Positions 1-64,000 of a stretch of 64,000 nt of DNA are shown here, piece by piece (within the stretch, counting starts at the first letter, position 1; the number at the start of each line of letters is the position of its first letter). The stretch spans positions 2,480,001 through 2,544,000 of the forward strand of contig NZ_VFRA01000001.1 in the NCBI RefSeq assembly GCF_006788895.1, read 5' to 3'. This stretch comes from Rhodoglobus vestalii (GTDB lineage Bacteria; Actinomycetota; Actinomycetes; Actinomycetales; Microbacteriaceae). Made by a program: the position numbers and the translations under genes. The notes under the pieces are model-generated. The model ran no database searches. It was not told the origin of the DNA and saw only the letters and a list, made by a program, of their open reading frames with translations.

Positions 1-939
1 ACCCCCACTGAGCGAGGGGTGTTCGAGGTCGGCCCGCTCGTGGTTGAGGCGACTGATCCTTTCGATCTGGCGTGGGGAGCGTGGAACGTTGGCTCTGTGA
101 CGCCGCTCGTGGTGACGCCTCGAGTTGTGCAGCTCGCGACATCCGCGCTCGTGGCGCAATCTGGTGATGGCGAAGCGCGGGTGGTTCAGCGCAGATCGGC
201 GGGCGACGACGACGACTCAATGACCCGTGAATACCGCCGGGGCGATGCCATGCGTCGGGTTCATTGGAAGGCTTCGGCCAGACATGGCAGCCTCATGGTT
301 CGTCAAGAAGAGCAGCACAGTTATCCCGAGGCCCGAATTATCGTTGATACGCGTCTAGAGGGCTACCCTGACGCGAGCCGAGCATCGGTTACGCCGGCGA
401 TGAGTGCCGTCGGTGCATCCCGCTCGCAGAGCGCACGCTTCGAGTGGGTCGTCACGATGCTGGCATCGGCAGTGGTGCAACTGCGCCGTGAGGGATTCTT
501 GATCCACATCATTGAGACAGCGCAGTCGCAGTTGACGGATGCGGCTACCGTGCACCGCAGGTCATCTGCGGAGCAGGAACTTTTGACCCGACTGGCCTCA
601 TTCGCCCCGATTGAGAGCAGTGCCGCGTGGGAGGGAGAACCGTCCACCCGTTCATCCACTCGCGGCCCGGTGATTGCGCTGATGGCAAACCCTGAACCGG
701 TGACGGTCGATTTTTTGGTGCGCCAGTCGACGAATAATGTTCTTGCGGTGGCGTTTGTCGTCGAGCCCACGTCTGGCTTCGGCGATCGTGAACGCTTCGG
801 TTCGGCGAAGCGTCCGCCTCTGGCAGATGAACTGCGCACTGCCGGGTGGAAGGTTATTTCGGTCAAGTCATTTGACGATGTCGCTGAGGCTTGGAACCTT
901 TTTGTTGCGCAATCGAGGGTGGCCAGTGACGGTAGCTGA
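1..939 (+). CDS. DUF58 domain protein (5' end missing)
   Basis: The reading frame is open from base 1, so the true start lies left of the window; the GTG at 19 is internal. The visible part begins with the ERGVFEVGPL-type stretch that precedes the conserved DUF58 block, and the core motif (REYRRGDAMRRVHWKASARHG, around bases 223-291) is present. DUF58 proteins are usually membrane-anchored, have a von Willebrand-like fold, and sit next to a MoxR AAA ATPase and a transglutaminase. The next gene is that transglutaminase and overlaps this one by 14 bp, so a MoxR gene is expected just upstream. The biochemical role of the family is not established. Confidence 0.85.
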   Translation, partial: TPTERGVFEVGPLVVEATDPFDLAWGAWNVGSVTPLVVTPRVVQLATSALVAQSGDGEARVVQRRSAGDDDDSMTREYRRGDAMRRVHWKASARHGSLMVRQEEQHSYPEARIIVDTRLEGYPDASRASVTPAMSAVGASRSQSARFEWVVTMLASAVVQLRREGFLIHIIETAQSQLTDAATVHRRSSAEQELLTRLASFAPIESSAAWEGEPSTRSSTRGPVIALMANPEPVTVDFLVRQSTNNVLAVAFVVEPTSGFGDRERFGSAKRPPLADELRTAGWKVISVKSFDDVAEAWNLFVAQSRVASDGS

Positions 940-3181
940 GCGGGATCGGGAGCGGGTCGCGAGTATCGAGCGCCATGATCGCAGGGTGCGCCTGTGGTCT
1001 TTGGCCGGCGCCCTGGCGTTGGCGATCGGTGTTGCGGCATCAAGCCTCGGCGAGGTGTTGACCGAGGGTTCCTGGTGGTTCCCGTTGATGGCTGTCGTTG
1101 TGGTGGCGTTGGCATCGGCAACAGCGTTTCGAAACGTCAATGCCCGTGCCGCCTGGGGAACGGCGGTGGCCGCCGTCACGGCGGGAGCACTCTTGGTTCT
1201 CACGTTTGCCGCCGACACAGCAATCGCGGGTATCGTGCCAACCGGGGCCACCTTCGCCCGCTTTGCTGAGCTCGTGCGCGACGGCGATGAGTCGATTGTC
1301 ACCCAGCGTCTTCCGGCGAATGCCGATACCGGCATCGTGTTTATCGTTTGCCTGGGTGCTCTGGCCGTAACGCTCGCCATGGATGTGGCCGCGTTCGTGG
1401 TTCGCAAACCTGCGCTCGCCGGTATTCCGCTGCTGATCTTGCTGCTCGTGCCCAGCTTTGTCAGCAGCGAACTGCACAATGCGTTCGTTTTTGCTGCTAC
1501 CGCACTGACCTATGTCGTGATCCTGTTGGTTGCGTCGGAGAACGTGAGCGCCCGCACGGCCTGGCCATTGGTGTCTGTGGCACTGGTGGTGTCACTCATT
1601 GTTCCCGTGCTGCTGCCGAGTGTGGAGGCGGTCTCGGAGGGTGGCAATCGTCCGGGGCTGATCTCGACCGGGGTGAATCCCATCATCAACTTGAGTAGTG
1701 ACCTTCGCCGGGGCGCACCATTGCTCGCCTTGCGCTATACCTCCGAGGACACCGGCGAGTACCTCAGGGTCGCGGTGCTCGATGAGTTTGGCGATGATAC
1801 GTGGCGACCGACGGAGCGCAACGATCTCAGCAGCGACGAAATCCAAGCTTTTGCCAAGCCAGTGGGGCTCACCGCCGATGTGCCGCGCACCGAAAACGCA
1901 ATGCAGGTCGAGATCGAGCGCATCCGGGGCGAATATTTGCCCGTGCCCTACGCCGCCACCGGTATCTCCGGGCTTGAGGGGAGTTGGGCTTGGGAGGCGG
2001 AGGGTCTCACTGTGTCGACGGAGACGTCAAATTCGCGAGATCAACAATATGACGTGTCGTACATCACACCGACGCCGTCGATTGAGCAACTCGAGGCGGC
2101 CCCGACCACCCTTCCCGAGGGCTACGAGAACTACCTTGCCCTGCCGGCGACCCTGCCCGCCGTTGTTGCTGAAACGGCGCAAGAAGTTGCTGGTAGCGAG
2201 CTCACCCGCTTTGATCAAGCACTCGCTCTCCAATCCTTTTTCAAGGATGGCGACTTCGAGTATTCAGAAGATGCTCCGTTGGCCGATGATTATGACGGCT
2301 CCGGCGCGCAAGTGTTGGCCGAGTTTTTGACTGCCCAGAGTGGCTACTGTGTGCACTTCGCATCCGCCATGGCCGCTATGGCGCGCACCCTCGACATTCC
2401 GGCCCGTGTTGTGGTCGGCTTTACCCCCGGGCAAAGGAATGTGGATGAGGAGACCGACGAGGCCACTTTCGTGGTCACCACAGACAATCTGCACGCGTGG
2501 CCCGAACTGTACTTTCCGACCATCGGGTGGATCCGTTTCGAGCCGACAGTTTCGGTCGGCACGGAGCCCCGGTTCGCACAGAGTACCGAAGACGATCCCA
2601 GTACGCCCGACGTTGACGAGTCGAAGCCGGAGCCGGTAGCCACCCCCACACCTGCCCCGACGACAACTTCGGCTGCCCGACCTGACCTTCCGCTCAACGA
2701 GCAACCGACCGCTCCCACGACGAGTCCTCTCGCCACATCCCCGCTCTGGTGGATGCTGCTGGCCCTACCAATTCTCGTGCTGATACCGGCGCTGGTGAGG
2801 CTAGCTCGGCGTGGACTGCGCCTCTCGGCGGTGTCACGCGGTGCGGTGGCTCCGGGCTGGCGGGAAGTGCGTGATACGGCAACAGATTTGGGCTTCGACC
2901 TCAGCGATTCTGCAACTCCACGACAGCAGTATGAACACTTGGTCGAGCAGGGAGCCGTTTCGGGCTCGACGGCACTCGCGGCCATGCTTGCGAGCGTCGA
3001 GATCGCCGCGTTCAGCCCGCGCAATACGCGCCTGGGCGCCTGGGCCGTAACAGCCGCTCTAGCGTCGTTGCGAGCGTCGTCGAGTTGGCGAGCACGACTG
3101 CGTGCGTGCTGGGCGCCACGCACCGCCTTCGGGCCAGTGGATCGAACTGTCTGGCGTTGGTCTGCGAAGCGAAAGGCCTAG
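926..3181 (+). CDS. Membrane transglutaminase-like protein (TgpA family, DUF3488-transglutaminase-DUF4129)
   Basis: The 751-residue protein has a block of hydrophobic helices in roughly residues 25-200, an extracellular region, a transglutaminase-like core, a Pro/Thr-rich linker, one more membrane helix near residue 610 and a cytosolic tail. Core residues are visible: Cys475 in SGYCVHFASA and His523 in DNLHAWPELYF, followed by a GWIRFEPT strand with Glu where Asp is common. I chose the GTG at 926, which gives a short basic N-terminus before the first helix and overlaps the DUF58 gene. The open frame extends further upstream, but that part only shadows the DUF58 gene. Family members are thought to act on envelope proteins or peptides; the substrate is unknown. 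Confidence 0.85.
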   Translation: MTVAERDRERVASIERHDRRVRLWSLAGALALAIGVAASSLGEVLTEGSWWFPLMAVVVVALASATAFRNVNARAAWGTAVAAVTAGALLVLTFAADTAIAGIVPTGATFARFAELVRDGDESIVTQRLPANADTGIVFIVCLGALAVTLAMDVAAFVVRKPALAGIPLLILLLVPSFVSSELHNAFVFAATALTYVVILLVASENVSARTAWPLVSVALVVSLIVPVLLPSVEAVSEGGNRPGLISTGVNPIINLSSDLRRGAPLLALRYTSEDTGEYLRVAVLDEFGDDTWRPTERNDLSSDEIQAFAKPVGLTADVPRTENAMQVEIERIRGEYLPVPYAATGISGLEGSWAWEAEGLTVSTETSNSRDQQYDVSYITPTPSIEQLEAAPTTLPEGYENYLALPATLPAVVAETAQEVAGSELTRFDQALALQSFFKDGDFEYSEDAPLADDYDGSGAQVLAEFLTAQSGYCVHFASAMAAMARTLDIPARVVVGFTPGQRNVDEETDEATFVVTTDNLHAWPELYFPTIGWIRFEPTVSVGTEPRFAQSTEDDPSTPDVDESKPEPVATPTPAPTTTSAARPDLPLNEQPTAPTTSPLATSPLWWMLLALPILVLIPALVRLARRGLRLSAVSRGAVAPGWREVRDTATDLGFDLSDSATPRQQYEHLVEQGAVSGSTALAAMLASVEIAAFSPRNTRLGAWAVTAALASLRASSSWRARLRACWAPRTAFGPVDRTVWRWSAKRKA

Positions 3182-3204
3182 CCTGAGTCCGCAGAATAAC
3201 AGCC

Positions 3205-3996
3205 CTACGCCGGGCTGAAGCCGATGAGGGGTTTGCCGGTCACCGGGTTTTGCAGAATGGATGCGCGCACCCCATAAACCTCAGCGATTAGCGCTTCCGT
3301 GAGCACAGTTCCGGTCGCACCCGCCGCAACAACACGGCCGTGGGAGAGCACAATGATGTGGTCGCAGTAGCTGGCGGCGAGCGAGAGATCGTGCAGCGCT
3401 GCCAGCACGGTGACCCCGGTGGTGCGGAGGTGTTGCAGGAGCTCAAGCACAGAGAGTTGGGCCGCGATGTCGAGGTGGTTGGTTGGCTCATCGAGCGCGA
3501 GCAGTTGCGGCTGTTGGGCGAGAGCCCGCGCGAGCATCACTCGCTGTTTTTCTCCACCGGAGAGGCTCTGAAACTCGCGCCCGCGAAAGGTGGTCATTTC
3601 CACGGTGGCGAGGCTTTCGTCGACCACTGCTGCTGACTCCGCAGAATCTGCTTCCCACAGCGACTGGTGGGGGAGCCGGCCCAAACGCACAACCATGTCG
3701 ACGGTGAGGGCTGAGTCGGTAGTGGCATCCTGTTCGACAAACGCCGCAAGGCGCGCGCGTTGTCTTCGTGGCATCCCGACAAGGTCGTCGCCGTCGAAAC
3801 GAACGGTGCCGGATGCCGGAGCCTGCACAGCGGTGAGCGCACGCAGCAGGGTCGACTTTCCGGCACCGTTGGGCCCGACGAGCGCGCTCAGTGAACCACG
3901 AGCAACGGTGCAGTCGATGTTGTCGATGAGGAGGGTGCCCTCGGCGGTAATGCTGATGCGTTCCCCCACCAGCCCGGAGGAGTTCTGTTCACTCAT
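3205..3996 (-). CDS. ABC transporter ATP-binding protein, FecE/BtuD type (possible F420-0 importer)
   Basis: The 263-residue protein is a canonical import ATPase: Walker A GPNGAGKST (41-49), signature LSGGE (145-149), Walker B ending in LLALDEPTNHLD (165-176) and a switch His in LAALHDLSLAA. It is the last gene of a three-gene minus-strand operon and overlaps the permease by 4 bp (ATGA). The family covers siderophore, haem, cobalamin and related importers. Because the partner binding protein resembles the actinobacterial group annotated as a proposed F420-0 transporter, that is the most specific assignment offered. The specificity is inferred from the neighbours, not from this sequence. Confidence 0.85.
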   Translation of the reverse strand: MSEQNSSGLVGERISITAEGTLLIDNIDCTVARGSLSALVGPNGAGKSTLLRALTAVQAPASGTVRFDGDDLVGMPRRQRARLAAFVEQDATTDSALTVDMVVRLGRLPHQSLWEADSAESAAVVDESLATVEMTTFRGREFQSLSGGEKQRVMLARALAQQPQLLALDEPTNHLDIAAQLSVLELLQHLRTTGVTVLAALHDLSLAASYCDHIIVLSHGRVVAAGATGTVLTEALIAEVYGVRASILQNPVTGKPLIGFSPA

Positions 3997-5003
3997 GTTG
4001 AACTCTTTCGGCGGGTGAGGAGGAGGGCGAAAATGGGGGCGCCGATCATGGCGGTCACGATTCCGACGGGGATCTCTCGCGGATCAAAGAGTGTGCGGGC
4101 GAGAGTATCTGCCCACACGAGAAACACGGCGCCCAGCAGCGCGCTGAGCGGCAACAGGGCGCGGTGCCCGGGTCCGACGAGCAGTCGCACCGCGTGTGGC
4201 AAGATGAGCCCAACGAATCCGATTGAGCCGCTCACCGAGACCATGGCGCCGGTGACCAGTGCGGATGCCGCCAGCAGCCCCCAGCGCGTAGCGCTGACGT
4301 TCACACCCAATGATGCTGCCTGCATGTCGCCGAAGGCAAAGGAGTCGAGGAGGCGGCCGGTCAACATTACGGGCACGCCGATCACAATAATTGCCGTCAG
4401 CGTGATGGCGACCGCCGGCCACCGTGCTCCGCTGAGGGAGCCGAGCAACCACGAGAGCACTTCACGGTACGAGTCGCCGGTCACGCTCCAGAAGATCACA
4501 AAACTGGTGATGGCCGAGGCGAGCGCAGAAACGGCGATGCCGGCAAGTACGGTGCGAGAGGGAGTGATCGCTCCCAGAGATCCGGCCAGTAGCAGTGTCA
4601 GCGTGAGTGCAACCAGTGCGCCAACAAAGGCGGCAATGGGCAGCAGTACTGCGGCCCCGAGCAGAAGCACCGATACCGCGCCGAGAGCAGCGCCCGACGA
4701 GAGCCCCAACAGGTACGGGTCGGCAAGGGGATTGCGGGTGATGGCCTGCATCACCGCGCCGCTCAAAGCAAGCCCCGCGCCCACCGCAGCAGCGGTTAGC
4801 ACGCGCGGCAGCCGCAGCTGCCACACAATGCCATCACGCAGTTCCGTCAGTGGGCTCACACCGACCCCCATATGACTGCCAATCGACCGCCACACCTCGT
4901 CAAACCGGATCTCGGCGGGCCCGATCGTCACCGCCACGGTGATTGACAGCAGCAGTGCCACCGCCAGCCCGAGGCCGAAGATGAGCGGAGAAACCTTAGC
5001 CAT
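3993..5003 (-). CDS. ABC transporter permease, FecCD/BtuC family (possible F420-0 importer)
   Basis: This 336-residue very hydrophobic protein has about ten predicted membrane helices and the FecCD hallmarks: a GAVMQAITRNPLADPYLLG stretch after the second helix and a late GFVGLILPHAVRLLVGPGHR coupling segment. I chose the ATG at 5003, whose first codons overlap the binding-protein stop by 8 bp. The open frame continues upstream only inside the preceding gene. It would form a homodimeric channel with the ATPase encoded next. The single-permease layout fits a BtuCDF-type type II importer. Confidence 0.85.
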   Translation of the reverse strand: MAKVSPLIFGLGLAVALLLSITVAVTIGPAEIRFDEVWRSIGSHMGVGVSPLTELRDGIVWQLRLPRVLTAAAVGAGLALSGAVMQAITRNPLADPYLLGLSSGAALGAVSVLLLGAAVLLPIAAFVGALVALTLTLLLAGSLGAITPSRTVLAGIAVSALASAITSFVIFWSVTGDSYREVLSWLLGSLSGARWPAVAITLTAIIVIGVPVMLTGRLLDSFAFGDMQAASLGVNVSATRWGLLAASALVTGAMVSVSGSIGFVGLILPHAVRLLVGPGHRALLPLSALLGAVFLVWADTLARTLFDPREIPVGIVTAMIGAPIFALLLTRRKSST

Positions 5004-5970
5004 CAAGCTCCGCAACTTGAGCGGACAGGCTTTCGGCAGCCTCAACACTACGCACGCCGGCTTCACTTGCCGCGAAGGGAACCACGAGGTACCGGCCAGC
5101 TTTCACAGCACTGAGGTTCGCGGTTGCCGGGTTCGCCTCAAGTACGGCGATCTTTTTTTCTGCACTGTTCCAGTCGGCATCCACGAGCACAATGAAATCG
5201 GGGTCAGCGTCGATTACCGCCTCCCAGTTGTAGGGGGCCCAGGTGGCATCCACGTCGGCAGCAATATTGGTGAGACCCACGGTGTCGAGCAGCAGTTGCG
5301 GTGCGCCGATACCAGCGCCGACGAATGGGGTGTCTGACCCAGAGGAGAACCAGAGTGCGGTGCGGGAGTCGCCGGTGGGGTCGATGGCGGCAAGGCGGTC
5401 ACGCTGATCGGCCACGAGCTCGCTGGCATCAACCCGGAAGATCGAGGCAACCGTTTCGATGTCGCTAAACACGTTGTCGAAGGTCAGCGGTGTGGGCTGC
5501 TCGGCGCTCTGGCACGCCGAGGGTGACACAAAAGTGTTGATGCCGAGCGAGCCTAGGTCGGCGCGGTCGCCGGCACCGTCGGCGCTGAACGTGGATTCCC
5601 AACCGGCAAACACGAGATCGGGTTCTAAATCGAGCACAGCTTCTTCGCTGGGCACACGCTCGGCAATTGAGGTGAGGCCCGAAGCTTCGGATTCCCACTC
5701 GGCCGGCACCGGGCCGTCCTGAAACGCGGTTCCAATGATGCGATCGCCGAGCCCCAGTGCCAGCAGCAGCTCGGTGGTAGACGACTTGATCGTAATCACA
5801 CGTTTGGGGGCGGTCTCGAAGCTCACGCCGAAGCCGCAGTTACTCAGCTCCACGGTCTCCGCCGCGGCATCGGGGGTCGGAGTCGACGGTGGTGATGCGG
5901 TCGCCGTGCATCCGCTGAGAGCAAGAAGTGATGCGCCAGCGAGCAGCGCGGCGCGAGTGAGAATAGACAA
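4996..5970 (-). CDS. ABC substrate-binding lipoprotein, resembles the proposed F420-0 binding protein
   Basis: The 324-residue protein starts at a TTG at 5970, chosen because a GGAGG box sits six bases upstream and the first residues form a clean lipoprotein signal peptide with lipobox ALSGC (Cys21). The mature part is a FecB/BtuF-type helical-backbone binding fold. Segments such as VITIKSSTTELLLALGLG, LVFAGWESTFSADG and YLVVPFAASEAGVRSVE match my memory of the actinobacterial family annotated as proposed F420-0 ABC transporter binding proteins. A siderophore or cobalamin ligand is the alternative. Two F420-type LLM oxidoreductases lie 15-18 kb away, which fits an organism that uses F420. Confidence 0.75.
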   Translation of the reverse strand: MSILTRAALLAGASLLALSGCTATASPPSTPTPDAAAETVELSNCGFGVSFETAPKRVITIKSSTTELLLALGLGDRIIGTAFQDGPVPAEWESEASGLTSIAERVPSEEAVLDLEPDLVFAGWESTFSADGAGDRADLGSLGINTFVSPSACQSAEQPTPLTFDNVFSDIETVASIFRVDASELVADQRDRLAAIDPTGDSRTALWFSSGSDTPFVGAGIGAPQLLLDTVGLTNIAADVDATWAPYNWEAVIDADPDFIVLVDADWNSAEKKIAVLEANPATANLSAVKAGRYLVVPFAASEAGVRSVEAAESLSAQVAELDG

Positions 5971-6199
5971 GTGGGCCTCCGATAAACCGAGAATTTCGGC
6001 GCCGAGCACGCCAAAGTGGGTGAAAAGTTTTTCGAGAAGACCGGCAGCCCCATCATGGGCAAACCAACCACGCCATACCGAGCGCACGAGTCTGTGGGAA
6101 CCAGTCTATTGGGGCTTGCGTGCTGCGGCTATTCGGCGCGCATTCGGCTGGCGACTGTGCGATCGCTGATCGGGGGCGACAGGGAGGAGGCTACGGGGG

Positions 6200-6205
6200 T
6201 AGAAT
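6200..6205 (+). promoter_or_regulatory. Putative -10 box (TAGAAT) of yceD
   Basis: TAGAAT ends eight bases before the GTG start of the YceD gene, and no Shine-Dalgarno lies between. Read as a leaderless or nearly leaderless promoter for the yceD-rpmF-rnc-mutM-smc run. Confidence 0.45.
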
Positions 6206-6213
6206 CGACGACC

Positions 6214-6786
6214 GTGTCTAGAATCAACGAGAACCCGTATGCCGTGTTGGTGCGCGATCTCATTCATCGCGCAGGTGAGATGAGAGAGCACGAACTCGAT
6301 GTTGTCGTGCCGGAGTCATTTGGCAACGCAGTTATTGCGGTTGCCGCGGGCTCACACCTGAAAATAGATACACGTTTCGAGTCACTGCACGACGGCGTTT
6401 TAGTTGCTGCGGAGGTCTCGGGCAAGGCGAAAGCAGAGTGTGTGCGCTGCCTCATCGACATCACCATGCCGGTCGAGGTCGAGTTTCACGAACTTTTCGC
6501 GTATTCTGAGGACGAAGCTTTTGACTACACGGTTACCGATGAACACATCGACCTGGAACCGGTAGTCAGGGATGCGGTGGTGTTGTCGCTACCGTTCCAG
6601 CCGGTCTGTCAGAAAGATTGTCTCGGCCTGTGCCCTGAGTGTGGGGTGCGGTTGTTAGATAATCCCGGACATGAACATGAAGCTCCCATCGATGCTCGGT
6701 GGGCAGCACTGGCCGGACTTCAAGATTTCACGCAAGACTCGCACGACGCGAACGATTCACCTGAGACCCAAGAAGAAAAGAGTTAG
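6214..6786 (+). CDS. yceD: YceD family protein (DUF177)
   Basis: The 190-residue protein carries the DUF177 pattern: a CVRC pair (Cys76, Cys79) and a later Cys cluster [13 protein letters not shown] (Cys132, 136, 140, 143) that probably binds zinc. In most bacteria this gene lies directly before rpmF, as here with a 2-bp gap. The family is implicated in 23S rRNA or L32-linked ribosome biogenesis, mainly through this conserved linkage. I chose the GTG at 6214 because the homology-like start ([15 protein letters not shown]) begins there and a TAGAAT box lies eight bases upstream. The longer open frame upstream is non-coding in character. Confidence 0.88.
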
Positions 6787-6788
6787 CC

Positions 6789-6992
6789 ATGGCAGTACCT
6801 AAGCGCAAGATGTCGCGGGCCAGCACCCGCATGCGCCGCGCCCAGTGGAAGGCCACGCCTCCCACTCTCGTCAAGACCATCGAAAACGGCAAGACCGTCT
6901 ATAGCCTGCCGCACCGCGCCAAGGTTGTTGAAGACTCTGCTGGCACCCCCCTGTACATGGAGTACAAGGGTCGCAAGGTAGCTGACGTTTAA
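6789..6992 (+). CDS. rpmF: 50S ribosomal protein L32, zinc-independent form
   Basis: This 67-residue basic protein starts [11 protein letters not shown], the L32 signature. It contains no cysteine, so it is the C-minus form that lacks the zinc ribbon and stays functional under zinc limitation. It follows yceD by 2 bp and precedes rnc by 25 bp. The gene length is normal for actinobacterial L32. Confidence 0.95.
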
Positions 6993-7017
6993 CTAGTTTC
7001 CCTTCTCGGTCGAAATC

Positions 7018-7719
7018 ATGGCGGTCACGGGCTCTAGCGCACCGGCTGAGCTCTCCGCTGTGCTCGGGGTCACTATTGACCCTGAATTGTTGACGCTTGC
7101 GCTGACGCACCGCTCTTTCGCTTACGAAAACGGTGGAATCGCCACCAACGAGCGGCTCGAATTTCTTGGCGACTCAATTCTTGGCCAGGCAGTGACGGTG
7201 AAGCTGTATCGCGACAACCCAGATCTTGACGAGGGAGACCTTGCCAAGCGTCGGGCTAGCCTTGTTTCGTCTGTTGCGCTGGCAGAAATCGCGCGCATGA
7301 TTGGCCTCGGCGCCTACATTCGACTGGGTAAAGGTGAAGAGCAGACTGGTGGCCGCGAAAAGCCATCCATTCTGGCTGACACGGTCGAAGCAATTATTGG
7401 TGCCGCCTATCTGGATCGTGGTGAGGATGAAGCGACCGCTCTCGTCTTACGTTTAGTCGTGCCACTGCTGGCTGATCCGGCACGTTTTGGGGCCGCGATG
7501 GACCCGAAGACCAGCCTTCAAGAGCTGGCAGCGCGACTCGGTCTCGGGGCACCGGAGTATCGCATCAACGATAGCGGCCCCGATCACTCCAAACGTTTTC
7601 ACGCAAGCGTTGTTCTGTCTGAGGAGATCATTTCCTCCGGAACTGGGTCAAGCAAGAAGCACGCCGAAATGGCGGCGGCGCTCGAAGCGTGGACGATCCT
7701 TCAAGCTGCGGCTAAGTAG
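7018..7719 (+). CDS. rnc: Ribonuclease III
   Basis: The 233-residue enzyme cuts double-stranded RNA during rRNA and mRNA processing. The RNase III signature NERLEFLGDS is at residues 44-53, and the second acidic site sits in the DTVEAIIGAAYLD helix. A double-stranded-RNA-binding domain occupies the C-terminal third (MDPKTSLQELAARLG onward). Length and architecture are normal. The gene is 25 bp after rpmF and 5 bp before mutM, so it is probably co-transcribed. Confidence 0.96.
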   Translation: MAVTGSSAPAELSAVLGVTIDPELLTLALTHRSFAYENGGIATNERLEFLGDSILGQAVTVKLYRDNPDLDEGDLAKRRASLVSSVALAEIARMIGLGAYIRLGKGEEQTGGREKPSILADTVEAIIGAAYLDRGEDEATALVLRLVVPLLADPARFGAAMDPKTSLQELAARLGLGAPEYRINDSGPDHSKRFHASVVLSEEIISSGTGSSKKHAEMAAALEAWTILQAAAK

Positions 7720-7724
7720 CTCTT

Positions 7725-8672
7725 GTGCCCGAACTTCCCGAGGTCGAGGTTGTGCGCGCCGGCCTACAACCGGCGATCACCGGCGCGACCGCGGCATCCG
7801 TCACCGTCTTCGATGAGCGTTCTTTGCGCCGCCACGATGGCCCGAGTGAAGACTTTGTCGACCGGCTCACCGGCCGGGTATTCCGTGCGCCTGAGCGACG
7901 CGGCAAATTTCTGTGGATTCCACTTGATAGCGGGCACCCCGACGCACGCGATACTGGCGCCCCCAACGCTAGCAATGGTGAAGCACTCGTGGCGCACTTG
8001 GGTATGAGCGGGCAGGTGCTGCTGCGTGATCGCCACACGGATGACCGGCTCACGCGCATCCGAATCGAACTTGACCATCCTGATCACGGTGCCCTGCGCC
8101 TCAACTTTGTTGACCAACGTATTTTCGGCTCAATGTCGATCGACAGCATGCTGCCCACCGTCGATCAGCGTCACCGTACGGTACCGAGCCAGGTTGCTCA
8201 CATTGCTCGTGATCCCCTCGACCCGTTCTTTGATGACGCCAAATTTTTGCGGGCGCTGAAGGCGAAGCGCACCACGGTGAAGCGAGCGCTCCTCGACCAG
8301 ACGCTGATTAGCGGTATCGGCAATATCTATGCGGATGAGGCACTCTGGGCGGCACGCGTTCACTACAACCAGCCCACGGAGTCGCTGAGCCGCGCTAAGG
8401 CGATCCTGTTGCTCGCAGAAGTGCGTGCGGTTTTCGTCAAGGCGCTGGCGGAGGGTGGCACGAGCTTCGACAGCCAGTACCTCAACGTGAATGGCGAGTC
8501 CGGCTATTTTTCGCACTCGCTGAACGTGTATGGGCAGCAGGGCACTGAGTGTCCTCGCTGCGGACGGCTGGTGGTACGCGAACAGTTCATGAATCGCGGC
8601 TCGCACTTGTGTCGCTTCTGCCAGCGTGTGCGCCAGAGCGCTATCTCGCGCTCAGCGTTGCGCGCGGGATAG
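7725..8672 (+). CDS. mutM: Formamidopyrimidine-DNA glycosylase (Fpg/MutM)
   Basis: The 315-residue base-excision repair enzyme removes 8-oxoguanine and formamidopyrimidines and nicks the abasic site. It begins (GTG) PELPEVEVVR, leaving the catalytic Pro2 and Glu3 after methionine removal. The helix-two-turn-helix motif (ISGIGNIYADEALW) and the C-terminal zinc finger (CPRCGR, then CRFC) are present. The start is five bases past the rnc stop. A strong hairpin overlaps the 3' end of the gene. Confidence 0.95.
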   Translation: MPELPEVEVVRAGLQPAITGATAASVTVFDERSLRRHDGPSEDFVDRLTGRVFRAPERRGKFLWIPLDSGHPDARDTGAPNASNGEALVAHLGMSGQVLLRDRHTDDRLTRIRIELDHPDHGALRLNFVDQRIFGSMSIDSMLPTVDQRHRTVPSQVAHIARDPLDPFFDDAKFLRALKAKRTTVKRALLDQTLISGIGNIYADEALWAARVHYNQPTESLSRAKAILLLAEVRAVFVKALAEGGTSFDSQYLNVNGESGYFSHSLNVYGQQGTECPRCGRLVVREQFMNRGSHLCRFCQRVRQSAISRSALRAG

Positions 8673-8678
8673 CGCTCT
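8635..8678 (+). terminator. Strong hairpin over the mutM stop codon
   Basis: Arms 8635-8650 and 8663-8678 pair over 16 bp with one G-T wobble and a 12-base loop. The structure includes the last codons and stop of mutM. No T-run follows, so it may be an attenuator or RNA-stability element between mutM and smc rather than a complete terminator. Confidence 0.5.
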
Positions 8679-8750
8679 GGGCGGGCACGCTGTTTCTGCG
8701 CGGCAGAGCGGCGGAACCCCGCGCATCCGGTACCGTATACCAAGGTTCCG

Positions 8751-8786
8751 ACCAGCATGGTGACCAGCATGGTGACCAGCAATGTG
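8751..8786 (+). repeat. Three tandem 12-bp units upstream of smc
   Basis: The unit ACCAGCATGGTG occurs twice exactly (8751-8762, 8763-8774) and a third time as ACCAGCAATGTG (8775-8786). The array lies in the 137-bp gap between mutM and smc and ends 23 bp before the smc start. It could be a binding-site array or a slippage product; it encodes nothing obvious. Confidence 0.8.
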
Positions 8787-8809
8787 GCCAGTGAAGAAAA
8801 GGCGGTGAC

Positions 8810-11800
8810 GTGTACCTCAAGAGTTTGACCCTCAAGGGGTTTAAGTCATTCGCTCAGCCGACCACTTTTGCTTTCGAACAGGGCGTGACGTGCGTGGTTG
8901 GCCCCAACGGTTCGGGCAAGTCCAATGTGGTGGATGCTCTGGCCTGGGTCATGGGCGAGCAGGGTGCCAAAACTTTGCGCGGCGGCAAGATGGAAGATGT
9001 CATCTTTGCCGGAACCGCCACCAAGGGCCCGCTCGGCCGCGCCGAAGTGGTGCTCACCATCGACAACGCTGATGGTGCCCTGCCCATTGAGTACAGCGAA
9101 GTCACCATCAGTCGCACGCTGTTCCGCAATGGCGGCAGTGAGTATGCGATCAATGGCACCCAGTGCCGACTGCTCGATGTTCAAGAACTGCTGAGCGACT
9201 CGGGTCTTGGCCGCGAGATGCACGTCATTGTCGGCCAGGGCCAGTTGGATGCGGTGTTGCACGCCAGCCCCGAAGATCGGCGCGGTTTCATTGAAGAAGC
9301 GGCCGGAATTCTCAAGCACCGTCGTCGTAAAGAGAAAACTATTCGCAAGCTTGACGCGATGCAGGCGAACCTCACGCGGCTCTCTGACCTAGCCGGGGAG
9401 ATCCGTCGCCAACTTAAACCACTCGGCCAGCAGGCGGAGATCGCCAAAGAGGCCGCCTCGATCGCCGCCATTGTTCGGGATGCCCGCGCACGACTCCTCG
9501 CCGATGAGGTTGTCGAACTGCGCTCAAGCATTAACCATTTCAGCCGAAGTGAAAGCGAACGCAAAACTCAGCGCATTGTGCTCCAAGAGCAACTCGACCA
9601 AAACAAGCTGCGCGAAGCCCGTCTCGAGCAGGCCCAGGTGGGCGGCGAAGTCGACGAGGCTCGGCGTGTGTCCTTTGGTCTTGAATCGGCGCAAGAACGC
9701 CTCCGCAGTCTTTACACTCTTGCCAACCAGCGGCTCTCGCTGCTGGGACAACAGAGTGACTCGCCGACCTCCGGCACGACCGTCAGCCAGACACTGGTCG
9801 ACGAGGTCACCGCCGGAGCCGACACTCTTGCCGCCGGCGTTGAAGACGCCGAAAAGGCTGTCGGTGCTGCTGCCGCATCCACCGCGACAGCGAAGGCGGC
9901 GCTCGACTCGCTCGACGAAGAAATCGCTGAGCAGAGCGCGCTCGTCTCGCGTCACGAGCTGGAGAGTGCCGGGCTTAGCGCACGCGTAGAGGTCGCCAGC
10001 TCGACCCTCACCGCGGCACAGGGTGAGTTCGTGCGTCAGCAGCAGGCGCTCGCCGAAGCGCAGGCCCGTCGCGAGGCGGCTCAGGCAGACTTTGAGGCAC
10101 TCAAGGGAGAGGCCACGAACTCGCTCACCGAGTCAGACGGCTCAGTGGAGACCGCCTATGAAGCCGCAGAGGCACAGGTGGAAAGCATCCTGGTTGAGAT
10201 TGAGTCGCTGCGTGATGCGCTGCACGCCGGGGAACGTGAACGTGATGGTCTTGCCGCACGAAATTCTGCATTATCGCTCGCGGTCGATCAGAAAGATGGC
10301 TCAAGCGCGCTCGTCGCAGCCCGCCTTCCCGGCATCCGGGGGCTCGTTGCTGAGCATGTGAAGGTCACGCCCGGTTTCGAAGCGGCAATCGCTGCTGCGC
10401 TCGGCACCCTTGCCGATGCGGTGCTGGCAGAAACTCGGGATGCGGCGATCAACGCGCTGACCGAGTCAGCCAGTCGTGACTTTGGGCGGGTAGAAGTCGT
10501 TGTCGCGGATGCGCACAGCTCGGCAGCCCCGCTCGGCTCCGCTGGGTCAACGGTACCCGCCACCGACGTTGTCACGGCACCGGCTGGCGTGCATGGACTC
10601 CTGACCCACGTGTTGATCGCCGACGACCTCGACGCAGCTCGTGCGGCCCACAAATCGCTCGCCAATTCCGCCGACGTGACCTTCGTCACCCGCCAGGGAG
10701 ACGTTCTTACCCAGTTTGTGTTGCGCGGTGGGTCTGGAGCCAAGCGCTCTCGCCTTGAACTCGTGGCCGAACGTGATGCCGCGGCCGAAAAGTTGGGTGT
10801 CGTCACAACTCGCATCGAGGCCACTAGTTTCGAGCTGGAAGAGAAGCGCCGCGAACTGGCGTCGGCGAAGACGGATGCCGAAGCAGCACTCGTCACCCTT
10901 CGCGAATACGACGCTCAGCTCGCCGCGCAGTCAGAGCTTCTTGGTCGACACCGAATCCAAGCGGATGCCGCGCACGCCGAATGTGACCGCCTTTCGCGTG
11001 CCGTTGATGTTGCGGCAGCAGCGGTAGCGGACGCCACAGCCGAAGTCGGTCGCGCACAGACCGCAGCCGACGAGTATCAGTCCGCCCCGCGCCCAATGCT
11101 CGACGTGTCGGAACGTGACCCGATGCTGGCCGAGGTGGAGGCGGCGAGGGCAAGCGAAGTTGACCAACGAATCCTGCTTGAGACCATCCGCGAGCGGGTG
11201 CGCGCCGAGCGCGCCAGGGCCGAGCAACTTGCCGTCCAGCTCATTCGGGAGCGTGAAGCGGCCGCAGAACAAGCCCGACTGGCGGTTATTCGTCAACGGC
11301 AGATCGCATCCGCGACTCGTGTTGTGGAGATGCTGCCTGCGGTGCTCGACTCGGTGGACCGTTCGCTGTCTGAGGCTCGCGTGGTTCTCGCGGCGAAAGA
11401 AGCAGAACGCTCCGCCCACAACCAGGAACTCTCGGGGTTGCGCCGTGAAGAGTCAGCGCTGCGTGAACGTCTCTCCGTGGTCAGTGAAAGCGTGCACGGT
11501 CTCGAGATGCAAATCTACGAAAAGAAGTTGCACCTCTCCAGCCTCCTCGAGCGCTCGGGTGAAGAGCTCGGTCTTGTCGAAGATGTACTCGTTGCAGAAT
11601 ATGGCCCCGAGGTTGCAGTTCCCGATGATGTCGTTGCCGATGAGAGCCCGAACGAGGAAGCAGATTCTGGCGGCGATGAAGATGCCGAGCCCGCGGCATC
11701 CGGTCGTCCATTTGTGCGGGCCGAACAAGAGGCGCGACTGCAGAAAGCGGAGCGAAAACTCGCGCGCCTGGGTCGAGTCAACCCGCTCGCTCTCGAAGAG

Positions 11801-12388
11801 TTCGAGGCTCTCGAGCAGCGCCACAAGTTTCTGACGGAACAACTCACCGACCTGTCGAACACGCGCAAAGATCTGCTCACGATCATTGATGAACTCGACG
11901 AAAAGATGCAGGCGATCTTCTCCAGCGCTTTCGAAGACACGAAGAACGCGTTCAACGATGTCTTTCCGGTGCTGTTCCCGGGTGGCACAGGCAGTATTTT
12001 CCTCACCAACCCCGACGACGTGCTCACCACCGGCATTGAGGTCGCGGTGAAGCCCGCCGGCAAGAAGATTGAGCGCCTGTCGCTGTTGAGCGGTGGGGAA
12101 CGATCGCTGGCTGCAGTGGCCCTGCTGATCGCAATCTTTAAGGCCCGCCCCAGCCCGTTCTACATTATGGATGAGGTCGAAGCGGCACTTGACGATGCCA
12201 ACCTCGGCCGACTGCTCTCCATCTTCGAAGACTTGCGCCGCACCAGCCAGCTCATCATCATTACCCACCAGAAGCGCACCATGGAGATCGCAGATTCCCT
12301 TTATGGCGTGAGTATGCGCTCCGATGGCATCAGCGCGGTTGTGGGCCAGCGCGTGGCCACAGAGACTGCGTCACGCCAAACAGGCTAA
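8810..12388 (+). CDS. smc: Chromosome segregation ATPase SMC
   Basis: This 1192-residue protein has the full SMC layout. An N-terminal Walker A (GPNGSGKSN, 31-39) is followed by a long coiled coil, a hinge near residues 500-650 (including VAARLPGIRGLVAEHV), and a second coiled coil. The C-terminal half-site has LSGGERS near residue 1093 and Walker B (FYIMDEVEAALDD). The GTG start at 8810 follows an AAGGCGG-type ribosome-binding site. A charged, acidic insert occurs before the terminal ATPase half. SMC works with ScpA and ScpB, which are not in this window. It closes the yceD-rpmF-rnc-mutM run. Confidence 0.97.
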   Translation: MYLKSLTLKGFKSFAQPTTFAFEQGVTCVVGPNGSGKSNVVDALAWVMGEQGAKTLRGGKMEDVIFAGTATKGPLGRAEVVLTIDNADGALPIEYSEVTISRTLFRNGGSEYAINGTQCRLLDVQELLSDSGLGREMHVIVGQGQLDAVLHASPEDRRGFIEEAAGILKHRRRKEKTIRKLDAMQANLTRLSDLAGEIRRQLKPLGQQAEIAKEAASIAAIVRDARARLLADEVVELRSSINHFSRSESERKTQRIVLQEQLDQNKLREARLEQAQVGGEVDEARRVSFGLESAQERLRSLYTLANQRLSLLGQQSDSPTSGTTVSQTLVDEVTAGADTLAAGVEDAEKAVGAAAASTATAKAALDSLDEEIAEQSALVSRHELESAGLSARVEVASSTLTAAQGEFVRQQQALAEAQARREAAQADFEALKGEATNSLTESDGSVETAYEAAEAQVESILVEIESLRDALHAGERERDGLAARNSALSLAVDQKDGSSALVAARLPGIRGLVAEHVKVTPGFEAAIAAALGTLADAVLAETRDAAINALTESASRDFGRVEVVVADAHSSAAPLGSAGSTVPATDVVTAPAGVHGLLTHVLIADDLDAARAAHKSLANSADVTFVTRQGDVLTQFVLRGGSGAKRSRLELVAERDAAAEKLGVVTTRIEATSFELEEKRRELASAKTDAEAALVTLREYDAQLAAQSELLGRHRIQADAAHAECDRLSRAVDVAAAAVADATAEVGRAQTAADEYQSAPRPMLDVSERDPMLAEVEAARASEVDQRILLETIRERVRAERARAEQLAVQLIREREAAAEQARLAVIRQRQIASATRVVEMLPAVLDSVDRSLSEARVVLAAKEAERSAHNQELSGLRREESALRERLSVVSESVHGLEMQIYEKKLHLSSLLERSGEELGLVEDVLVAEYGPEVAVPDDVVADESPNEEADSGGDEDAEPAASGRPFVRAEQEARLQKAERKLARLGRVNPLALEEFEALEQRHKFLTEQLTDLSNTRKDLLTIIDELDEKMQAIFSSAFEDTKNAFNDVFPVLFPGGTGSIFLTNPDDVLTTGIEVAVKPAGKKIERLSLLSGGERSLAAVALLIAIFKARPSPFYIMDEVEAALDDANLGRLLSIFEDLRRTSQLIIITHQKRTMEIADSLYGVSMRSDGISAVVGQRVATETASRQTG

Positions 12389-12422
12389 CGAAACCGCAGC
12401 ACGCTGGCGTAACCTCGGCGAG

Positions 12423-12989
12423 CTAGTCGACCCCAGACAGCGGTTCGCCGTTGACGGTGCGCACAGCCCAGCCGCTAGTGAGTCGTTCGATGGTGGAAAT
12501 CGAGCCATTCACAATGTGATCGAAGTCTCGGCCGGCAAGTTCGGAGAGTGTGTAGCGGATGATCGTTCCATGACAGACAACGATCACTTTCTTGTCCGCG
12601 TAATCGGCTGAAACCTGATCGAGAGCTTCGATGCCGCGTTTGACAACCGAGTCGAGAGTTTCAAGGCCGGGGTAGCCGCGCACATCGGGCCAGCGCTGGT
12701 CGATTTCAGCCTTGGTGAGGCCTTCACCTTCGCCGTAATTCCGCTCGATGAGTAGGTCATAGCTGCGACCCAGTTCGAGCCCGCGCCCATCGGCGATAAT
12801 CTGCGCTGTTTCGCGGGCGCGCTGCAGGGGGGAACTGACAATGACGTCCCATTCGCTTCCGCGGAGCAGTTCGACAGCATCCCGCGCTTGCTGGCGCCCG
12901 ACATCGTTGAGCGGAATATCGCTGGAGCCTTGCATGCGTCCGGCAGCGTTCCAGTCGGTTTGGCCGTGACGAATGAGGGAGACGGTCAT
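12423..12989 (-). CDS. Histidine phosphatase family protein (phosphoglycerate-mutase-like)
   Basis: The 188-residue protein begins MTVSLIRHGQTDWN, with the RHG phosphohistidine motif at residues 7-9 and a second catalytic His in VVCHGTIIR. The fold acts on small phosphate esters, sugar phosphates, nucleotides or inositol phosphates; this length fits the cofactor-independent phosphatase group rather than glycolytic mutase. Its ATG overlaps the stop of the ABC ATPase by 4 bp, so it is the last gene of the phosphatase/importer operon. That coupling suggests it dephosphorylates an imported compound. The substrate is unknown. Confidence 0.88.
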   Translation of the reverse strand: MTVSLIRHGQTDWNAAGRMQGSSDIPLNDVGRQQARDAVELLRGSEWDVIVSSPLQRARETAQIIADGRGLELGRSYDLLIERNYGEGEGLTKAEIDQRWPDVRGYPGLETLDSVVKRGIEALDQVSADYADKKVIVVCHGTIIRYTLSELAGRDFDHIVNGSISTIERLTSGWAVRTVNGEPLSGVD

Positions 12990-14137
12990 CGGGCTCTTTT
13001 CTGCATCGGTTCTTTGGCCATTGTTTCAGATTCTTCGGCTCGCGGGCTCACGGAAAGCTCAGCTGACGGCCGTTCCGACGACCTCGTGGTGTCATCGGGG
13101 TAATAGAGTGCGTGGGCGATCTCGATACTGAATTTCTCGCCAACGGCGGGACGCCGCCCAGGTACGAGGCAGCGAAAGTCGATACCGTCCCAACAGACTA
13201 CAACGTCGCTTCCTTCCCGTCCGAACAGCGAGGAGACGACGATGCCATGGGGGCCTGCGCCTGCCGCTGGATGCAGTCTGATGTCGCCGGGAAGTATGGC
13301 GATGGACCCGCATCCGTTGACGTGGTTGCCGTCGATCTCGTCGCTCGAAAGGCGAAGTACGTGGGCTGCTGCGGTGAAGCATTGATCGACGATTTTGCCA
13401 GGGATCACTGTGGCGTCGCTAAGAAATCTGGCGACGAACGGTTGGCTGGGCTCGGTGACGAGTTGCTCGGGTGTGCCGGCCTGCTGGATGCGGCCATGAT
13501 CGAGCACCACGACGCGATCTGCCAGCGCGAGTGCCTCGTCGCGGTCGTGCGTCACATGCACCACGGTGAGCCCCATCGCCCGGGTGAGGGTGCGCAGTTC
13601 GAGGCGTAGGCGAGCGCGCAGCGGTTCGTCGAGCGCGGAGAGTGCTTCGTCGAGCAGCAACGCCCGTGGTGCGGTGGCGAGGGCTCGAGCGAGCGCGACG
13701 CGCTGACGCTGCCCGCCGGAGAGGGTCGCGGGATTGCGTTTCTCCATTCCGGCGAGGCCGACGAGTTCCAGCACTTCCGCGACCCGCGCGGCACGTGCCG
13801 CGCGTGGTTGTTTCGCAAGCTTGAGGGAGTATCCGACGTTACCGGCGACATCCCAGTGCGGCCAAATGGCGTGCTGTTGGAAGACCATGCCGAGCCTGCG
13901 GTGTTCGGGCTGCACGAAGGTCTTGTCGCCGGCAACCAATTCACCGCCGATTCGTATGCCGCCGTTGGTCGGGGCAATGAACCCAGCGATCGTCCGAAGC
14001 AGGGTTGTCTTGCCTGAGCCGCTGGGGCCGACGAGGGCAACGAACTCTCCGTCGGCGATTGTGAGATCGATGTTGTCGAGGCCACGTGTGCCGTCGGCAA
14101 AACGCAAACCGACACTATCGAGGGCTATTGATGACAT
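12986..14137 (-). CDS. ABC transporter ATPase, FbpC/AfuC/PotA-like
   Basis: The 383-residue protein has Walker A GPSGSGKTT (37-45), signature LSGGQRQRVALARAL and Walker B LLLDEALSALD (Ala replaces the usual Pro after DE). It also has a C-terminal TOBE-like extension typical of the Fe3+/spermidine/phosphonate/hexose-phosphate ATPase group. The ATG at 14137 is preceded by AAGGA at a good distance; the frame continues 131 codons upstream but only inside the permease gene. It starts 11 bp after the permease stop and overlaps the phosphatase behind it. The Fe3+ label common in annotation pipelines is not supported by the cognate binding protein. Confidence 0.88.
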   Translation of the reverse strand: MSSIALDSVGLRFADGTRGLDNIDLTIADGEFVALVGPSGSGKTTLLRTIAGFIAPTNGGIRIGGELVAGDKTFVQPEHRRLGMVFQQHAIWPHWDVAGNVGYSLKLAKQPRAARAARVAEVLELVGLAGMEKRNPATLSGGQRQRVALARALATAPRALLLDEALSALDEPLRARLRLELRTLTRAMGLTVVHVTHDRDEALALADRVVVLDHGRIQQAGTPEQLVTEPSQPFVARFLSDATVIPGKIVDQCFTAAAHVLRLSSDEIDGNHVNGCGSIAILPGDIRLHPAAGAGPHGIVVSSLFGREGSDVVVCWDGIDFRCLVPGRRPAVGEKFSIEIAHALYYPDDTTRSSERPSAELSVSPRAEESETMAKEPMQKRAR

Positions 14138-14148
14138 GGTTTTCCTTC

Positions 14149-15759
14149 CTAGGCGCGGATGCTGCGGGCGGTGAGTCCGAGTCCGGCAAGTCCGATAACG
14201 GTGATGATGAGTGACAGGGCGGACGCCGCGTTGTAGGCGCCTGCCTGCTGCAAATTGAAGATAAGCACTCCGATAGTCTGGGTTCCGGGGGCTACGAGCA
14301 GCACGGAGATGGTGAGTTCGCGAACAGCCGTGAGCATGACCAGGACTCCACCGGTGATCGCTGCCGGTGCGGCGAGACGCCACGAGATATCGACGAGGGC
14401 GCGCGCGCGGCTCGCTCCTGCAAGGCGGGCGGCTTCTTCGAGTGCGAGCGGGGTTGAGCGAAGTGGTGCGTTGACGGATTGCACGACCATCGCCAAGAAC
14501 GCCATGACGTAGGCGCACAGGATAAGCCATGGCGTGTTGAATAGGCCGAGTTGCGGGGCGATAATGAGCCAGCCGACGGCGAGCACGAGACCTGGAATGG
14601 CTTGTGGGAGCAGCGCGAGACCATTGAGGATGGCATTGTCCCTGCTGCGCAGGCGGGTAATGAGCGTTCCAATGGTGAGCCCCACGATGGCGCAGATGAT
14701 GCCGGCACCGACCGACAACACTATGGAGTTGATAGCTCCGGTCGCGGTGCTCGGGCTGCCCAGCGCGCGGCGGAAGCTGTCAAGCGTAAGGTTCTCCCAC
14801 GTCAGCGGCACTCCCGGTGCAGGCAGTAGGGCTTGTGTTGCCAGGGCGAAGATGGGCAGAGCGGTCAGGGCCAGTCCCGTAGTCCACGTGATGAGTGCAA
14901 TGGCAGGTTTGGCGCGCCCGAGCTGCAGCGGCACAGCCACGGTTGCCCCGCCGTCGAGCTCAAGTTTTCGCCGGGAGACGAGGGTGTCGGCAATCACTGC
15001 GATCGCGGCCAGTACCAGCAGCAGCAGACCGATGGTTGACACGACTTCGAGTGGAGCATCCACGGTGCCCGATTGAATGTACCGGTATACAAGAGTTGAC
15101 AGGGTCACGAAGCGTTCCGGTAGGCCAATGATCGACGGGATGCCGAAGTCGGCGAGGTTCGAGACCAGCGTGAGTGTGAACGCCGAAAGCAGTGCGGGTT
15201 TCAGCAAGGGAATGGTCACATGGCGCACCGCAGTCCATGCCCCTGCGCCGCCGATTCTGGCCAGCTGCTCAAGGTCGCTGGGCACTCGTCGCAGGGCCGC
15301 GCCGATGATGAGGTAGGCGATCGGGTATGAGTGCACAATGAGCAGAAACACGACTCCGTCACCGCCGTAGATGTTCCAGAGTGGCGCACCGAATGTGTCA
15401 GACCAGAACCGGTTAACGGGGCCGGCAGGGCCGGCGATACTCAACCATGCGATCGCGCCGACAAAGGGTGGCACGAGCAGTGGTGTCAGCATGAATAGTC
15501 GCAGGATACGTGCGCCGGGCAGGTCGGTGCGATCGAGGAGCAGGGCCAAGGCTGTGCCGATCGCGACTGCGCCCGTGGCGGAGAGGCCTGCCGAGATGAG
15601 GCTGTTTAGCCCGGCTTCGAGAACGTCCCCTTGCAGCAGCAGCGGGAGGTGATTGCCAGAGAATGCCTGAACTGCGATCGCACTGAGCGGGGTAGCGATT
15701 ACGCCGGCGCAGAAGAGCCAGGCGGCCACGCGTAGCCAGCTGATGCCATCCCAGCGCAA
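14149..15759 (-). CDS. ABC transporter permease, FbpB/AfuB type (two fused permease halves)
   Basis: The 536-residue protein is a tandem duplication of a six-helix permease unit with two coupling segments (one around RRVPSDLEQLARIGGAGAW, the other LALEEAARLAGASRARALVD). This is the AfuB/FbpB/PhnU-type architecture. I chose the TTG at 15759, preceded by AAGGTGG; the frame runs further upstream but crosses a GC-rich hairpin and the binding-protein gene. It pairs with the ATPase 11 bp downstream. Export is unlikely because a cognate binding lipoprotein is encoded just upstream. Confidence 0.85.
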   Translation of the reverse strand: MRWDGISWLRVAAWLFCAGVIATPLSAIAVQAFSGNHLPLLLQGDVLEAGLNSLISAGLSATGAVAIGTALALLLDRTDLPGARILRLFMLTPLLVPPFVGAIAWLSIAGPAGPVNRFWSDTFGAPLWNIYGGDGVVFLLIVHSYPIAYLIIGAALRRVPSDLEQLARIGGAGAWTAVRHVTIPLLKPALLSAFTLTLVSNLADFGIPSIIGLPERFVTLSTLVYRYIQSGTVDAPLEVVSTIGLLLLVLAAIAVIADTLVSRRKLELDGGATVAVPLQLGRAKPAIALITWTTGLALTALPIFALATQALLPAPGVPLTWENLTLDSFRRALGSPSTATGAINSIVLSVGAGIICAIVGLTIGTLITRLRSRDNAILNGLALLPQAIPGLVLAVGWLIIAPQLGLFNTPWLILCAYVMAFLAMVVQSVNAPLRSTPLALEEAARLAGASRARALVDISWRLAAPAAITGGVLVMLTAVRELTISVLLVAPGTQTIGVLIFNLQQAGAYNAASALSLIITVIGLAGLGLTARSIRA

Positions 15760-15810
15760 CCGGCCACCTTCGGTCGTACGCGTGGGGAACAAAAATTGGG
15801 CACGGGAAGG

Positions 15811-15834
15811 GGCCCGGCCGCGTGCGGCCGGGCC
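15811..15834 (-). terminator. GC-rich intercistronic hairpin after the binding-protein gene
   Basis: A perfect 10-bp G+C stem (15811-15820 with 15825-15834) and 4-base loop sits 13 bases past the binding-protein stop and 50 bases before the permease start. Such hairpins usually raise binding-protein expression relative to the permease by partial termination or 3'-end protection. No T-run is present. Confidence 0.65.
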
Positions 15835-15847
15835 TCTCGTAGCGCGA

Positions 15848-16873
15848 CTAGCCGATGAGGTCATTGAAGTAGGTAACGGCCTCTGCGCGGCTCTCACTGA
15901 TGGTGTCGAGGTCTGGCGTGACGATCTTGATTTCATCCATCGGCGGCGCCCCTTCGGGCGTTCCGACGTCGTTGCGGACGGGCAGATACGATTGTGCAAC
16001 CGCCAGCTGCTGTCCTTCAGCGCTCAGGAGGAAGTCGATAAACAACTTCGCCGCATCCGCCTCGTCGGTGCTCGCGAAGATTCCGGCTGGCTGCGACACG
16101 TACGGTACGCCGTCGCTCGGGTACGAGACGGCGATCGGCGAGCCAGCCGCGGCGAGCTCGCGGGCGAGGTAATCAACGACGGCGCCGACGGGCTGTGTTC
16201 CGGTGGCGATGGCCTGCGAGGTTGGGCCGTTGCTGTCAACGATGACTGGGTTGTTGGCGGCGAGCTTTTTCAGCCACTCTTTGCCAAGGTTGTCGTCGTT
16301 GTACCAGACCGTCGCGTTAAAGGCGGCCGCTCCTGAGACATCGGGGTTGGGCATGACAATCTTGTTCGCCCACTCTGGGTTGGCAAGTTCTTGCCACGAT
16401 GTCGGCGGGGCGTCAACAAGTCCGGTGTTGTAGGCGATCACTGTGGGGATGATGCGCGTTCCGACGTAGAAACCCTCGGGGTCGACGACGTCTTGGTTGA
16501 TGTTCGCAGCTTCGGCAGATTCGAACTCGAGCAGCAGATCTTCTGCGGCATAAGCCTCAAAGGTGGGGGCATCTGCGGCGAGCAGAATGTCGGCTTGAAT
16601 TTCGCCGGCGGCGCGCTCCGCCTCGATGCGGGCGGTAAGGTCACCCGTGCCTGCACGGAACACTTCGACCGTGATATTCGACTGCTGCTCAGTGAATGCG
16701 GAGATGATCTCGTCGATTTTCTCCTGCGGCTCGGAGGTGTAGAGCGTGATGGTGGCGGCCTCGGTGTCAGAGTTTGGCGCTGTCGCATCAGTGGCAGTCG
16801 TGCAGCCTGTCAACACGATGCCGGCTAGGGCGGCGAAGGCTACCACCGTCAAGGGTTTTTTTGCAGGAAACAT
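15848..16873 (-). CDS. ABC substrate-binding lipoprotein, AfuA/FbpA/PhnS-like; no iron-binding tyrosine pair
   Basis: This 341-residue protein has a lipoprotein signal with lipobox LTGC (Cys24) and a two-domain periplasmic-binding fold opening with ITLYTSEPQEKIDEIISAF. FbpA-type iron binders use adjacent tyrosines in the second half. Here the corresponding region reads VDYLARELAAAG then SYPSDGVPYV, and no Tyr-Tyr pair exists anywhere. That argues against Fe3+ and leaves organic ligands, as in AfuA (hexose phosphates) or aminoethylphosphonate binders. It is the fourth gene from the 5' end of an operon that includes three phosphatases. The ligand is inferred to be a phosphorylated compound. Confidence 0.85.
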   Translation of the reverse strand: MFPAKKPLTVVAFAALAGIVLTGCTTATDATAPNSDTEAATITLYTSEPQEKIDEIISAFTEQQSNITVEVFRAGTGDLTARIEAERAAGEIQADILLAADAPTFEAYAAEDLLLEFESAEAANINQDVVDPEGFYVGTRIIPTVIAYNTGLVDAPPTSWQELANPEWANKIVMPNPDVSGAAAFNATVWYNDDNLGKEWLKKLAANNPVIVDSNGPTSQAIATGTQPVGAVVDYLARELAAAGSPIAVSYPSDGVPYVSQPAGIFASTDEADAAKLFIDFLLSAEGQQLAVAQSYLPVRNDVGTPEGAPPMDEIKIVTPDLDTISESRAEAVTYFNDLIG

Positions 16874-16884
16874 GATTTCTTCTT

Positions 16885-17685
16885 TCAGTTGAGGTGGGAT
16901 ACTGCAGTGATGTGTCGGGAGTGAGAGTTAAAGAGCACCTCAGAGGGGCGCAGGGCGACGGACACGACACTGTGACCTCGATCGGTGAGATGGACGAGCG
17001 AGTAGGCGGGTGAGTCCACGCCGCGCACGCTCTCTGGTGCGGCGGTCGGGTCCTGTTGGTATGACAGGGCAGGGCTCACAGAGATGGGTACGCTGCCGAG
17101 TTGGGCGCTGAGCGAGTGATGGAAGTGTCCGGCAAGGATCATGCGCACATCGGATGCTGCGATGACGGCGGCTAACTCGTCGGCGTCGCTCAATTCCCGA
17201 CCCGCGAGGGCGACTAGTGGAGAAGGTGTGGGCGGGTGGTGCAGTACGAGGACTGTGCCGTCTCCGTGGGGTTCGCTCAGTTCCCCGGCGAGCCATTCCA
17301 ACTGAGTGCTGCCCAGGCTGCCGGTGCTCGAGTCGAGTAGCGCCAAGCGGGTCTGCCCGACGTACGCAATGCGCCGGTTTACGCCCGTGGACTGCGGCAG
17401 CGTCAGGAACGCGAGAGGGTGGTCGTGATTTCCCGGCACGATGAGAACCGGCGCACCGGTGCTCGCCTCAAGTCTGGTCAGCGCTGCGGCCACATCGGTA
17501 TAGGCCTCGGTGTGGCCCGACTGCACGAGATCCCCCGCGACGATGACGGCGTCTGGGTTCACACCCATCTCTCTGAGCGAGAGTCCGACGAGATCGAGAC
17601 GATCAATGCCGTCGACCGTCCCATAGAGGGGGCCGCCAACGCTTGCATGTGGGTCGCTCACGTGGGCGAGGAGGAGACTATGCAT
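16885..17685 (-). CDS. Metallophosphoesterase (class III phosphodiesterase / GpdQ-like)
   Basis: The 266-residue enzyme shows the binuclear metal motifs in order: HVSDPH (near residue 8), GDLVQSG, GNHDH, HHPP and GHFHH. This pattern is shared by bacterial cyclic-nucleotide and glycerophospho-diesterases. I prefer the ATG at 17685, which overlaps the upstream phosphatase by 8 bp; a GTG at 17706 would add seven residues. It ends 11 bp before the binding-protein gene. No signal peptide is seen, so it acts in the cytoplasm, after import. It shares the motif set of the paralogue at 36672 but the context differs. Confidence 0.87.
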   Translation of the reverse strand: MHSLLLAHVSDPHASVGGPLYGTVDGIDRLDLVGLSLREMGVNPDAVIVAGDLVQSGHTEAYTDVAAALTRLEASTGAPVLIVPGNHDHPLAFLTLPQSTGVNRRIAYVGQTRLALLDSSTGSLGSTQLEWLAGELSEPHGDGTVLVLHHPPTPSPLVALAGRELSDADELAAVIAASDVRMILAGHFHHSLSAQLGSVPISVSPALSYQQDPTAAPESVRGVDSPAYSLVHLTDRGHSVVSVALRPSEVLFNSHSRHITAVSHLN

Positions 17686-18415
17686 GCTTCGCCATTCGTC
17701 GCTCACGAAGCGCGGCCAGATCTTGGAGTGTCACGCCGTGGGCGAGCAGGTATTCATTGATGCTGCCGAAGCGGGTTCGGATCTCTGCCAGAGCCGACAT
17801 GAGTGCCGCGGCGGGGCTGTCGAGGTGCAGTTCCAACGCGTTGGCCAGCTGATCGCCGCCGAGCTCCAGTGCGGCCAGCGATTGGGTGACGATGTCGTGT
17901 CTGTGCGGTCGGACGTGCGAACCGGATGCCGCGTAGTCGTCAACGACTGCAGCCTCAGTGAGACCCGCGGCGTGCAGCGCGAGTGCGACGACCAAGCCCG
18001 TCCTGTCTTTGCCTGCGGTGCAGTGGACGAGCACTGGGGTCTCTGACCGCGCAATCGCCGACACGGCAGAGCCGAGTTTGCGGCCGCGATCGAAGAGCAT
18101 GAGGTTATAGATTGAGCTGAGTGTTCCGGACTGAGGGGGCCCATCGGGGAGATCGTAGATGGGGATGTGGGTGGTCGTGATGGAGGTGACGGCTGAGCGG
18201 CGTTCGTGGTGCTCTCGAAGGTCGATGACGAGCCCGATTTCGTTCGCCCGTAAGGTATCGATGTCGTCTTGATGTAGGTGGTCAAGCGCGGCCGAGCGGT
18301 AGAGCCAGGGTTCGTTTGCTGCACGGCGAAGGTTGTAGGTTCCGTGGAGATTCCACATCACAAGACCGTCCATTCCGTCGTTTCGTGAGGCATGAAATTG
18401 TGTTTCATATGACAC
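17678..18415 (-). CDS. Tyrosine-phosphatase-like protein (dual-specificity / lipid phosphatase type)
   Basis: The 245-residue protein contains the P-loop HCTAGKDRTG (131-140; nucleophile Cys132, Arg138) and the preceding LYRSAAL and VIDLREHHER motifs. These are typical of the Y_phosphatase3 family, whose members act on phosphotyrosine, phosphoinositides or small phosphate esters. The start is uncertain: GTG at 18415 is used, with ATG at 18373 or 18358 as alternatives, and none has a strong ribosome-binding site. It is the first enzyme of the phosphatase/importer run, 68 bp after the RpiR gene. A metabolic role is favoured over signalling because of the neighbours. Confidence 0.85.
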   Translation of the reverse strand: MSYETQFHASRNDGMDGLVMWNLHGTYNLRRAANEPWLYRSAALDHLHQDDIDTLRANEIGLVIDLREHHERRSAVTSITTTHIPIYDLPDGPPQSGTLSSIYNLMLFDRGRKLGSAVSAIARSETPVLVHCTAGKDRTGLVVALALHAAGLTEAAVVDDYAASGSHVRPHRHDIVTQSLAALELGGDQLANALELHLDSPAAALMSALAEIRTRFGSINEYLLAHGVTLQDLAALRERRMAKHA

Positions 18416-18483
18416 TCGCGAGCGGAACTAAACCGGCGGTTAACGCCGTGTGACCTTCCGGTGAACCGACTGCGACGTTCTCG

Positions 18484-19335
18484 CTACGTGCCCGGAAAAC
18501 CGTCGGTGAGGGAATCCGCCACGACATCGCGCATGGAGGTCATGAGCGACTCTGCGCCCGGCTGCGCAAATACGGCCCGCTGCAGCGCATGGAGAACCAG
18601 TCCGTGACTGATCCTGCTGAGATGGGGGTCAACGTCGTGGTTGCGGGTGACGGGCCCGGTCACCAGAGAGACATCGGCAAGTCTGGTCAATGGCGATCGA
18701 GCAAAGCTCGTGATCGCGATCACCGTTGCACCGCCGCCGTCCTTCGCGGCGCTGCACGCCTTGAGCGTGTTCGCATTGGCTCCGGAGTAACTGACAGCCA
18801 GACAAACATCCCCCCCTTTTAGGAGACGCGCGGCAAACTGCTGGGCCTGCACATCGAGCGGGGCGTCGACTGGGCGGCCTGCGGTCAGGAAGCGCAGTGC
18901 GGCATCCTGAATTGGCGGGGAGGAAAACCCGGTGCCCACCATAAGCACGCGGCCGGCCTGCGAGAGCGCCGTTGCTGCGCGGTCGAAATCAGCCGTGCTG
19001 AGGCTCTCCTGACTCACGCTAATAGCATCGGCGGCCTCCGCGAAGATGGTCGAAACCATGTGTCGCGACTCCACACTGGGGCGTGCGGGGGTGCGGGCTA
19101 GCTCAAGGCGAAGGTGCTGGTAGCCGCGAAATCCTAGGTTTTGGCACGCCCGGATTACTGTAGCGGGCGAGGTGTGCGCAACAGCTGCCAGCTCGGCAGT
19201 TGACCACTCCACCGAATTGTCTGGTGCGTCAATGAGAGCCTGTACGACCCGACCCTCACTCGGGCCGAGCATGGGCAGTGCTGAGCGCAATCGTGTCAGC
19301 AGCGGAGTCGAAGCACCAGAATCGAGGGAACTCAT
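18484..19335 (-). CDS. MurR/RpiR family transcriptional regulator (HTH + SIS domain)
   Basis: This 283-residue regulator has an N-terminal HTH_6 domain (roughly 1-85, including STAELAAVAHTSPATVIRACQNLGF) and a C-terminal SIS domain (MVGTGFSS, AVSYSGANANT, VIAITSF). SIS domains bind phosphosugars, so the likely signal is a sugar phosphate or related ester. The ATG at 19335 follows AAGGAG; the longer frame upstream runs through the promoter region. It lies at the head of, and in the same direction as, the phosphatase/importer genes and is divergent from ftsY. An 11-bp direct repeat in its promoter could be its operator. Confidence 0.88.
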   Translation of the reverse strand: MSSLDSGASTPLLTRLRSALPMLGPSEGRVVQALIDAPDNSVEWSTAELAAVAHTSPATVIRACQNLGFRGYQHLRLELARTPARPSVESRHMVSTIFAEAADAISVSQESLSTADFDRAATALSQAGRVLMVGTGFSSPPIQDAALRFLTAGRPVDAPLDVQAQQFAARLLKGGDVCLAVSYSGANANTLKACSAAKDGGGATVIAITSFARSPLTRLADVSLVTGPVTRNHDVDPHLSRISHGLVLHALQRAVFAQPGAESLMTSMRDVVADSLTDGFPGT

Positions 19336-19361
19336 GCGCACTCCTTGGGTCGGTAATATCG

Positions 19362-19394
19362 CGTGGCGAACAGCATAGTGAGTCGTGGCGAACA
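19362..19394 (-). promoter_or_regulatory. Direct-repeat operator candidate around the RpiR promoter
   Basis: CGTGGCGAACA occurs exactly at 19362-19372 and 19384-19394, a 22-bp period or two helical turns. On the minus strand a TATGCT hexamer (19372-19377), a plausible -10 box for the RpiR gene, lies between and partly within the copies. The arrangement fits autoregulation by the encoded RpiR protein. Confidence 0.5.
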
Positions 19395-19467
19395 CGAAGT
19401 GTCCATTCGTGGTTCTGGAGACGCCTGCACTCGCTACTGCTGCACAGTTTTGTGATGGTGCGGCGCA

Positions 19468-19503
19468 CAGGGTACGGCAGGGGCGCACCCCTGCCATACC
19501 CTG
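19468..19503. promoter_or_regulatory. Long inverted repeat over the ftsY promoter
   Basis: Arms 19468-19483 and 19488-19503 (16 bp, one mismatch, 4-base spacer) end five bases before the ftsY ATG. A third copy of the arm core, GGTATGGCAG at 19506-19515, overlaps the start codon and could pair with 19491-19500 instead. Because TACCCT (19497-19502) looks like the -10 box of a leaderless transcript, a DNA operator is more likely than an RNA switch. Confidence 0.6.
19497..19502 (+). promoter_or_regulatory. Putative -10 box (TACCCT) of leaderless ftsY
   Basis: TACCCT lies exactly six bases before the ftsY ATG, and no Shine-Dalgarno is present. It sits inside the right arm of the inverted repeat, so a protein bound there would block the promoter. 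Confidence 0.5.
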
Positions 19504-19508
19504 TAGGT

Positions 19509-20378
19509 ATGGCAGCATCCTGGTCGCTCTCTGGCGCACTCAAATCTATGTTCGCGCGCAACACGATCGACGCCGATACGTGGAGCGGCCTCGAAGACGC
19601 AATGATCTCGGCCGACTTCGGGCCTGACATCACCGACTCGGTCATCGAAGAGCTGCGGGCGAGTGTCGCCAAGTACAAGACAGACGACCCCGCAGACCTG
19701 AAGCGGATGCTGCGCGAAACCCTTGAGGAACGCCTGGCTAGACTCGACCCCACTCTCACTCTCAGCGCCCGCCCCGCAGTTGTGCTGGTTGTTGGGGTCA
19801 ATGGCGTCGGAAAGACCACCACGATTGGCAAGTTTGCCAAGTTCTTGGTTGGTCATGGGCGCACCGTTGTTGTTGGTGCGGCGGACACGTTTCGTGCTGC
19901 CGCGGTTGAGCAGTTGGCGACGTGGGCCGAGCGTGGGGGAGCAGAGATTGTGCGCCCGCAGCAGCAGGGCCAAGATCCGGCATCCGTCGCATTTCAGACG
20001 GTGGAGTGGGCTCAGCGGGAGTCGATCGATATTGCCATTATTGATACTGCGGGGCGCTTGCAGACCAAGAGCGGCCTGATGGATGAGCTCGGCAAGATCC
20101 GCCGGGTAATCGAGAAGCAGACCGAGATCGCCGAAGTGTTGCTCGTGCTTGATGCCACCACGGGTCAGAACGGTGTTGCGCAGGCGGAGGCTTTTATCCA
20201 GCACGCTGGGGTTACCGGCCTCGTGATCACGAAACTGGATGGGTCGGCTAGGGCCGGTTTTGTTCTTGCCGTGCAGGAGCGCACCGGCATCCCGATCAAG
20301 CTGGTCGGTCAGGGTGAGGGCATCAATGACCTCACCGGTTTCACCCCGCACGTGTTCGTGCAGGGTCTTGTTGGCTAG
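19509..20378 (+). CDS. ftsY: Signal recognition particle receptor FtsY
   Basis: The 289-residue GTPase docks SRP-ribosome complexes at the membrane. It has a short N-terminus starting MAASWSLSGALKSMF, an N domain, G1 GVNGVGKTT (96-104), GAADTFRAAAVEQL, DTAGR and TKLDG motifs. The long acidic A domain of proteobacterial FtsY is absent. The ATG at 19509 is used because homology starts there and a TACCCT box lies six bases upstream; the open frame continues upstream without coding character. The stop overlaps the convergent carbonic-anhydrase-like gene by 4 bp. Its partner Ffh is encoded 1.5 kb downstream. Confidence 0.96.
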   Translation: MAASWSLSGALKSMFARNTIDADTWSGLEDAMISADFGPDITDSVIEELRASVAKYKTDDPADLKRMLRETLEERLARLDPTLTLSARPAVVLVVGVNGVGKTTTIGKFAKFLVGHGRTVVVGAADTFRAAAVEQLATWAERGGAEIVRPQQQGQDPASVAFQTVEWAQRESIDIAIIDTAGRLQTKSGLMDELGKIRRVIEKQTEIAEVLLVLDATTGQNGVAQAEAFIQHAGVTGLVITKLDGSARAGFVLAVQERTGIPIKLVGQGEGINDLTGFTPHVFVQGLVG

Positions 20379-20896
20379 TTGCTGGCCGCTTTATGTGCAG
20401 CCGCAATGTCGAGGTAGTGGGTGGCGTTCTGGCGCACTCCGGCTCTCTCGTCATCGCTGAGTTCGCGACGCACTTTGGCTGGCACGCCGGCAACCAAGGA
20501 TCCGGGGGGCACGATGGTGCCTTCGAGCACGACAGCTCCTGCAGCGACGAGTGATCCGGTGCCGATGACGGCACCGTTGAGCACTGTTGCGCTCATCCCG
20601 ATCAGGCAGTCATCTTCGACCGTGCAGCCGTGCAGTACGGCGCCGTGACCGACACTCACTCCGGAACCTACGGATGTCGGAACACCTTCGTCGCAGTGCA
20701 CCGTGACGTTGTCTTGCAGGTTCGAGCCCTCGCCGATGGTGATGGAGTCGACATCGGCCCGCAGCACGGCACCGTAGAAGATGCTCACGCGTTCGCCGAG
20801 GGTGACCTGCCCGACCAGCGTCGCGTTCGACGCAACGAAGGCGCTGTCAGAAATAAGTGGAGTATGTCCGGCGATGGGCACGATGAGAGCAGTCAT
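20375..20896 (-). CDS. Gamma carbonic anhydrase family protein (left-handed beta-helix)
   Basis: This 173-residue hexapeptide-repeat protein has the three metal ligands of the family at His67 (VTVHCDEG), His84 and His89 (VGHGAVLHGC). The repeats run through most of the protein, with a short C-terminal helix. Members hydrate CO2 or bind metal with unknown function, and activity cannot be assumed. It is convergent with ftsY, sharing a 4-bp CTAG overlap. The ATG has TAGCGT six bases upstream, with GGAGG in the spacer. Confidence 0.88.
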   Translation of the reverse strand: MTALIVPIAGHTPLISDSAFVASNATLVGQVTLGERVSIFYGAVLRADVDSITIGEGSNLQDNVTVHCDEGVPTSVGSGVSVGHGAVLHGCTVEDDCLIGMSATVLNGAVIGTGSLVAAGAVVLEGTIVPPGSLVAGVPAKVRRELSDDERAGVRQNATHYLDIAAAHKAASN

Positions 20897-20902
20897 GCCT
20901 CC

Positions 20903-20908
20903 ACGCTA
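20903..20908 (-). promoter_or_regulatory. Putative -10 box (TAGCGT) of the gamma carbonic anhydrase gene
   Basis: TAGCGT on the minus strand is six bases from the ATG at 20896. The spacer GGAGGC also resembles a ribosome-binding site, but at one base from the ATG it is too close to act as one. Confidence 0.4.
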
Positions 20909-20947
20909 GCGCGACACGGGAGTGAGTTAGTGCGCGAGGCAGAAAAG

Positions 20948-21832
20948 TTAGCGGGAGAAGCGTGATGCGATCTCGATCAACACGTTCTCGTCGCCCGCAT
21001 AGATTCCTTCGGCGCGGGGCCAGTGCCCAATCACGTCGGTGAAGCCGAGAGCTTCGGCGCGACCGACAGCGTCATCCCACGCACCAACACTGTCAAGGCT
21101 GAACCGCGGTGCACCGTCAAGGTTGAGATAGCGATCAAGAGTGGCGGATGCTCTGCCCGCATCGTCGAGGGTGTCATCGAGGCGCTCTGACACGTCTGCT
21201 ACCGCCTGCCACCACTGGTCGAGGGTGTCTGCGGTGCGGCCGAGCGTGAGCCAGCCGTCGGCGAGTTCGACGGCAAGCTTCAGGCCACGGCGGCCTTCGG
21301 CGGCAACGACGAACGGCAATCGCGGAGATTGGGCCGGCGCCCCGACCATCCGTGCATTCACTGCGGTGAACCAGTCGCCGCTGAAGCTGATGCCACCGCT
21401 GCCGAGCTCTTCGAAGCGCAGCAGTTCGTCGAGACCACGAACGAACTCCTCGAAACGAGCGTGGCGTTCGCGGGGGCTCAACTCGGCCAGGCCGAGCACG
21501 GTCGAGTCGAAGCCCGTTCCGCCGGAGCCAACGCCGAGCAGAAAGCGGCCGCCGCTGACATCGTCGAGTGTCGCAAGCTCTTTGGCGAAGGTCACCGGAT
21601 GCCGAAAGTTAGGCGAGGCGACAAAGGTGCCGAGCCTGATGCGGCTGGTCACGCTCGCGGCTGCCGTGAGCGTGGGAACCGTTGCGTGCCACGTCTCGTC
21701 GGCAAGAGATCTCCACGACAGGTGGTCGTAGGTCCAGGCATGATCGAAGCCGAGTTCTTCGGCGTGGATCCAGCGCTGTTTGGCTTCAGCCCAGGGCTGT
21801 TGGGGGAGTATTACGATGCCGTGTCTCACCAT
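20948..21832 (-). CDS. LLM-class F420-dependent oxidoreductase
   Basis: The 294-residue protein is a luciferase-like TIM barrel. Characteristic segments are the ELGFDHAWTYDHL start, RIRLGTFVASPNFRHPVTFAKELATLD, the GGRFLLGVGSGG loop and RLPFVVAAEG before the C-terminal half. Family members use F420 or FMN; the F420 call rests on resemblance to actinobacterial relatives. A TAGGGT box is three bases from the ATG at 21832 and six from the next codon, a GTG at 21829, which may be the true leaderless start. The substrate is unknown. It is divergent from ffh. Confidence 0.85.
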   Translation of the reverse strand: MVRHGIVILPQQPWAEAKQRWIHAEELGFDHAWTYDHLSWRSLADETWHATVPTLTAAASVTSRIRLGTFVASPNFRHPVTFAKELATLDDVSGGRFLLGVGSGGTGFDSTVLGLAELSPRERHARFEEFVRGLDELLRFEELGSGGISFSGDWFTAVNARMVGAPAQSPRLPFVVAAEGRRGLKLAVELADGWLTLGRTADTLDQWWQAVADVSERLDDTLDDAGRASATLDRYLNLDGAPRFSLDSVGAWDDAVGRAEALGFTDVIGHWPRAEGIYAGDENVLIEIASRFSR

Positions 21833-21835
21833 CTC

Positions 21836-21841
21836 ACCCTA
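21836..21841 (-). promoter_or_regulatory. Putative -10 box (TAGGGT) of the LLM oxidoreductase gene
   Basis: TAGGGT on the minus strand lies six bases from a GTG at 21829, favouring that codon over the ATG one position earlier as the leaderless start. Confidence 0.35.
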
Positions 21842-21906
21842 CTCGGGCACACTCCCAGCGGGGTGCGTTCGCTCACGCGGCTCAGACACCTTAAACTAAT
21901 TCGATC

Positions 21907-23469
21907 ATGGCCACTTTTGGAAATCTCACCGACCGCCTCGCGGATACCTTCAAGAACCTGCGCGGCAAGGGCAAGCTCAGCGAAGCCGATGTTGATCGCA
22001 CCGTTCGTGAGATTCGTCGTGCGCTGCTCGATGCCGACGTTGCGCTCGAGGTCGTCAAAGACTTCACGGGCCGCGTTCGTGAACGCGCACTCGGCCATGA
22101 GGTGTCGGGCGCATTGAACCCTGCCCAGCAAGTGGTGCAGATCGTCAACGACGAGCTCGTCACGATTTTGGGTGGTGAGGCACGCCGCATCGAGTTCGCT
22201 AAGAACCCGCCGACCGTCATCATGCTGGCCGGGTTGCAGGGTGCGGGTAAAACCACGCTCGCCGGAAAGCTTTCTAAGTGGCTTGCCGCCGATGGTCACA
22301 CCCCTCTGTTGGTTGCTGCCGACCTTCAGCGCCCGAACGCCGTCACCCAGCTTCAGGTTGTCGCCGGTCAGGCGGGTGTCGCAGTCTTTGCGCCCGAGCC
22401 AGGTAACGGCAAGGGCGACCCGGTCAAGGTGGCCAAGCAGGCCCTCAAGTTCGCGAAAGATAAGCAGCACGATGTTGTGATCATTGACACCGCTGGTCGT
22501 TTGGGTGTGGATGCCGAACTCATGAAGCAGGCCGCCAACATTCGCAAGGCTGTTGACCCCGATGAAGTGCTCTTCGTTATCGACGCGATGATCGGTCAAG
22601 ACGCTGTGACGACTGCACGCGCCTTCCAAGACGGTGTCGACTTCACCGGCGTCGTGCTGTCGAAGCTCGACGGTGATGCCCGCGGTGGTGCCGCACTGTC
22701 GGTGGCCTCGATCACGGGCCGTCCCATCATGTTCGCTTCCACTGGTGAGGGGCTCGACGACTTTGAGCCATTCCACCCCGACCGCATGGCCAGCCGAATT
22801 CTTGATCTCGGTGACATCCTCACCCTCATCGAGCAGGCGCAGAAAACGTTCAGCGAAGAAGAATCACGCAAGGTTGCGGAAAAGTTTGCCAGCGATTCTT
22901 TCACCCTCGATGACTTCCTTGGGCAAATGCAGCAGCTCAAAAATATGGGTTCGATCAAAAGCATGCTCGGAATGCTGCCCGGGGCGAAGGGGATGCGCGA
23001 GCAGCTCGACAACTTCGACGAGTCGGAGATTACGCGCACTGAGGCCATCATCCAGTCGATGACGAAGCACGAGCGCACGGTGCCGAAGCTACTCAATGGC
23101 TCGCGTCGTGTTCGTATCGCTCGCGGTTCGGGAACGACCGTCACCGAGGTCAATGCGCTGGTGAACCGCTTCGAACAGGCCGCCAAGATGATGAAGACGG
23201 TTGCCAAGGGTGGCACGCCCCAGATTCCCGGAATGGGGCCGATTGCCGGAGGCCACGGCGGCAAATCGGCGAAGAAGAACCAGAAAAAGAAGGGCTCCAA
23301 GTCGGGCAACCCGGCTAGGCGCGCCGCAGAAGAAGCGGCACGGGCTCAGGGCGTGAGCGCTCCATCCGCGCCCGCCGGCTCAGGCTTTGGACTCGGTGGT
23401 TCGAAGCCTGCTGGCAGTGCGCCATCACCCGAAGAGCTTGAGAGTTTGCAGAAGTTCCTCGGTCGTTAG
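21907..23469 (+). CDS. ffh: Signal recognition particle protein Ffh (SRP54)
   Basis: The 520-residue protein shows N, G and M domains: GLQGAGKTT (G1), DLQRPNAVTQLQ, DTAGRLGVD, TGVVLSKLDGDARGGAAL. A methionine-rich M domain (LGQMQQLKNMGSIKSMLGMLPG) is followed by a basic, low-complexity tail rich in Lys, Gly, Ala and Ser. It binds 4.5S RNA and nascent signal sequences and docks on FtsY. TAAACT lies nine bases upstream of the ATG and no Shine-Dalgarno is evident. The 4.5S RNA gene was not found in the window. Confidence 0.97.
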   Translation: MATFGNLTDRLADTFKNLRGKGKLSEADVDRTVREIRRALLDADVALEVVKDFTGRVRERALGHEVSGALNPAQQVVQIVNDELVTILGGEARRIEFAKNPPTVIMLAGLQGAGKTTLAGKLSKWLAADGHTPLLVAADLQRPNAVTQLQVVAGQAGVAVFAPEPGNGKGDPVKVAKQALKFAKDKQHDVVIIDTAGRLGVDAELMKQAANIRKAVDPDEVLFVIDAMIGQDAVTTARAFQDGVDFTGVVLSKLDGDARGGAALSVASITGRPIMFASTGEGLDDFEPFHPDRMASRILDLGDILTLIEQAQKTFSEEESRKVAEKFASDSFTLDDFLGQMQQLKNMGSIKSMLGMLPGAKGMREQLDNFDESEITRTEAIIQSMTKHERTVPKLLNGSRRVRIARGSGTTVTEVNALVNRFEQAAKMMKTVAKGGTPQIPGMGPIAGGHGGKSAKKNQKKKGSKSGNPARRAAEEAARAQGVSAPSAPAGSGFGLGGSKPAGSAPSPEELESLQKFLGR

Positions 23470-23473
23470 CGGA

Positions 23474-23479
23474 TATTGT
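23474..23479 (+). promoter_or_regulatory. Putative -10 box (TATTGT) of the downstream LLM gene
   Basis: TATTGT is six bases from the ATG at 23486, suggesting the LLM gene has its own leaderless promoter even though it starts only 16 bp after ffh. Confidence 0.4.
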
Positions 23480-23485
23480 GGAGTC

Positions 23486-24268
23486 ATGACTCTGAGCCGC
23501 CCCGTTCGTATCGCCATTCAACTTCAACCTCAGCACGCCGAGTATTCGGCGATCCGGGATCGGGTTCGTGAGCTTGAGCAGCTCGGCGTTGACATCCTGT
23601 TTAACTGGGATCACTTCTTTCCGCTCTCTGGTGAGCCCGACGGCTTGCACTTTGAAGCGTGGACCGAGTTGGCGTCGTGGGCAGAACTGACGAGTCGCGT
23701 TGAGTTCGGAACCCTCGTCAACTGCAACAGCTACCGCAACCCTGACCTTCAGGCCGACATGGCTCGCACGATCGACCACATCAGTGGCGGGCGTTTCATC
23801 TTTGGCACCGGATCAGGTTGGTTCGAGCGCGACTATGACGAGTACGGCTACGAGTTCGGAACCGCCGGATCGCGGTTGGATGCGCTCGCCGAGGCACTCC
23901 CGCGTATCGAGTCCCGCTGGAGCAAGCTCAACCCGCCACCCACCCGCAAAATACCTGTGCTGGTTGGTGGCGGTGGCGAGAAGAAAACCCTCAAGCTGGT
24001 GGCGGAACACGCAGATATCTGGCATGGCTTTGTCGCCGGTGACGAGCTTGCTCACAAAAAGAATGTGCTCGCGGCGCATTGCGAGACCGTTGGCCGGGAT
24101 ATGAACGAGATCGAGCTGTCGAGCGATCTCCGCAGCAGAAGCATCGAAGACGCGGATGGCTTGCTCGAGCAGGGAGTTACCCTCTTCACCCTGGGGGTAA
24201 GCGGCCCGGAGCATGACCTCACGGCCACCAAGCAGTGGCTTTCCTGGAGAGACGCACAGAACGCCTAA
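23486..24268 (+). CDS. LLM-class F420-dependent oxidoreductase
   Basis: The 260-residue LLM barrel has VRIAIQLQPQHAEY at the first strand, ILFNWDHFFPL, the SRVEFGTLVNCNSYRNPDL segment, GGRFIFGTGSGWFERDYDEYGY and KIPVLVGGGGEKKTL. The last resembles the family annotated as F420-dependent LLM class oxidoreductases of Actinobacteria. The ATG at 23486 is the best start; the longer frame upstream reads through ffh. It lies directly behind ffh. Substrate and cofactor are inferred only. Confidence 0.85.
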   Translation: MTLSRPVRIAIQLQPQHAEYSAIRDRVRELEQLGVDILFNWDHFFPLSGEPDGLHFEAWTELASWAELTSRVEFGTLVNCNSYRNPDLQADMARTIDHISGGRFIFGTGSGWFERDYDEYGYEFGTAGSRLDALAEALPRIESRWSKLNPPPTRKIPVLVGGGGEKKTLKLVAEHADIWHGFVAGDELAHKKNVLAAHCETVGRDMNEIELSSDLRSRSIEDADGLLEQGVTLFTLGVSGPEHDLTATKQWLSWRDAQNA

Positions 24269-24281
24269 CGCCACCCATTCG

Positions 24282-24321
24282 GAGTTTTCTTTGCCCCCTG
24301 TTCCGCATCGGGCAAAAACTC
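24282..24321 (+). terminator. Hairpin after the LLM gene, upstream of rpsP
   Basis: Arms 24282-24287 plus 24291-24296 pair with 24310-24315 plus 24316-24321: 12 bp in total with a 3-base bulge and a 13-base loop. It starts 14 bases past the LLM stop and probably insulates the rpsP operon. Confidence 0.5.
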
Positions 24322-24462
24322 TGGCAGAATAGGCGGTTGAGTCCTTCGTAGCCCGACCCTCTAATCTGGCCCGAACGGAATCCACTAGAGCTTTTCTGCC
24401 GAGTGTGCCCCCACGCTCACGGCTAGCGGTTCGCCACCAATAACATTTAAATCAGGAGAATT

Positions 24463-24927
24463 GTGGCTGTAAAGATTCGTTTGAAGCGCATGGGCAAGAT
24501 CCGTGCACCCTACTACCGCATCGTCATTGCTGACTCGCGCAAAAAGCGTGATGGTCGTGTCATCGAAGAAATTGGAAAGTACCACCCGACCGAGGAGCCC
24601 TCGTTCATTGAGGTCGAGTCGGAGCGTGCACAGTACTGGTTGGGCGTCGGCGCGCAGCCTAGCCCGCAGGTTGAGACAATCCTCAAGTTGACCGGCGACT
24701 GGGGCATCTTCAAGGGTGACAAGAACGCTAAGAGCACCGTCAAGGTGAAAGAAGCCAAGGCAGAGTTCCAAGCCGACGGAAAGAAGAAGCCGGTTCTGAA
24801 GCCCAAGGCTGACAAGGTTGAGCCCAAAGCTGAAGAGACGCCTGCTAAGGAAGCTCCTGCTGAAGAAGCTCCCGCCGCTACCGAGGCTGCTGCTGAAGCA
24901 CCTGCAGCTGAAGCAGACAAGGCTTAG
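24463..24927 (+). CDS. rpsP: 30S ribosomal protein S16 with Ala/Glu/Lys-rich tail
   Basis: The 154-residue protein has a normal S16 domain over about residues 1-80 ([20 protein letters not shown]). A low-complexity tail follows in the second half, rich in Ala, Glu, Lys and Pro, which roughly doubles the length compared with E. coli S16. The GTG start follows AGGAGAA. Long charged tails on S16 are common in high-GC Gram-positives; their function is not known. First gene of rpsP-khpA-rimM-trmD. Confidence 0.96.
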
Positions 24928-24930
24928 CAG

Positions 24931-25167
24931 TTGCTCGCTCCCGCTCTCGAACACCTCGTCAAAGGAATCGTCGATCACCCCGAAGACGTTCAGGTCGTTG
25001 CGAAGAACACGCAGCGCGGTGAACTTCTTGAGGTTCGCGTGCATCCCGAAGATCTTGGCCGCGTAATCGGTCGCGCGGGTCGCACGGCGAAAGCACTGCG
25101 CACGTTGATCACGGCCTTGGCCGATGGTCGCAAGGTGCGTGTTGACGTCGTCGACACTGACTTCTAA
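24931..25167 (+). CDS. khpA: KH-domain RNA-binding protein (KhpA/YlqC family)
   Basis: This 78-residue protein is a single KH domain with the GRAG loop (GRVIGRAGRTAKALR). It starts with TTG three bases after the rpsP stop and ends three bases before rimM, the usual position of the gene in Gram-positives. KhpA works with KhpB in RNA binding and cell-length control in Streptococcus; the role in Actinobacteria is less clear. Confidence 0.92.
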   Translation: MLAPALEHLVKGIVDHPEDVQVVAKNTQRGELLEVRVHPEDLGRVIGRAGRTAKALRTLITALADGRKVRVDVVDTDF

Positions 25168-25170
25168 ACA

Positions 25171-25830
25171 GTGGGTGAAGTGAAGACGCCCCGCGAAGGT
25201 CGCACACAGCTGCGGGTGGGGCGCCTGACGAAGGCGCATGGGCTTAAGGGAGCCATCAAAGTAGAGATGTACACGGATGCCCCGGAACGACGTTTCGTTC
25301 CGGGAGCCGTGTTTTCCCTGCAGGTGCCAACGAGTTCTTCGTGGCACGGAAAAACGATCGAGCTGATCGAGCTCAAGTGGTTCAATGCTCAGCCGGTCGC
25401 CTTCTTCACTGGAGTGCTCGACCGCAGTGCAGCAGAAACTCTCGTCAAGGCCATCCTCTGGATCGAACACGATCCCAATGAGGAGCCTGAAGAGGATGCG
25501 TGGTTCGACCACCAGCTCATTGGCCTAAAAGTCATTCGAGATGGCGTTCAGGTGGGGACCCTCGCGCAGGTGGATCATTTTCCTGCCCAGGATCTGCTCA
25601 CGGTTACGACCGATGACGGCGATGTGCTCGTGCCGTTCGTGAAGTCGATTGTCGCCAGTGTTAATCTCGAAACTGGCGAAATGGTTGTTACGCCGCCGCC
25701 GGGGCTTTTTGAAGAGATTCCTGATGATGTCGTGCCAGCAACAGCAACAGCAACAGCAGCAGCGTCCGAGTCCGAAACACCAGAGACACCGACCGCGTCA
25801 GACTCACCAGACTCACCCGACACCAAGTAG
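25171..25830 (+). CDS. rimM: Ribosome maturation factor RimM
   Basis: The 219-residue protein has the RimM N-terminal barrel (LRVGRLTKAHGLKGAIKVEMYTD segment) and the PRC-barrel half (DHQLIGLKVIRDG, then LLTVTTDDGDVLVPFVKSIV). It binds S19 and helps 16S 3'-domain maturation. A Thr/Ala/Ser/Glu/Pro-rich tail of about 35 residues follows, encoded partly by a hexanucleotide repeat. Starts at GTG 25171, with a second GTG at 25180. Confidence 0.94.
   Translation: MGEVKTPREGRTQLRVGRLTKAHGLKGAIKVEMYTDAPERRFVPGAVFSLQVPTSSSWHGKTIELIELKWFNAQPVAFFTGVLDRSAAETLVKAILWIEHDPNEEPEEDAWFDHQLIGLKVIRDGVQVGTLAQVDHFPAQDLLTVTTDDGDVLVPFVKSIVASVNLETGEMVVTPPPGLFEEIPDDVVPATATATAAASESETPETPTASDSPDSPDTK
25736..25753 (+). 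repeat. (CAGCAA)3 hexamer repeat in the rimM tail
   Basis: Three perfect CAGCAA units followed by CAGCAG encode the alternating Thr-Ala stretch of the RimM C-terminal tail. In-frame slippage would alter only tail length. Confidence 0.8.
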
Positions 25831-25835
25831 CGGGA

Positions 25836-25841
25836 TAGGGT
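25836..25841 (+). promoter_or_regulatory. Putative internal -10 box (TAGGGT) of trmD
   Basis: TAGGGT lies six bases before the trmD GTG and just after the rimM stop. It would give a leaderless trmD transcript from inside the operon. Confidence 0.4.
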
Positions 25842-25847
25842 CAACGC

Positions 25848-26534
25848 GTGCACATCGACATCGTGACGATCTTCCCCGACTTCTTTGGGGTGCTCGATAT
25901 CTCTTTGCTTGGCAAGGCTCGTGAGCGCGGAATTATCCAACTCGCCGTTCACGATCTGCGTGATTTTACATACGACCGGCATCGCACCGTCGACGACACC
26001 CCCTACGGCGGTGGGGCAGGAATGGTAATGCGCCCTGAGCCCTGGGGTGAAGCGTTGGATGCCACGCTCACGCCCGAAACGGTAGTGATTGTTCCGACTC
26101 CTGCCGGGGTTCCCTTCACCCAGGCTGCGGCACGTGAACTTGCCAACGAGAAGCATCTCGTCTTCACGTGTGGACGCTATGAAGGAATCGACCAGAGAGT
26201 TATCGACTACGCCGCATCAACGGTGCGTGTCCGCGAAATCAGCCTGGGCGACTATGTGCTGAACGGCGGTGAGGTTGCAACGATGGCCATGATCGAAGCC
26301 ATTGGTCGTCTGGTGCCGGGAGTGATCGGCAATCCGGAGAGCCTCACGGAGGAGAGCCACGAGCAGGGTCTGCTTGAGTACCCGAGCTACACCAAACCCG
26401 CCATCTGGCGAGAGCGCTCCGTTCCCGATGTTTTACTCAGCGGAAACCATAAGGCGATTGCCGACTGGCGTCATGAGCAGCAGCTCGAACGCACCCGACG
26501 TGTGCGGCCTGACCTGCTCGCCGACGACCAGTAG
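25848..26534 (+). CDS. trmD: tRNA (guanine-N1)-methyltransferase TrmD
   Basis: The 228-residue SPOUT methyltransferase makes m1G37 in tRNA. It begins [13 protein letters not shown] and contains [30 protein letters not shown] and the knot segment [15 protein letters not shown]. Length is normal. The GTG start follows the rimM stop by 17 bp. trmD ends the rpsP operon and is convergent with map, from which it is separated by a GC-rich hexamer array. Confidence 0.96.
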
Positions 26535-26541
26535 CATCCGG

Positions 26542-26583
26542 TCGCCCTCGCCCTCGCCCTCGCCCTCGCCCTCGCCCTCGCCC
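26542..26583. repeat. (TCGCCC)7 array; minus strand is a G-quadruplex motif
   Basis: Seven exact TCGCCC units, followed by a degenerate TTGCCT, fill the 53-bp gap between the trmD and map stop codons. On the minus strand this reads as GGG tracts separated by three bases, the canonical quadruplex pattern, starting five bases past the map stop. A map transcript would carry it at its 3' end. It could act as a transcription roadblock between two convergent genes, and it is a likely site of length polymorphism. Confidence 0.9.
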
Positions 26584-26587
26584 TTGC

Positions 26588-27355
26588 CTACGAACGGGCG
26601 GTGAGAACGAGCGGGCCATCCGGTGTGATCGCCACCGTGTGCTCGAAGTGGGCGGCACGTGAACCGTCAACACTGCGCAGCGTCCAGCCGTCGTCATCCG
26701 TGAAGACTTCGTCGGTACCGATCATGAGCCACGGTTCGATCGCGAACACGAGTCCCGCTTTCAGAGGCATTCCCCGGCGACGCTTGCCGTCATTGGGAAT
26801 GTGCGGGTCACCATGCATTTCGCGACCCACTCCGTGGCCACCAAAATCGAGATTCACTTCGTAACCTGCGCCGTACGCAAGGTCACCGATGGCGGCAGAA
26901 ATATCGCCAATGCGATTGCCCATAACAGCTGCCGCGATGCCGGCATCAAGCGCCCGTGAGGTGACATCCATCAGTTTGAGGTCTTCATCGCGCGGCGTTC
27001 CGACGGCGAAAGTGATCGCAGAGTCGGCAACCCAACCATCGACGGCCACCGCAAAGTCGAGGCTCAGTAGGTCGCCGGTTTGCAGGGCGTAATCGTGAGG
27101 GAGGCCGTGCAGTGCAGCATCGTTGACCGAGGTGCAGATCACTTTGCCGAACGGGGAAGCGCCAAACGAGGGGTGATAGTCGATGTAGCAGCTCTCAGCT
27201 CCGCGTTCGCGGATCATGCTGTGGGCGAGCGCATCGAGTTCGAGTAGGTTCACGCCAACCGCGGCAGCCGCTTGAGTGGCCGTCAGTACGCTCGCAACAA
27301 ACTCACCGGCCGCTTTCATCTCCGTGATTTCGGCGGGCGTTCGCAACTCGATCAT
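26588..27355 (-). CDS. map: Type I methionine aminopeptidase
   Basis: The 255-residue enzyme removes initiator methionine. Metal-site motifs are visible: YIDYHPSFGASPFGKVICTSVND, LSLDFAVAVDGWVADSA (two Asp), GGHGVGREMHGDPHIPN (His), FAIEPWLM (Glu) and FEHTVAI (Glu). Length is normal for the short type I form. Its ATG overlaps the stop of an upstream TetR gene by 4 bp, an unusual partner. Actinobacteria often carry more than one map gene, so this may be a secondary copy. Confidence 0.94.
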   Translation of the reverse strand: MIELRTPAEITEMKAAGEFVASVLTATQAAAAVGVNLLELDALAHSMIRERGAESCYIDYHPSFGASPFGKVICTSVNDAALHGLPHDYALQTGDLLSLDFAVAVDGWVADSAITFAVGTPRDEDLKLMDVTSRALDAGIAAAVMGNRIGDISAAIGDLAYGAGYEVNLDFGGHGVGREMHGDPHIPNDGKRRRGMPLKAGLVFAIEPWLMIGTDEVFTDDDGWTLRSVDGSRAAHFEHTVAITPDGPLVLTARS

Positions 27356-27978
27356 TCGGTGATTGCCTCTTTCGTGTGCGGTTCCAAGAGTTGCGCAATG
27401 AACTCTCGAAGTCTCTCGATAAACGGTTCTTCCCCGTGTGGGTCATACAAGAATGCACGCTCGAGCAGAGAATCTGCTATTTCGACGGTGACCTCAATAT
27501 CGAAAGCGAGCGAGTCTGACGCGGGCACACCGTAGGTCGCAACAAGGAGGTCCGTCAGAATTTCTGCCAGCGCAGTGTTGTTACTTTTGCGATTCACGTT
27601 GAAGCGGCGGTCGATAATGCTGCCAAAGGAGACCACACGAAAACCCGGCTCGGTGCGGCTTAACTCGACATAAACATCGATCGACACGTTGAGCGCATCA
27701 AGCGCGTTGGTAGCCCTTTTATTAAGCGTCGCCGTGAGTCCGGCACGGTACTTGTCGAAGTTGCGAGAGGCGAGAGCGCGAAGCAGTGACTGGATGTTGG
27801 GAAAATAGCGATAGATAACACCCACCGACGACTGCGCCCTTTTTGCAACATCGTTGGTGGTCATCGCGTCGATCCCGACTTCGTCAAGGAGTATGGCCGC
27901 AGCATCGAGAAGGGCGTTGATGCGTTCTGCGCTTCGCTGCTGCACGGGTTCAGTGCGCGCATTGGTGGGGTTTGGCAC
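27352..27978 (-). CDS. TetR family transcriptional regulator
   Basis: The 208-residue protein has a TetR HTH near residues 18-65 (AERINALLDAAAILLDEVGIDAMTTNDVAKRA, then SSVGVIYRYFPNIQSLL) and a divergent ligand domain. The GTG start has no Shine-Dalgarno; a TAGGTG hexamer lies seven bases upstream. It is translationally coupled to map and divergent from a small membrane-protein gene at 28049. The target and ligand are unknown. Confidence 0.88.
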   Translation of the reverse strand: MPNPTNARTEPVQQRSAERINALLDAAAILLDEVGIDAMTTNDVAKRAQSSVGVIYRYFPNIQSLLRALASRNFDKYRAGLTATLNKRATNALDALNVSIDVYVELSRTEPGFRVVSFGSIIDRRFNVNRKSNNTALAEILTDLLVATYGVPASDSLAFDIEVTVEIADSLLERAFLYDPHGEEPFIERLREFIAQLLEPHTKEAITE

Positions 27979-28036
27979 GGGGGAGCACCTAGGTCTTTCA
28001 GTGTGAGTTTTTCAGCATTCTTAATCACATCGAAGA

Positions 28037-28042
28037 TACCCT
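28037..28042 (+). promoter_or_regulatory. Putative -10 box (TACCCT) of the gene at 28049
   Basis: TACCCT is six bases before the ATG at 28049. This pattern is identical to that at ftsY. Confidence 0.4.
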
Positions 28043-28048
28043 GAGACC

Positions 28049-28534
28049 ATGATGATCAGGCACGCGTTCTACTACTGGCAGTTCATCGCTGTGATTGTGC
28101 TACCCGTGTGGGTGTTAGTGGGGCGCGGAGTCTTTGGCTCCAGCGTGGGCTGGGATTTCGTTCTCTTTCTGTTGCTGTGCCCCATTTTGGCGTTTTCTCT
28201 CCTCGCGGTTGTGGGGCTGACCGCTGCACGAAAGAGCGTTCGCTCCGAAAAGGCGGTGTCGTGGATCGACGCCGGGGTGCTGGCCGGGTGGCACGCTGTG
28301 ATCATCGCCTATGGCTTCGTTGATGCGCCGCTGCTGGCAGCTTTAGTCGTCGTTGCTGCGGTTGTGGGCTTCTGGATCGCACTCTGGCAGCTTGTTACCG
28401 AAACCCGTAAACGTTTTACGAGCCTTGTTGAGGGTTTCGAGCGTGACGCGCAGCGCCCCACCTATCCGGGGGAACGCCTCGATAACGGCAATGTCATCAT
28501 CCTTGACCCCGATGAGAATCGCACTTCACGGTAA
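28049..28534 (+). CDS. Conserved actinobacterial small membrane protein
   Basis: This 161-residue protein has four predicted membrane helices (near residues 10-30, 38-60, 75-95, 96-118) and a hydrophilic C-terminal tail. It resembles a conserved family in Microbacteriaceae sometimes labelled MFS transporter permease, but it is far too short for an MFS carrier. It lies between the divergent TetR gene and rplS. The function is unknown; regulation by the adjacent TetR is possible. Confidence 0.75.
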   Translation: MMIRHAFYYWQFIAVIVLPVWVLVGRGVFGSSVGWDFVLFLLLCPILAFSLLAVVGLTAARKSVRSEKAVSWIDAGVLAGWHAVIIAYGFVDAPLLAALVVVAAVVGFWIALWQLVTETRKRFTSLVEGFERDAQRPTYPGERLDNGNVIILDPDENRTSR

Positions 28535-28664
28535 ATGTATGGCAAGATTATTCATTGTGCTCGCGCACGACTCTGCCGTGAGGGCGTCGTAACCGCTTTA
28601 CGCACAAACTTTCTTATCTAACAATGTGCGTTCGACTCATGGCGGGCGCAGAGAGCGATCAATT

Positions 28665-29012
28665 ATGCATATTCTCGATGACGTCGACAAGGCGTCTCTC
28701 AAAGACAACATTCCCGATTTCCGTGCCGGCGATAACGTCAAGGTTCACGTAAACATCATCGAAGGTACGCGCTCGCGTATTCAGGTTTTCCAAGGAGTTG
28801 TCATCGGCCGTTCCGGCCACGGAGTTCGCGAAACCTTCACGGTTCGCAAGGTGAGCTTCCAAGTCGGTGTCGAGCGTACGTTCCCCGTGCACTCCCCAGT
28901 AATCGACCACATTGAGGTTGTCTCACGTGGTGCTGTTCGCCGCGCCAAGCTCTACTACTTGCGCGCGCTTCGCGGCAAGAAGGCGAAGATCAAAGAGAAG
29001 CGCGACAACTAG
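28665..29012 (+). CDS. rplS: 50S ribosomal protein L19
   Basis: The 115-residue protein starts [19 protein letters not shown] and contains the L19 core ([34 protein letters not shown] in two segments). The ATG at 28665 was chosen over an upstream in-frame ATG because homology starts there and a GAGAG box precedes it. L19 sits at the 30S-50S interface. It is separated from trmD, its usual neighbour, by map, TetR and the small membrane-protein gene. Confidence 0.96.
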
Positions 29013-29039
29013 TAGCCACTCGCCTTTCACAAACCAACT

Positions 29040-29068
29040 GCTCCCGGCGGCTTATGCTTGCTGGGAGC
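29040..29068 (+). terminator. Hairpin between rplS and lepB
   Basis: GCTCCCGGC (29040-29048) pairs with GCTGGGAGC (29060-29068): nine base pairs including one G-T wobble, with an 11-base loop. It ends 11 bases before the lepB ATG, so it may terminate rplS or modulate lepB translation. Confidence 0.45.
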
Positions 29069-29079
29069 TTTGGGGTTAA

Positions 29080-29835
29080 ATGACAAACGAAACTGTTGAC
29101 AATACGCGGCGCGGCAGTCGTGGCCACCGGCGCCATGCTGCCCCGAAGGGAGCCGGGTGGATACTCTTCCTCCGCGACCTGCTGATTATTGTTGTCGTGG
29201 CAATTCTGATCTCATTCCTGATCAAGACTTTTCTGGTTCGCTCGTTCTACATCCCGTCATCATCGATGGAAAACACTCTGCAGATCGAAGACCGCATCCT
29301 GGTCAACCAGCTTGAACCCACCCTGTTTCCTCTCTCGCACGGCGATGTATCGGTGTTCACTGATCCGGGCGGGTGGCTTCCGGCTATCTCCGTTGAGCCC
29401 CAGAACTGGTTTGTTGGTGCCGTGGATGCCGTGCTTGCTTTCGTGGGTCTCAGTGCTCCCGACAGCAGCAACCACCTCATCAAACGCATAATCGGTATGC
29501 CCGGCGACACCGTTGAGTGCTGCAACGAATTCGGCCAGATCATTGTCAATGGTGTTCCACTCAACGAGCCATACACTGTGCTCCCGGAAGGCGTAACGAA
29601 AGCAACACGTGACGACTTCACGGTAACCGTGCCCGATGATTCCGTCTGGGTCATGGGAGATAACCGTTACAACTCTGCTGACTCCGCTTTTCACAAGGAT
29701 GACCCCACGGGAGGATTCGTGAAAATTGATTCTGTGGTCGGTCGTGCCGTGCTCATCAGTTGGCCCATTAACCGCTGGAGCTTGCTCGATAGCCACGGGG
29801 AGACGTTCCAGCGAGTTGTCGAGAACGCAGAGTAA
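29080..29835 (+). CDS. lepB: Signal peptidase I
   Basis: The 251-residue protein has a basic N-terminus, one membrane helix (about residues 28-50) and the type I peptidase catalytic dyad: Ser62 in IPSSSMENTL and Lys135 in LIKRIIGMPGD. The GDNRYNSADS box is present. It removes signal peptides on the outer face of the membrane. It is followed by rnhB after 3 bp, the usual actinobacterial order. Confidence 0.95.
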   Translation: MTNETVDNTRRGSRGHRRHAAPKGAGWILFLRDLLIIVVVAILISFLIKTFLVRSFYIPSSSMENTLQIEDRILVNQLEPTLFPLSHGDVSVFTDPGGWLPAISVEPQNWFVGAVDAVLAFVGLSAPDSSNHLIKRIIGMPGDTVECCNEFGQIIVNGVPLNEPYTVLPEGVTKATRDDFTVTVPDDSVWVMGDNRYNSADSAFHKDDPTGGFVKIDSVVGRAVLISWPINRWSLLDSHGETFQRVVENAE

Positions 29836-29838
29836 TCG

Positions 29839-30474
29839 GTGCCGGTAGCTGATCCGACCAGTGAAGTCGAAGGCGAACTGTTCAGAACTGGCACCCATCT
29901 AGTGATCGGCTGCGACGAGGTCGGTAGGGGAGCTATCGCTGGTCCGGTCGCGGTGGGGATGACCGCGATGAGTGCCGCGCACGGCCCCTGGCCGGCAGGG
30001 CTCCGAGATTCCAAAATGCTCAGCGAAAAACGTCGCGAACTTCTTGCTCCCCTCACCCGTGAGTGGGCACCACTATCGGCCGTCGGCTACGCGGATGCCA
30101 CGGAAATCGACTCCATCGGAATCACCGCCGCACTCGGGCTCGCCGGCAAACGCGCACTCATCCAGCTTCATGATGCGGGTGTAGACGTTATGTCGAGCGT
30201 GGTGCTGTTGGACGGTTCCACCGACTGGCTCAGTGGCTCCCTGACGGTGGCGCCGCGAGTGCACACCAGGGTGAAAGCAGACCGCGACTGCGTTTCGGTT
30301 GCTGCAGCATCCGTGGTGGCAAAAGTGCACCGCGATCGCATGATGATTGAGGCCGACACCGAGTATCCTGGCTACCACTGGCCGAGCAACAAGGGCTACG
30401 GTTCGGCGGCCCACTTTGAGGCGATTGGTCGGCTCGGGGCGACCGAGCTGCACCGGCACACATGGTTGCGGTAG
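29839..30474 (+). CDS. rnhB: Ribonuclease HII
   Basis: The 211-residue enzyme removes ribonucleotides from DNA and RNA-DNA hybrids. The catalytic DEVGRG motif (Asp26, Glu27) and the later VLLDGS and VKADRDCVSVAAASVVAKV segments are present. GTG start three bases past lepB. Normal length. Confidence 0.95.
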   Translation: MPVADPTSEVEGELFRTGTHLVIGCDEVGRGAIAGPVAVGMTAMSAAHGPWPAGLRDSKMLSEKRRELLAPLTREWAPLSAVGYADATEIDSIGITAALGLAGKRALIQLHDAGVDVMSSVVLLDGSTDWLSGSLTVAPRVHTRVKADRDCVSVAAASVVAKVHRDRMMIEADTEYPGYHWPSNKGYGSAAHFEAIGRLGATELHRHTWLR

Positions 30475-30496
30475 TGCGGCCTACAATGAATGCAGC

Positions 30497-30820
30497 ATGG
30501 ATGAAGACGAGTTTGAAGACTACGACCGCGAGGTCGAGCTAGCGCTGTACCGCGAATACCGCGATGTCGTAAGCCAATTCCGTTTTGTGATCGAAACGGA
30601 GCGACGCTTCTATCTCGCGAATGAAGTCGATTTGGTGCGCCGTGACACGGAGCATGACTTCTATTTCGAGCTCTCGATGACCGATGTGTGGGTGTGGGAT
30701 GTGTACCGCTCCGACCGTTTCGTCAAGAGCGTGCGTGTGCTGACCTTCAAAGACGTAAACATCGAAGAACTGAGCGCCAAAGATCTCGAACTGCCGAAAG
30801 AACTTGCGCTCGACGAGTAG
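30497..30820 (+). CDS. DUF2469 family protein
   Basis: The 107-residue acidic protein starts MDEDEFEDYDREVELALYRE and matches the small DUF2469 family that follows rnhB in Actinobacteria. No catalytic motif is recognisable; the middle reads DFYFELSMTDVWVWDVYRS. The ATG at 30497 has TACAAT nine bases upstream and no Shine-Dalgarno. The function is not established. Confidence 0.88.
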   Translation: MDEDEFEDYDREVELALYREYRDVVSQFRFVIETERRFYLANEVDLVRRDTEHDFYFELSMTDVWVWDVYRSDRFVKSVRVLTFKDVNIEELSAKDLELPKELALDE

Positions 30821-30824
30821 CCCG

Positions 30825-30830
30825 TAGAGT
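30825..30830 (+). promoter_or_regulatory. Putative -10 box (TAGAGT) of the LysE-type exporter gene
   Basis: TAGAGT lies six bases before the ATG at 30837, with no Shine-Dalgarno. Confidence 0.4.
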
Positions 30831-30836
30831 CAATTC

Positions 30837-31457
30837 ATGCCCGCGATTGTCTCCGTCGTGCTTGCCGGCCTCGGTTTTGGTCTATCGCTGATCATCGCGA
30901 TTGGTGCTCAGAATGCGTTCGTGCTTCGTCAGGGGTTGCGACGCGAGCACGTGACGCCCGTTGTTCTTATCTGCATGCTGTCGGACATTGTTCTGATTCT
31001 CGCGGGGATCGCGGGCCTCGGAGCTCTCATCCAACAGGCCAGCTGGTTGCTGGTTGTCGCGCGGGTCGGCGGCGCGCTGTTCCTGCTTGTGTATGCGTTC
31101 CTGTCGATTCGGCGAGCGACGCGGCCGCAGGCCCTCACCACTAGTGCTGGCGGCACCGGGATGACGCTCGCCGCAGCTCTCTCGACGGCGCTCGCGCTCA
31201 CCTGGCTCAACCCGCACGTCTACATCGATACTGTGCTGCTGCTCGGATCAATCGGCGGAACGTACGGCGACGACCGCTGGTGGTTCGCGCTCGGCGCGTG
31301 TCTGGGCAGTGTGCTGTGGTTTGCGGCGCTCGGGTATGGCAGCCGATTCCTGCGTCCGCTGTTCGCGAAGCCTACCGCCTGGCGGGTGCTCGACATCCTG
31401 ATCGCCGTGATCATGGTGCTGCTGGCGGCCAGTCTCGTCATGGGGCTGTTCGAATAA
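30837..31457 (+). CDS. LysE/ArgO family amino-acid exporter
   Basis: The 206-residue protein has six predicted membrane helices and LysE/ArgO hallmarks: IAIGAQNAFVLRQGLRREHV near the first helix and LTWLNPHVYIDTVLLLGSI in the middle. The family exports basic amino acids such as Lys and Arg. No LysG/ArgP regulator is adjacent, so control is unclear. It appears to have its own leaderless promoter and separates DUF2469 from yraN. Confidence 0.9.
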   Translation: MPAIVSVVLAGLGFGLSLIIAIGAQNAFVLRQGLRREHVTPVVLICMLSDIVLILAGIAGLGALIQQASWLLVVARVGGALFLLVYAFLSIRRATRPQALTTSAGGTGMTLAAALSTALALTWLNPHVYIDTVLLLGSIGGTYGDDRWWFALGACLGSVLWFAALGYGSRFLRPLFAKPTAWRVLDILIAVIMVLLAASLVMGLFE

Positions 31458-31562
31458 CCGGGCGCATCAGACTTCTCCTCCCCATGACGTACTCATCTCG
31501 CACTTCGCGCTAACCTCCCCCTTCATGCCTGCGACGTTGCGCACCCGCGCCACCCTTGAGCC

Positions 31563-31919
31563 ATGGCAGCAAAAGACGAACTTGGCGCTCGCGGTGAAGA
31601 CCTCGCGGTTGATCACCTGATTGACGCAGGGCTCGACATCCTCGACCGCAATTGGCGGTGCTCGCAAGGCGAACTCGACATTGTGGCGCGCGATCGCGAC
31701 GAGGTGGTGTTCGTCGAGGTCAAGACTCGATCGAGTGTGCTGTTTGGGCACCCTTTCGAATCAATCACTGCAACCAAAGTGGCGCGGCTGCGACGACTGG
31801 CTGCCGCCTGGTGCGAGCGGCACCCTGGCTCGGCGGCGACAATTCGCATCGACGCGGTCGCGGTGATTCTGCCGTCTCGCGGCCCGGTTGAGATCGAGCA
31901 CCTGAAGCGTGTGTCGTGA
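31563..31919 (+). CDS. yraN: UPF0102/YraN family nuclease-like protein
   Basis: This 118-residue protein has the restriction-endonuclease-like core (GELDIVARD, then VVFVEVKTR; Glu37, Asp39, Glu52, Lys54). It sits before comM and dprA as in many bacteria, and its stop overlaps the comM start by 4 bp. The family is suspected to act on DNA during uptake or recombination, but activity is not firmly established. Confidence 0.9.
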   Translation: MAAKDELGARGEDLAVDHLIDAGLDILDRNWRCSQGELDIVARDRDEVVFVEVKTRSSVLFGHPFESITATKVARLRRLAAAWCERHPGSAATIRIDAVAVILPSRGPVEIEHLKRVS

Positions 31920-33448
31920 TCGGCAGAACCTACGCTGTCTCACTACTCGGGCTCGAGGGAGCGATCGTAGAGATTGAGGCAGACCTCTCCAACAACCTCC
32001 CTGGCTTTGTGCTGATCGGACTACCCGACACGGCCCTCGGTGAAGCTAAGGATCGAGTGCGGGCGGCAGCGACTAACTCCGGATGCGGCTTGCCAAACCG
32101 CAAAATCACCGTCAACCTGTCGCCCGCCGCTCTGCCCAAACACGGCTCTGGCTTTGACCTGGGAATCGCGGTCGCGGCGCTCGCGGCATCCGGTACGGTG
32201 TCTGCCGAATCGATCGATCGCGTTCTCCATATCGGCGAACTGGGTCTCGATGGTCGACTGCGCCCGGTGAACGGGGTGCTGCCCGCAGTGCTCGCGGCCT
32301 CTCGTGCGGGTTTCAGCACCGTCATGGTTCCCACCGGCAACGCAGACGAAGCCTCTCTCGTTCCGGATATTCGCGTTGTTGCGGTTCCATCGCTGCGCGA
32401 TGCTGCGATTTGGCACGGGGGCGAGTTTTCGCCCGAGCCCGTGGAGATCATCACGAGGCCGAGCGTTGAGGCTGCTCCTGTCGAAAGTGGTGACCTCTCC
32501 GACATGATTGGCAGCGGGGATGCGATTGATGCGATGCTGGTGGCAGCTGCTGGCGGCCATCACGTGTTCCTGTTGGGGCCGCCCGGCGCTGGCAAGACAA
32601 TGCTCGCAGCCCGATTACCTGGCCTACTGCCTGACCTCGACCAGCAAGCAGCCCTCGAAGTCTCCTCAATCCGTTCCCTGGCAGGCCTTCCCGTCGGCAG
32701 CAGCCTAACGACCCGCCCGCCGCTTGAGTCGCCACACCACACCGCCACCGCTGCTGCGCTTGTGGGCGGCGGCAGTTCGCAGATTCGTCCGGGTGCTGCC
32801 GCGCGAGCCTCCGACGGAGTGCTCTTTCTCGACGAAGCACCCGAGTTTGCGCCCGCGGCTCTCGATGCACTGCGGCAACCTCTCGAATCGGGAGTTATCA
32901 GCATCCACCGTGCCAACTCCGTCGCGCACTTTCCCGGCCGCTTCCAACTCGTGATGGCCGCCAATCCGTGCCCCTGCGGGCAGTGGGGTGCCCCCGATAG
33001 CGAATGCACGTGCCCACCCAATTCGCGGCGCCGCTATCTTGCCAGGCTCTCGGGCCCGCTACTGGACCGCATCGACATCCAGTTTCGGGTCGAACGAATT
33101 ACGAGTGCACAATTGCGACTCGCGGGGGAGCGGCCCTCGCTGTCGACCGCAGATGCGCGTGCTCAGGTCGCTGCGGCCCGCCAGAGGACGCAGTCGCGTC
33201 TCACGACAACGCCGTGGCGCCTTAACTCTCAGGTGCCCGGCTCTTACCTTCGCAGTCGAGAACTACGACTCGCGCCGCGCGATACCGCCGGGCTCGATCG
33301 CGCACTCGAACGAGGCGGAATCACCATGCGGGGTTACGACCGCGTTTTGCGCGTCGCGTGGTCGCTGGCCGACCTCGCCGCCGACGAACGACCCGACGAA
33401 ACCCACGTCGGTCAAGCGCTGTATCTACGAAAGGCAATGTCACAGTGA
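31916..33448 (+). CDS. comM: YifB/ComM family Mg-chelatase-like AAA+ ATPase
   Basis: The 510-residue protein has an N-terminal ChlI-like domain (GLEGAIVEIEADLSNNLPGF), Walker A GPPGAGKTM, Walker B VLFLDEAPEF, and a cysteine cluster (NPCPCGQWG, then CTCPPN) in the Mg-chelatase-related C-terminal part. In Vibrio ComM is a hexameric helicase that promotes branch migration during natural transformation. The neighbours yraN and dprA fit this. GTG start overlapping yraN. Confidence 0.93.
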   Translation: MIGRTYAVSLLGLEGAIVEIEADLSNNLPGFVLIGLPDTALGEAKDRVRAAATNSGCGLPNRKITVNLSPAALPKHGSGFDLGIAVAALAASGTVSAESIDRVLHIGELGLDGRLRPVNGVLPAVLAASRAGFSTVMVPTGNADEASLVPDIRVVAVPSLRDAAIWHGGEFSPEPVEIITRPSVEAAPVESGDLSDMIGSGDAIDAMLVAAAGGHHVFLLGPPGAGKTMLAARLPGLLPDLDQQAALEVSSIRSLAGLPVGSSLTTRPPLESPHHTATAAALVGGGSSQIRPGAAARASDGVLFLDEAPEFAPAALDALRQPLESGVISIHRANSVAHFPGRFQLVMAANPCPCGQWGAPDSECTCPPNSRRRYLARLSGPLLDRIDIQFRVERITSAQLRLAGERPSLSTADARAQVAAARQRTQSRLTTTPWRLNSQVPGSYLRSRELRLAPRDTAGLDRALERGGITMRGYDRVLRVAWSLADLAADERPDETHVGQALYLRKAMSQ

Positions 33449-34731
33449 GTATGTTTGGACTCGAAGAATCAGAAATCGCCACCCTTGTGCGGGCCGTGAG
33501 CGGTGACACCAATCTCGAACGTCAGACCATCGAGGATCGCTTCGCACGAGCCACCTGGAGCGGACTCGCCGAACCCGGCGACCGCCTCGCCGGTCGGGCC
33601 GTGCGACAGCTTGGTCCGTCGCGCGCGCTCACCGCAGTTGTTGACCACTGGAGCGCAGCACGCTTTGCCGCCGAACTGACCCAAGAAAGCGACCCAGTTC
33701 CCGAGGATGACATGCGGCAGGCTATGGAACGGTGGCTACCGCGCCTCAAATCCGACAGCGCCCTCATCGCGCTGCGACAGGCCGCACGCTTTGGGGCACG
33801 ACTGTTCACCCCGGAGGATGCGCTGTGGCCCGCACGACTCAATGACCTCGATTGGCATGCGCCGTTCGCGCTGTGGGTACGAGGAACGGATGCGGCGCTT
33901 GCTGGGCTCGTCAACGGAATGGCCCTGGTCGGGGCGCGAGCCGCAACCGGGTACGGAGAACACATCACCATGGAAGCATCGGCGGGACTCGTCGACCGCG
34001 GCTACACCATTGTCTCCGGCGCTGCCTACGGCATCGACGGAATGGCCCACCGGGCAGCAATTGCCAGTCAGGGACTCACTGTGGCATTCCTTGCCGGAGG
34101 AGTCGACCGTTTCTACCCGAGCGGCCACGATAGCCTCCTCACCCGAATTGTTGACAATGGAGCGGTGATCTCTGAACTCCCGTGCGGTTCGCCACCCACC
34201 AAGTGGAGGTTTTTGCAAAGAAACCGGCTCATTGCCGCGGCCAGTGTCGCTACGGTCGTGCTTGAAGCGGGCTGGCGCTCAGGTTCGCTCAATACCGCAG
34301 GCCACGCGGCCACCCTCGGCAGGCCGTTGGGCGCCGTACCCGGCCCCGTTACCAGCGCCGCCTCCGCAGGGTGCCACCGCCTCATTCGTGACTACGATGC
34401 CGTCTGCGTCACCAATCCCGACCAGATGGCGGAGCTCGCACCGCTCGACCACGAAGCCGGTGTTCTTCATCCCGAACCCCACTCCGCCGCAGAAGATGCT
34501 GGTGTCCTGCACAGCACAGAAACCACGCGTCTCCTCGATGCGCTCAGCGCACGTAGTGCGCGCACCACCGACGACATCGCCGCTCGCAGTGGTCTCGCTC
34601 TTGCCGTGGTGCGAGCGCGGCTCGGCATGCTCGAACTCGACGGTCGCGTCAGTGAATCTGAGCGCGGCTGGAAGCAAGCCGCGACACCCTCAACCCCGAA
34701 GAACGCTCAGACGAGAGCCACGGTGCTGTGA
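33445..34731 (+). CDS. dprA: DNA-processing protein DprA (Smf)
   Basis: The 428-residue protein has an N-terminal SAM/HhH-like region and the central Rossmann fold (ALVGARAATGYGEH, then VSGAAYGIDGMAHRAA, AGGVDRFYPSGH). A winged-helix C-terminus follows the EAGWRSGSLNTAGHA segment. DprA loads RecA on incoming single-stranded DNA. I chose the GTG at 33445, which overlaps the comM stop (GTGA) and lies ten bases past a GAAAGG box; ATG 33451 is the alternative. A strong hairpin follows the stop. Confidence 0.93.
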   Translation: MSMFGLEESEIATLVRAVSGDTNLERQTIEDRFARATWSGLAEPGDRLAGRAVRQLGPSRALTAVVDHWSAARFAAELTQESDPVPEDDMRQAMERWLPRLKSDSALIALRQAARFGARLFTPEDALWPARLNDLDWHAPFALWVRGTDAALAGLVNGMALVGARAATGYGEHITMEASAGLVDRGYTIVSGAAYGIDGMAHRAAIASQGLTVAFLAGGVDRFYPSGHDSLLTRIVDNGAVISELPCGSPPTKWRFLQRNRLIAAASVATVVLEAGWRSGSLNTAGHAATLGRPLGAVPGPVTSAASAGCHRLIRDYDAVCVTNPDQMAELAPLDHEAGVLHPEPHSAAEDAGVLHSTETTRLLDALSARSARTTDDIAARSGLALAVVRARLGMLELDGRVSESERGWKQAATPSTPKNAQTRATVL

Positions 34732-34733
34732 GC

Positions 34734-34762
34734 TTGCGGCGCTCAAAACCGAGCGCACGCAA
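34734..34762 (+). terminator. Terminator-like hairpin after dprA
   Basis: TTGCGGCGCTC (34734-34744) pairs with GAGCGC plus CGCAA (34751-34762) around one bulged A, giving 11 bp and a 6-base loop, starting three bases past the dprA stop. Confidence 0.6.
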
Positions 34763-35006
34763 ACACCAGTACATAAAAAAATCAACCGATTCTGTCTGTC
34801 AGCGCAAGCCCGGAAAGCTGTGAACTTGCCGTTCCACGTGCAAGAAATCTGCAGGAACGCCTGAAATGAGCGGCAAATCAGCAAACGAAGACGAATTCAT
34901 TAGAAAACTTGATGTTTCATGGTCATCTATTGAGATTGTTACTAACTCTTATCTCTGCAATGGTAGATAACCTCAGCCCACCGACGTGCATACGAAAGGC
35001 AATACC
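34763..35006. other. AT-richer intergenic region upstream of putP
   Basis: About 245 bp with visibly lower GC than the flanking genes. It contains no convincing gene. It should hold the putP promoter; I see TTGAGA at 34930-34935 and TAGATA at 34964-34969, but the spacing is wrong for a standard pair, so no promoter is asserted. Confidence 0.4.
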
Positions 35007-36527
35007 GTGGACGATCAATTCTTCCAAATTATCGCAATGGTCATTTACTTGGCCGCAATGCTCGGAATTGGCTGGTGGGCGTACAAACGCACCAGCGATC
35101 TCGACGACTATATGCTTGCTGGCCGTAAGCTCAGCCCCGGAGTCGCAGCGCTCAGCGCCGGAGCATCCGACATGTCCGGTTGGCTCCTCCTCGGACTCCC
35201 CGGAGCCCTCTACATCGGAGGCCTTTTTCAAGGCTGGATCGCCATCGGGCTCACCATCGGCGCCTGGCTCAACTGGAAGTTTGTCGCACCGCGCCTACGT
35301 GCTTACACCGAAGTGTCCAAAAACTCGATCACACTGCCGAGTTTCTTCGAGAACCGCCTCCGTGACAAAACGCGCATCTTGCGCATCACAGCCGGCATTA
35401 TTATTCTCATTTTCTTCACCTTCTACGTCTCATCGGGAATGGTCGCTGGCGGCATCTTCTTCCAGAGCGCGTTTGGCTCCGAGTACTACATCGGAATGCT
35501 TGTAGTCGGTGGAGTCACGGTCCTTTACACACTCTTTGGCGGATTCATTGGTGCAACCTACACTGACGTTGTGCAGGGCATCATGATCTTCCTCGCCCTC
35601 ATCGCCGTGCCCATAGTCGGCATCACTCAAACCGGTGGAGTTGCGAACACCATCGAATCGATTCGCGCAGCGAACACCGAAATCGACATGTTCAGCCTGA
35701 TCTCAGGCGGTACTGTACTCGCCGCTATCTCAGCGGCAGCGTGGGGCCTTGGCTACTTCGGCCAGCCTCACATCCTCGTGCGCTTCATGGCACTTCGCTC
35801 ACCCGGAGATGCAGTCGCAGGTCGCCGTATCGGCATCACCTGGATGGTCGTCTCCGTACTCGGAGCCATGGCAACAGCCCTCATCGGTGTCGCCTACTTC
35901 CAGCAGAACCCGGGGCTGACCCTTGATAACCCGGAGCGCGTGTTCCTTGAGCTTGCACAGATCTTCTTCCACCCGCTGATTGCCGGACTCGTTCTCGCAG
36001 CAGTCGTGGCCGCCATTATGAGCACGATCTCCTCGCAGCTCATCGTGTCGTCCTCTGCGCTGGTAGAAGACCTCTTCAAGATCGTTGCGAAGAAGGAAGC
36101 AACGCCCAAGGCACAGGTAATTTTGGGCCGCATGGGTGTGCTGATTGTATCAATCATCGCCATTGTTTTTGCTTGGGATCCCAACTCGTCGATCCTCGCC
36201 CTCGTGGCATACGCCTGGGCCGGCTTTGGTGCAGCATTCGGACCGATCGTGCTTCTGTCGCTCTTCTGGCGCAAGCTCACCAGCATGGGCGCACTTGCTG
36301 GCATGATCGCCGGTGCAGTTACCGTCATCGTTTGGGGCAACATCCCAGCGCTCACCGGTGCGATGTACGAAATCGTTCCCGGCTTCGCACTGTGCCTAGT
36401 CGTCGCCGTCGTCGTCAGCATGCTCACCTTCAAGAACATTGACGGGATCACCGAAGAGTTTGACTCTGCCGTCGAAGGTGTCAAGACGGGAACGGTGCAG
36501 CTTCCCGTCCTGTCGAAGAGTGAGTAA
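35007..36527 (+). CDS. putP: Sodium/proline symporter PutP
   Basis: The 506-residue protein has about 13 membrane helices and SSF-family motifs: SDLDDYMLAGRKLSPGVAAL, SAGASDMSGWLLLGLPGALY, the long GGFIGATYTDVVQGIMIF segment and GYFGQPHILVRFMALRS. These specify the proline symporter branch. The GTG at 35007 follows GAAAGG by seven bases; an earlier GTG at 34986 is in frame but lacks a ribosome-binding site. Proline uptake serves osmoprotection or nutrition. It is bounded by hairpins on both sides and is probably monocistronic. Confidence 0.93.
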   Translation: MDDQFFQIIAMVIYLAAMLGIGWWAYKRTSDLDDYMLAGRKLSPGVAALSAGASDMSGWLLLGLPGALYIGGLFQGWIAIGLTIGAWLNWKFVAPRLRAYTEVSKNSITLPSFFENRLRDKTRILRITAGIIILIFFTFYVSSGMVAGGIFFQSAFGSEYYIGMLVVGGVTVLYTLFGGFIGATYTDVVQGIMIFLALIAVPIVGITQTGGVANTIESIRAANTEIDMFSLISGGTVLAAISAAAWGLGYFGQPHILVRFMALRSPGDAVAGRRIGITWMVVSVLGAMATALIGVAYFQQNPGLTLDNPERVFLELAQIFFHPLIAGLVLAAVVAAIMSTISSQLIVSSSALVEDLFKIVAKKEATPKAQVILGRMGVLIVSIIAIVFAWDPNSSILALVAYAWAGFGAAFGPIVLLSLFWRKLTSMGALAGMIAGAVTVIVWGNIPALTGAMYEIVPGFALCLVVAVVVSMLTFKNIDGITEEFDSAVEGVKTGTVQLPVLSKSE

Positions 36528-36563
36528 CCTTCTGACACACGCGCAGAGCGCAACGTAAACACC

Positions 36564-36602
36564 AGAATTGCCCGCCCCCCACTCGTGGAGGCGGGCAATT
36601 CT
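36564..36602 (+). terminator. Strong bidirectional terminator hairpin after putP
   Basis: AGAATTGCCCGCC (36564-36576) pairs perfectly with 36590-36602, and an inner CCA/TGG extends the stem. It starts 36 bases past the putP stop. Confidence 0.75.
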
Positions 36603-36659
36603 CGTTGTGTGGTGATTAACACGCGAGCGAACACCCTGTCAGATGACATCCGAGCGGCC

Positions 36660-36665
36660 TAGGCT
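36660..36665 (+). promoter_or_regulatory. Putative -10 box (TAGGCT) of the metallophosphoesterase gene
   Basis: TAGGCT is six bases before the GTG at 36672. The spacer GGTGAG has some ribosome-binding-site character but is too close. Confidence 0.4.
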
Positions 36666-36671
36666 GGTGAG

Positions 36672-37583
36672 GTGATTCAACTCGGCCAGTACCCTGCACC
36701 CAGCCATGTCATCGCCCACATCAGCGATACCCACCTTCTCGCCGGTGGTAAACCCCTCTTCGGAACCGCCAACACCATCGCGCACCTCGAGCAGGCACTC
36801 GCCCAGCTTGAGCGGTCCACGGCACACCCCCAAGCGATCGTCTTCACGGGAGATCTGGCCGACCTCGGTGAACCAGACGCTTACGTTCGACTGCGAGGCA
36901 TCGTTGAGCCAGCCGCTGCGCGGATGAACGCGGAAATCATTTGGGTGATGGGCAACCACGACGAGCGTGCACACTATTCATCACTGCTCTTTGACACTGA
37001 GTCGGATGCCCCGCAAGACCGTGTGTACATGATCGACGGGCTGCGCATCATCTCGTTCGACACCACAGTGCCCGGATACCACCACGGAGCCATCAGTGAC
37101 GCGCAGCTTCAGTGGCTCAGCCGCGAACTTGCTACCCCGGCGCCGCACGGCACCCTGCTCGCGATACATCATCCGCCCATCCCGACGCCCATGCTCGAAG
37201 CAATGGGAATGCTCGAACTGCAACGCCAAGAACGCTTGGCGGAGGTGTTGAGAGGCAGCGATGTGCGCGCGATTCTTGCCGGTCACCTGCACTACTCGAC
37301 GCACTCCACTTTCGTGGGCATCCCCGTCTCGGTGGCATCTGCCACCTGCTACACGCTCGACCTCAGCGCCCAGGATCGACTGCTGTCGGGTGTCGACTAT
37401 GGTCAAGCGGTCAACGTTGTGCACGTCTACGAAGAGCAGACAGTGCACTCAATCATTCCTGTCGGCGACACTACAGAGATCACGGGCCACTCGGCCGAGG
37501 CCTGGGCGCAGATTGAAGCGATGACACCAGAACAACGACTCGAAACCTTCTCAGCGAAAAACTCTTCCTTCAATGCACACTGA
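36672..37583 (+). CDS. Metallophosphoesterase (CpdA/class III phosphodiesterase-like)
   Basis: The 303-residue enzyme has the motif series HISDTH (16-21), GDLADLG, GNHDE, HHPP and GHLHY, characteristic of class III cyclic-nucleotide phosphodiesterases and related enzymes. It is about 35 residues longer than the paralogue at 16885, mainly at the C-terminus. No signal peptide is seen. The nitroreductase gene behind it overlaps by 11 bp. The substrate is unknown; cAMP or a phospholipid headgroup diester are the usual candidates. Confidence 0.87.
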   Translation: MIQLGQYPAPSHVIAHISDTHLLAGGKPLFGTANTIAHLEQALAQLERSTAHPQAIVFTGDLADLGEPDAYVRLRGIVEPAAARMNAEIIWVMGNHDERAHYSSLLFDTESDAPQDRVYMIDGLRIISFDTTVPGYHHGAISDAQLQWLSRELATPAPHGTLLAIHHPPIPTPMLEAMGMLELQRQERLAEVLRGSDVRAILAGHLHYSTHSTFVGIPVSVASATCYTLDLSAQDRLLSGVDYGQAVNVVHVYEEQTVHSIIPVGDTTEITGHSAEAWAQIEAMTPEQRLETFSAKNSSFNAH

Positions 37584-38439
37584 AAACACACCGCCACTGA
37601 CCCGTTTCGAGCAAGAGCAGCGAACGGTACTGCCCGAGTTCCTTACCGACACCATTCGGGTCATCACCGGCCATGAGTCAATTCGCCGGTTCGATTCCAC
37701 TCCGATTGCTGCCGAGGCGATGGAGGCGATCCTAGTGTCCGCGCGCAGTGCACCCACCTCATCGAATCTTCAGGCCTACAGCATCATCGTTATTCAGGAC
37801 GACGAACGGCGGGCGCGAATGGCCCACCTAGTTGGCGATCAAGGGTATGTTGCCGAGGCTCCCGTCATGCTGGTCTTCTGCGCTGATACGTCCCGGTTGC
37901 GCTATCTTGCCGAGCGGCAAGGCCACCCCTTCGCCGCCAACAATCTCGAAATGTTTCTGACCGCATCCATCGATGCAAGTCTTGCCCTTCAGAATGCTCT
38001 CGTCGCAGCAGAATCGCTGGGCCTCGGTGCGGTGCCAATTGGTTCGGTAAGAAATGAACCCAATCGTGTCGCGGCAGAGTTGGCTCTGCCGTATGGCGTG
38101 GTGGCGATCGCCGGGCTCACGATCGGGTACCCGAGCGCTGCGGCACGTCGTGGTGCGAAACCGAGACTCCCCAGCGACTCGGTCGTTCACTATGAGCAGT
38201 ACTCGACCGATGATCTAGAGCAACATGTCACCGACTATGACGCGGCCATGATCGCCAACGGGCTGTATGCGGGGCGACAGGTGGCCACGGGCACTCACCA
38301 GGTTGCGGATTCGGAATATGGCTGGGCGGAACACACAGCGCGTCGCACGAGCAAGCCAGAAACATTAGCTGGCCCCTCGGCGGCGCTACGCGATCAACTC
38401 AAAGACGAAGTGGAATCTCGCGGTTTCACCATTCGTTAG
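37573..38439 (+). CDS. NADPH-dependent nitroreductase / flavin reductase (NfsA-Frp type)
   Basis: This 288-residue protein has the nitroreductase fold with NfsA/Frp-type features: HESIRRFDSTPI near the N-terminus, SARSAPTSSNLQAYSI, ALVAAESLGLGAVPIGSVRN and VAIAGLTIGYPS. It binds FMN and typically reduces nitroaromatics, quinones or flavins using NADPH. Translational coupling to the phosphoesterase is suggested by the 11-bp overlap. The stop codon overlaps that of the convergent SDR gene. Confidence 0.9.
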   Translation: MHTENTPPLTRFEQEQRTVLPEFLTDTIRVITGHESIRRFDSTPIAAEAMEAILVSARSAPTSSNLQAYSIIVIQDDERRARMAHLVGDQGYVAEAPVMLVFCADTSRLRYLAERQGHPFAANNLEMFLTASIDASLALQNALVAAESLGLGAVPIGSVRNEPNRVAAELALPYGVVAIAGLTIGYPSAAARRGAKPRLPSDSVVHYEQYSTDDLEQHVTDYDAAMIANGLYAGRQVATGTHQVADSEYGWAEHTARRTSKPETLAGPSAALRDQLKDEVESRGFTIR

Positions 38440-39257
38440 CTGTCGTGCCGTTTGTCTGCCACCGTAGCGGTTCGCCGACTCGTCCGCGCCACGAAGACCG
38501 CAATCAACGGTTGGGCTAGCTTCATGAACATCCAGAGAAGTCTGTAGCGCACACTAGGAATAGATACGGCGCGACCGTGGGCAGCGCTGCGAAGAGCGGA
38601 CCGCACAACAAAGTTGGCATCAAGCCACATCCACTTCGGTGCCATGGATGCGCGTGCAACACCCAGCCGCGAATGGAACTCGGTGCGCACAAAACCGGGG
38701 GCCAGCGCGGTGAAGGTTACGCCGCGACTCCGGTAGTGCGCGTTGGCCCAGCGACTAAAGTTCATCGCCCACGCTTTCGCGGCCGCGTACGTTCCTAGCG
38801 GGGCCTCCCCGGCAAGGCTGGCGACGGTCAGTACGGTACCGGTACCGCGACTGAGCATTCCGCCCAGCACCGCATGGCTGAGTCTGAGCGGAACCGTTGC
38901 CAGAATCTCCAACATGCGGGCTTCGTCGTCGGCTGAATTAAGCGAAAACTCTTGCGGAAGTCCGTAGCCGGCATTGTTGACGAGAAAAGTAATGGGGTCA
39001 GCCTCCGACTTCAGTCGCCGCTCGACGACATCGCGCTGGGCTGCATCGGTGAGATCGGCGGCAATCACTTCGACGGCAACATGGGTATGCTCGCGTAACT
39101 GCGCCGCCACAGTCTCGAGACGAGGGCGGTCGCGCGCAACCAGGACAAGGTCGTAGCTTTGCTTCGCAAGTTGACGGGCAAACTCGGCGCCGATTCCGGA
39201 GGTCGCGCCGGTGACAAGGGCAATACCGTGAGGCGTGCGAGAAGATTCTGTGGCCAT
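38436..39257 (-). CDS. Short-chain dehydrogenase/reductase
   Basis: The 273-residue protein has TGATSGIG (cofactor loop), NNAGYG, a catalytic Ser in VASLAG and the YAAAK pair. A hydrophobic, basic C-terminal extension (WMFMKLAQPLIAVFVARTSRR) may attach it to membranes, as in DltE/YqjQ-like SDRs. TAGCGT lies six bases upstream of the ATG. The substrate is not predictable. Tail-to-tail 4-bp overlap with the nitroreductase gene. Confidence 0.88.
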   Translation of the reverse strand: MATESSRTPHGIALVTGATSGIGAEFARQLAKQSYDLVLVARDRPRLETVAAQLREHTHVAVEVIAADLTDAAQRDVVERRLKSEADPITFLVNNAGYGLPQEFSLNSADDEARMLEILATVPLRLSHAVLGGMLSRGTGTVLTVASLAGEAPLGTYAAAKAWAMNFSRWANAHYRSRGVTFTALAPGFVRTEFHSRLGVARASMAPKWMWLDANFVVRSALRSAAHGRAVSIPSVRYRLLWMFMKLAQPLIAVFVARTSRRTATVADKRHDS

Positions 39258-39263
39258 CCCGAA

Positions 39264-39269
39264 ACGCTA
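39264..39269 (-). promoter_or_regulatory. Putative -10 box (TAGCGT) of the SDR gene
   Basis: TAGCGT on the minus strand is six bases from the ATG at 39257, the same pattern as the gamma carbonic anhydrase gene. Confidence 0.4.
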
Positions 39270-39313
39270 TCGCGGCGCACCCGATTCGTGCGCGCATGCC
39301 GCACGATAGACAC

Positions 39314-40222
39314 GTGAACCTTCCCCTCCTCGTTGACACGTTCGCGGCGTATCTTGCGGCCGATCGAGGGTTCAGCGTGCACACTGTGCGTTCGTATCGT
39401 TCCGACCTCGCCAATCTGGTCGAGTTCGCGGCCGAGCACGGGGCGAGTGAGCCCGACGATCTCGACCTTGAGTTATTGCGAGATTGGCTGTGGCACGCAT
39501 CCACTGCGGGTCTCGCGAAGTCGACTCTTGCTCGACGGGCCGCTGCGGCGCGCGGCTTCAGCGGCTGGTTGGAGAAGACCAATCATGCGTCAACGGATGC
39601 CGCAGCACGACTAAAAGCACCGAAGGCTGAGCGACATCTTCCCCGTGTCCTCAATCGCGATCAAATGTCCGAGATGTTGCAGAGTGTCGCGGCGCGCGCC
39701 TCATCCGCCGACCCGGTTGCTGTGCGGGATTTGGCTATTGTCGAGTTGCTCTACGCTTCAGCGCTCCGCGTGAGCGAGCTGACCGGGTTGAGCGTGAACG
39801 ACATTGACCATTCGCGGCTCACCGTGCGTGTCCTTGGCAAGGGATCCAAGGAAAGGGTCGTGCCGTTCGGCATCCCTGCGCACCGGGCTATCTCTGACTA
39901 CCTGGAGCGTGCTCGCCCACAGCTCACCGGCGAAGGTGCCGGGGATGCGGCATTCTTTGTCGGTGCGCGAGGCAAGCGCTTGAGCCCTCGTACTGTCTAC
40001 GAAATGGTTGCTCACTTGCTGGCGGAGGTGCCGGGGTCTGGGGGCTCGGGCCCGCACACGCTGCGCCATACCGCCGCTACTCATCTTCTCGATGGTGGGG
40101 CAGACTTGCGGGCAGTGCAGGAGATGTTGGGGCACGCCAGCTTGGGCACAACACAGCTGTACACGCACGTGTCAACGGAGCGTCTGCGCGAAAGCTATCG
40201 CACGGCGCACCCTCGGGCCTAG
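39314..40222 (+). CDS. xerC: Tyrosine recombinase XerC
   Basis: The 302-residue recombinase has the N-terminal SAM-like core-binding domain (FAAYLAADRGFSVHTVRSYRSDL). The catalytic residues are Arg in ASALRVSELTGL, Lys in GKGSKERVVPF, HTLRHTAATH (His-x-x-Arg), GHASLGTTQLYTHV (His and Tyr). XerC resolves chromosome dimers at dif with XerD. Position between the dprA and rpsB clusters matches actinobacterial xerC. The start is uncertain: GTG 39314 or ATG 39296, neither with a good ribosome-binding site. No dif site was identified. Confidence 0.9.
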   Translation: MNLPLLVDTFAAYLAADRGFSVHTVRSYRSDLANLVEFAAEHGASEPDDLDLELLRDWLWHASTAGLAKSTLARRAAAARGFSGWLEKTNHASTDAAARLKAPKAERHLPRVLNRDQMSEMLQSVAARASSADPVAVRDLAIVELLYASALRVSELTGLSVNDIDHSRLTVRVLGKGSKERVVPFGIPAHRAISDYLERARPQLTGEGAGDAAFFVGARGKRLSPRTVYEMVAHLLAEVPGSGGSGPHTLRHTAATHLLDGGADLRAVQEMLGHASLGTTQLYTHVSTERLRESYRTAHPRA

Positions 40223-40327
40223 CGAATTCTTTTCGCCTGCGGCGACGCGCGCTGCCAACGCCTGCGGAATCGGTGGTGCCTGCGGTGTCATAAACACTCG
40301 ATATTCCCGCAGGCGGTCAGTGTTCCG

Positions 40328-40888
40328 TCAGGGCATCCATGATGTGCGTCGCGGCCCTGGCGCTCGAACCCGCGAGCGGGGCGCTGCGGGTTTTGGGCCT
40401 GCGGGTTTCGCCCCAGCGGTGTCTCCCGCTTCGGGGAGCTGATCGCGGTAGATGGTGACGACTCGGTCAAGGTAGCGTTCGATGACCAATTTTTCTGTGT
40501 CATCGAATTCGTCGAGAACCCGGTCGATTCCCATAATCATGGGCATGAGCGTTGACATCGCAGATTCCACTGACCGTGGGTTGGGCACAACCAGCACACT
40601 GCGCCGATCCGTGGGATGTTGTTGTCGCGTGACGTGCCCGACGCCGATGAGGCGGTCAATAACTGTGGTAACGGCCGCGGTTGAAATGTTGAGCCGACGA
40701 GAAAGTTCGGTGGGGGGCAACGGCCCGTGCATGATCAGGTGTTCCATCGCCTGCAGGTCGGTCGCGTTGATGGCGAGGGTTCGCCCAACATGCTGTTCGA
40801 ATTCTTCGTTGGTGTCGAGGATGTCGCGCAGCAGCCGAGTAGAGCGGCGCGCCGGATCGCGCCCCGGTGCCTGTCCACTGTCTTGCAT
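40328..40888 (-). CDS. MarR family transcriptional regulator
   Basis: The 186-residue protein has the MarR winged helix (ATDLQAMEHLIMHGPLPPTELSRRLNISTAAVTTVIDRL, then a wing with DPTDRR-like HPTDRRSVLVV) and a Pro/Arg-rich C-terminal tail of about 35 residues. It is divergent from the MMPL transporter gene with a 78-bp shared promoter region that is unusually AT-rich. It probably represses both. Confidence 0.9.
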   Translation of the reverse strand: MQDSGQAPGRDPARRSTRLLRDILDTNEEFEQHVGRTLAINATDLQAMEHLIMHGPLPPTELSRRLNISTAAVTTVIDRLIGVGHVTRQQHPTDRRSVLVVPNPRSVESAMSTLMPMIMGIDRVLDEFDDTEKLVIERYLDRVVTIYRDQLPEAGDTAGAKPAGPKPAAPRSRVRAPGPRRTSWMP

Positions 40889-40895
40889 GCGCCTT

Positions 40896-40901
40896 AGTTT
40901 A
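40896..40901 (-). promoter_or_regulatory. Putative -10 box (TAAACT) of the MarR gene
   Basis: TAAACT on the minus strand is seven bases from the MarR ATG, with no Shine-Dalgarno. Confidence 0.35.
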
Positions 40902-40910
40902 CCGCTATAT

Positions 40911-40937
40911 TCCTAACTTGCCTAATATCTAACTAAT
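40911..40937. promoter_or_regulatory. CTAA-rich operator candidate between MarR and MMPL genes
   Basis: CTAACT occurs at 40913-40918 and 40929-40934 with CCTAAT between them, in an AT-rich island between the divergent genes. This is a plausible MarR binding region, but the half-sites do not form a clean palindrome. Confidence 0.35.
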
Positions 40938-40966
40938 CGAAGTACTTTTGCTTCAGAAGGAGCGCG

Positions 40967-43093
40967 ATGTCTCGCTTCAGGACCTTCATCACAGCGCGGC
41001 GCACCTCCTGGATAGTTCTCGTTGCGGCGCTTGTCGCAGCGGGAGCAATTTTTGCTGCCGGAACCGGCAACGAAGAAGGAACGCTCCCGGGGGTCGGGCT
41101 GCCAGACTCGGCCGAATCGGCTCAAGCCGCTGCCGCAGCTGAAGACCTCCCCGGTTCTGACTCCACCGTCGCGTTGCTGGTCTTCAGCCGCGATGGCGAA
41201 ACACTCAGCGACAGCGACACTGCGGCCGTTAGCGCTGCAGCCGAGTCCCTCAGTGATCTTTCGGCAGAGGGTTTCGTGCCGCCGCCCGCGTTCTCTGATG
41301 ACGGAACGACGGCACTCGTGACCGTTCCTCTCGAGAAGCTTTCCGAAGCAGGGGAGCAGGCGGAACGCGCCGACGAGATTCGCGCGGAGGCAAATTCGAG
41401 CCTCCCCAGTGGGCTCGAAGCCCTCCTCAGCGGCCCGGAAGGATTCGCCGTCGACATCGCCGCCGTGTTCGATGGGGCCAACTTCACTCTCCTGCTGACC
41501 ACCGTCATTGTTGTCGCCGTTCTGCTGCTGGTCACCTATCGCAGTCCCTGGTTGTGGCTCGTTCCCTTGGTTGTCGTGGGCACTGCTGACGGTCTCGCCG
41601 GAATCGTCGCCGCCCGGGTTGCTGCGCTTGCCGGCATCCAGTTGGATGCTTCGGTCACCGGCATTCTGTCGGTACTTGTCTTTGGTGCCGGAACCAACTA
41701 CGCGCTGCTGCTGATTGCCCGATACCGGGATGAACTTCGTCTCGTTGAGGACCGTCGTGAGGCAATGTCGCGGGCACTCCGCGGAGCCGGCCCCGCCATC
41801 ATCGCCAGCGGCGGAACCGTAGTGTTGGCGTTGCTCACGCTCGCTTTCGCTGAGCTTCAGGGCAACCGCGCGCTTGGCATCGCGTGTGCAACAGGTGTGG
41901 TCATTGCGATGATCTTTGCCCTGGTCGTATTGCCTGCAGCGCTTGTGCTCTTTGGCCGCGGACTCTTTTGGCCCTACATTCCGAAGTTTGGCAGTGAGGG
42001 AAGCGCCGAACGCGGTGTTTGGCACAAGCTTGGTGTCTTCGTTTCTCAGAAACCCGTCGCGGTCGCCATTCTGGGCGCTGTCGTTCTTGGCGCTCTCTCA
42101 TTGGGCGTTCCGCAGATCAAGATCGGGCTGTCGCAGACTGAGAGCTTTACGCAGGTTCCCGAAGCGGTTCAGGGTCAGGACATCATTGCGGATGCATTCC
42201 CTGCCGGGAGCGGTTCACCCGCGTCGGTGGTTGTGGATTCTGACTACGCCGACGAAGTTGCTCAGGCGGCCGAAGGCGTTAATGGTGTCGATTCGGTCCG
42301 CATCGGCGAAAGCACCGCCACGATTACCCAGATCTCTGTGGTGCTGGATGATGCAGCAGAAACTGAGGCATCGTTCGCCGCGATCGAAGCACTTCGCTCG
42401 GAGCTCTCAACAATCGATGGTGCCAACGCGCTTGTGGGGGGCTTAGATGCTCAAGCACTTGATGTGGAGCGAGCTCAGCAGGCAGATCAGGATCTTGTGA
42501 TTCCGCTCATCCTGGGGTTGGTCTTTATTGTTCTTGTCATCCTGCTTCGCTCTTTGGTGGCACCGATCGTGCTCTTGCTGACGGTGGTGGCGTCCTTCTT
42601 CGCCAGCCTCGGAGCGAGTTGGTTGCTCTTCGAGTCAGTATTCGGCTTCCCCGCGATTGACACCAATGTTGTCTTGTTTAGTTTCCTGTTCTTGGTTGCG
42701 CTGGGCGTTGACTACAACATCTTCCTTGTGACCCGTGCTCGCGAGGAGGCTCTTGAGCACGGCACACGCGTCGGGATGATCCGAGCGCTGGCATCCACGG
42801 GTGGGGTGATCACGAGCGCGGGTATTCTTCTCGCCGCGGTGTTCGCGGTGCTTGGTGTACTGCCGCTGATCACGCTCACCCAGATCGGCATCATCGTGTG
42901 CATTGGTGTGCTGCTCGACACCTTGCTCGTTCGTACCGTCATTGTGCCGTCGCTCGCGTTCATCGCCGGCGAGAAGTTCTGGTGGCCGGGTCGTGCGATT
43001 TTGGTGAGCGCCGAGGTGAGCACGTCGGACCAGTCAGCGCCGAAGCATGCGGCACCGAAGCACACCGCAGGGAAGCACACGGTGGATCACTAG
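40967..43093 (+). CDS. MMPL/RND family transporter
   Basis: The 708-residue protein has the MMPL layout: one N-terminal helix, an extracellular loop, a block of membrane helices, a second extracellular loop and a second block. Conserved proton-relay-type segments include VFGAGTNYALLLIARYRDEL and FLVALGVDYNIFLVTRAREEA. Actinobacterial MMPLs export lipids or drugs. AGAAGGAG precedes the ATG. Divergence from a MarR gene suggests inducible efflux. The C-terminus has a short His/Lys/Ala repeat (KHAAPKHTAGKHT). Confidence 0.92.
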   Translation: MSRFRTFITARRTSWIVLVAALVAAGAIFAAGTGNEEGTLPGVGLPDSAESAQAAAAAEDLPGSDSTVALLVFSRDGETLSDSDTAAVSAAAESLSDLSAEGFVPPPAFSDDGTTALVTVPLEKLSEAGEQAERADEIRAEANSSLPSGLEALLSGPEGFAVDIAAVFDGANFTLLLTTVIVVAVLLLVTYRSPWLWLVPLVVVGTADGLAGIVAARVAALAGIQLDASVTGILSVLVFGAGTNYALLLIARYRDELRLVEDRREAMSRALRGAGPAIIASGGTVVLALLTLAFAELQGNRALGIACATGVVIAMIFALVVLPAALVLFGRGLFWPYIPKFGSEGSAERGVWHKLGVFVSQKPVAVAILGAVVLGALSLGVPQIKIGLSQTESFTQVPEAVQGQDIIADAFPAGSGSPASVVVDSDYADEVAQAAEGVNGVDSVRIGESTATITQISVVLDDAAETEASFAAIEALRSELSTIDGANALVGGLDAQALDVERAQQADQDLVIPLILGLVFIVLVILLRSLVAPIVLLLTVVASFFASLGASWLLFESVFGFPAIDTNVVLFSFLFLVALGVDYNIFLVTRAREEALEHGTRVGMIRALASTGGVITSAGILLAAVFAVLGVLPLITLTQIGIIVCIGVLLDTLLVRTVIVPSLAFIAGEKFWWPGRAILVSAEVSTSDQSAPKHAAPKHTAGKHTVDH

Positions 43094-43107
43094 TCGGTAG
43101 TCAGCGG

Positions 43108-43602
43108 TTACGGTGGCGCTCGCGTCGGCAGCAGCACGGCGCGAGGGATTTCGCTCAGGTAGTTGAGCGGCGACACGTAGTCGCCATCGAGACGCACCCC
43201 GAAGTGCAGGCATATGCTCACACAGTGGCCTGCCTGCACTTCGCCGATTACCTGGCCCCGAGATACCGCATCTCCGCGTGTGAGGGTGCTTGTCACCGGC
43301 TCATAGCTGGAAATTAGCCCATTTGGATGCCGTATCGAGAGAACGGGGCGGTCGACGACGGTGCCGACGAAGTGCACGACACCGGCGGTAGGAGCCCGTG
43401 CTTCAGTGATTAGCCCCACAGCGATGTCGATACCCCGATGGCCGGCGGAGTAGGGAGTCTCTGGCGCAATGTAGGGCCGAACGATCGGATGCGGATCCGC
43501 AACAGGCCAATCCCACGTAGTCGCTGACGCACCACGTGCCGCCGTCCCGCTGAGAGTGACTAGAGCCAGCGAGAGAAGTGTGCAGACAACAGTTCGAATC
43601 AT
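43108..43602 (-). CDS. M23 (LytM) family peptidase-like secreted protein
   Basis: The 164-residue protein has a signal peptide (about 25 residues) and a compact LytM domain. HRGIDIA supplies the first metal His and Asp. The usual HLH motif is CLHFGV here, so its first His is Cys, and another Cys is in GHCVSIC, a pattern I associate with the actinobacterial M23 copy next to rpsB. It could be a degenerate regulator or scaffold rather than an active peptidoglycan hydrolase. Divergent from rpsB. Confidence 0.85.
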   Translation of the reverse strand: MIRTVVCTLLSLALVTLSGTAARGASATTWDWPVADPHPIVRPYIAPETPYSAGHRGIDIAVGLITEARAPTAGVVHFVGTVVDRPVLSIRHPNGLISSYEPVTSTLTRGDAVSRGQVIGEVQAGHCVSICLHFGVRLDGDYVSPLNYLSEIPRAVLLPTRAPP

Positions 43603-43921
43603 CCATCAACCATGGGTGATTGTGCGGCAGCGCAACCAAAAACTTTCTAGTGCGCGATTGTCGTCGTCGGTGATCAGCCTGTGGGGGAGCGATGGTATGA
43701 TTCTTTTAGCACTGCGTGTATTCGCAGTGACTACGCGTGCCTCGCCGCGGTACAACTACCGCAGCATACGGCCACTATCTCCACTCAGTCCCCTCTCGTG
43801 CAGTGTTGCGATGGGGCGGAGGTATGCCCGGGCACCAGGATTCGCGCCGACCGGTCGCGAGTATTAACTGAGAAGGCCGCTGATGCCGAGGGCAGCAGTG
43901 CGCCAGAAAAGGAGAACGGCC
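43603..43921 (+). promoter_or_regulatory. Upstream/leader region of rpsB
   Basis: This 319-bp gap between the divergent M23 gene and rpsB has no convincing gene. TATGAT at 43696-43701 is a plausible -10 box for rpsB. It would leave a leader of about 215 bases that contains a perfect 6-bp hairpin (43747-43752 with 43757-43762, loop CAAC). A long leader suits S2-mediated autoregulation, but I cannot match it to a known S2 leader. Confidence 0.4.
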
Positions 43922-44944
43922 ATGGCCGTCGTAACCATCCGCCAGCTGCTCGACAGCGGCGTGCACTTCGGACACCAGACTCGTCGTTGGAACCCGAAAA
44001 TGAAGCGCTTTATTCTGACCGAGCGCTCAGGCAGCCACATCATCGACCTTCAGCAGTCACTTGCTCACATCGACGCGACGTATGACTACGTCAAGGAGAC
44101 GGTCGCCCACGGCGGAACCATCCTCTTCGTTGGTACCAAGAAGCAGGCACAGGGCACCATTGCAGAGCAGGCTCAGCGCGTGGGTCAGCCCTACGTCAAC
44201 CAGCGCTGGCTCGGCGGGCTCCTCACCAACTTCCAGACGGTTTCCAAGCGCCTTGCTCGCATGAAGGAGCTCGAAGAGGTCGACTTCGATGACACCACAC
44301 GTGGTTTCACCAAGAAGGAACTGCTCATTCAGAAGCGCGAGCTGACGAAACTGCAGAAAAGCCTCGGTGGAATCCGTAACCTTACGAAGACCCCCTCCGC
44401 TATCTGGATCGTCGACACCAAGAAAGAGCACCTCGCAATCGACGAAGCTCACAAGCTCGGCATCCCGGTTATCGCGATCCTCGACACCAACTGCGACCCC
44501 GACGACGTGGCCTACCCGATCCCGGGCAATGACGACGCGATCCGTTCGGTTGGCCTCCTCACCCGCATCGTCGCTGACGCTGCTGCTGAGGGACTCATCC
44601 AGCGTCACCAGAAGCCGGAAGAGGGCAAAGAAGTAGAGCCCATGGCTGCGTGGGAAGCTGAGCTTCTTGGCCAGGCCGACACAGACGCCAAGGCTGAAGA
44701 GCCCGCCAAGGTCGAGAAGGCTGAAGAGCCCGCCAAGGTCGAGAAGGTCGAAGAGCCCGCCAAGGTCGAGAAGGCTGAAGAGCCCGCCAAGGCCGAGAAG
44801 GCTGAAGAGCCCGCCGAGGTCGAGAAGGTCGAAGAGCCCGCCAAGACCGGCAAGGACGAAGCGAAAGCAGCAAAGCCTGCTGCCAAGCCCGCAGCAAAGA
44901 AGCCCGCCGCGAAGGCCGCTGACGCAGCCGACGACAAGAAGTAA
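43922..44944 (+). CDS. rpsB: 30S ribosomal protein S2 with repetitive charged tail
   Basis: The 340-residue protein begins [20 protein letters not shown] and has a complete S2 domain over roughly 1-245. The tail of about 85 residues contains six 9-residue units (AEEPAKVEK type) followed by Ala/Lys/Pro-rich sequence. AAAAGGAG precedes the ATG at 43922; the in-frame GTG-type extension upstream was rejected because it passes through that site. Charged S2 tails are common in Actinobacteria, but this one is organised as a recent tandem array. tsf follows after 12 bp. Confidence 0.96.
44693..44854 (+). repeat. Six 27-bp tandem repeats in the rpsB 3' coding region
   Basis: Six contiguous 27-bp units (consensus GCTGAAGAGCCCGCCAAGGT followed by CGAGAAG) encode the nine-residue block AEEPAKVEK. 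Units differ at a few positions (GTC for GCT in units 3 and 6; changes in units 4-6). Their near identity at the DNA level indicates recent expansion by slippage or unequal crossing over. Confidence 0.92.
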
Positions 44945-44956
44945 GGATTCGAAACA

Positions 44957-45784
44957 ATGGCAGACTTTAGTCTCGAAGACCTCAAGACCCTGCGTGAGCG
45001 CCTCGGCACCGGCATGGTCGAAACCAAGAACGCGCTCGTTGAAGCCGGCGGTGACCTCGATAAGGCCACCGAGCTGCTGCGCTTGCGCGGCGCTAAGAGC
45101 AACGCCAAGCGTTCTGACCGCTCCACCAGCGAGGGCCTCATCGCTGCACAGTCTTCTGGTGCAACAACGACCATCATTGAGCTCGCCTGCGAGACCGATT
45201 TCGTTGCAAAGAGTGACAAGTTCGTGGCGCTCGGCGAGGCTGTTGCTGCTGCCGTCGCCGCTGCTGGTGCATCAACCGTTGAGGAAGGTCTTGCGGCATC
45301 CGCAGGATCGTCTTCGGTTGAGCAGCTCATCAGCGACGAAGCCGCGATCCTCGGTGAAAAGTTCGAACTTCGTCGTCTCGTTACGCTCGAGGGCAACTCG
45401 TTTGAGGTGTACCTGCACCGCACGAACAAGGACCTCCCGCCGCAGGTTGGCGTTGTCGTTGCGTACACGGGTGGCGATGCAGAAACCGCTCGTGGAATTG
45501 CCCAGCACATTTCGTTCGCTGCGCCCACGTACCTCTCACGTGATGACGTTCCGACAGATGATGTCGAGAATGAGCGTCGCATAGTTGAGGAGATCAGCCG
45601 CGGAGAGGGTAAGCCCGATGCTGCGCTCCCTAAAATCGTAGAGGGCCGTCTTGGGGCGTTCTTCAAGCAGGTCGCCCTGCTTGACCAAGACTATGCCCGC
45701 GACAATAAGGTGTCGATCGCTAAGGTCGCCGCTGACGCGGGCATCACCGTTACTGGTTTTACACGTTTCAAGGTAGGCGCCTAA
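44957..45784 (+). CDS. tsf: Elongation factor Ts
   Basis: The 275-residue protein begins MADFSLEDLKTLRERLGTGM, with the TDFVAKSD nucleotide-exchange motif (CETDFVAKSDKF), two core subdomains and a C-terminal module (VSIAKVAADAGITVTGFTRF). It recycles EF-Tu-GDP. A strong terminator follows, ending the rpsB-tsf transcript. Confidence 0.97.
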   Translation: MADFSLEDLKTLRERLGTGMVETKNALVEAGGDLDKATELLRLRGAKSNAKRSDRSTSEGLIAAQSSGATTTIIELACETDFVAKSDKFVALGEAVAAAVAAAGASTVEEGLAASAGSSSVEQLISDEAAILGEKFELRRLVTLEGNSFEVYLHRTNKDLPPQVGVVVAYTGGDAETARGIAQHISFAAPTYLSRDDVPTDDVENERRIVEEISRGEGKPDAALPKIVEGRLGAFFKQVALLDQDYARDNKVSIAKVAADAGITVTGFTRFKVGA

Positions 45785-45793
45785 CACGCATGC

Positions 45794-45833
45794 TGCGAAA
45801 GGCCCGGGGCGAGTGCGCCTCGGGCCTTTCGCA
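45794..45833 (+). terminator. Strong terminator hairpin after tsf
   Basis: TGCGAAAGGCCCG (45794-45806) pairs perfectly with 45821-45833 over 13 bp, starting nine bases past the tsf stop. The AAAGG...CCTTT edges make it a good intrinsic terminator. Confidence 0.8.
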
Positions 45834-45949
45834 TGCCAGGCAACGTTGTGCTAGCGAGCGATCTCATTGCGGCGAATTCGCTGTGCGCAACGGCTGAACG
45901 CCGGGCAACCCCATAACCTGTAGATGATGACCACGAACGAAAGAAGACG

Positions 45950-46663
45950 ATGACAACACAACGCAAACGCCGGGTGCTGCTGAAGCTGTCGGGAGAAGCC
46001 TTCGGCGGTGGCCAACTCGGTGTCAATCCCGATGTCGTGTCGGCGCTAGCCAAAGAGATCGCTGCCGCTTCTGCAGAGGTCGAAATCGCGATCGTTGTTG
46101 GTGGTGGAAACTTCTTCCGCGGTGCAGAACTCAGCCAGCGTGGAATGGATCGAGGTCGGGCTGACTACATGGGCATGCTGGGTACTGTCATGAACGCCCT
46201 TGCCCTGCAAGATTTCCTTGAGCAGGCAGGCGTTGCAACCCGGGTTCAGTCGGCTATTGCAATGACTCAGGTTGCTGAGCCGTACATCCCCTTACGTGCT
46301 GAACGCCATCTCGAGAAGGGTCGCGTTGTGATCTTCGGTGCGGGTGCAGGGCTTCCCTACTTCTCGACCGATACGGTCGCAGCGCAGCGCGCTCTTGAGA
46401 TCGGCGCAGAAGAAGTGCTGGTGGCCAAAAACGGTGTCGACGGCGTTTACGATGCAGACCCCCGCAGCAATCCGGATGCTCGCAAGCTTGATTCGATCAG
46501 CTTTCAAGATGCGCTTGTACAGGGCCTCAAAGTTGTCGACTCCACCGCTTTTAGCCTCTGCATGGACAACTCTATGCCGATGCTTGTTTTCGGGATGGAG
46601 CCGGCAGGAAACCTCACGCGAGCAATCGTTGGGGAGCAGATCGGAACCCGCGTTCACGGCTAA
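45950..46663 (+). CDS. pyrH: UMP kinase
   Basis: The 237-residue protein has [11 protein letters not shown] at the N-terminus, [10 protein letters not shown], the [19 protein letters not shown] allosteric/substrate segment and [14 protein letters not shown] near the ATP site. It makes UDP from UMP. An AAGAAG-type box precedes the ATG. It is followed by frr after 124 bp. Confidence 0.97.
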
Positions 46664-46787
46664 CGCCCCCGACGTCTGGCCGGAATGGGTCGACTAGTTG
46701 TGACCCGAAGCCATCACCCCCGAGCGTTCGCGAGCAGTCGCCACGGTGACTGCACGCTAAACTCGGCTGAGACTAAAAGGAGTACCT

Positions 46788-47339
46788 GTGATCAGTGATG
46801 TTCTAGCCGAGGCTAGCGAAAAGATGGATAAGGCTGTCGAAGCTGCCAAAGACGACTTCGGCACAGTGCGCACTGGTCGTGCCAACCCAGCGCTTTTTCA
46901 AAAGGTGCTCGTCGACTACTATGGAACGCCCACGCCGCTGCAGCAGCTCGCGTCGATGGTGAATCAGGAGGCACGCACGCTTCTCATCACCCCATTCGAC
47001 AAGTCTGCGCTCAAAGATATCGAGAAGGCCATCGCTGGGGCCCACCACTTGGGTGCCAGTGTCGGCAACGATGGCAGCGTTATCCGTGCCACACTGCCGG
47101 AGCTAACCGAAGAACGTCGTAAAGATTTCGTCAAGATCGTTCGGGATAAAGCAGAGCAGGCTCGAGTGTCTCTGCGAAACGTGCGCCGCAAAGCTAAAGA
47201 CGATTTGGATTCTCTCACCGAGGTTGGTGAAGATGAGATTGCGCGCGCCGAGAAGGAACTCGAAGCGAGCACCAAAGCGCACGTAGACGCGATTGACGAC
47301 GCTCTCAAACGCAAAGAGACTGAGCTGCTCGAGGTCTGA
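46788..47339 (+). CDS. frr: Ribosome recycling factor
   Basis: The 183-residue two-domain protein has the RRF signatures [20 protein letters not shown] and [29 protein letters not shown] precedes the GTG. It splits post-termination ribosomes with EF-G. The stop overlaps the cdsA start by one base (TGATG). Confidence 0.97.
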
Positions 47340-48214
47340 TGGTTTCCGAATTTGAAGCTCAGGTTCGCGCAACGAACGACAAGATCAACGCCCGTACGGG
47401 GCGTAATTTGGCGATGGCGCTCACCGTGGGCCTCGCACTGGGTCTCTCCCTGTTGTTCAGCCTGATCTTCGTCAAAGAGCTGTACATGCTCTTTGCTGGT
47501 GTTCTCGTGGCCTTCACGGCGTTTGAGTTGGCCAGCGCACTGCGGTTCGCTGGGCTCAACATTCCGCGCCTTCCCACGGTCATCGCCGCCGTTGCGGTAG
47601 TGCCGGCATCGTTTTATTGGCTCGCTGAGGGCCAGTGGTATGTCACGCTTGCGGGGATCGCCTTCGTAGGGTTGTGGAGACTCGTCGAGCTAGTGCGTCC
47701 CAGCCACCGCACCTCTGCGCGCGCCGTGCTGAGGGACTTGGGTGCTGGCGTCTTTGTGATGCTCTATATCGCTTTCTTGGCAAGCTTCACTGTGCTGCTC
47801 ACCGCTCAAGACGGCGGTGAATGGTGGACCCTGGCGCTGCTCATTGTCGTGGTCGTGAGTGATATCGGTGCCTATGCCAGTGGGCTCTCGTTCGGAAAGC
47901 ATCCGATGGCGCCGACTATCAGCCCCAATAAGACGTGGGAGGGTTTTGCGGGCGCCGCTGCCGCCTCGGTCCTCGCTGGAGTGCTCTTGGCTCTCTTCAT
48001 GATCGATCAGCCCGTGTGGGTCGGCATCATCTTTGGTCTCGTCATTTTAGGCACCGCCACCATGGGAGATCTTGCGGAATCACTGATCAAGCGTGACTTG
48101 GGAATTAAAGACATCAGCACGTGGCTTCCCGGGCACGGAGGGTTCCTTGACCGTGTCGATTCCTCGTTACTGTCGGCTGCCGCCGGCTATGCGCTGTTTC
48201 TTATCTTTGCGTAG
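47339..48214 (+). CDS. cdsA: Phosphatidate cytidylyltransferase
   Basis: The 291-residue membrane protein has about eight helices and the CDP-diacylglycerol synthase signature in the second half (SPNKTWEGFAGA, then GDLAESLIKRDLGIKD and LPGHGGFLDRVDS). It makes CDP-diacylglycerol for phospholipid synthesis. The N-terminal 25 residues are hydrophilic. Translationally coupled to frr. Confidence 0.95.
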   Translation: MVSEFEAQVRATNDKINARTGRNLAMALTVGLALGLSLLFSLIFVKELYMLFAGVLVAFTAFELASALRFAGLNIPRLPTVIAAVAVVPASFYWLAEGQWYVTLAGIAFVGLWRLVELVRPSHRTSARAVLRDLGAGVFVMLYIAFLASFTVLLTAQDGGEWWTLALLIVVVVSDIGAYASGLSFGKHPMAPTISPNKTWEGFAGAAAASVLAGVLLALFMIDQPVWVGIIFGLVILGTATMGDLAESLIKRDLGIKDISTWLPGHGGFLDRVDSSLLSAAAGYALFLIFA

Positions 48215-48216
48215 GG

Positions 48217-48222
48217 CACAAT
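48217..48222 (+). promoter_or_regulatory. Possible -10 box (CACAAT) of the DivIVA-repeat gene
   Basis: CACAAT lies six bases before the GTG at 48229. The first base deviates from TANNNT, so confidence is low. Confidence 0.3.
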
Positions 48223-48228
48223 AGAACC

Positions 48229-48780
48229 GTGAGCACCACTTTCCCCCGTACCCGCAAGTCGAAACTAGGTTATAACGTCGATCAAGTGGAGGACTTCCTT
48301 GAAGAGGCTCGAAGTGCCTACACCTCTGAGCGAACCGACGCGGCCGTGGTTTCGTCTCGCACCATCCGTACGCTCGCTTTTGCGATGCAAAAAGGCGGAT
48401 ATTCGCCGATTCACGTTGATTCTGCCTTAGAGCGGCTCGAAGATGCGTTTGCGTCGCGAGAGCGTGATCGCTCAATCACAGAGCTCGGTGAGTCCGCATG
48501 GTATGCGAACGCTCGGTCTGAGGCGCAAGAAATTCTCAATCGCCTCGCACGGCCGAGGGGCAAGAAATTTTCGCGCGTAAGCTCATTCACCATCGGATAC
48601 TCCGTCAAAGACGTCGACATGTTTGCCGACGAACTGGCCAGCTATTTTCACAGTGGTGCGCCCCTGACCATTGATCGTGTGCGCACGGCCGCCTTCCGCA
48701 GCACGAAGGGTGGCTATCGTGAATCTCAGATAGATCACCTGCTGGACGCCGTAATCGATGTCATGCTTGCGGTGCGCTAG
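48229..48780 (+). CDS. DivIVA domain repeat protein
   Basis: This 183-residue protein contains two copies of a short DivIVA-like motif. The first is LGYNVDQVEDFLEEARSAY near residue 13 and the second is IGYSVKDVDMFADELASYF near residue 122, each followed by a helix with RTIRTLAF or RTAAFRSTKGGY. It lacks the long coiled coil of true DivIVA. It follows cdsA by 14 bp. A role at curved membranes or poles is inferred from the motif only. Confidence 0.8.
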   Translation: MSTTFPRTRKSKLGYNVDQVEDFLEEARSAYTSERTDAAVVSSRTIRTLAFAMQKGGYSPIHVDSALERLEDAFASRERDRSITELGESAWYANARSEAQEILNRLARPRGKKFSRVSSFTIGYSVKDVDMFADELASYFHSGAPLTIDRVRTAAFRSTKGGYRESQIDHLLDAVIDVMLAVR

Positions 48781-48824
48781 TTCTTTCTGGTTTTTCAGGT
48801 CCGTGGGCTAACGTTGCTAACACT

Positions 48825-49472
48825 GTGGTCAAAAACTCGCGAACGGCAATTCTCCGCGCTCAGGCTCGAAGTCAGGGCGCGGACACTTCTGGGCGCCACA
48901 AACGTTCCTCATGGAGCCTGCCGATCTTCGCATCCATCGCCAGTTTGGGTTTTGTCGCAACCTTCATGATGGTCCCCGCGAACCCGGTGAGTATGGTGTC
49001 AGCGGCGGGTTTGCCTGCGAATGAGGTTGAGCGTGCTGAGGTGCAGTCGCTCACTGTCGCCGAAGGTTTTGTGAACAAAATTGATCGCGACAAGCTCGCT
49101 ACTAAAGAGATCGTTAACGAGCCGGTTCTTCCGCCGGCCCCCATCGCGCCGGCGGCAGGGTCGCCAGACCCGGGTACCGCTCAAGCTATCGCGCAGTCAA
49201 TGCTCTCCGCGCGCGGCTTGGGGGCCGACCAATACAGCTGTCTTGTTAGCCTCTGGAATGGCGAATCAGGGTGGAACGTCTACGCGATGAATCCGTCGAG
49301 TGGTGCGTACGGCATCCCACAGGCTTTACCGGGAAGCAAGATGGCGTCGGCTGGCGCTGACTGGGCCACCAACCCCGCAACTCAGATCGCGTGGGGTCTG
49401 AGCTACATTGAAGGTCGCTATGCCACTCCCTGCGGCGCTTGGGCTTACGCGGAGAATAACGGCTGGTATTAG
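48825..49472 (+). CDS. Secreted lytic-transglycosylase-like protein
   Basis: The 215-residue protein has a basic N-terminus, one membrane/signal helix (about residues 32-50, LPIFASIASLGFVATFMM) and a C-terminal lysozyme-like domain. The catalytic Glu is in LWNGESGWNVYAMNPSSGAYGIPQALPGSKMA (read as two segments), followed by WGLSYIEGRYATPCGAWAY. It resembles actinobacterial aggregation-promoting/transglycosylase proteins that cut peptidoglycan. GTG start; no strong ribosome-binding site. Confidence 0.85.
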   Translation: MVKNSRTAILRAQARSQGADTSGRHKRSSWSLPIFASIASLGFVATFMMVPANPVSMVSAAGLPANEVERAEVQSLTVAEGFVNKIDRDKLATKEIVNEPVLPPAPIAPAAGSPDPGTAQAIAQSMLSARGLGADQYSCLVSLWNGESGWNVYAMNPSSGAYGIPQALPGSKMASAGADWATNPATQIAWGLSYIEGRYATPCGAWAYAENNGWY

Positions 49473-49491
49473 GTCAGTGCGATCGAACGCA

Positions 49492-49497
49492 TAAGCT
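49492..49497 (+). promoter_or_regulatory. Putative -10 box (TAAGCT) of the gene at 49504
   Basis: TAAGCT is six bases before the ATG at 49504. The spacer GGAACC gives no Shine-Dalgarno at a usable distance. Confidence 0.4.
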
Positions 49498-49503
49498 GGA
49501 ACC

Positions 49504-49803
49504 ATGCCTCGTTCGAATCGACCCCGCGGCCGGCGGCGCGCCAACGGTGATGATGGCGCCGACCTGAATCAGGTGCTGTATGGCTCGCGTCGCACGGAAC
49601 ACAAATCTGACGGTGAGTGGAACATACAGCCGATCTCGGCGGGCAATGCCGCCAAAACCTACACGTGCCCCGGATGCTCCCAACTGATCTCTGCAGGAGT
49701 TGCGCACACGGTAACCTGGCGCGCTGACGGCATTATGGGTGCGGCCGACGATCTTGCGGCGCGTCGTCATTGGCACCAGCACTGCTGGAAGATCAGATTG
49801 TGA
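49504..49803 (+). CDS. Small conserved actinobacterial zinc-ribbon-like protein
   Basis: The 99-residue basic protein has a CPGC pair and a later HWHQHC, a likely treble-clef or zinc-ribbon site. Relatives in Actinobacteria are often called ATP/GTP-binding protein, but no P-loop exists here. The N-terminus is Arg-rich (PRSNRPRGRRR). The function is unknown. The hydrolase gene follows after 10 bp. Confidence 0.8.
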   Translation: MPRSNRPRGRRRANGDDGADLNQVLYGSRRTEHKSDGEWNIQPISAGNAAKTYTCPGCSQLISAGVAHTVTWRADGIMGAADDLAARRHWHQHCWKIRL

Positions 49804-49813
49804 GAGCTAGCCT

Positions 49814-50548
49814 GTGAGCGACGCCATTAGAGGGGCCACCGAACTGCCAGCCAAGCGCGAAAATATTGAGCTGCAGACGGCTGATGGGTTCACTCTTGTT
49901 GGCGAGCTTTCTCTGCCTGTGTCTGGACATATCGCTGCCACTCTCGTTACTTTGCATCCACTGCCGACCGCGGGTGGGTTTATGGACTCACACATTATTC
50001 GCAAAGCTGCGGCCCGGCTTCCGGCGCTTGCGGATGTTGCGGTGTTGCGGTTCAACTTTCGAGGAGTCACTTCGCCCCGCGGCACTTCAGGGGGCTCTTT
50101 CGGGGAGGGGGAGCTTGAACAATACGATCTCGCTGCCGCAATGGATTTTGTGCGCGAACGTGACTTGCCCAATGTCTGGTTGATGGGCTGGTCGTTTGGC
50201 ACGGAGGTAACCCTTAAGTTCGGTCGCGAACATCCCATTGCAGGAGCTATCTTGTTGTCTCCACCCCTCCACCGGTCGACCGCTGAGGAGGTCGCGGCTT
50301 GGGCGGGTGGCGAACGACGGTTGGTTGCGATCATCCCCGAACTCGATGACTATTTGCGTCCGGACGAGGCCGCAAAACGGTTCGCTTCGGTTCCGGAGCT
50401 TGAATTTGTGGCGGTTGAGGGCGGCAAGCACCTTTGGGTGGGTGAGGCACAGACGTATCGTGTGCTTAATGAGGTCGTCGCGCGACTCAACCCGATGCTT
50501 GTGCCGCTGCCTCGCACGTGGCCTCCCGAGACCACCGGGTCACTCTGA
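49814..50548 (+). CDS. Alpha/beta hydrolase family protein
   Basis: The 244-residue protein has the nucleophile elbow GWSFGT (Ser), an LHPLPTAGG oxyanion-type loop early, and a catalytic His in GGKHLWVGE. It resembles short dienelactone-hydrolase-like or CocE-type small hydrolases of Actinobacteria. No signal peptide. Substrate unknown. Convergent with the AI-2E family gene with a 10-bp gap. Confidence 0.85.
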   Translation: MSDAIRGATELPAKRENIELQTADGFTLVGELSLPVSGHIAATLVTLHPLPTAGGFMDSHIIRKAAARLPALADVAVLRFNFRGVTSPRGTSGGSFGEGELEQYDLAAAMDFVRERDLPNVWLMGWSFGTEVTLKFGREHPIAGAILLSPPLHRSTAEEVAAWAGGERRLVAIIPELDDYLRPDEAAKRFASVPELEFVAVEGGKHLWVGEAQTYRVLNEVVARLNPMLVPLPRTWPPETTGSL

Positions 50549-50558
50549 GGCGCCCTGC

Positions 50559-51620
50559 CTAGAGGTTCGCTTGGCGCGGAACGATTACCTGCTGCACGAT
50601 GAGCAGGATCGCGGCCGCCACAGGGATGGCGATTAGCGCGCCCAACGGTCCCAGCAGTGTTCCCCCAGCAAGAACGGCAATCACGACGACGGCACCGGGT
50701 ACCTTCACCGCTTTGCTCATTATTCGTGGATTGAGCAGGTACGCCTCAAGCTGCATGTAAACGAGGTAGTAGATCGCAACCGCGATGACGCTTGGTGGTC
50801 CGTTGAACAGCAGAACAAGCAGAGTGATGACGATGGAACCGCTGAGTGTTCCTACGAGGGGGATGAGCGAACCCACGAACGCGATGAATGCGAGCAGGGC
50901 CGAATACTTCACCGGCAGCCCAAAGGCAGGGAAAATCCAGGTGAGCACAATGAAGGAGAGCACGCCATTCACGAGGGCGAGCGAAGCTTGACCGATGACA
51001 TACCGGCCAACTGCGGTGCTGACCTGCTCAGCGAGATCGATGAACTTCGCACGTTTGGTAGCGGGAACCAGCCTGTAAAATCCCGACTTGATGCTGTTGA
51101 GCGACGACACGAAGTAGATCGTAAGAATCAGCACGATGATGGCGCCGGTAATTCCGGTAGCGATTCCGATACCCACAGCGAAAACGCCTCCGCCGATACT
51201 GGTGAAATCGAGTTCGGTTACCCAGGTGGTGAACCCGTCAAGCAGCTCTTCGACATCTAGCCAAGGAAATGCAGTTTCTACGCTTTCGCGAATCGTTCCG
51301 TCGAAAAAGCCCGTGACTAGTCGCGGAATTGCTCGGGCCGCAGTGCGTATTTGCTCGGCGAGCACCGGGATGATCGCGAAGACGAGTCCAGCAAAGACGC
51401 CGAGCACTCCGACGAGCACCGTGAGGATCGCGGTCCATCGGGGAAACTTCTTGCTCTCCAGCCAGGAAACGAGCGGATCGAGCCCCAGCGCTAAGAAGAT
51501 TGCGGCTCCGACGTAGGTGAGGACTACCGCTAGGGAGATAATCGTCTGGCCGATTCCCACCGCAACGAGCACTCCGAGCCCACCCAAAAGCCCGAGGCGG
51601 AAGGGGTTGAGAATCTTCAT
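50559..51620 (-). CDS. AI-2E family (PerM/YdiK) transporter
   Basis: The 353-residue protein has about eight helices in the AI-2E exporter pattern: two helix pairs, an amphipathic extracytoplasmic segment (residues about 95-140) and the conserved FIVLTWIFPAFGLPVKYSALLAFIAFVGSLIPLVGTLSGSI region, read as separate segments. GGAG precedes the ATG. Members export autoinducer-2 or act as Na+/H+ antiporters; substrate cannot be told. It lies 73 bp behind the coiled-coil gene and may share its transcript. Confidence 0.9.
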   Translation of the reverse strand: MKILNPFRLGLLGGLGVLVAVGIGQTIISLAVVLTYVGAAIFLALGLDPLVSWLESKKFPRWTAILTVLVGVLGVFAGLVFAIIPVLAEQIRTAARAIPRLVTGFFDGTIRESVETAFPWLDVEELLDGFTTWVTELDFTSIGGGVFAVGIGIATGITGAIIVLILTIYFVSSLNSIKSGFYRLVPATKRAKFIDLAEQVSTAVGRYVIGQASLALVNGVLSFIVLTWIFPAFGLPVKYSALLAFIAFVGSLIPLVGTLSGSIVITLLVLLFNGPPSVIAVAIYYLVYMQLEAYLLNPRIMSKAVKVPGAVVVIAVLAGGTLLGPLGALIAIPVAAAILLIVQQVIVPRQANL

Positions 51621-51693
51621 TTCAGGGCTCCGTTCGGCCTGATGCGAGGTGGTGTCAGGCTGACCGTAATTCTAGGTGCCTTCAGGCCAGTTG

Positions 51694-54033
51694 CTAGCCA
51701 GCGTCGTCGGCTTGGTTGAGAACTCCGCGCAGGTTTTCGAAGTAGCCAGCAACCGTTTCTCGCTCCGCTTTGATCTTGGTAAGGCGTTCTTCAGCATCAC
51801 TGACAAGCACGCTCGAACGTGTCTCTGCATCCTCGACCAGCGACTTGGAGCGCTGTTGGGCATCGGCGATTTCTTTCGCTGCTCGCTCGGAGGCATCTGC
51901 AAGAATCGACTTTGCTTCCGCTTGCGAGCTCGTACTGAGTTCTTGCGCTTCGTGACGCTTGGCTGCCGCCTCTCGCACTGCTTCGGCCAATTGAGCGTGA
52001 GCTTCCTCAAGATAATTCTGGGTCTGGGCTGAAGCTTCCTTGTGCTCCACCAAAAACACTTTCTCGGTCTCGTCACGTTGCGCTGCCAGCTCTTGCTCGA
52101 GTGCGATGCGGGCTGCCTCGGTCTCGCGTTCGATGCGGGCCCGTGTTTCTTCGAGCTGGTGTTGAATGGATGCGCGAGTGGATTCAACTTCGTCGGCGAG
52201 CTCGGCACGCTGACGAGCCGTATCGCGTTCAAGGTCTGCGGTTTGTTTCTGCACGTCGTGAGCGAGGGTCGCGCGAGTCTCAGTATCTTCTGTTTCGAGC
52301 TCGGTGCGCTTGCGATCAATTTCAGCGTCAAGATGGGCGTGGCGACGGGCCGTTTCTTCATCCAGCGCTGCAGTAGCCGACGCGATTTCTGCATCCAGTT
52401 CGTTGCGGCGCGTGACCATTTCGGTGTCGAACTCGGCACGCGCGGTTGCGCTCTCGTGGGCAAAGTTGCGGCGCGCGGTCGTGATTTCTTTTTCAAGACC
52501 TGCGCGAGTGGACTCAACATCGCTTTCGAGGGTTGCGCGAGTGGAACTGACTTCCTTGGCGAGCACCTTCGTTGTGGCGCTGACTTCGCGCTCGAGTGCC
52601 TTTTTTTGTGCTGCCAGATCGGCTGCGAGCTCACTGCGTGTTGTCGTGACATGCGCTTCAAGCTCGGCACGAGTCGTGGTGACTTCATCGGTGAGGGCTG
52701 CCCGCGCGACGGCAACTTCCTGTTCCAGATTCGAACGCGTCGTTGTTACTTCTTGCTCGAGGGCGGCCTGCGCAACCTTAACTTCTTGTTCAAGCACCGT
52801 TCTTGTGCTTGTGGCCTCCTGTTCAAGCGCCGATTTCGTGCTCGTGACTTCGTGCTCGAGGGCAGCCTTTGTGGTGCGCACCTCATCATCAAGCGCCGCC
52901 CGGGTGATGCTGACGTCACTGTCGAGTTGCACTCTCGCTTCGCGTTCGTCGTGGTGCCACTGTTCGCGAGCGTCAGCGAGTTCAGTTTCGAGTGCGGCGC
53001 GGGAGGCGAGAGTGTCCTTTTCTAGCTCGCTGCGCACGCGGGCAGCGTGTGCGTCAGCCTCCTCACGAGTGGCTTGGGTTTCTGCCTCAAGCGCGGCGTA
53101 GGCGGCGGCCAGTTCGGTCTTCTGCTTGGCCTGTGCCGCCTTTATTTCGTTGGCGAGTGTGCTGCGGGCGGCTTTAGTTTCGTTGGCGAGTGTGCTGCGG
53201 GCGGCTTTAGTTTCGTTGGCGAGCGCCTCGTGAGCGGTGGTCGTCTCGGCGGTCAACTCCGCGCGAGCGGTGTCGATGTCTCGAGCCAGGTCGGTGCGAG
53301 CTTGCTCGATATCACGGTCGAGATCTTCGCGTTGTTTAGCATTTTCGGACTCGAAAGTGGCGCGACCAAGTTCCGCGTCGCGGGCTAGGGCGTCGGCCGC
53401 ATCGCGGGCTTCGGCGACTTCAGCAGCAGTGGAGGCCCGCAGGTCGGTCATCGCGCGCTCGGTCTCGGCACGCAGCGCAGCGGCTTCACGCTTTGCAGAG
53501 GTACGGGCATCCGCCGCCTCGGTCGCTACAGCGCCCCGGGTGGAGGCAGCTTCTCGGGCGGCATCTGTCGTAAGGAGTGCTGCATCGTCCCGAGCACGGG
53601 CAACCAGTGCATCTGCCTCTGCACGCGTTGATGCCGCTAGGGCGTGTGCCTCGCTAGTGACGTCACTGATGATGCGCTCAGACTCCCGAGCGGCTTCCTG
53701 GCGCATCGCAGCTGTTTCGGCCTGAACGGCCTTGCGCATCTTCTCCGCGTCAATATCAGCCTGGCTGATTAGCTGTGTTGAATGCTCCTCGGCAACGCGA
53801 AGCATGCTCTCAAGTTTCGAGCCGAGACCGCTGTAAGTGGGGCTGCCTGTCTCATCCAGCTCTGCCTGAAGATCCTCATTGACCGCAAGGAGCCGTTTAA
53901 GCTCTTTCGTGGACGTGGTGCGATCGGCCTTAGCAGCAACAAGTTCACGACGAAGTTCTCCGATGAGCTTGTCAACATCCTCCTTTTTATAGCCGCGCAT
54001 TTCGGTGCCGAAATTGGTGTCGTTCGCGGCCAA
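51694..54033 (-). CDS. DivIVA-like giant coiled-coil protein with hendecad repeats
   Basis: The 779-residue protein starts at TTG 54033, preceded by GAGGAG at five bases. The N-terminus (FGTEMRGYKKEDVDKLIGELRREL) is a DivIVA-type membrane-targeting motif. After a heptad-like stretch, residues 234-662 form about 39 uninterrupted 11-residue units of the type TRAxLexEvTT. The C-terminal 117 residues are an Ala/Glu-rich coil ending FENLRGVLNQADDAG. Hendecads favour straight or slightly right-handed coiled coils, as in the Streptomyces scaffolds Scy and FilP, which use mixed 7/11 repeats. Predicted role: polar or septal scaffold. There are no cysteines. Confidence 0.85.
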   Translation of the reverse strand: MAANDTNFGTEMRGYKKEDVDKLIGELRRELVAAKADRTTSTKELKRLLAVNEDLQAELDETGSPTYSGLGSKLESMLRVAEEHSTQLISQADIDAEKMRKAVQAETAAMRQEAARESERIISDVTSEAHALAASTRAEADALVARARDDAALLTTDAAREAASTRGAVATEAADARTSAKREAAALRAETERAMTDLRASTAAEVAEARDAADALARDAELGRATFESENAKQREDLDRDIEQARTDLARDIDTARAELTAETTTAHEALANETKAARSTLANETKAARSTLANEIKAAQAKQKTELAAAYAALEAETQATREEADAHAARVRSELEKDTLASRAALETELADAREQWHHDEREARVQLDSDVSITRAALDDEVRTTKAALEHEVTSTKSALEQEATSTRTVLEQEVKVAQAALEQEVTTTRSNLEQEVAVARAALTDEVTTTRAELEAHVTTTRSELAADLAAQKKALEREVSATTKVLAKEVSSTRATLESDVESTRAGLEKEITTARRNFAHESATARAEFDTEMVTRRNELDAEIASATAALDEETARRHAHLDAEIDRKRTELETEDTETRATLAHDVQKQTADLERDTARQRAELADEVESTRASIQHQLEETRARIERETEAARIALEQELAAQRDETEKVFLVEHKEASAQTQNYLEEAHAQLAEAVREAAAKRHEAQELSTSSQAEAKSILADASERAAKEIADAQQRSKSLVEDAETRSSVLVSDAEERLTKIKAERETVAGYFENLRGVLNQADDAG
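52048..53334 (-). repeat. 39 x 33-bp (11-residue) hendecad array
   Basis: Within the coiled-coil gene, 39 consecutive 33-bp units encode the 11-residue period without one register break. Most units have diverged, but two are still identical at DNA level. Confidence 0.85.
53145..53210 (-). repeat. Two identical 33-bp units inside the hendecad array
   Basis: 53145-53177 and 53178-53210 are identical over 33 bp, and 13 further bases of a third copy follow. They encode successive ARSTLANETKA-type units and mark the most recent expansion. Confidence 0.9.
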
Positions 54034-54316
54034 GAGGTCTCCTCGGTGTCGGCGGAATGGACGGTTCGAGCTTAGCGGTGCTGCAGCATGAACCATCATT
54101 CGGCTTCCTGACACACAAGCGCTACCTACTGTTCTTTCAGTTACTTCCCAGATGAGGAGCTAGGAGCCTCAACACCCATCGGCTACGCTTGACTGTCTTT
54201 GTTGTTGCCTACCTGCCTATAGCGGGCCCCCAACCGGCAGACCGAACCGAAGTTCCGCCACCATGGCGCAGGGATCCGTTACGCCAATCATCGTGGGCAG
54301 CACGAAAGGAGAGATA
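54034..54316. other. Divergent intergenic region
   Basis: This 283-bp gap separates the divergent coiled-coil gene and the membrane protein gene at 54317. Ribosome-binding sites for both are visible at its ends (GAGGAG on minus, AAAGGAG on plus). TTGACT is at 54189-54194 but has no well-spaced -10 box. No gene is seen. Confidence 0.4.
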
Positions 54317-56065
54317 GTGAGATTTGTTCTCGCAATAGTGAGCTTTTTGCTCGCGGCAGTAATGATCGGCTTCGGAATCGCACAGCAGACCATCCTCGCG
54401 ACGCCTGACGAAGTAACCGTGTCGGCCGAAACTGACAATGCCGCCCCGCTGACTGTGGTCAACGGCGATGCTTTCACCGCATATTCCGGCAACCAGACCA
54501 TCAGTGCTACCGGTCCCGGACGCATCGTTGCAGCATACGGTCGCACCTCAGATGTCATGGCATGGGTCGGAGATGCTAGTCACAACATGGTCACTATCGA
54601 CCCCGAGTCGGGCGAACTGGTAACCGAGTTGGTTCGCGGCAGCGAGCAAGAAGTGCCCGACCCCTACGAATCCGATCTATGGCTCGAGAATTACACGGCC
54701 GACCTTGAGCTAGCGCTGACCGTTAAAATCCCCAGCGATGTGTCGTTCCTCCTTGCCGCTGATGGCGTCGAACCTGCTCCCAACAAGGTGTCGCTTTCAT
54801 GGTCGCTTGACAACGCGACACCCTGGGCGACCCCACTAATTTTGGGAGGTGCAGCCATGCTTCTGCTTGGGCTCATCTTTCTGATGTGGGCTGTGCACCA
54901 CGTGCGCCGAGCAGGTGGGCCTCGTCGTAAGCCACAGAAGATGCCTAAGGTCCCTAAAAAGCCTCGCTATAAGCCATCGAAACGATCGATTCCTCCGAGC
55001 GAACGCAGTCGTGTCACCGCAACGACGCGCCTCGCTGTGCCCGCAGTATTGCTCGGTGCGCTGATCTTGAGCGGGTGCACGACCGCGTCACCGCCGACCG
55101 CTTCTGAGGACGCTACAGCGCCCACCCCCACTCCGGCGTCGACGCCCGCTGAAGGCGACACTGCTTCTCCGGCGGCATCCGTGCGCCAAGTGGAAAAGAT
55201 CGTGGCGCGAGTGAGCGCTGTTGCAAGGGAAGCAGACGAGTCCCGCGACGCTGACCTCATCACGACGCGTTTCGGTGAAGCAGCGCTCGAATATCGCCTA
55301 GCAAACTACACGATGCGCGCAGAAGACAGCGCCATCGCGTCGCCAGTGGCCATTCCTGACGGCCCCGTGCAGCTGACTCTCCCACAGCAGACCGATTCTT
55401 GGCCGCGTACCGTGTTTACGATCATCCTTGACGAAACCGACACCACCGTCGCGCCTATCGCCCTCTTTCTTGAGCAAGCCTCACCTCGGGAGAGCTACAA
55501 AGTCAATTACTCGATGAACCTAGAGCCATCAGTGGTCTTTCCCGACGTGGTTGCAGCCAGTGTAGGAACGTCCCGATTGGCCGCGGATAGCGGATTGCTG
55601 CGATCCTCTCCCACCGAAGTAGCGCTCGATTACGCTGAGATTCTCGAGCAGGATGTCGAGAGCGACTCATACTTGGACTTCCAGTCTGAGGGCGACAGCC
55701 TGCGGGTCAATGTTGGTCTTGCTGTGAAGAATCAAGAGAAGGCGGATCTCTCTAGCACGGCGACGCTCACCTACGGTCATGCGCTCGGATCAGCCGACCC
55801 CATCGCGATGGCGACCATCGATGCCGGAGCGATAGTGGCGGTTCACCTCTATGAAACGAAGGTGGCGAAACCGAAGGAGGAAGGCTCTGCGGTGACCTTC
55901 AGTGGGCAGACGAAGGCGCTTTCGGGTATCTCAATCACCGAGACAGGCATCGAATCCACCTACGGAGACCAGCTACTCTTTTATGTTCCGGCAGCCGGTA
56001 GCGGCGAAAAGATTGTTCTGCTCGGCTACACCCAAGGACTTGTTGCAGCATCGGAGTTGAATTGA
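54317..56065 (+). CDS. Actinobacterial membrane protein with internal lipobox-like segment
   Basis: The 582-residue protein starts at GTG 54317, five bases past AAAGGAG. It has a signal-like N-terminal helix (VLAIVSFLLAAVMIGFGIAQ), an extracytoplasmic domain, a second helix near residues 170-195, and a basic Pro/Lys-rich cytosolic linker. A third helix ends in LILSGCTT (Cys254), an exact lipobox, followed by a Thr/Pro-rich linker and a long extracellular domain. It looks like a membrane protein fused to a lipoprotein. I recall similar proteins labelled glycosyltransferase in databases, but no such fold is visible. The next gene overlaps by 4 bp. Confidence 0.8.
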   Translation: MRFVLAIVSFLLAAVMIGFGIAQQTILATPDEVTVSAETDNAAPLTVVNGDAFTAYSGNQTISATGPGRIVAAYGRTSDVMAWVGDASHNMVTIDPESGELVTELVRGSEQEVPDPYESDLWLENYTADLELALTVKIPSDVSFLLAADGVEPAPNKVSLSWSLDNATPWATPLILGGAAMLLLGLIFLMWAVHHVRRAGGPRRKPQKMPKVPKKPRYKPSKRSIPPSERSRVTATTRLAVPAVLLGALILSGCTTASPPTASEDATAPTPTPASTPAEGDTASPAASVRQVEKIVARVSAVAREADESRDADLITTRFGEAALEYRLANYTMRAEDSAIASPVAIPDGPVQLTLPQQTDSWPRTVFTIILDETDTTVAPIALFLEQASPRESYKVNYSMNLEPSVVFPDVVAASVGTSRLAADSGLLRSSPTEVALDYAEILEQDVESDSYLDFQSEGDSLRVNVGLAVKNQEKADLSSTATLTYGHALGSADPIAMATIDAGAIVAVHLYETKVAKPKEEGSAVTFSGQTKALSGISITETGIESTYGDQLLFYVPAAGSGEKIVLLGYTQGLVAASELN

Positions 56066-56985
56066 CTAACGCCCCCTTAAACGCCGCTAGTTTGCGCGGT
56101 GCCGTTGACCTCTCGTCGCTGGTTCGCCAGCACAATGCGCCTGCCGTGGCCCCGGCTGATGGCGAAACTCAACGGTCAGGTGGTTTCGCGACCAATGCGA
56201 ATGACGCATCTTTCAGTCAGGTGCTTGAGCTGTCGAACACTGTTCCCGTGATTGTAGAGTTTTTTGGCCAGGGAATTGAGCCCACGCTTGAACCGACGAT
56301 CGCTGCCTATGCAGGAAAATTCGCTCTCGTAACGGTTGATGCAACAAGCAACCCTCAATTGGTGCAGGCTTTCCAAGTGCAGCAGGTTCCGACCGTTGCG
56401 GCGGTGGTCGGCGGGCGTCCCGTGCAGCTTTTCTCCGGAGTTATACCGGAGAACGAGCTCAAGGAGGTTCTCGATCAGGTGTTACAGCTGGCCGCGCAAA
56501 ACAACGTGACCGGAACCGTGCCGGCGGGCGAAGCATCTGACGAAGATCCCCAAGAACCTGAAGAAGTGCCGCTGCCACCATTGCATCAAGAGGCCTTGGA
56601 CGCGATAGCGGCGGGCGATTTTTCAACCGCGATTGCTAAATACGAAGCTGCGATCGCTCAAAACCCTCGAGACCAGGATGCAGTAGCCGGGCTAGCGCAG
56701 GTTTCACTTCTTGCGCGCCTCGAAAACACGACTGCCCAAGCGGTGTATAGCGCCGCGGCACAAGATCTGACCGATGTCGGTGCACAAATGGCCGTCGCTG
56801 ACCTTGACGTGTCTGGTGGCCACCTCGGTGATGCCTTTGCGCGCCTTCTTGAGCTTTATCCCTCCGCTGACACCGATGGCAAAAACGCGATTCGCACACG
56901 CATGCTCGAATTCTTTGAAATCGCCGGTGCTGACGATCCTCGGGTCACTGACGCCCGTCGTCGATTGACCCTGCTGCTCTACTAG
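56062..56985 (+). CDS. Thioredoxin-like / tetratricopeptide protein (YbbN/CnoX-like), no CXXC
   Basis: The 307-residue protein starts with TTG overlapping the previous stop. A thioredoxin-fold domain spans residues about 45-150 (PVIVEFFGQGIEPTLEPTIAAYAGKFALVTVDATSNP, QVQQVPTVAAVVGG), but the WCGPC site is replaced and the protein has no cysteine. The C-terminal half has TPR-like helices (EALDAIAAGDFSTAIAKYEAAIAQNP). This matches YbbN/CnoX holdases, which guard substrates for chaperones; redox function is lost here. The 3' end overlaps the convergent YbaK gene by 41 bp. Confidence 0.87.
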   Translation: MTNAPLNAASLRGAVDLSSLVRQHNAPAVAPADGETQRSGGFATNANDASFSQVLELSNTVPVIVEFFGQGIEPTLEPTIAAYAGKFALVTVDATSNPQLVQAFQVQQVPTVAAVVGGRPVQLFSGVIPENELKEVLDQVLQLAAQNNVTGTVPAGEASDEDPQEPEEVPLPPLHQEALDAIAAGDFSTAIAKYEAAIAQNPRDQDAVAGLAQVSLLARLENTTAQAVYSAAAQDLTDVGAQMAVADLDVSGGHLGDAFARLLELYPSADTDGKNAIRTRMLEFFEIAGADDPRVTDARRRLTLLLY

Positions 56986-57469
56986 AGCGTGCGCGGTTGC
57001 GCGCGATTGCTGCCAGTGTTGCACCCGTTGCTCGCACGAGGTCGTTGGGAGTGAGTTCGATATCAAATCCGCGCTTTCCGCCGCTGACAAAAACCGTGTC
57101 GAACAGCTCGATTGTTTCGTCGATCACCGTGCGGTGAGCCGTTTTCTGGCCGACTGGGCTGATGCCGCCGACAACGTAGCCGGTGCGGCGTTGGGCCACG
57201 ACGGGGTCGGCCATACCCGCTTTCCTGCCGTGAACCGCTAGGGCCAGTGCCTTGAGGTCGAGCATTCTCGAGACGGGAACAACGGCAACGACGAGTTGAT
57301 CATCCACGACCGCCATCAGCGTCTTGAATACTCGTTCGGCGCTGATTCCCAGTTCTGTGGCCGCCTCAAGACCAAACTCTCCAGCCGCCGGGTTGTGGGA
57401 GTAGGGATGCGCGGTGAACGAAATTCCGAGAGTGTCGAGCGTAACTGTGGCGGGGGTGCCGAGTGCCAT
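56945..57469 (-). CDS. ybaK: YbaK/EbsC family aminoacyl-tRNA deacylase (Cys-tRNA(Pro))
   Basis: The 174-residue protein has the YbaK/ProXp fold: FTAHPYSHNP, FKTLMAVVDDQLVVAVVPVS (catalytic Lys in KTL), GRKAGMADP, TGYVVGGISPVGQK and DETIELFDTVFVSGGKRG. It clears Cys-tRNA(Pro) mischarged by ProRS. The ATG at 57469 is chosen by homology; the frame upstream belongs to no plausible domain. The 3' end runs 41 bp into the opposite-strand TPR gene. Confidence 0.93.
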   Translation of the reverse strand: MALGTPATVTLDTLGISFTAHPYSHNPAAGEFGLEAATELGISAERVFKTLMAVVDDQLVVAVVPVSRMLDLKALALAVHGRKAGMADPVVAQRRTGYVVGGISPVGQKTAHRTVIDETIELFDTVFVSGGKRGFDIELTPNDLVRATGATLAAIARNRARSSRAAGSIDDGRQ

Positions 57470-57585
57470 TAGCGCAGACCGGTAGCGGTCAGCGTGACGA
57501 TCAGGTCGAACCGAGGGTGCATGCGATCTAGAGTAATGACACGCGAGCATCCATGGGGAGTGTTTTTCAGAATGGCGGAGCAACA

Positions 57586-58776
57586 GTGACAATCTATCTG
57601 GATCATGCGGCTACTACGCCGATGCGTCCGACCGTGGTTGCGGCTTTTGCGGCGGCGCTTCCTGTTGTGGGCAACCCTTCGTCCATTCATTCCCAGGGGC
57701 AGTCGGCAAAACGCATGCTTGAAGAAGCGCGTGAGACCGTTGCCGCCAGTTTGGGCGCTGACTCCGTTGAGGTCACCTTTACTTCCGGTGGAACCGAGGC
57801 GATCAACCTGGCCATCAAGGGCCTGTTTTGGGCACGAAACTCCGGGTTGGTGGCGCGCCCGCGGGTTTTGGTGGCTCGGGCTGAACATCACGCCACGATT
57901 GATGCGGTGGAGTGGATGCGCCAGCACGAGGGTGCGGTATTGGATTGGATCCCCGTCGACGGATTTGGGCGCATCGATGTTGATTATGTGCGTGATGCGC
58001 TTGCGGATGACGTCGCTCTCGTCACGATGCTGTGGGCCAATAACGAGGTGGGAACCCTGCAACCGGTTTCCGAGGTTTCGGCGATCGCGGCGACGCTCGG
58101 GGTGCCGGTGCACGTGGATGCCGTGTCGGCATTCGGTTATGTGCCGGTAGATTTTCACGCTGCGGGTGTCGCGGCGCTGAGTGTGTCGGCTCACAAGATT
58201 GGTGGTCCGGTTGGTGTCGGCGCTCTGGTGATCGCTCGTTCGGCGTCGGTGACGCCACTACTGCACGGTGGTAGCCAGCAGCGGGCACGTTCGGGAACGT
58301 TGGATGCCCCGGGGGCTGTTGCGTTTGCGGCGGCGGCAGCGGAGGTGACGGGCGATTTGCTCGAGAACTCACGCCGCTTGAGTGCGCTGCGGGATTCGCT
58401 GATAGCGGGTGTGCGTTTGGCGGTTCCTGGGGCGGTTCTCCGTGGCGATCCGGTTGACCGGCTTCCGGGGAATGTGCACTTCACGTTTCCCGGCTGTGAG
58501 GGCGATTCGCTGCTTTTCTTGCTTGATGTTGCGGGGTTCAGTGTGTCTACGGGCTCGGCGTGCCAGGCGGGAGTTCCTGAGGCAAGCCACGTGTTGCTGG
58601 CGATGGGTCTCGAGGAACCGGCCGCACGTGGTGCGGTGCGAATTTCGCTGGGGGAGTTGACGACTATGGCCGAGATCGCCCAGTTTGTTGCGGCACTGCC
58701 ACGGGCCGTTGAGCAGGCTACTTCTGCAGGGTATTCGAGCCGGGATACTGTTTTGGGTCATTATCCCGGTGAATAG
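57586..58776 (+). CDS. Cysteine desulfurase (NifS/IscS family)
   Basis: The 396-residue PLP enzyme takes sulfur from cysteine. VTIYLDHAATTPMRP is the N-terminal signature, SAHKIGGPVGVG carries the PLP lysine, and SVSTGSACQAGVPEASHVL carries the catalytic cysteine. The GTG at 57586 has GGCGGAG upstream; an ATG at 57553 is less likely. The mnmA gene nearby suggests its sulfur goes to tRNA 2-thiouridine. Confidence 0.94.
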   Translation: MTIYLDHAATTPMRPTVVAAFAAALPVVGNPSSIHSQGQSAKRMLEEARETVAASLGADSVEVTFTSGGTEAINLAIKGLFWARNSGLVARPRVLVARAEHHATIDAVEWMRQHEGAVLDWIPVDGFGRIDVDYVRDALADDVALVTMLWANNEVGTLQPVSEVSAIAATLGVPVHVDAVSAFGYVPVDFHAAGVAALSVSAHKIGGPVGVGALVIARSASVTPLLHGGSQQRARSGTLDAPGAVAFAAAAAEVTGDLLENSRRLSALRDSLIAGVRLAVPGAVLRGDPVDRLPGNVHFTFPGCEGDSLLFLLDVAGFSVSTGSACQAGVPEASHVLLAMGLEEPAARGAVRISLGELTTMAEIAQFVAALPRAVEQATSAGYSSRDTVLGHYPGE

Positions 58777-58790
58777 CGCGGTCACGAAGT

Positions 58791-58822
58791 GTATTGACAG
58801 CCAATACCTGCACCTGTAAGTT
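58791..58822 (+). promoter_or_regulatory. Promoter and overlapping inverted repeat upstream of the ArsR-type gene
   Basis: TTGACA (58794-58799), a 17-base spacer and TAAGTT (58817-58822) form a good promoter. GTATTG (58791-58796) and CAATAC (58802-58807) make a perfect 6-bp inverted repeat over the -35 box, a natural operator for the adjacent winged-helix regulator. Confidence 0.65.
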
Positions 58823-58846
58823 TTTTATGACATATGGAGGTGGTCT

Positions 58847-59194
58847 GTGAACTCTGACGAGCTCGGTGCCTGGTTGGCGGCAGTTGCCAATCCGCAGCGC
58901 ATGCGAATTCTTGCGGAGCTCTCTGGCGGGCAAAAGCATGTCAGTGATCTGGCCAGACGAGTCGGCATGTCGCGCGCCCTTTTGTATATGCACCTGGCGA
59001 AGCTCGAGGAATCGGGTTTTGTCGCAGGCCATCACGAACTGAGCGACGATGGCAAAGCACTCAAGTTTTTTGAAGTTGTGCCCTTTTGTGTGACGGTTAC
59101 ACCAGCGTTGCTCGCCAGAGCAGTGACTCAGTCAGCGAAAGAACTCGAACCAGACGTCGAACACACCGGTAATAACTCACACGAAGGAAAATAA
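58847..59194 (+). CDS. ArsR-family winged-helix regulator
   Basis: The 115-residue protein has an ArsR/SmtB-type winged helix (ANPQRMRILAELSGGQKHVSDLARRVGMSRALLYMHLAKLEESGFV, read as helices 2-4). No metal-binding CxC motif is present in the recognition helix; the only cysteine is in VPFCVTV. GGAGG precedes the GTG. It overlaps the following small membrane-protein gene by one base (TAATG), so the pair forms one operon with an operator-like repeat upstream. Confidence 0.85.
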   Translation: MNSDELGAWLAAVANPQRMRILAELSGGQKHVSDLARRVGMSRALLYMHLAKLEESGFVAGHHELSDDGKALKFFEVVPFCVTVTPALLARAVTQSAKELEPDVEHTGNNSHEGK

Positions 59195-59448
59195 TGGAAC
59201 TCTTCTTTAGCCTCTGGTTCTGGATTGGCATTATCGCTGTCACTGGAATCATCGCCGGTGTCATCACGAACGCCGTCAATAAGAAGGCCGAAACGGCCAA
59301 GCACGTCGCGGGCTCTCAGGCGGGCGGCGACTATCGCGCACTCGCTGAGCAAACTCTTGAGGCCAACCGGGCACTTCTTGAGCGCATCGGTGCCGTTGAG
59401 CAGCGACTTGCGGCCGTCGAGAAGACGCTCACAGACATCCCGCAGTAG
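59194..59448 (+). CDS. Small membrane protein with C-terminal coiled coil (PspB-like layout)
   Basis: The 84-residue protein has one N-terminal membrane helix (FFSLWFWIGIIAVTGIIAGVIT) and a hydrophilic coiled coil with Leu/Ala at a/d positions (LEANRALLERIGAVEQRLAAVEKTL). This resembles phage-shock protein B in layout, though sequence identity cannot be claimed. Its co-transcription with a winged-helix regulator suggests envelope-stress sensing. Function not established. Confidence 0.75.
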   Translation: MELFFSLWFWIGIIAVTGIIAGVITNAVNKKAETAKHVAGSQAGGDYRALAEQTLEANRALLERIGAVEQRLAAVEKTLTDIPQ

Positions 59449-59490
59449 AAAGACATTCCGCAGTGGGAACTTGCCCAGCAACAGGACTCG

Positions 59491-59496
59491 TACACT
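59491..59496 (+). promoter_or_regulatory. Putative -10 box (TACACT) of mnmA
   Basis: TACACT lies six bases before the ATG at 59503, supporting that ATG over the adjacent GTG at 59500 and a leaderless transcript. Confidence 0.45.
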
Positions 59497-59502
59497 GGTG
59501 TG

Positions 59503-60660
59503 ATGAAGGTTTTGGCGGCGATGAGTGGCGGAGTGGACTCCGCGGTTGCTGCAGCCCGTGCAGTTGAGGCGGGGCACGACGTTGTGGGAGTGCATCTGGC
59601 GCTCAGTCGTCAGCCCGGCACCCTGCGCACGGGAGCTCGGGGTTGTTGCACCATTGAGGATTCGATGGATGCGCAGCGGGCGGCCAACATGATTGGCATC
59701 CCCTACTACGTGTGGGATTTTTCCGAGCGATTCAAGCTCGATGTTGTGGATGATTTCATTGCCGAGTATTCGGCTGGCCGCACCCCCAACCCGTGTATGC
59801 GATGTAACGAGCGGATCAAGTTCGCGGCTCTGCTCGAAAAAGCCGTCGCGCTAGGTTTCGACGCGGTCGCCACCGGCCATTACGCCACCATCCGTGAAGA
59901 CGCGAACGGTAATCGCGAGCTTCACCGCGCCGCAGCGTGGGCGAAAGACCAGTCCTATGTGCTTGGCGTGCTCACGACAGAACAGTTGGCGCACAGCATG
60001 TTTCCGCTCGGTCCAACGCCGTCAAAAGACGAGATTCGTGCCGAGGCTGCCGAGCGTGGTTTTTCGGTGGCGAATAAGCCCGATTCGCACGACATTTGTT
60101 TCATCCCGGATGGCAATACTCGGGGGTGGCTTGCCGACAAGGTCGGCGCCGAGCAGGGCGAGATCCTCAACCGCTCTGGCGAAGTGCTGGGTAAGCATGA
60201 GGGTGCACTTGCGTTTACGATCGGTCAGCGCAAAGGCTTGAACGTCGGATACCCCACCGATGACGGCAAACCCCGTTTTGTTTTAGAGATCCGACCCAAG
60301 ACCAACGAGGTCGTTGTTGGGCCACGGGAGGCGCTCGCACTGGCAGAAATTGCGGGAACCACGTTCTCGTGGGCCGGCCTCGACCCCCTCGCGTCTGGTT
60401 TCATCACCGAGCCGGGTGAGAGCTTTGACTGTCACGTTCAGGTGCGCGCGCACTCCGACCCGATGCCCGCAGTGGCTCGAGTGGATGCCACCGCCGTGGA
60501 CGCTGAGGGTTTACAAGTTGGTCCAGAGCTTGTCGTGACACCTCACGAGCCGCTCAATGGCGTGTCGCCCGGCCAAACTGCGGTGCTTTACGTTGGCACC
60601 AGGGTTCTCGGCCAGTGCACGATTGCGCGAACAGTGTCTGCGGTCCCGGCTGCCGTTTAG
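59503..60660 (+). CDS. mnmA: tRNA-specific 2-thiouridylase MnmA
   Basis: The 385-residue enzyme thiolates U34 of Lys, Glu and Gln tRNAs. It has SGGVDSAV (ATP pyrophosphatase loop), [12 protein letters not shown] (first catalytic Cys), [17 protein letters not shown] (second catalytic Cys) and [13 protein letters not shown] 59503 is preferred because TACACT sits six bases upstream; GTG 59500 is the alternative. Sulfur probably comes from the cysteine desulfurase encoded 0.7 kb upstream. Confidence 0.95.
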
Positions 60661-60683
60661 CCGACGAAGTCGTAGCTGCTGTT

Positions 60684-60689
60684 TAGACT
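60684..60689 (+). promoter_or_regulatory. Putative -10 box (TAGACT) of ligA
   Basis: TAGACT is six bases before the ligA GTG, with no Shine-Dalgarno: a leaderless arrangement. Confidence 0.45.
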
Positions 60690-60692
60690 TGA

Positions 60693-63023
<2,331 letters not shown>

Positions 63024-63040
63024 AAGCGGCATCGCATGAG

Positions 63041-63064
63041 AGCGCTCACCCCGTAGCGGGGCGC
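63041..63064 (+). terminator. Weak hairpin after ligA
   Basis: AGCG and CCCCG (63041-63053) pair with CGGGG and CGCT (63057-63064) around an asymmetric bulge, 18 bases past the ligA stop. No T-run follows. Confidence 0.35.
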
Positions 63065-63139
63065 TTCTCCCGTAGGATTGGACTAATTGTTCGCGTGCGG
63101 GAACGGTTAAAATGCTGTTCCTGAGGGGATTACCCGGTC

Positions 63140-64000
63140 TTGCTGTCAAAAATCGCACTTGTTCTCGCTACCTCGCTTGTCGGCTTACCCGTCACCGGGG
63201 TTGCCATCATGCCCGAAATTTCTTTTCGCTCCGCAGTCACGATCGAAGCACCCCCCGCTTTTCTTGCACCAGGTAGTGGTGGGCGCGCCGGCATGTTCAG
63301 CATCACCAGCGCGGAAACGGCGTCGTCCGGGGCTCAAACATTGTCGACACTCGCAAAAATTCCCGCTCGAAGTGTGGCCCAGTACTTTGCATCGCGTCCG
63401 AGCGCTGTCGACCAACTGTTAGCGCAGCCACCGCCGGCACAGGAAGTTGCGCTGTGGTGGGGAGATTTGGATGCCGACAGCCAAACCGCGCTAGAAATTG
63501 CCTCTCCCAGGCTGGTGGGCAACCTCGAAGGTGTGCCGTATGCAATTCGCGATACGAGCAACCGCACCCTGCTCGACCAGAGGATATCGCAACTCACCGC
63601 GCTCAATTATTCTGACACGGGCCGCGCAGTGCAGCACACCGCGCATCAACAGCTCAGCATGCTTTCTTCTATCGCTGGCGCCCTCGATTCGGCCCCTACT
63701 GACCCGAAACGCACCCTGGTAACACTGGATGTTTCCGGCCAGGGCCGAGCGGCAATTGTTCTTGGGGACGTCACCGATGCCGACTACGTCAGCTTTCTTG
63801 TGCCTGGCATGTTTTTCACGATCGAGAATCAGATGTCCTACTGGGTCGATGCCGCGAAAGAGCTCTACAGCCAGCAACAAATGTGGCTTGACCACTTTGA
63901 GTCGAAGTCTGCGTTCATCCATAACGAGTCGGTCGCGACGGTGGCGTGGATCGGTTATGACACCCCCAACCTGACCAATGTTGGAGCGATCGATAACGCG
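63140..64000 (+). CDS. DUF1023-type alpha/beta hydrolase (3' end outside window)
   Basis: An open frame runs from a TTG at 63140 to the window edge (287 residues visible). It begins with a hydrophobic signal-like segment (SKIALVLATSLVGLPVTGVAIM). It contains LWWGDLDADSQTALEIASPRLVGNLEGVPY, a pattern of the DUF1023 (Abhydrolase_8) family, and ends near VATVAWIGYDTPN, shortly before the expected serine nucleophile. A GAGGGG box is eleven bases before the TTG. DUF1023 proteins are mostly uncharacterised, secreted or surface-associated actinobacterial hydrolases. Confidence 0.8.
   Translation, partial: MLSKIALVLATSLVGLPVTGVAIMPEISFRSAVTIEAPPAFLAPGSGGRAGMFSITSAETASSGAQTLSTLAKIPARSVAQYFASRPSAVDQLLAQPPPAQEVALWWGDLDADSQTALEIASPRLVGNLEGVPYAIRDTSNRTLLDQRISQLTALNYSDTGRAVQHTAHQQLSMLSSIAGALDSAPTDPKRTLVTLDVSGQGRAAIVLGDVTDADYVSFLVPGMFFTIENQMSYWVDAAKELYSQQQMWLDHFESKSAFIHNESVATVAWIGYDTPNLTNVGAIDNA

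Follow-up and report, generated by a model that had tools for sequence, protein, structure and literature searches.

The closest described systems are the glycerophosphodiester uptake systems UgpBAEC-UgpQ of Escherichia coli and ugpCBEA-glpQ of Corynebacterium glutamicum, in which a phosphodiesterase likewise accompanies ABC uptake of an organophosphate. In C. glutamicum, the cluster reacts to phosphate limitation, and the use of phosphodiesters by actinobacteria is described in the review sections on this subject as hydrolysis outside the cell or uptake by Ugp (PMC7866108). Other systems are related to single parts of the locus presented here. AfuABC imports hexose and heptose phosphates and is coded by a three-gene locus mostly of Gram-negatives, as far as described in PMC4546632. 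Together with the pyridoxal-phosphate system P5PAB, it includes the nearest solved binding proteins by profile, with a partly common phosphate site. The aminoethylphosphonate importers PhnS2-T2-U2 and PhnSTUV belong to the same importer superfamily, and the class III phosphodiesterases Rv0805 and GpdQ share family and metal-ligand pattern with the metallophosphoesterase of the locus. Organic phosphodiesters form a large phosphorus pool.

The window is a stretch of 64,000 nt of the Rhodoglobus vestalii genome (contig NZ_VFRA01000001.1, positions 2,480,001 to 2,544,000). Seven genes are coded there on the minus strand at 12423–19335, flanked by smc (8810–12388, plus strand) and ftsY (plus strand). 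In order of transcription these are an RpiR/MurR-family regulator of 283 aa with a SIS domain (18484–19335), a Y_phosphatase3 protein designated TyrP (17678–18415), a metallophosphoesterase of the Metallophos family designated MPE (16885–17685), a substrate-binding lipoprotein of SBP_bac_6 type (SBP, 15848–16873), a double (fused) permease with two BPD_transp_1 stretches (14149–15759), an importer ATPase similar to PhnT2 and PotA (12986–14137), and a branch 1 histidine phosphatase (His_Phos_1, 12423–12989). The tight spacing reported in the initial annotation is present throughout, with overlaps of 8 bp (TyrP and MPE) and 4 bp (ATPase and histidine phosphatase) and gaps of 11, 11, 88, and 68 bp. 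Between SBP and permease, the gap (15760–15847, minus strand) measures 88 bp if the permease has the inferred TTG start at 15759. It folds into the strong hairpin also reported initially, with a G+C-rich stem of 10 pairs, which possibly lowers expression of the downstream genes relative to SBP. The value of 68 bp presupposes that TyrP starts at GTG 18415. TyrP homologues agree better with ATG 18373, the probable start, and the gap between RpiR and TyrP is then about 110 bp. Identity with a Ugp system was considered and rejected, as the importer is nearest to PhnS2/T2/U2 and of AfuABC/FbpABC type, in contrast to the CUT1-type UgpBAEC, and the esterase is calcineurin-like (Metallophos) and not a GDPD as are UgpQ and GlpQ. 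Moreover, RpiR, the PtpB-like phosphatase, and the histidine phosphatase are additional to the Ugp gene set.

The order RpiR-TyrP-MPE-SBP-permease-ATPase is intact in 17 of 18 named loci with an SBP orthologue, leaving out a 19th locus from Lachnospiraceae (L052, 23% identical), and these six genes represent a genuine conserved operon of several genera. An SBP orthologue was found in 11 of 150 genomes of the family. Ten of these 11 genomes, identical for the two proteins, have module-grade RpiR and MPE, and the 139 genomes without the orthologue have neither at that grade (Fisher p 9e-15). Module grade means at least 327 bits for MPE (next score 245) and at least 362 bits for RpiR, where the next scores were 337 in genome G063, whose sequence is in the query alignment, and then 252; RpiR scored 362–411 bits in 10 of the 150 genomes, the window's own included. 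TyrP reached at least 241 bits in 8 of the 11 genomes versus 2 of the 139 others; it is absent from genomes G116 and G122 and from loci L068 and L069. The histidine phosphatase is more loosely attached to the module, being kept alone in two genomes of the same genus. The co-occurrence in relatives that had been proposed as a test of the module was found, with TyrP sometimes missing. Five loci (L050, L062, L067, L081, and L082) are transporter-only, and in L050 the copy is placed in line after genes resembling, by eye, zwf-opcA-pgl.

MPE (PF00149) has Rv0805 as the best PDB match (3.4e-68), followed by 2zo9 (GpdQ, entered as 'Phosphohydrolase', 1e-25). Class III metallophosphoesterases have the metal-ligand pattern D-x-H, GD, GNHD, H, GHxH. 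It is fully present in 18 out of 18 sequences, where D11, H13, D52, N86, H87, H149, H187, and H189 are invariant. The nearest NCBIfam models are cAMP and 2',3'-cyclic nucleotide phosphodiesterases, both below cut-off. In a tree of 47 rows, module MPEs form their own clade (support 99/99), separate from Rv0805 and GpdQ. According to these features MPE belongs with the class III phosphodiesterases, with phosphodiesterase as its predicted activity. Because of this position, the three phosphatases of the initial annotation are confirmed as phosphoesterase families, but they are better read as one phosphodiesterase and two phosphomonoesterases. TyrP (PF13350, 144.6 bits) is most similar in PDB to PtpB (1ywf, 3.5e-30). 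Its P-loop HCTAGKDRTG corresponds to the motif HCx2GKDRTG of PtpB/LipA-type Y_phosphatase3 proteins, and H, C, and GKDRTG are invariant in 18 sequences. In the histidine phosphatase (PF00300), R7, H8, R57, E82, and H140 are invariant in 15 sequences; it represents a module-type subfamily, as it scored 185 bits against a profile built without it, while other histidine phosphatases of the fetched loci scored 34–92 bits.

The nearest solved proteins to SBP by PDB profile are AfuA (2.8e-24), then VcA0625 (8x1a) and P5PA, and its structure model has pLDDT 83. The phosphate site of AfuA is given as Ser37, Gly38, Thr60, Ser148, Gly149, Thr150, and Gly185 (PMC8427247). Four of these seven positions are kept in SBP as T76, G77, S180, and G181, invariant in 19/19 sequences, and three contacts differ (Thr60 to D101, Thr150 to A182, and Gly185 to N215). 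S214 is aligned with a Ser used by P5PA and is G in all 12 proteobacterial relatives. From the ring-binding triad reported for AfuA, His205, Asp206, and Glu229 (PMC4546632), D206 corresponds to D234 in 19/19 and E229 to D/E254 (E in 13, D in 6). The full triad is absent from SBP, as the H205 column is V233 in 19/19 aligned sequences.

HTH_6 (PF01418) and SIS (PF01380) were both confirmed on the regulator, as expected for RpiR regulators of phosphosugar metabolism, and its assignment is consistent with bit scores and tree position. Between RpiR and TyrP lies the palindrome TGAAACACAATTTCA (18393–18407), an exact TGNAA-N5-TTNCA. Of 27 homologous gaps, 14 contain the pattern without mismatch, versus 0.05 expected; genome-wide it lacks specificity (15 sites versus 11 for a reversed control). 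It is a candidate RpiR operator. The PHO box has a unit of GTTCACC type. Adjoining the palindrome is a PHO-box-like direct repeat GTTCACC-N4-GTTCACC (18449–18466, minus strand) with 2 mismatches in 14, matched by 0 of 200 shuffles, and a third repeat of the same type is beside it at 18438–18444. Two 11-nt direct repeat units upstream of genes are described for the PHO box in the review cited above (PMC7866108). The two-unit pattern was better than shuffles (p ≤ 0.05) in 14 of 26 module gaps and not in the other 12, and 14 of the 26 gaps contain GTTCACC in operon orientation, versus 0.3 expected, with none on the opposite strand. For CUT1-type and PhnCDE-type loci, the pattern reached this level in 3/11 and 1/6, respectively. 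Genome-wide, 43 sites were found, versus 5 for the reversed pattern and 21 expected by composition, and the pattern lies about 200 bp before two of three pstS-like matches in the window's genome. The repeat suggests phosphate-starvation control by PhoP, in agreement with the phosphate dependence proposed initially as a check.

The regulator also occurs with other importers. In the RpiR tree, 35 rows are split from nine other RpiR proteins with support of 95/96: 20 are from AfuABC-type, eight from CUT1-type, and six from PhnCDE-type loci, and one was meant as outgroup. The locus also codes for MPE in 20/20, 8/8, and 4/6 of the three types, respectively. One RpiR clade, mostly with a metallophosphoesterase, thus adjoins two further importer classes, Ugp/CUT1 and PhnCDE, and a Ugp-like variant of the module exists. 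MPEs of CUT1 loci are in three places in the tree, apart from the window's MPE, and therefore the partnership was assembled more than once. Proteobacterial relatives of the importer have an MBL-fold hydrolase and phosphatases (histidine phosphatase, SurE, or HAD phosphatase) downstream in 7 of 12 annotated regions, three of these seven having been run against Pfam, and DeoR or 'sugar-binding' regulators occur beside relatives.

Probably, this is a phosphate-starvation operon that serves to scavenge an organophosphate in intact form. A phosphodiester with a sugar or polyol as its alcohol part is the most probable compound. PhoP would activate the operon under phosphate shortage. The compound would be held in the AfuA-like cleft of SBP and carried inward intact by the fused permease and ATPase. 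MPE would open the phosphodiester in the cytoplasm, and the PtpB-like and histidine phosphatases would free phosphate from the resulting monoester(s). RpiR, bound at TGNAA-N5-TTNCA, may add control through a phosphorylated product of the pathway. If one substrate class is to be named, a glycerophospho-polyol (e.g., glycerophosphoinositol) or a similar sugar phosphodiester would be the best guess. In favour are also genes of Phaeobacter MED193 whose annotation order fits the CUT1-type locus: 11288 (predicted phosphodiesterase), 11293 (sugar-ABC binding protein), and 11308 (ATPase) rise under P stress according to Table 1 of PMC10132767, where 11288 and 11308 are listed as undetected in the phoB mutant. 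Less in keeping with this reading are 11293, which is still up in that mutant (fold 3.27, abundance 0.01%), the transporter-only loci, the absence of TyrP from L068 and L069, the repeated assembly of the partnership, the three altered phosphate contacts of SBP, the module gaps in which the PHO-like repeat does not exceed shuffles, and the genome-wide numbers for the PHO-like sites and the palindrome.

Nucleotide salvage, with import of cyclic or plain nucleotides, opening of 2',3'- or 3',5'-cyclic phosphates by MPE, and release of nucleosides by the phosphatases, is unlikely. It agrees with Rv0805 as the closest solved protein and with the sub-cut-off NCBIfam matches of MPE, as well as with a SurE-family gene in two proteobacterial relatives and HAD acid phosphatase in two, one matching the PNKP phosphatase domain. 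However, SBP relatives of known ligand bind hexose phosphates or pyridoxal phosphate, RpiR here and the regulators beside the relatives point to phosphosugars, and PtpB-like phosphatases are not known to be nucleotidases. It is likewise improbable that a sugar phosphate monoester is imported for carbon and phosphate in the manner of AfuABC, with MPE having a role elsewhere. The three closest solved SBPs, the matches of D234 and D/E254 to AfuA, and the position of the L050 copy behind zwf-opcA-pgl-like genes (judged by eye) are in favour, but the essential H205 of AfuA is replaced by V, MPE is retained as strictly as RpiR (10/11), and in 7/12 proteobacterial regions its position is filled by an MBL-fold hydrolase.

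Phosphonate, one of the organophosphates named in the initial annotation, is disfavoured. PhnS2, PhnT2, and PhnU2 are the best NCBIfam names for the importer, and one variant uses a PhnCDE-type importer, but the scores are far under the equivalog cut-offs (126.8 versus 392.75, 283.8 versus 457.7, and 136.2 versus 593.25, respectively) and no C-P cleaving or other phosphonate-degrading family is among the seven module genes. Import of 2-aminoethylphosphonate or another phosphonate in the manner of PhnSTU2 is thus very unlikely. It is extremely unlikely that the importer is an FbpABC system for ferric iron and that the adjoining enzymes have nothing to do with it. FbpA mutants at iron-ligand residues are among the PDB entries matched, and the iron ligands of FbpA are His9, Glu57, Tyr195, and Tyr196. 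In the 19 SBPs these columns are P49 (19/19), A100 (19/19), Y235 (Y in 12, S in 6, F in 1), and a gap; co-occurrence with phosphoesterases is also against iron. The AfuABC/FbpABC type of importer was correctly recognized, and it is nearest to binders of phosphate esters, with SBP keeping part of the AfuA phosphate site without the iron ligands of FbpA. Uptake of an organophosphate with stepwise dephosphorylation, as initially proposed, is partly supported, by the importer type, enzyme families, regulator, and PHO-like repeat.

More tentatively, the locus may belong to an unrecognized class of scavengers of intact phosphodiesters, in which a core of clade RpiR, class III phosphodiesterase, and often PtpB-like phosphatase has been combined with three or more ABC importer classes that are unrelated to each other. 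Such a class would serve phosphate-controlled use of phospholipid-derived polyol phosphodiesters (e.g., glycerophosphoinositol) in actinobacteria and, in related forms, in roseobacters, rhizobia, and enterobacteria. If so, many proteins of public genomes now annotated as 'iron', 'spermidine', 'phosphonate', or 'sugar' transporters or as 'tyrosine phosphatases' would need new names, and PtpB/LipA-like 'tyrosine phosphatases' would serve nutrient catabolism and not signalling. The module yields a short list of ligands open to testing.

The seven genes of the module lie on the minus strand at 12423-19335, flanked by smc and ftsY. Their Pfam domains correspond to an HTH_6+SIS regulator (RpiR), Y_phosphatase3 (TyrP), Metallophos (MPE), an SBP_bac_6-type lipoprotein (SBP), a double BPD_transp_1 permease, an ABC ATPase and His_Phos_1. 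The R. vestalii genome is one contig of 2.84 Mb that includes the window. The intergenic spacing of the seven genes reported in the initial annotation was correct on re-check, and a strong hairpin lies in the SBP-permease gap of the window. As the start of TyrP, ATG at 18373 is more likely than GTG at 18415. In profile comparison, MPE matched Rv0805 (3e-68) and GpdQ-type enzymes (1e-25) and keeps the metal-ligand pattern. TyrP is PtpB-like (3.5e-30) with the motif HCTAGKDRTG, and the catalytic set of the histidine phosphatase is intact. From these family matches, the set is predicted to comprise one phosphodiesterase and two phosphomonoesterases. Searches of the open-licence PMC literature listed no description of the gene set.

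An SBP-based scan of genome contigs gave 19 loci, and 18 were kept after L052 from a Lachnospiraceae member (23% identical) was left out. They come from Agrococcus (5), Leucobacter (6), Microbacterium (1), Yaniella (3), an unassigned Micrococcaceae MAG (1), Auritidibacter (1), and Nesterenkonia (1). RpiR, TyrP, and MPE accompany SBP in 17 of the 18 with constant order and strand; the Nesterenkonia locus L050 is the sole transporter-only one. With starts as picked by script, the TyrP and MPE genes have a 4-bp overlap in 13/17 loci. Among the unannotated flanking ORFs with counterparts in two or more further loci, none was seen that the genera have in common. Among 150 genomes of the family, an SBP orthologue is present in 11 (at least 55% identity; next best 32%). 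MPE at 327 bits or more (next 245) and RpiR at 362 bits or more were found in an identical set of 10 of these 11 genomes and in 0/139 others; the next RpiR scores were 337, from genome G063, whose own sequence was part of the query alignment, and 252. TyrP reached at least 241 bits in 8/11 genomes with the SBP orthologue and in two others of the 150. The orthologue is sparse in the class (394 genomes with 4 matches reaching E 1e-150, own included) and in the order (6/396 genomes at 1e-60, own included).

A histidine phosphatase of the module type adjoins the module in 14/18 loci, downstream in 10 and, in Yaniella and the Micrococcaceae MAG, upstream of RpiR in 4. An adjacent one is absent in loci L038, L050, and L053, and L040 stops at the contig end. 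Against a profile built without it, the window enzyme scored 185 bits and those of two same-genus genomes 182 and 185, versus 34-92 bits for other histidine phosphatases of the fetched loci. These two genomes, G082 (L184) and G145 (L183), have the arrangement smc-histidine phosphatase-ftsY; the other six genes are absent at the site, and no RpiR or TyrP match was found in either genome at the thresholds of those searches. We read this site as a loss of six genes. The module could instead have been inserted next to a resident histidine phosphatase, but loss is favoured because the 4-bp overlap of the ATPase and histidine phosphatase genes recurs in several other genera. Compared with window 12423-19335, the two genomes offer a naturally occurring example of the module being lost (or gained) at a single site. 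In genome G071 (L091 8079-9437), TyrP and a module-type histidine phosphatase occur together, with no other module gene within the 18 kb fetched.

The importer is exchanged between loci. A TyrP search revealed in G063 a locus made up of RpiR, a Ugp-like ATPase, a CUT1 binding protein, TyrP, MPE, and two permeases. The ATPase of this locus scores above the cut-off of the UgpC subfamily (444.5 vs 432), its permeases are UgpA/E-like but below cut-off, and its RpiR is 43-48% identical to that of the window. Among 11 fetched regions with relatives of its binding protein, 7 have an adjacent MPE, 5 an adjacent RpiR, and 4 an adjacent TyrP. Arthrobacter and Microbacterium sediminis plasmids have the gene order of G063, a Rhodococcus plasmid carries a shorter version without RpiR and TyrP, and Sulfitobacter and Agrobacterium plasmids have MPE-SBP-permease-permease-TyrP-UgpC. 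On the M. sediminis plasmid (L131 5615-6606), the annotation splits RpiR into two overlapping pieces, one with the HTH and one with the SIS part, in an otherwise complete CUT1-type locus. PhnCDE-type genes, assigned by NCBIfam for locus L149 and by eye for the others, form a third class in 5/6 regions around the next RpiR matches. MPE stands beside RpiR in 4/6 of these, including L150, which has no importer in view. In the RpiR tree, the three importer groups fall together (35 rows, 95/96), apart from nine other RpiR; L159, meant as outgroup, falls within the 35 rows and has a neighbour PhnE-like by eye. In the MPE tree, the group of the window is one clade (99/99) and CUT1 MPEs are in three places, which argues that putative phosphodiesterases were recruited repeatedly. 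The 12 annotated regions that were read around SBP relatives lie on plasmids of proteobacteria and on a single Aerococcus plasmid; two further regions were unannotated. An MBL-fold hydrolase together with a histidine phosphatase, SurE, or HAD phosphatase adjoins the importer in seven of the 12 and not in five, with Pfam run on the genes of three.

Two control elements are predicted in the RpiR-TyrP gap. The palindrome TGNAA-N5-TTNCA, a pattern derived from these same gaps, is exact in 14/27 homologous gaps, gap windows extending partly into the next gene, versus 0.05 expected from composition. In 26 fetched loci (490 kb, window excluded), 13/15 exact copies fall in such gaps; genome-wide it is hardly commoner than the reversed control (15 vs 11). 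A second exact copy at 5720-5734 of the window, distant from the module, is probably due to chance. Just upstream of the palindrome in the window, GTTCACC-GGAA-GGTCACA and a third repeat form a PHO-box-like direct repeat, judged against the PHO-box consensus. The operon strand carries GTTCACC without mismatch in 14/26 gaps (0.3 expected), the opposite strand in none. The PHO box is described as two 11-nt repeat units (PMC7866108). The full two-unit repeat beats shuffles (p <= 0.05) in 14/26 gaps and fails in 12; a repeat passing the same limit also precedes 4/5 transporter-only copies, 3/11 CUT1-type, and 1/6 PhnCDE-type loci. With up to two mismatches, this genome has 43 PHO-like sites versus 5 for the reversed pattern, with 21 expected from composition alone. 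Of three PBP_like_2 (pstS-like) matches, two have such a site about 200 bp upstream. A stand-alone MPE paralogue (G000:C1:2113962-2114879; L173 8963-9880), which may itself be a phosphate-starvation enzyme, has one at about 20 bp upstream.

An intact organophosphate would be imported and then hydrolysed in the cytoplasm, the phosphodiester before the monoester, with the operon under control of PhoP and RpiR. Such a scheme would account for the exchange of importers, the exchange of putative phosphodiesterase folds, and the control elements. Under phosphate stress, Phaeobacter MED193 is reported to raise the levels of a predicted phosphodiesterase (11288) and of two components of a 'sugar' ABC transporter, its binding protein (11293) and its ATPase (11308) (PMC10132767). 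According to Table 1 of that paper, 11288 and 11308 are undetected in the phoB mutant, and 11293 is still up (3.27) but at an abundance of 0.01% vs 0.47%. The gene order suggests that 11288-11308 may be a CUT1-type locus.

Our preferred candidate for the ligand is a phosphodiester of a sugar or polyol, with nucleotides and a sugar phosphate monoester as its chief competitors. The nearest solved relatives of SBP by profile are AfuA (2.8e-24), VcA0625 (8x1a, titled G6P binding protein), and P5PA. When compared with the contact residues described for AfuA and P5PA in PMC4546632 and PMC8427247, SBP keeps 4/7 phosphate-site residues of AfuA (T76, G77, S180, G181), and Thr60, Thr150, and Gly185 are changed to D101, A182, and N215. 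The ring residues D206 and E229 are matched by D234 and D/E254, whereas the essential H205 of AfuA is V in SBP. All 19 sequences have R140 and E48, and K and Q stand there in 12/12 proteobacterial relatives. The His, Glu, and Tyr pair of FbpA are not kept in SBP, and its predicted model (pLDDT 83) did not separate AfuA from FbpA.

Some further arrangements were observed. An Auritidibacter ORF (L051 789-1448) is related to ORFs of two other loci. In one genome, G134 (L071 3385-6340), RpiR and TyrP are about 3 kb apart with other genes between. In Nesterenkonia (L050 6472-13782), a 115-bp gap with a PHO-like repeat (2 mismatches) precedes the transporter-only copy, which is in line after genes resembling zwf-opcA-pgl by eye. 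Transporter-only copies in L081 (7418-12561) and L082 (6778-11927) start 145 bp past a MetE-type methyltransferase-like gene (by eye), and a relative of the SBP importer in Kosakonia (L135) likewise follows an annotated metE.
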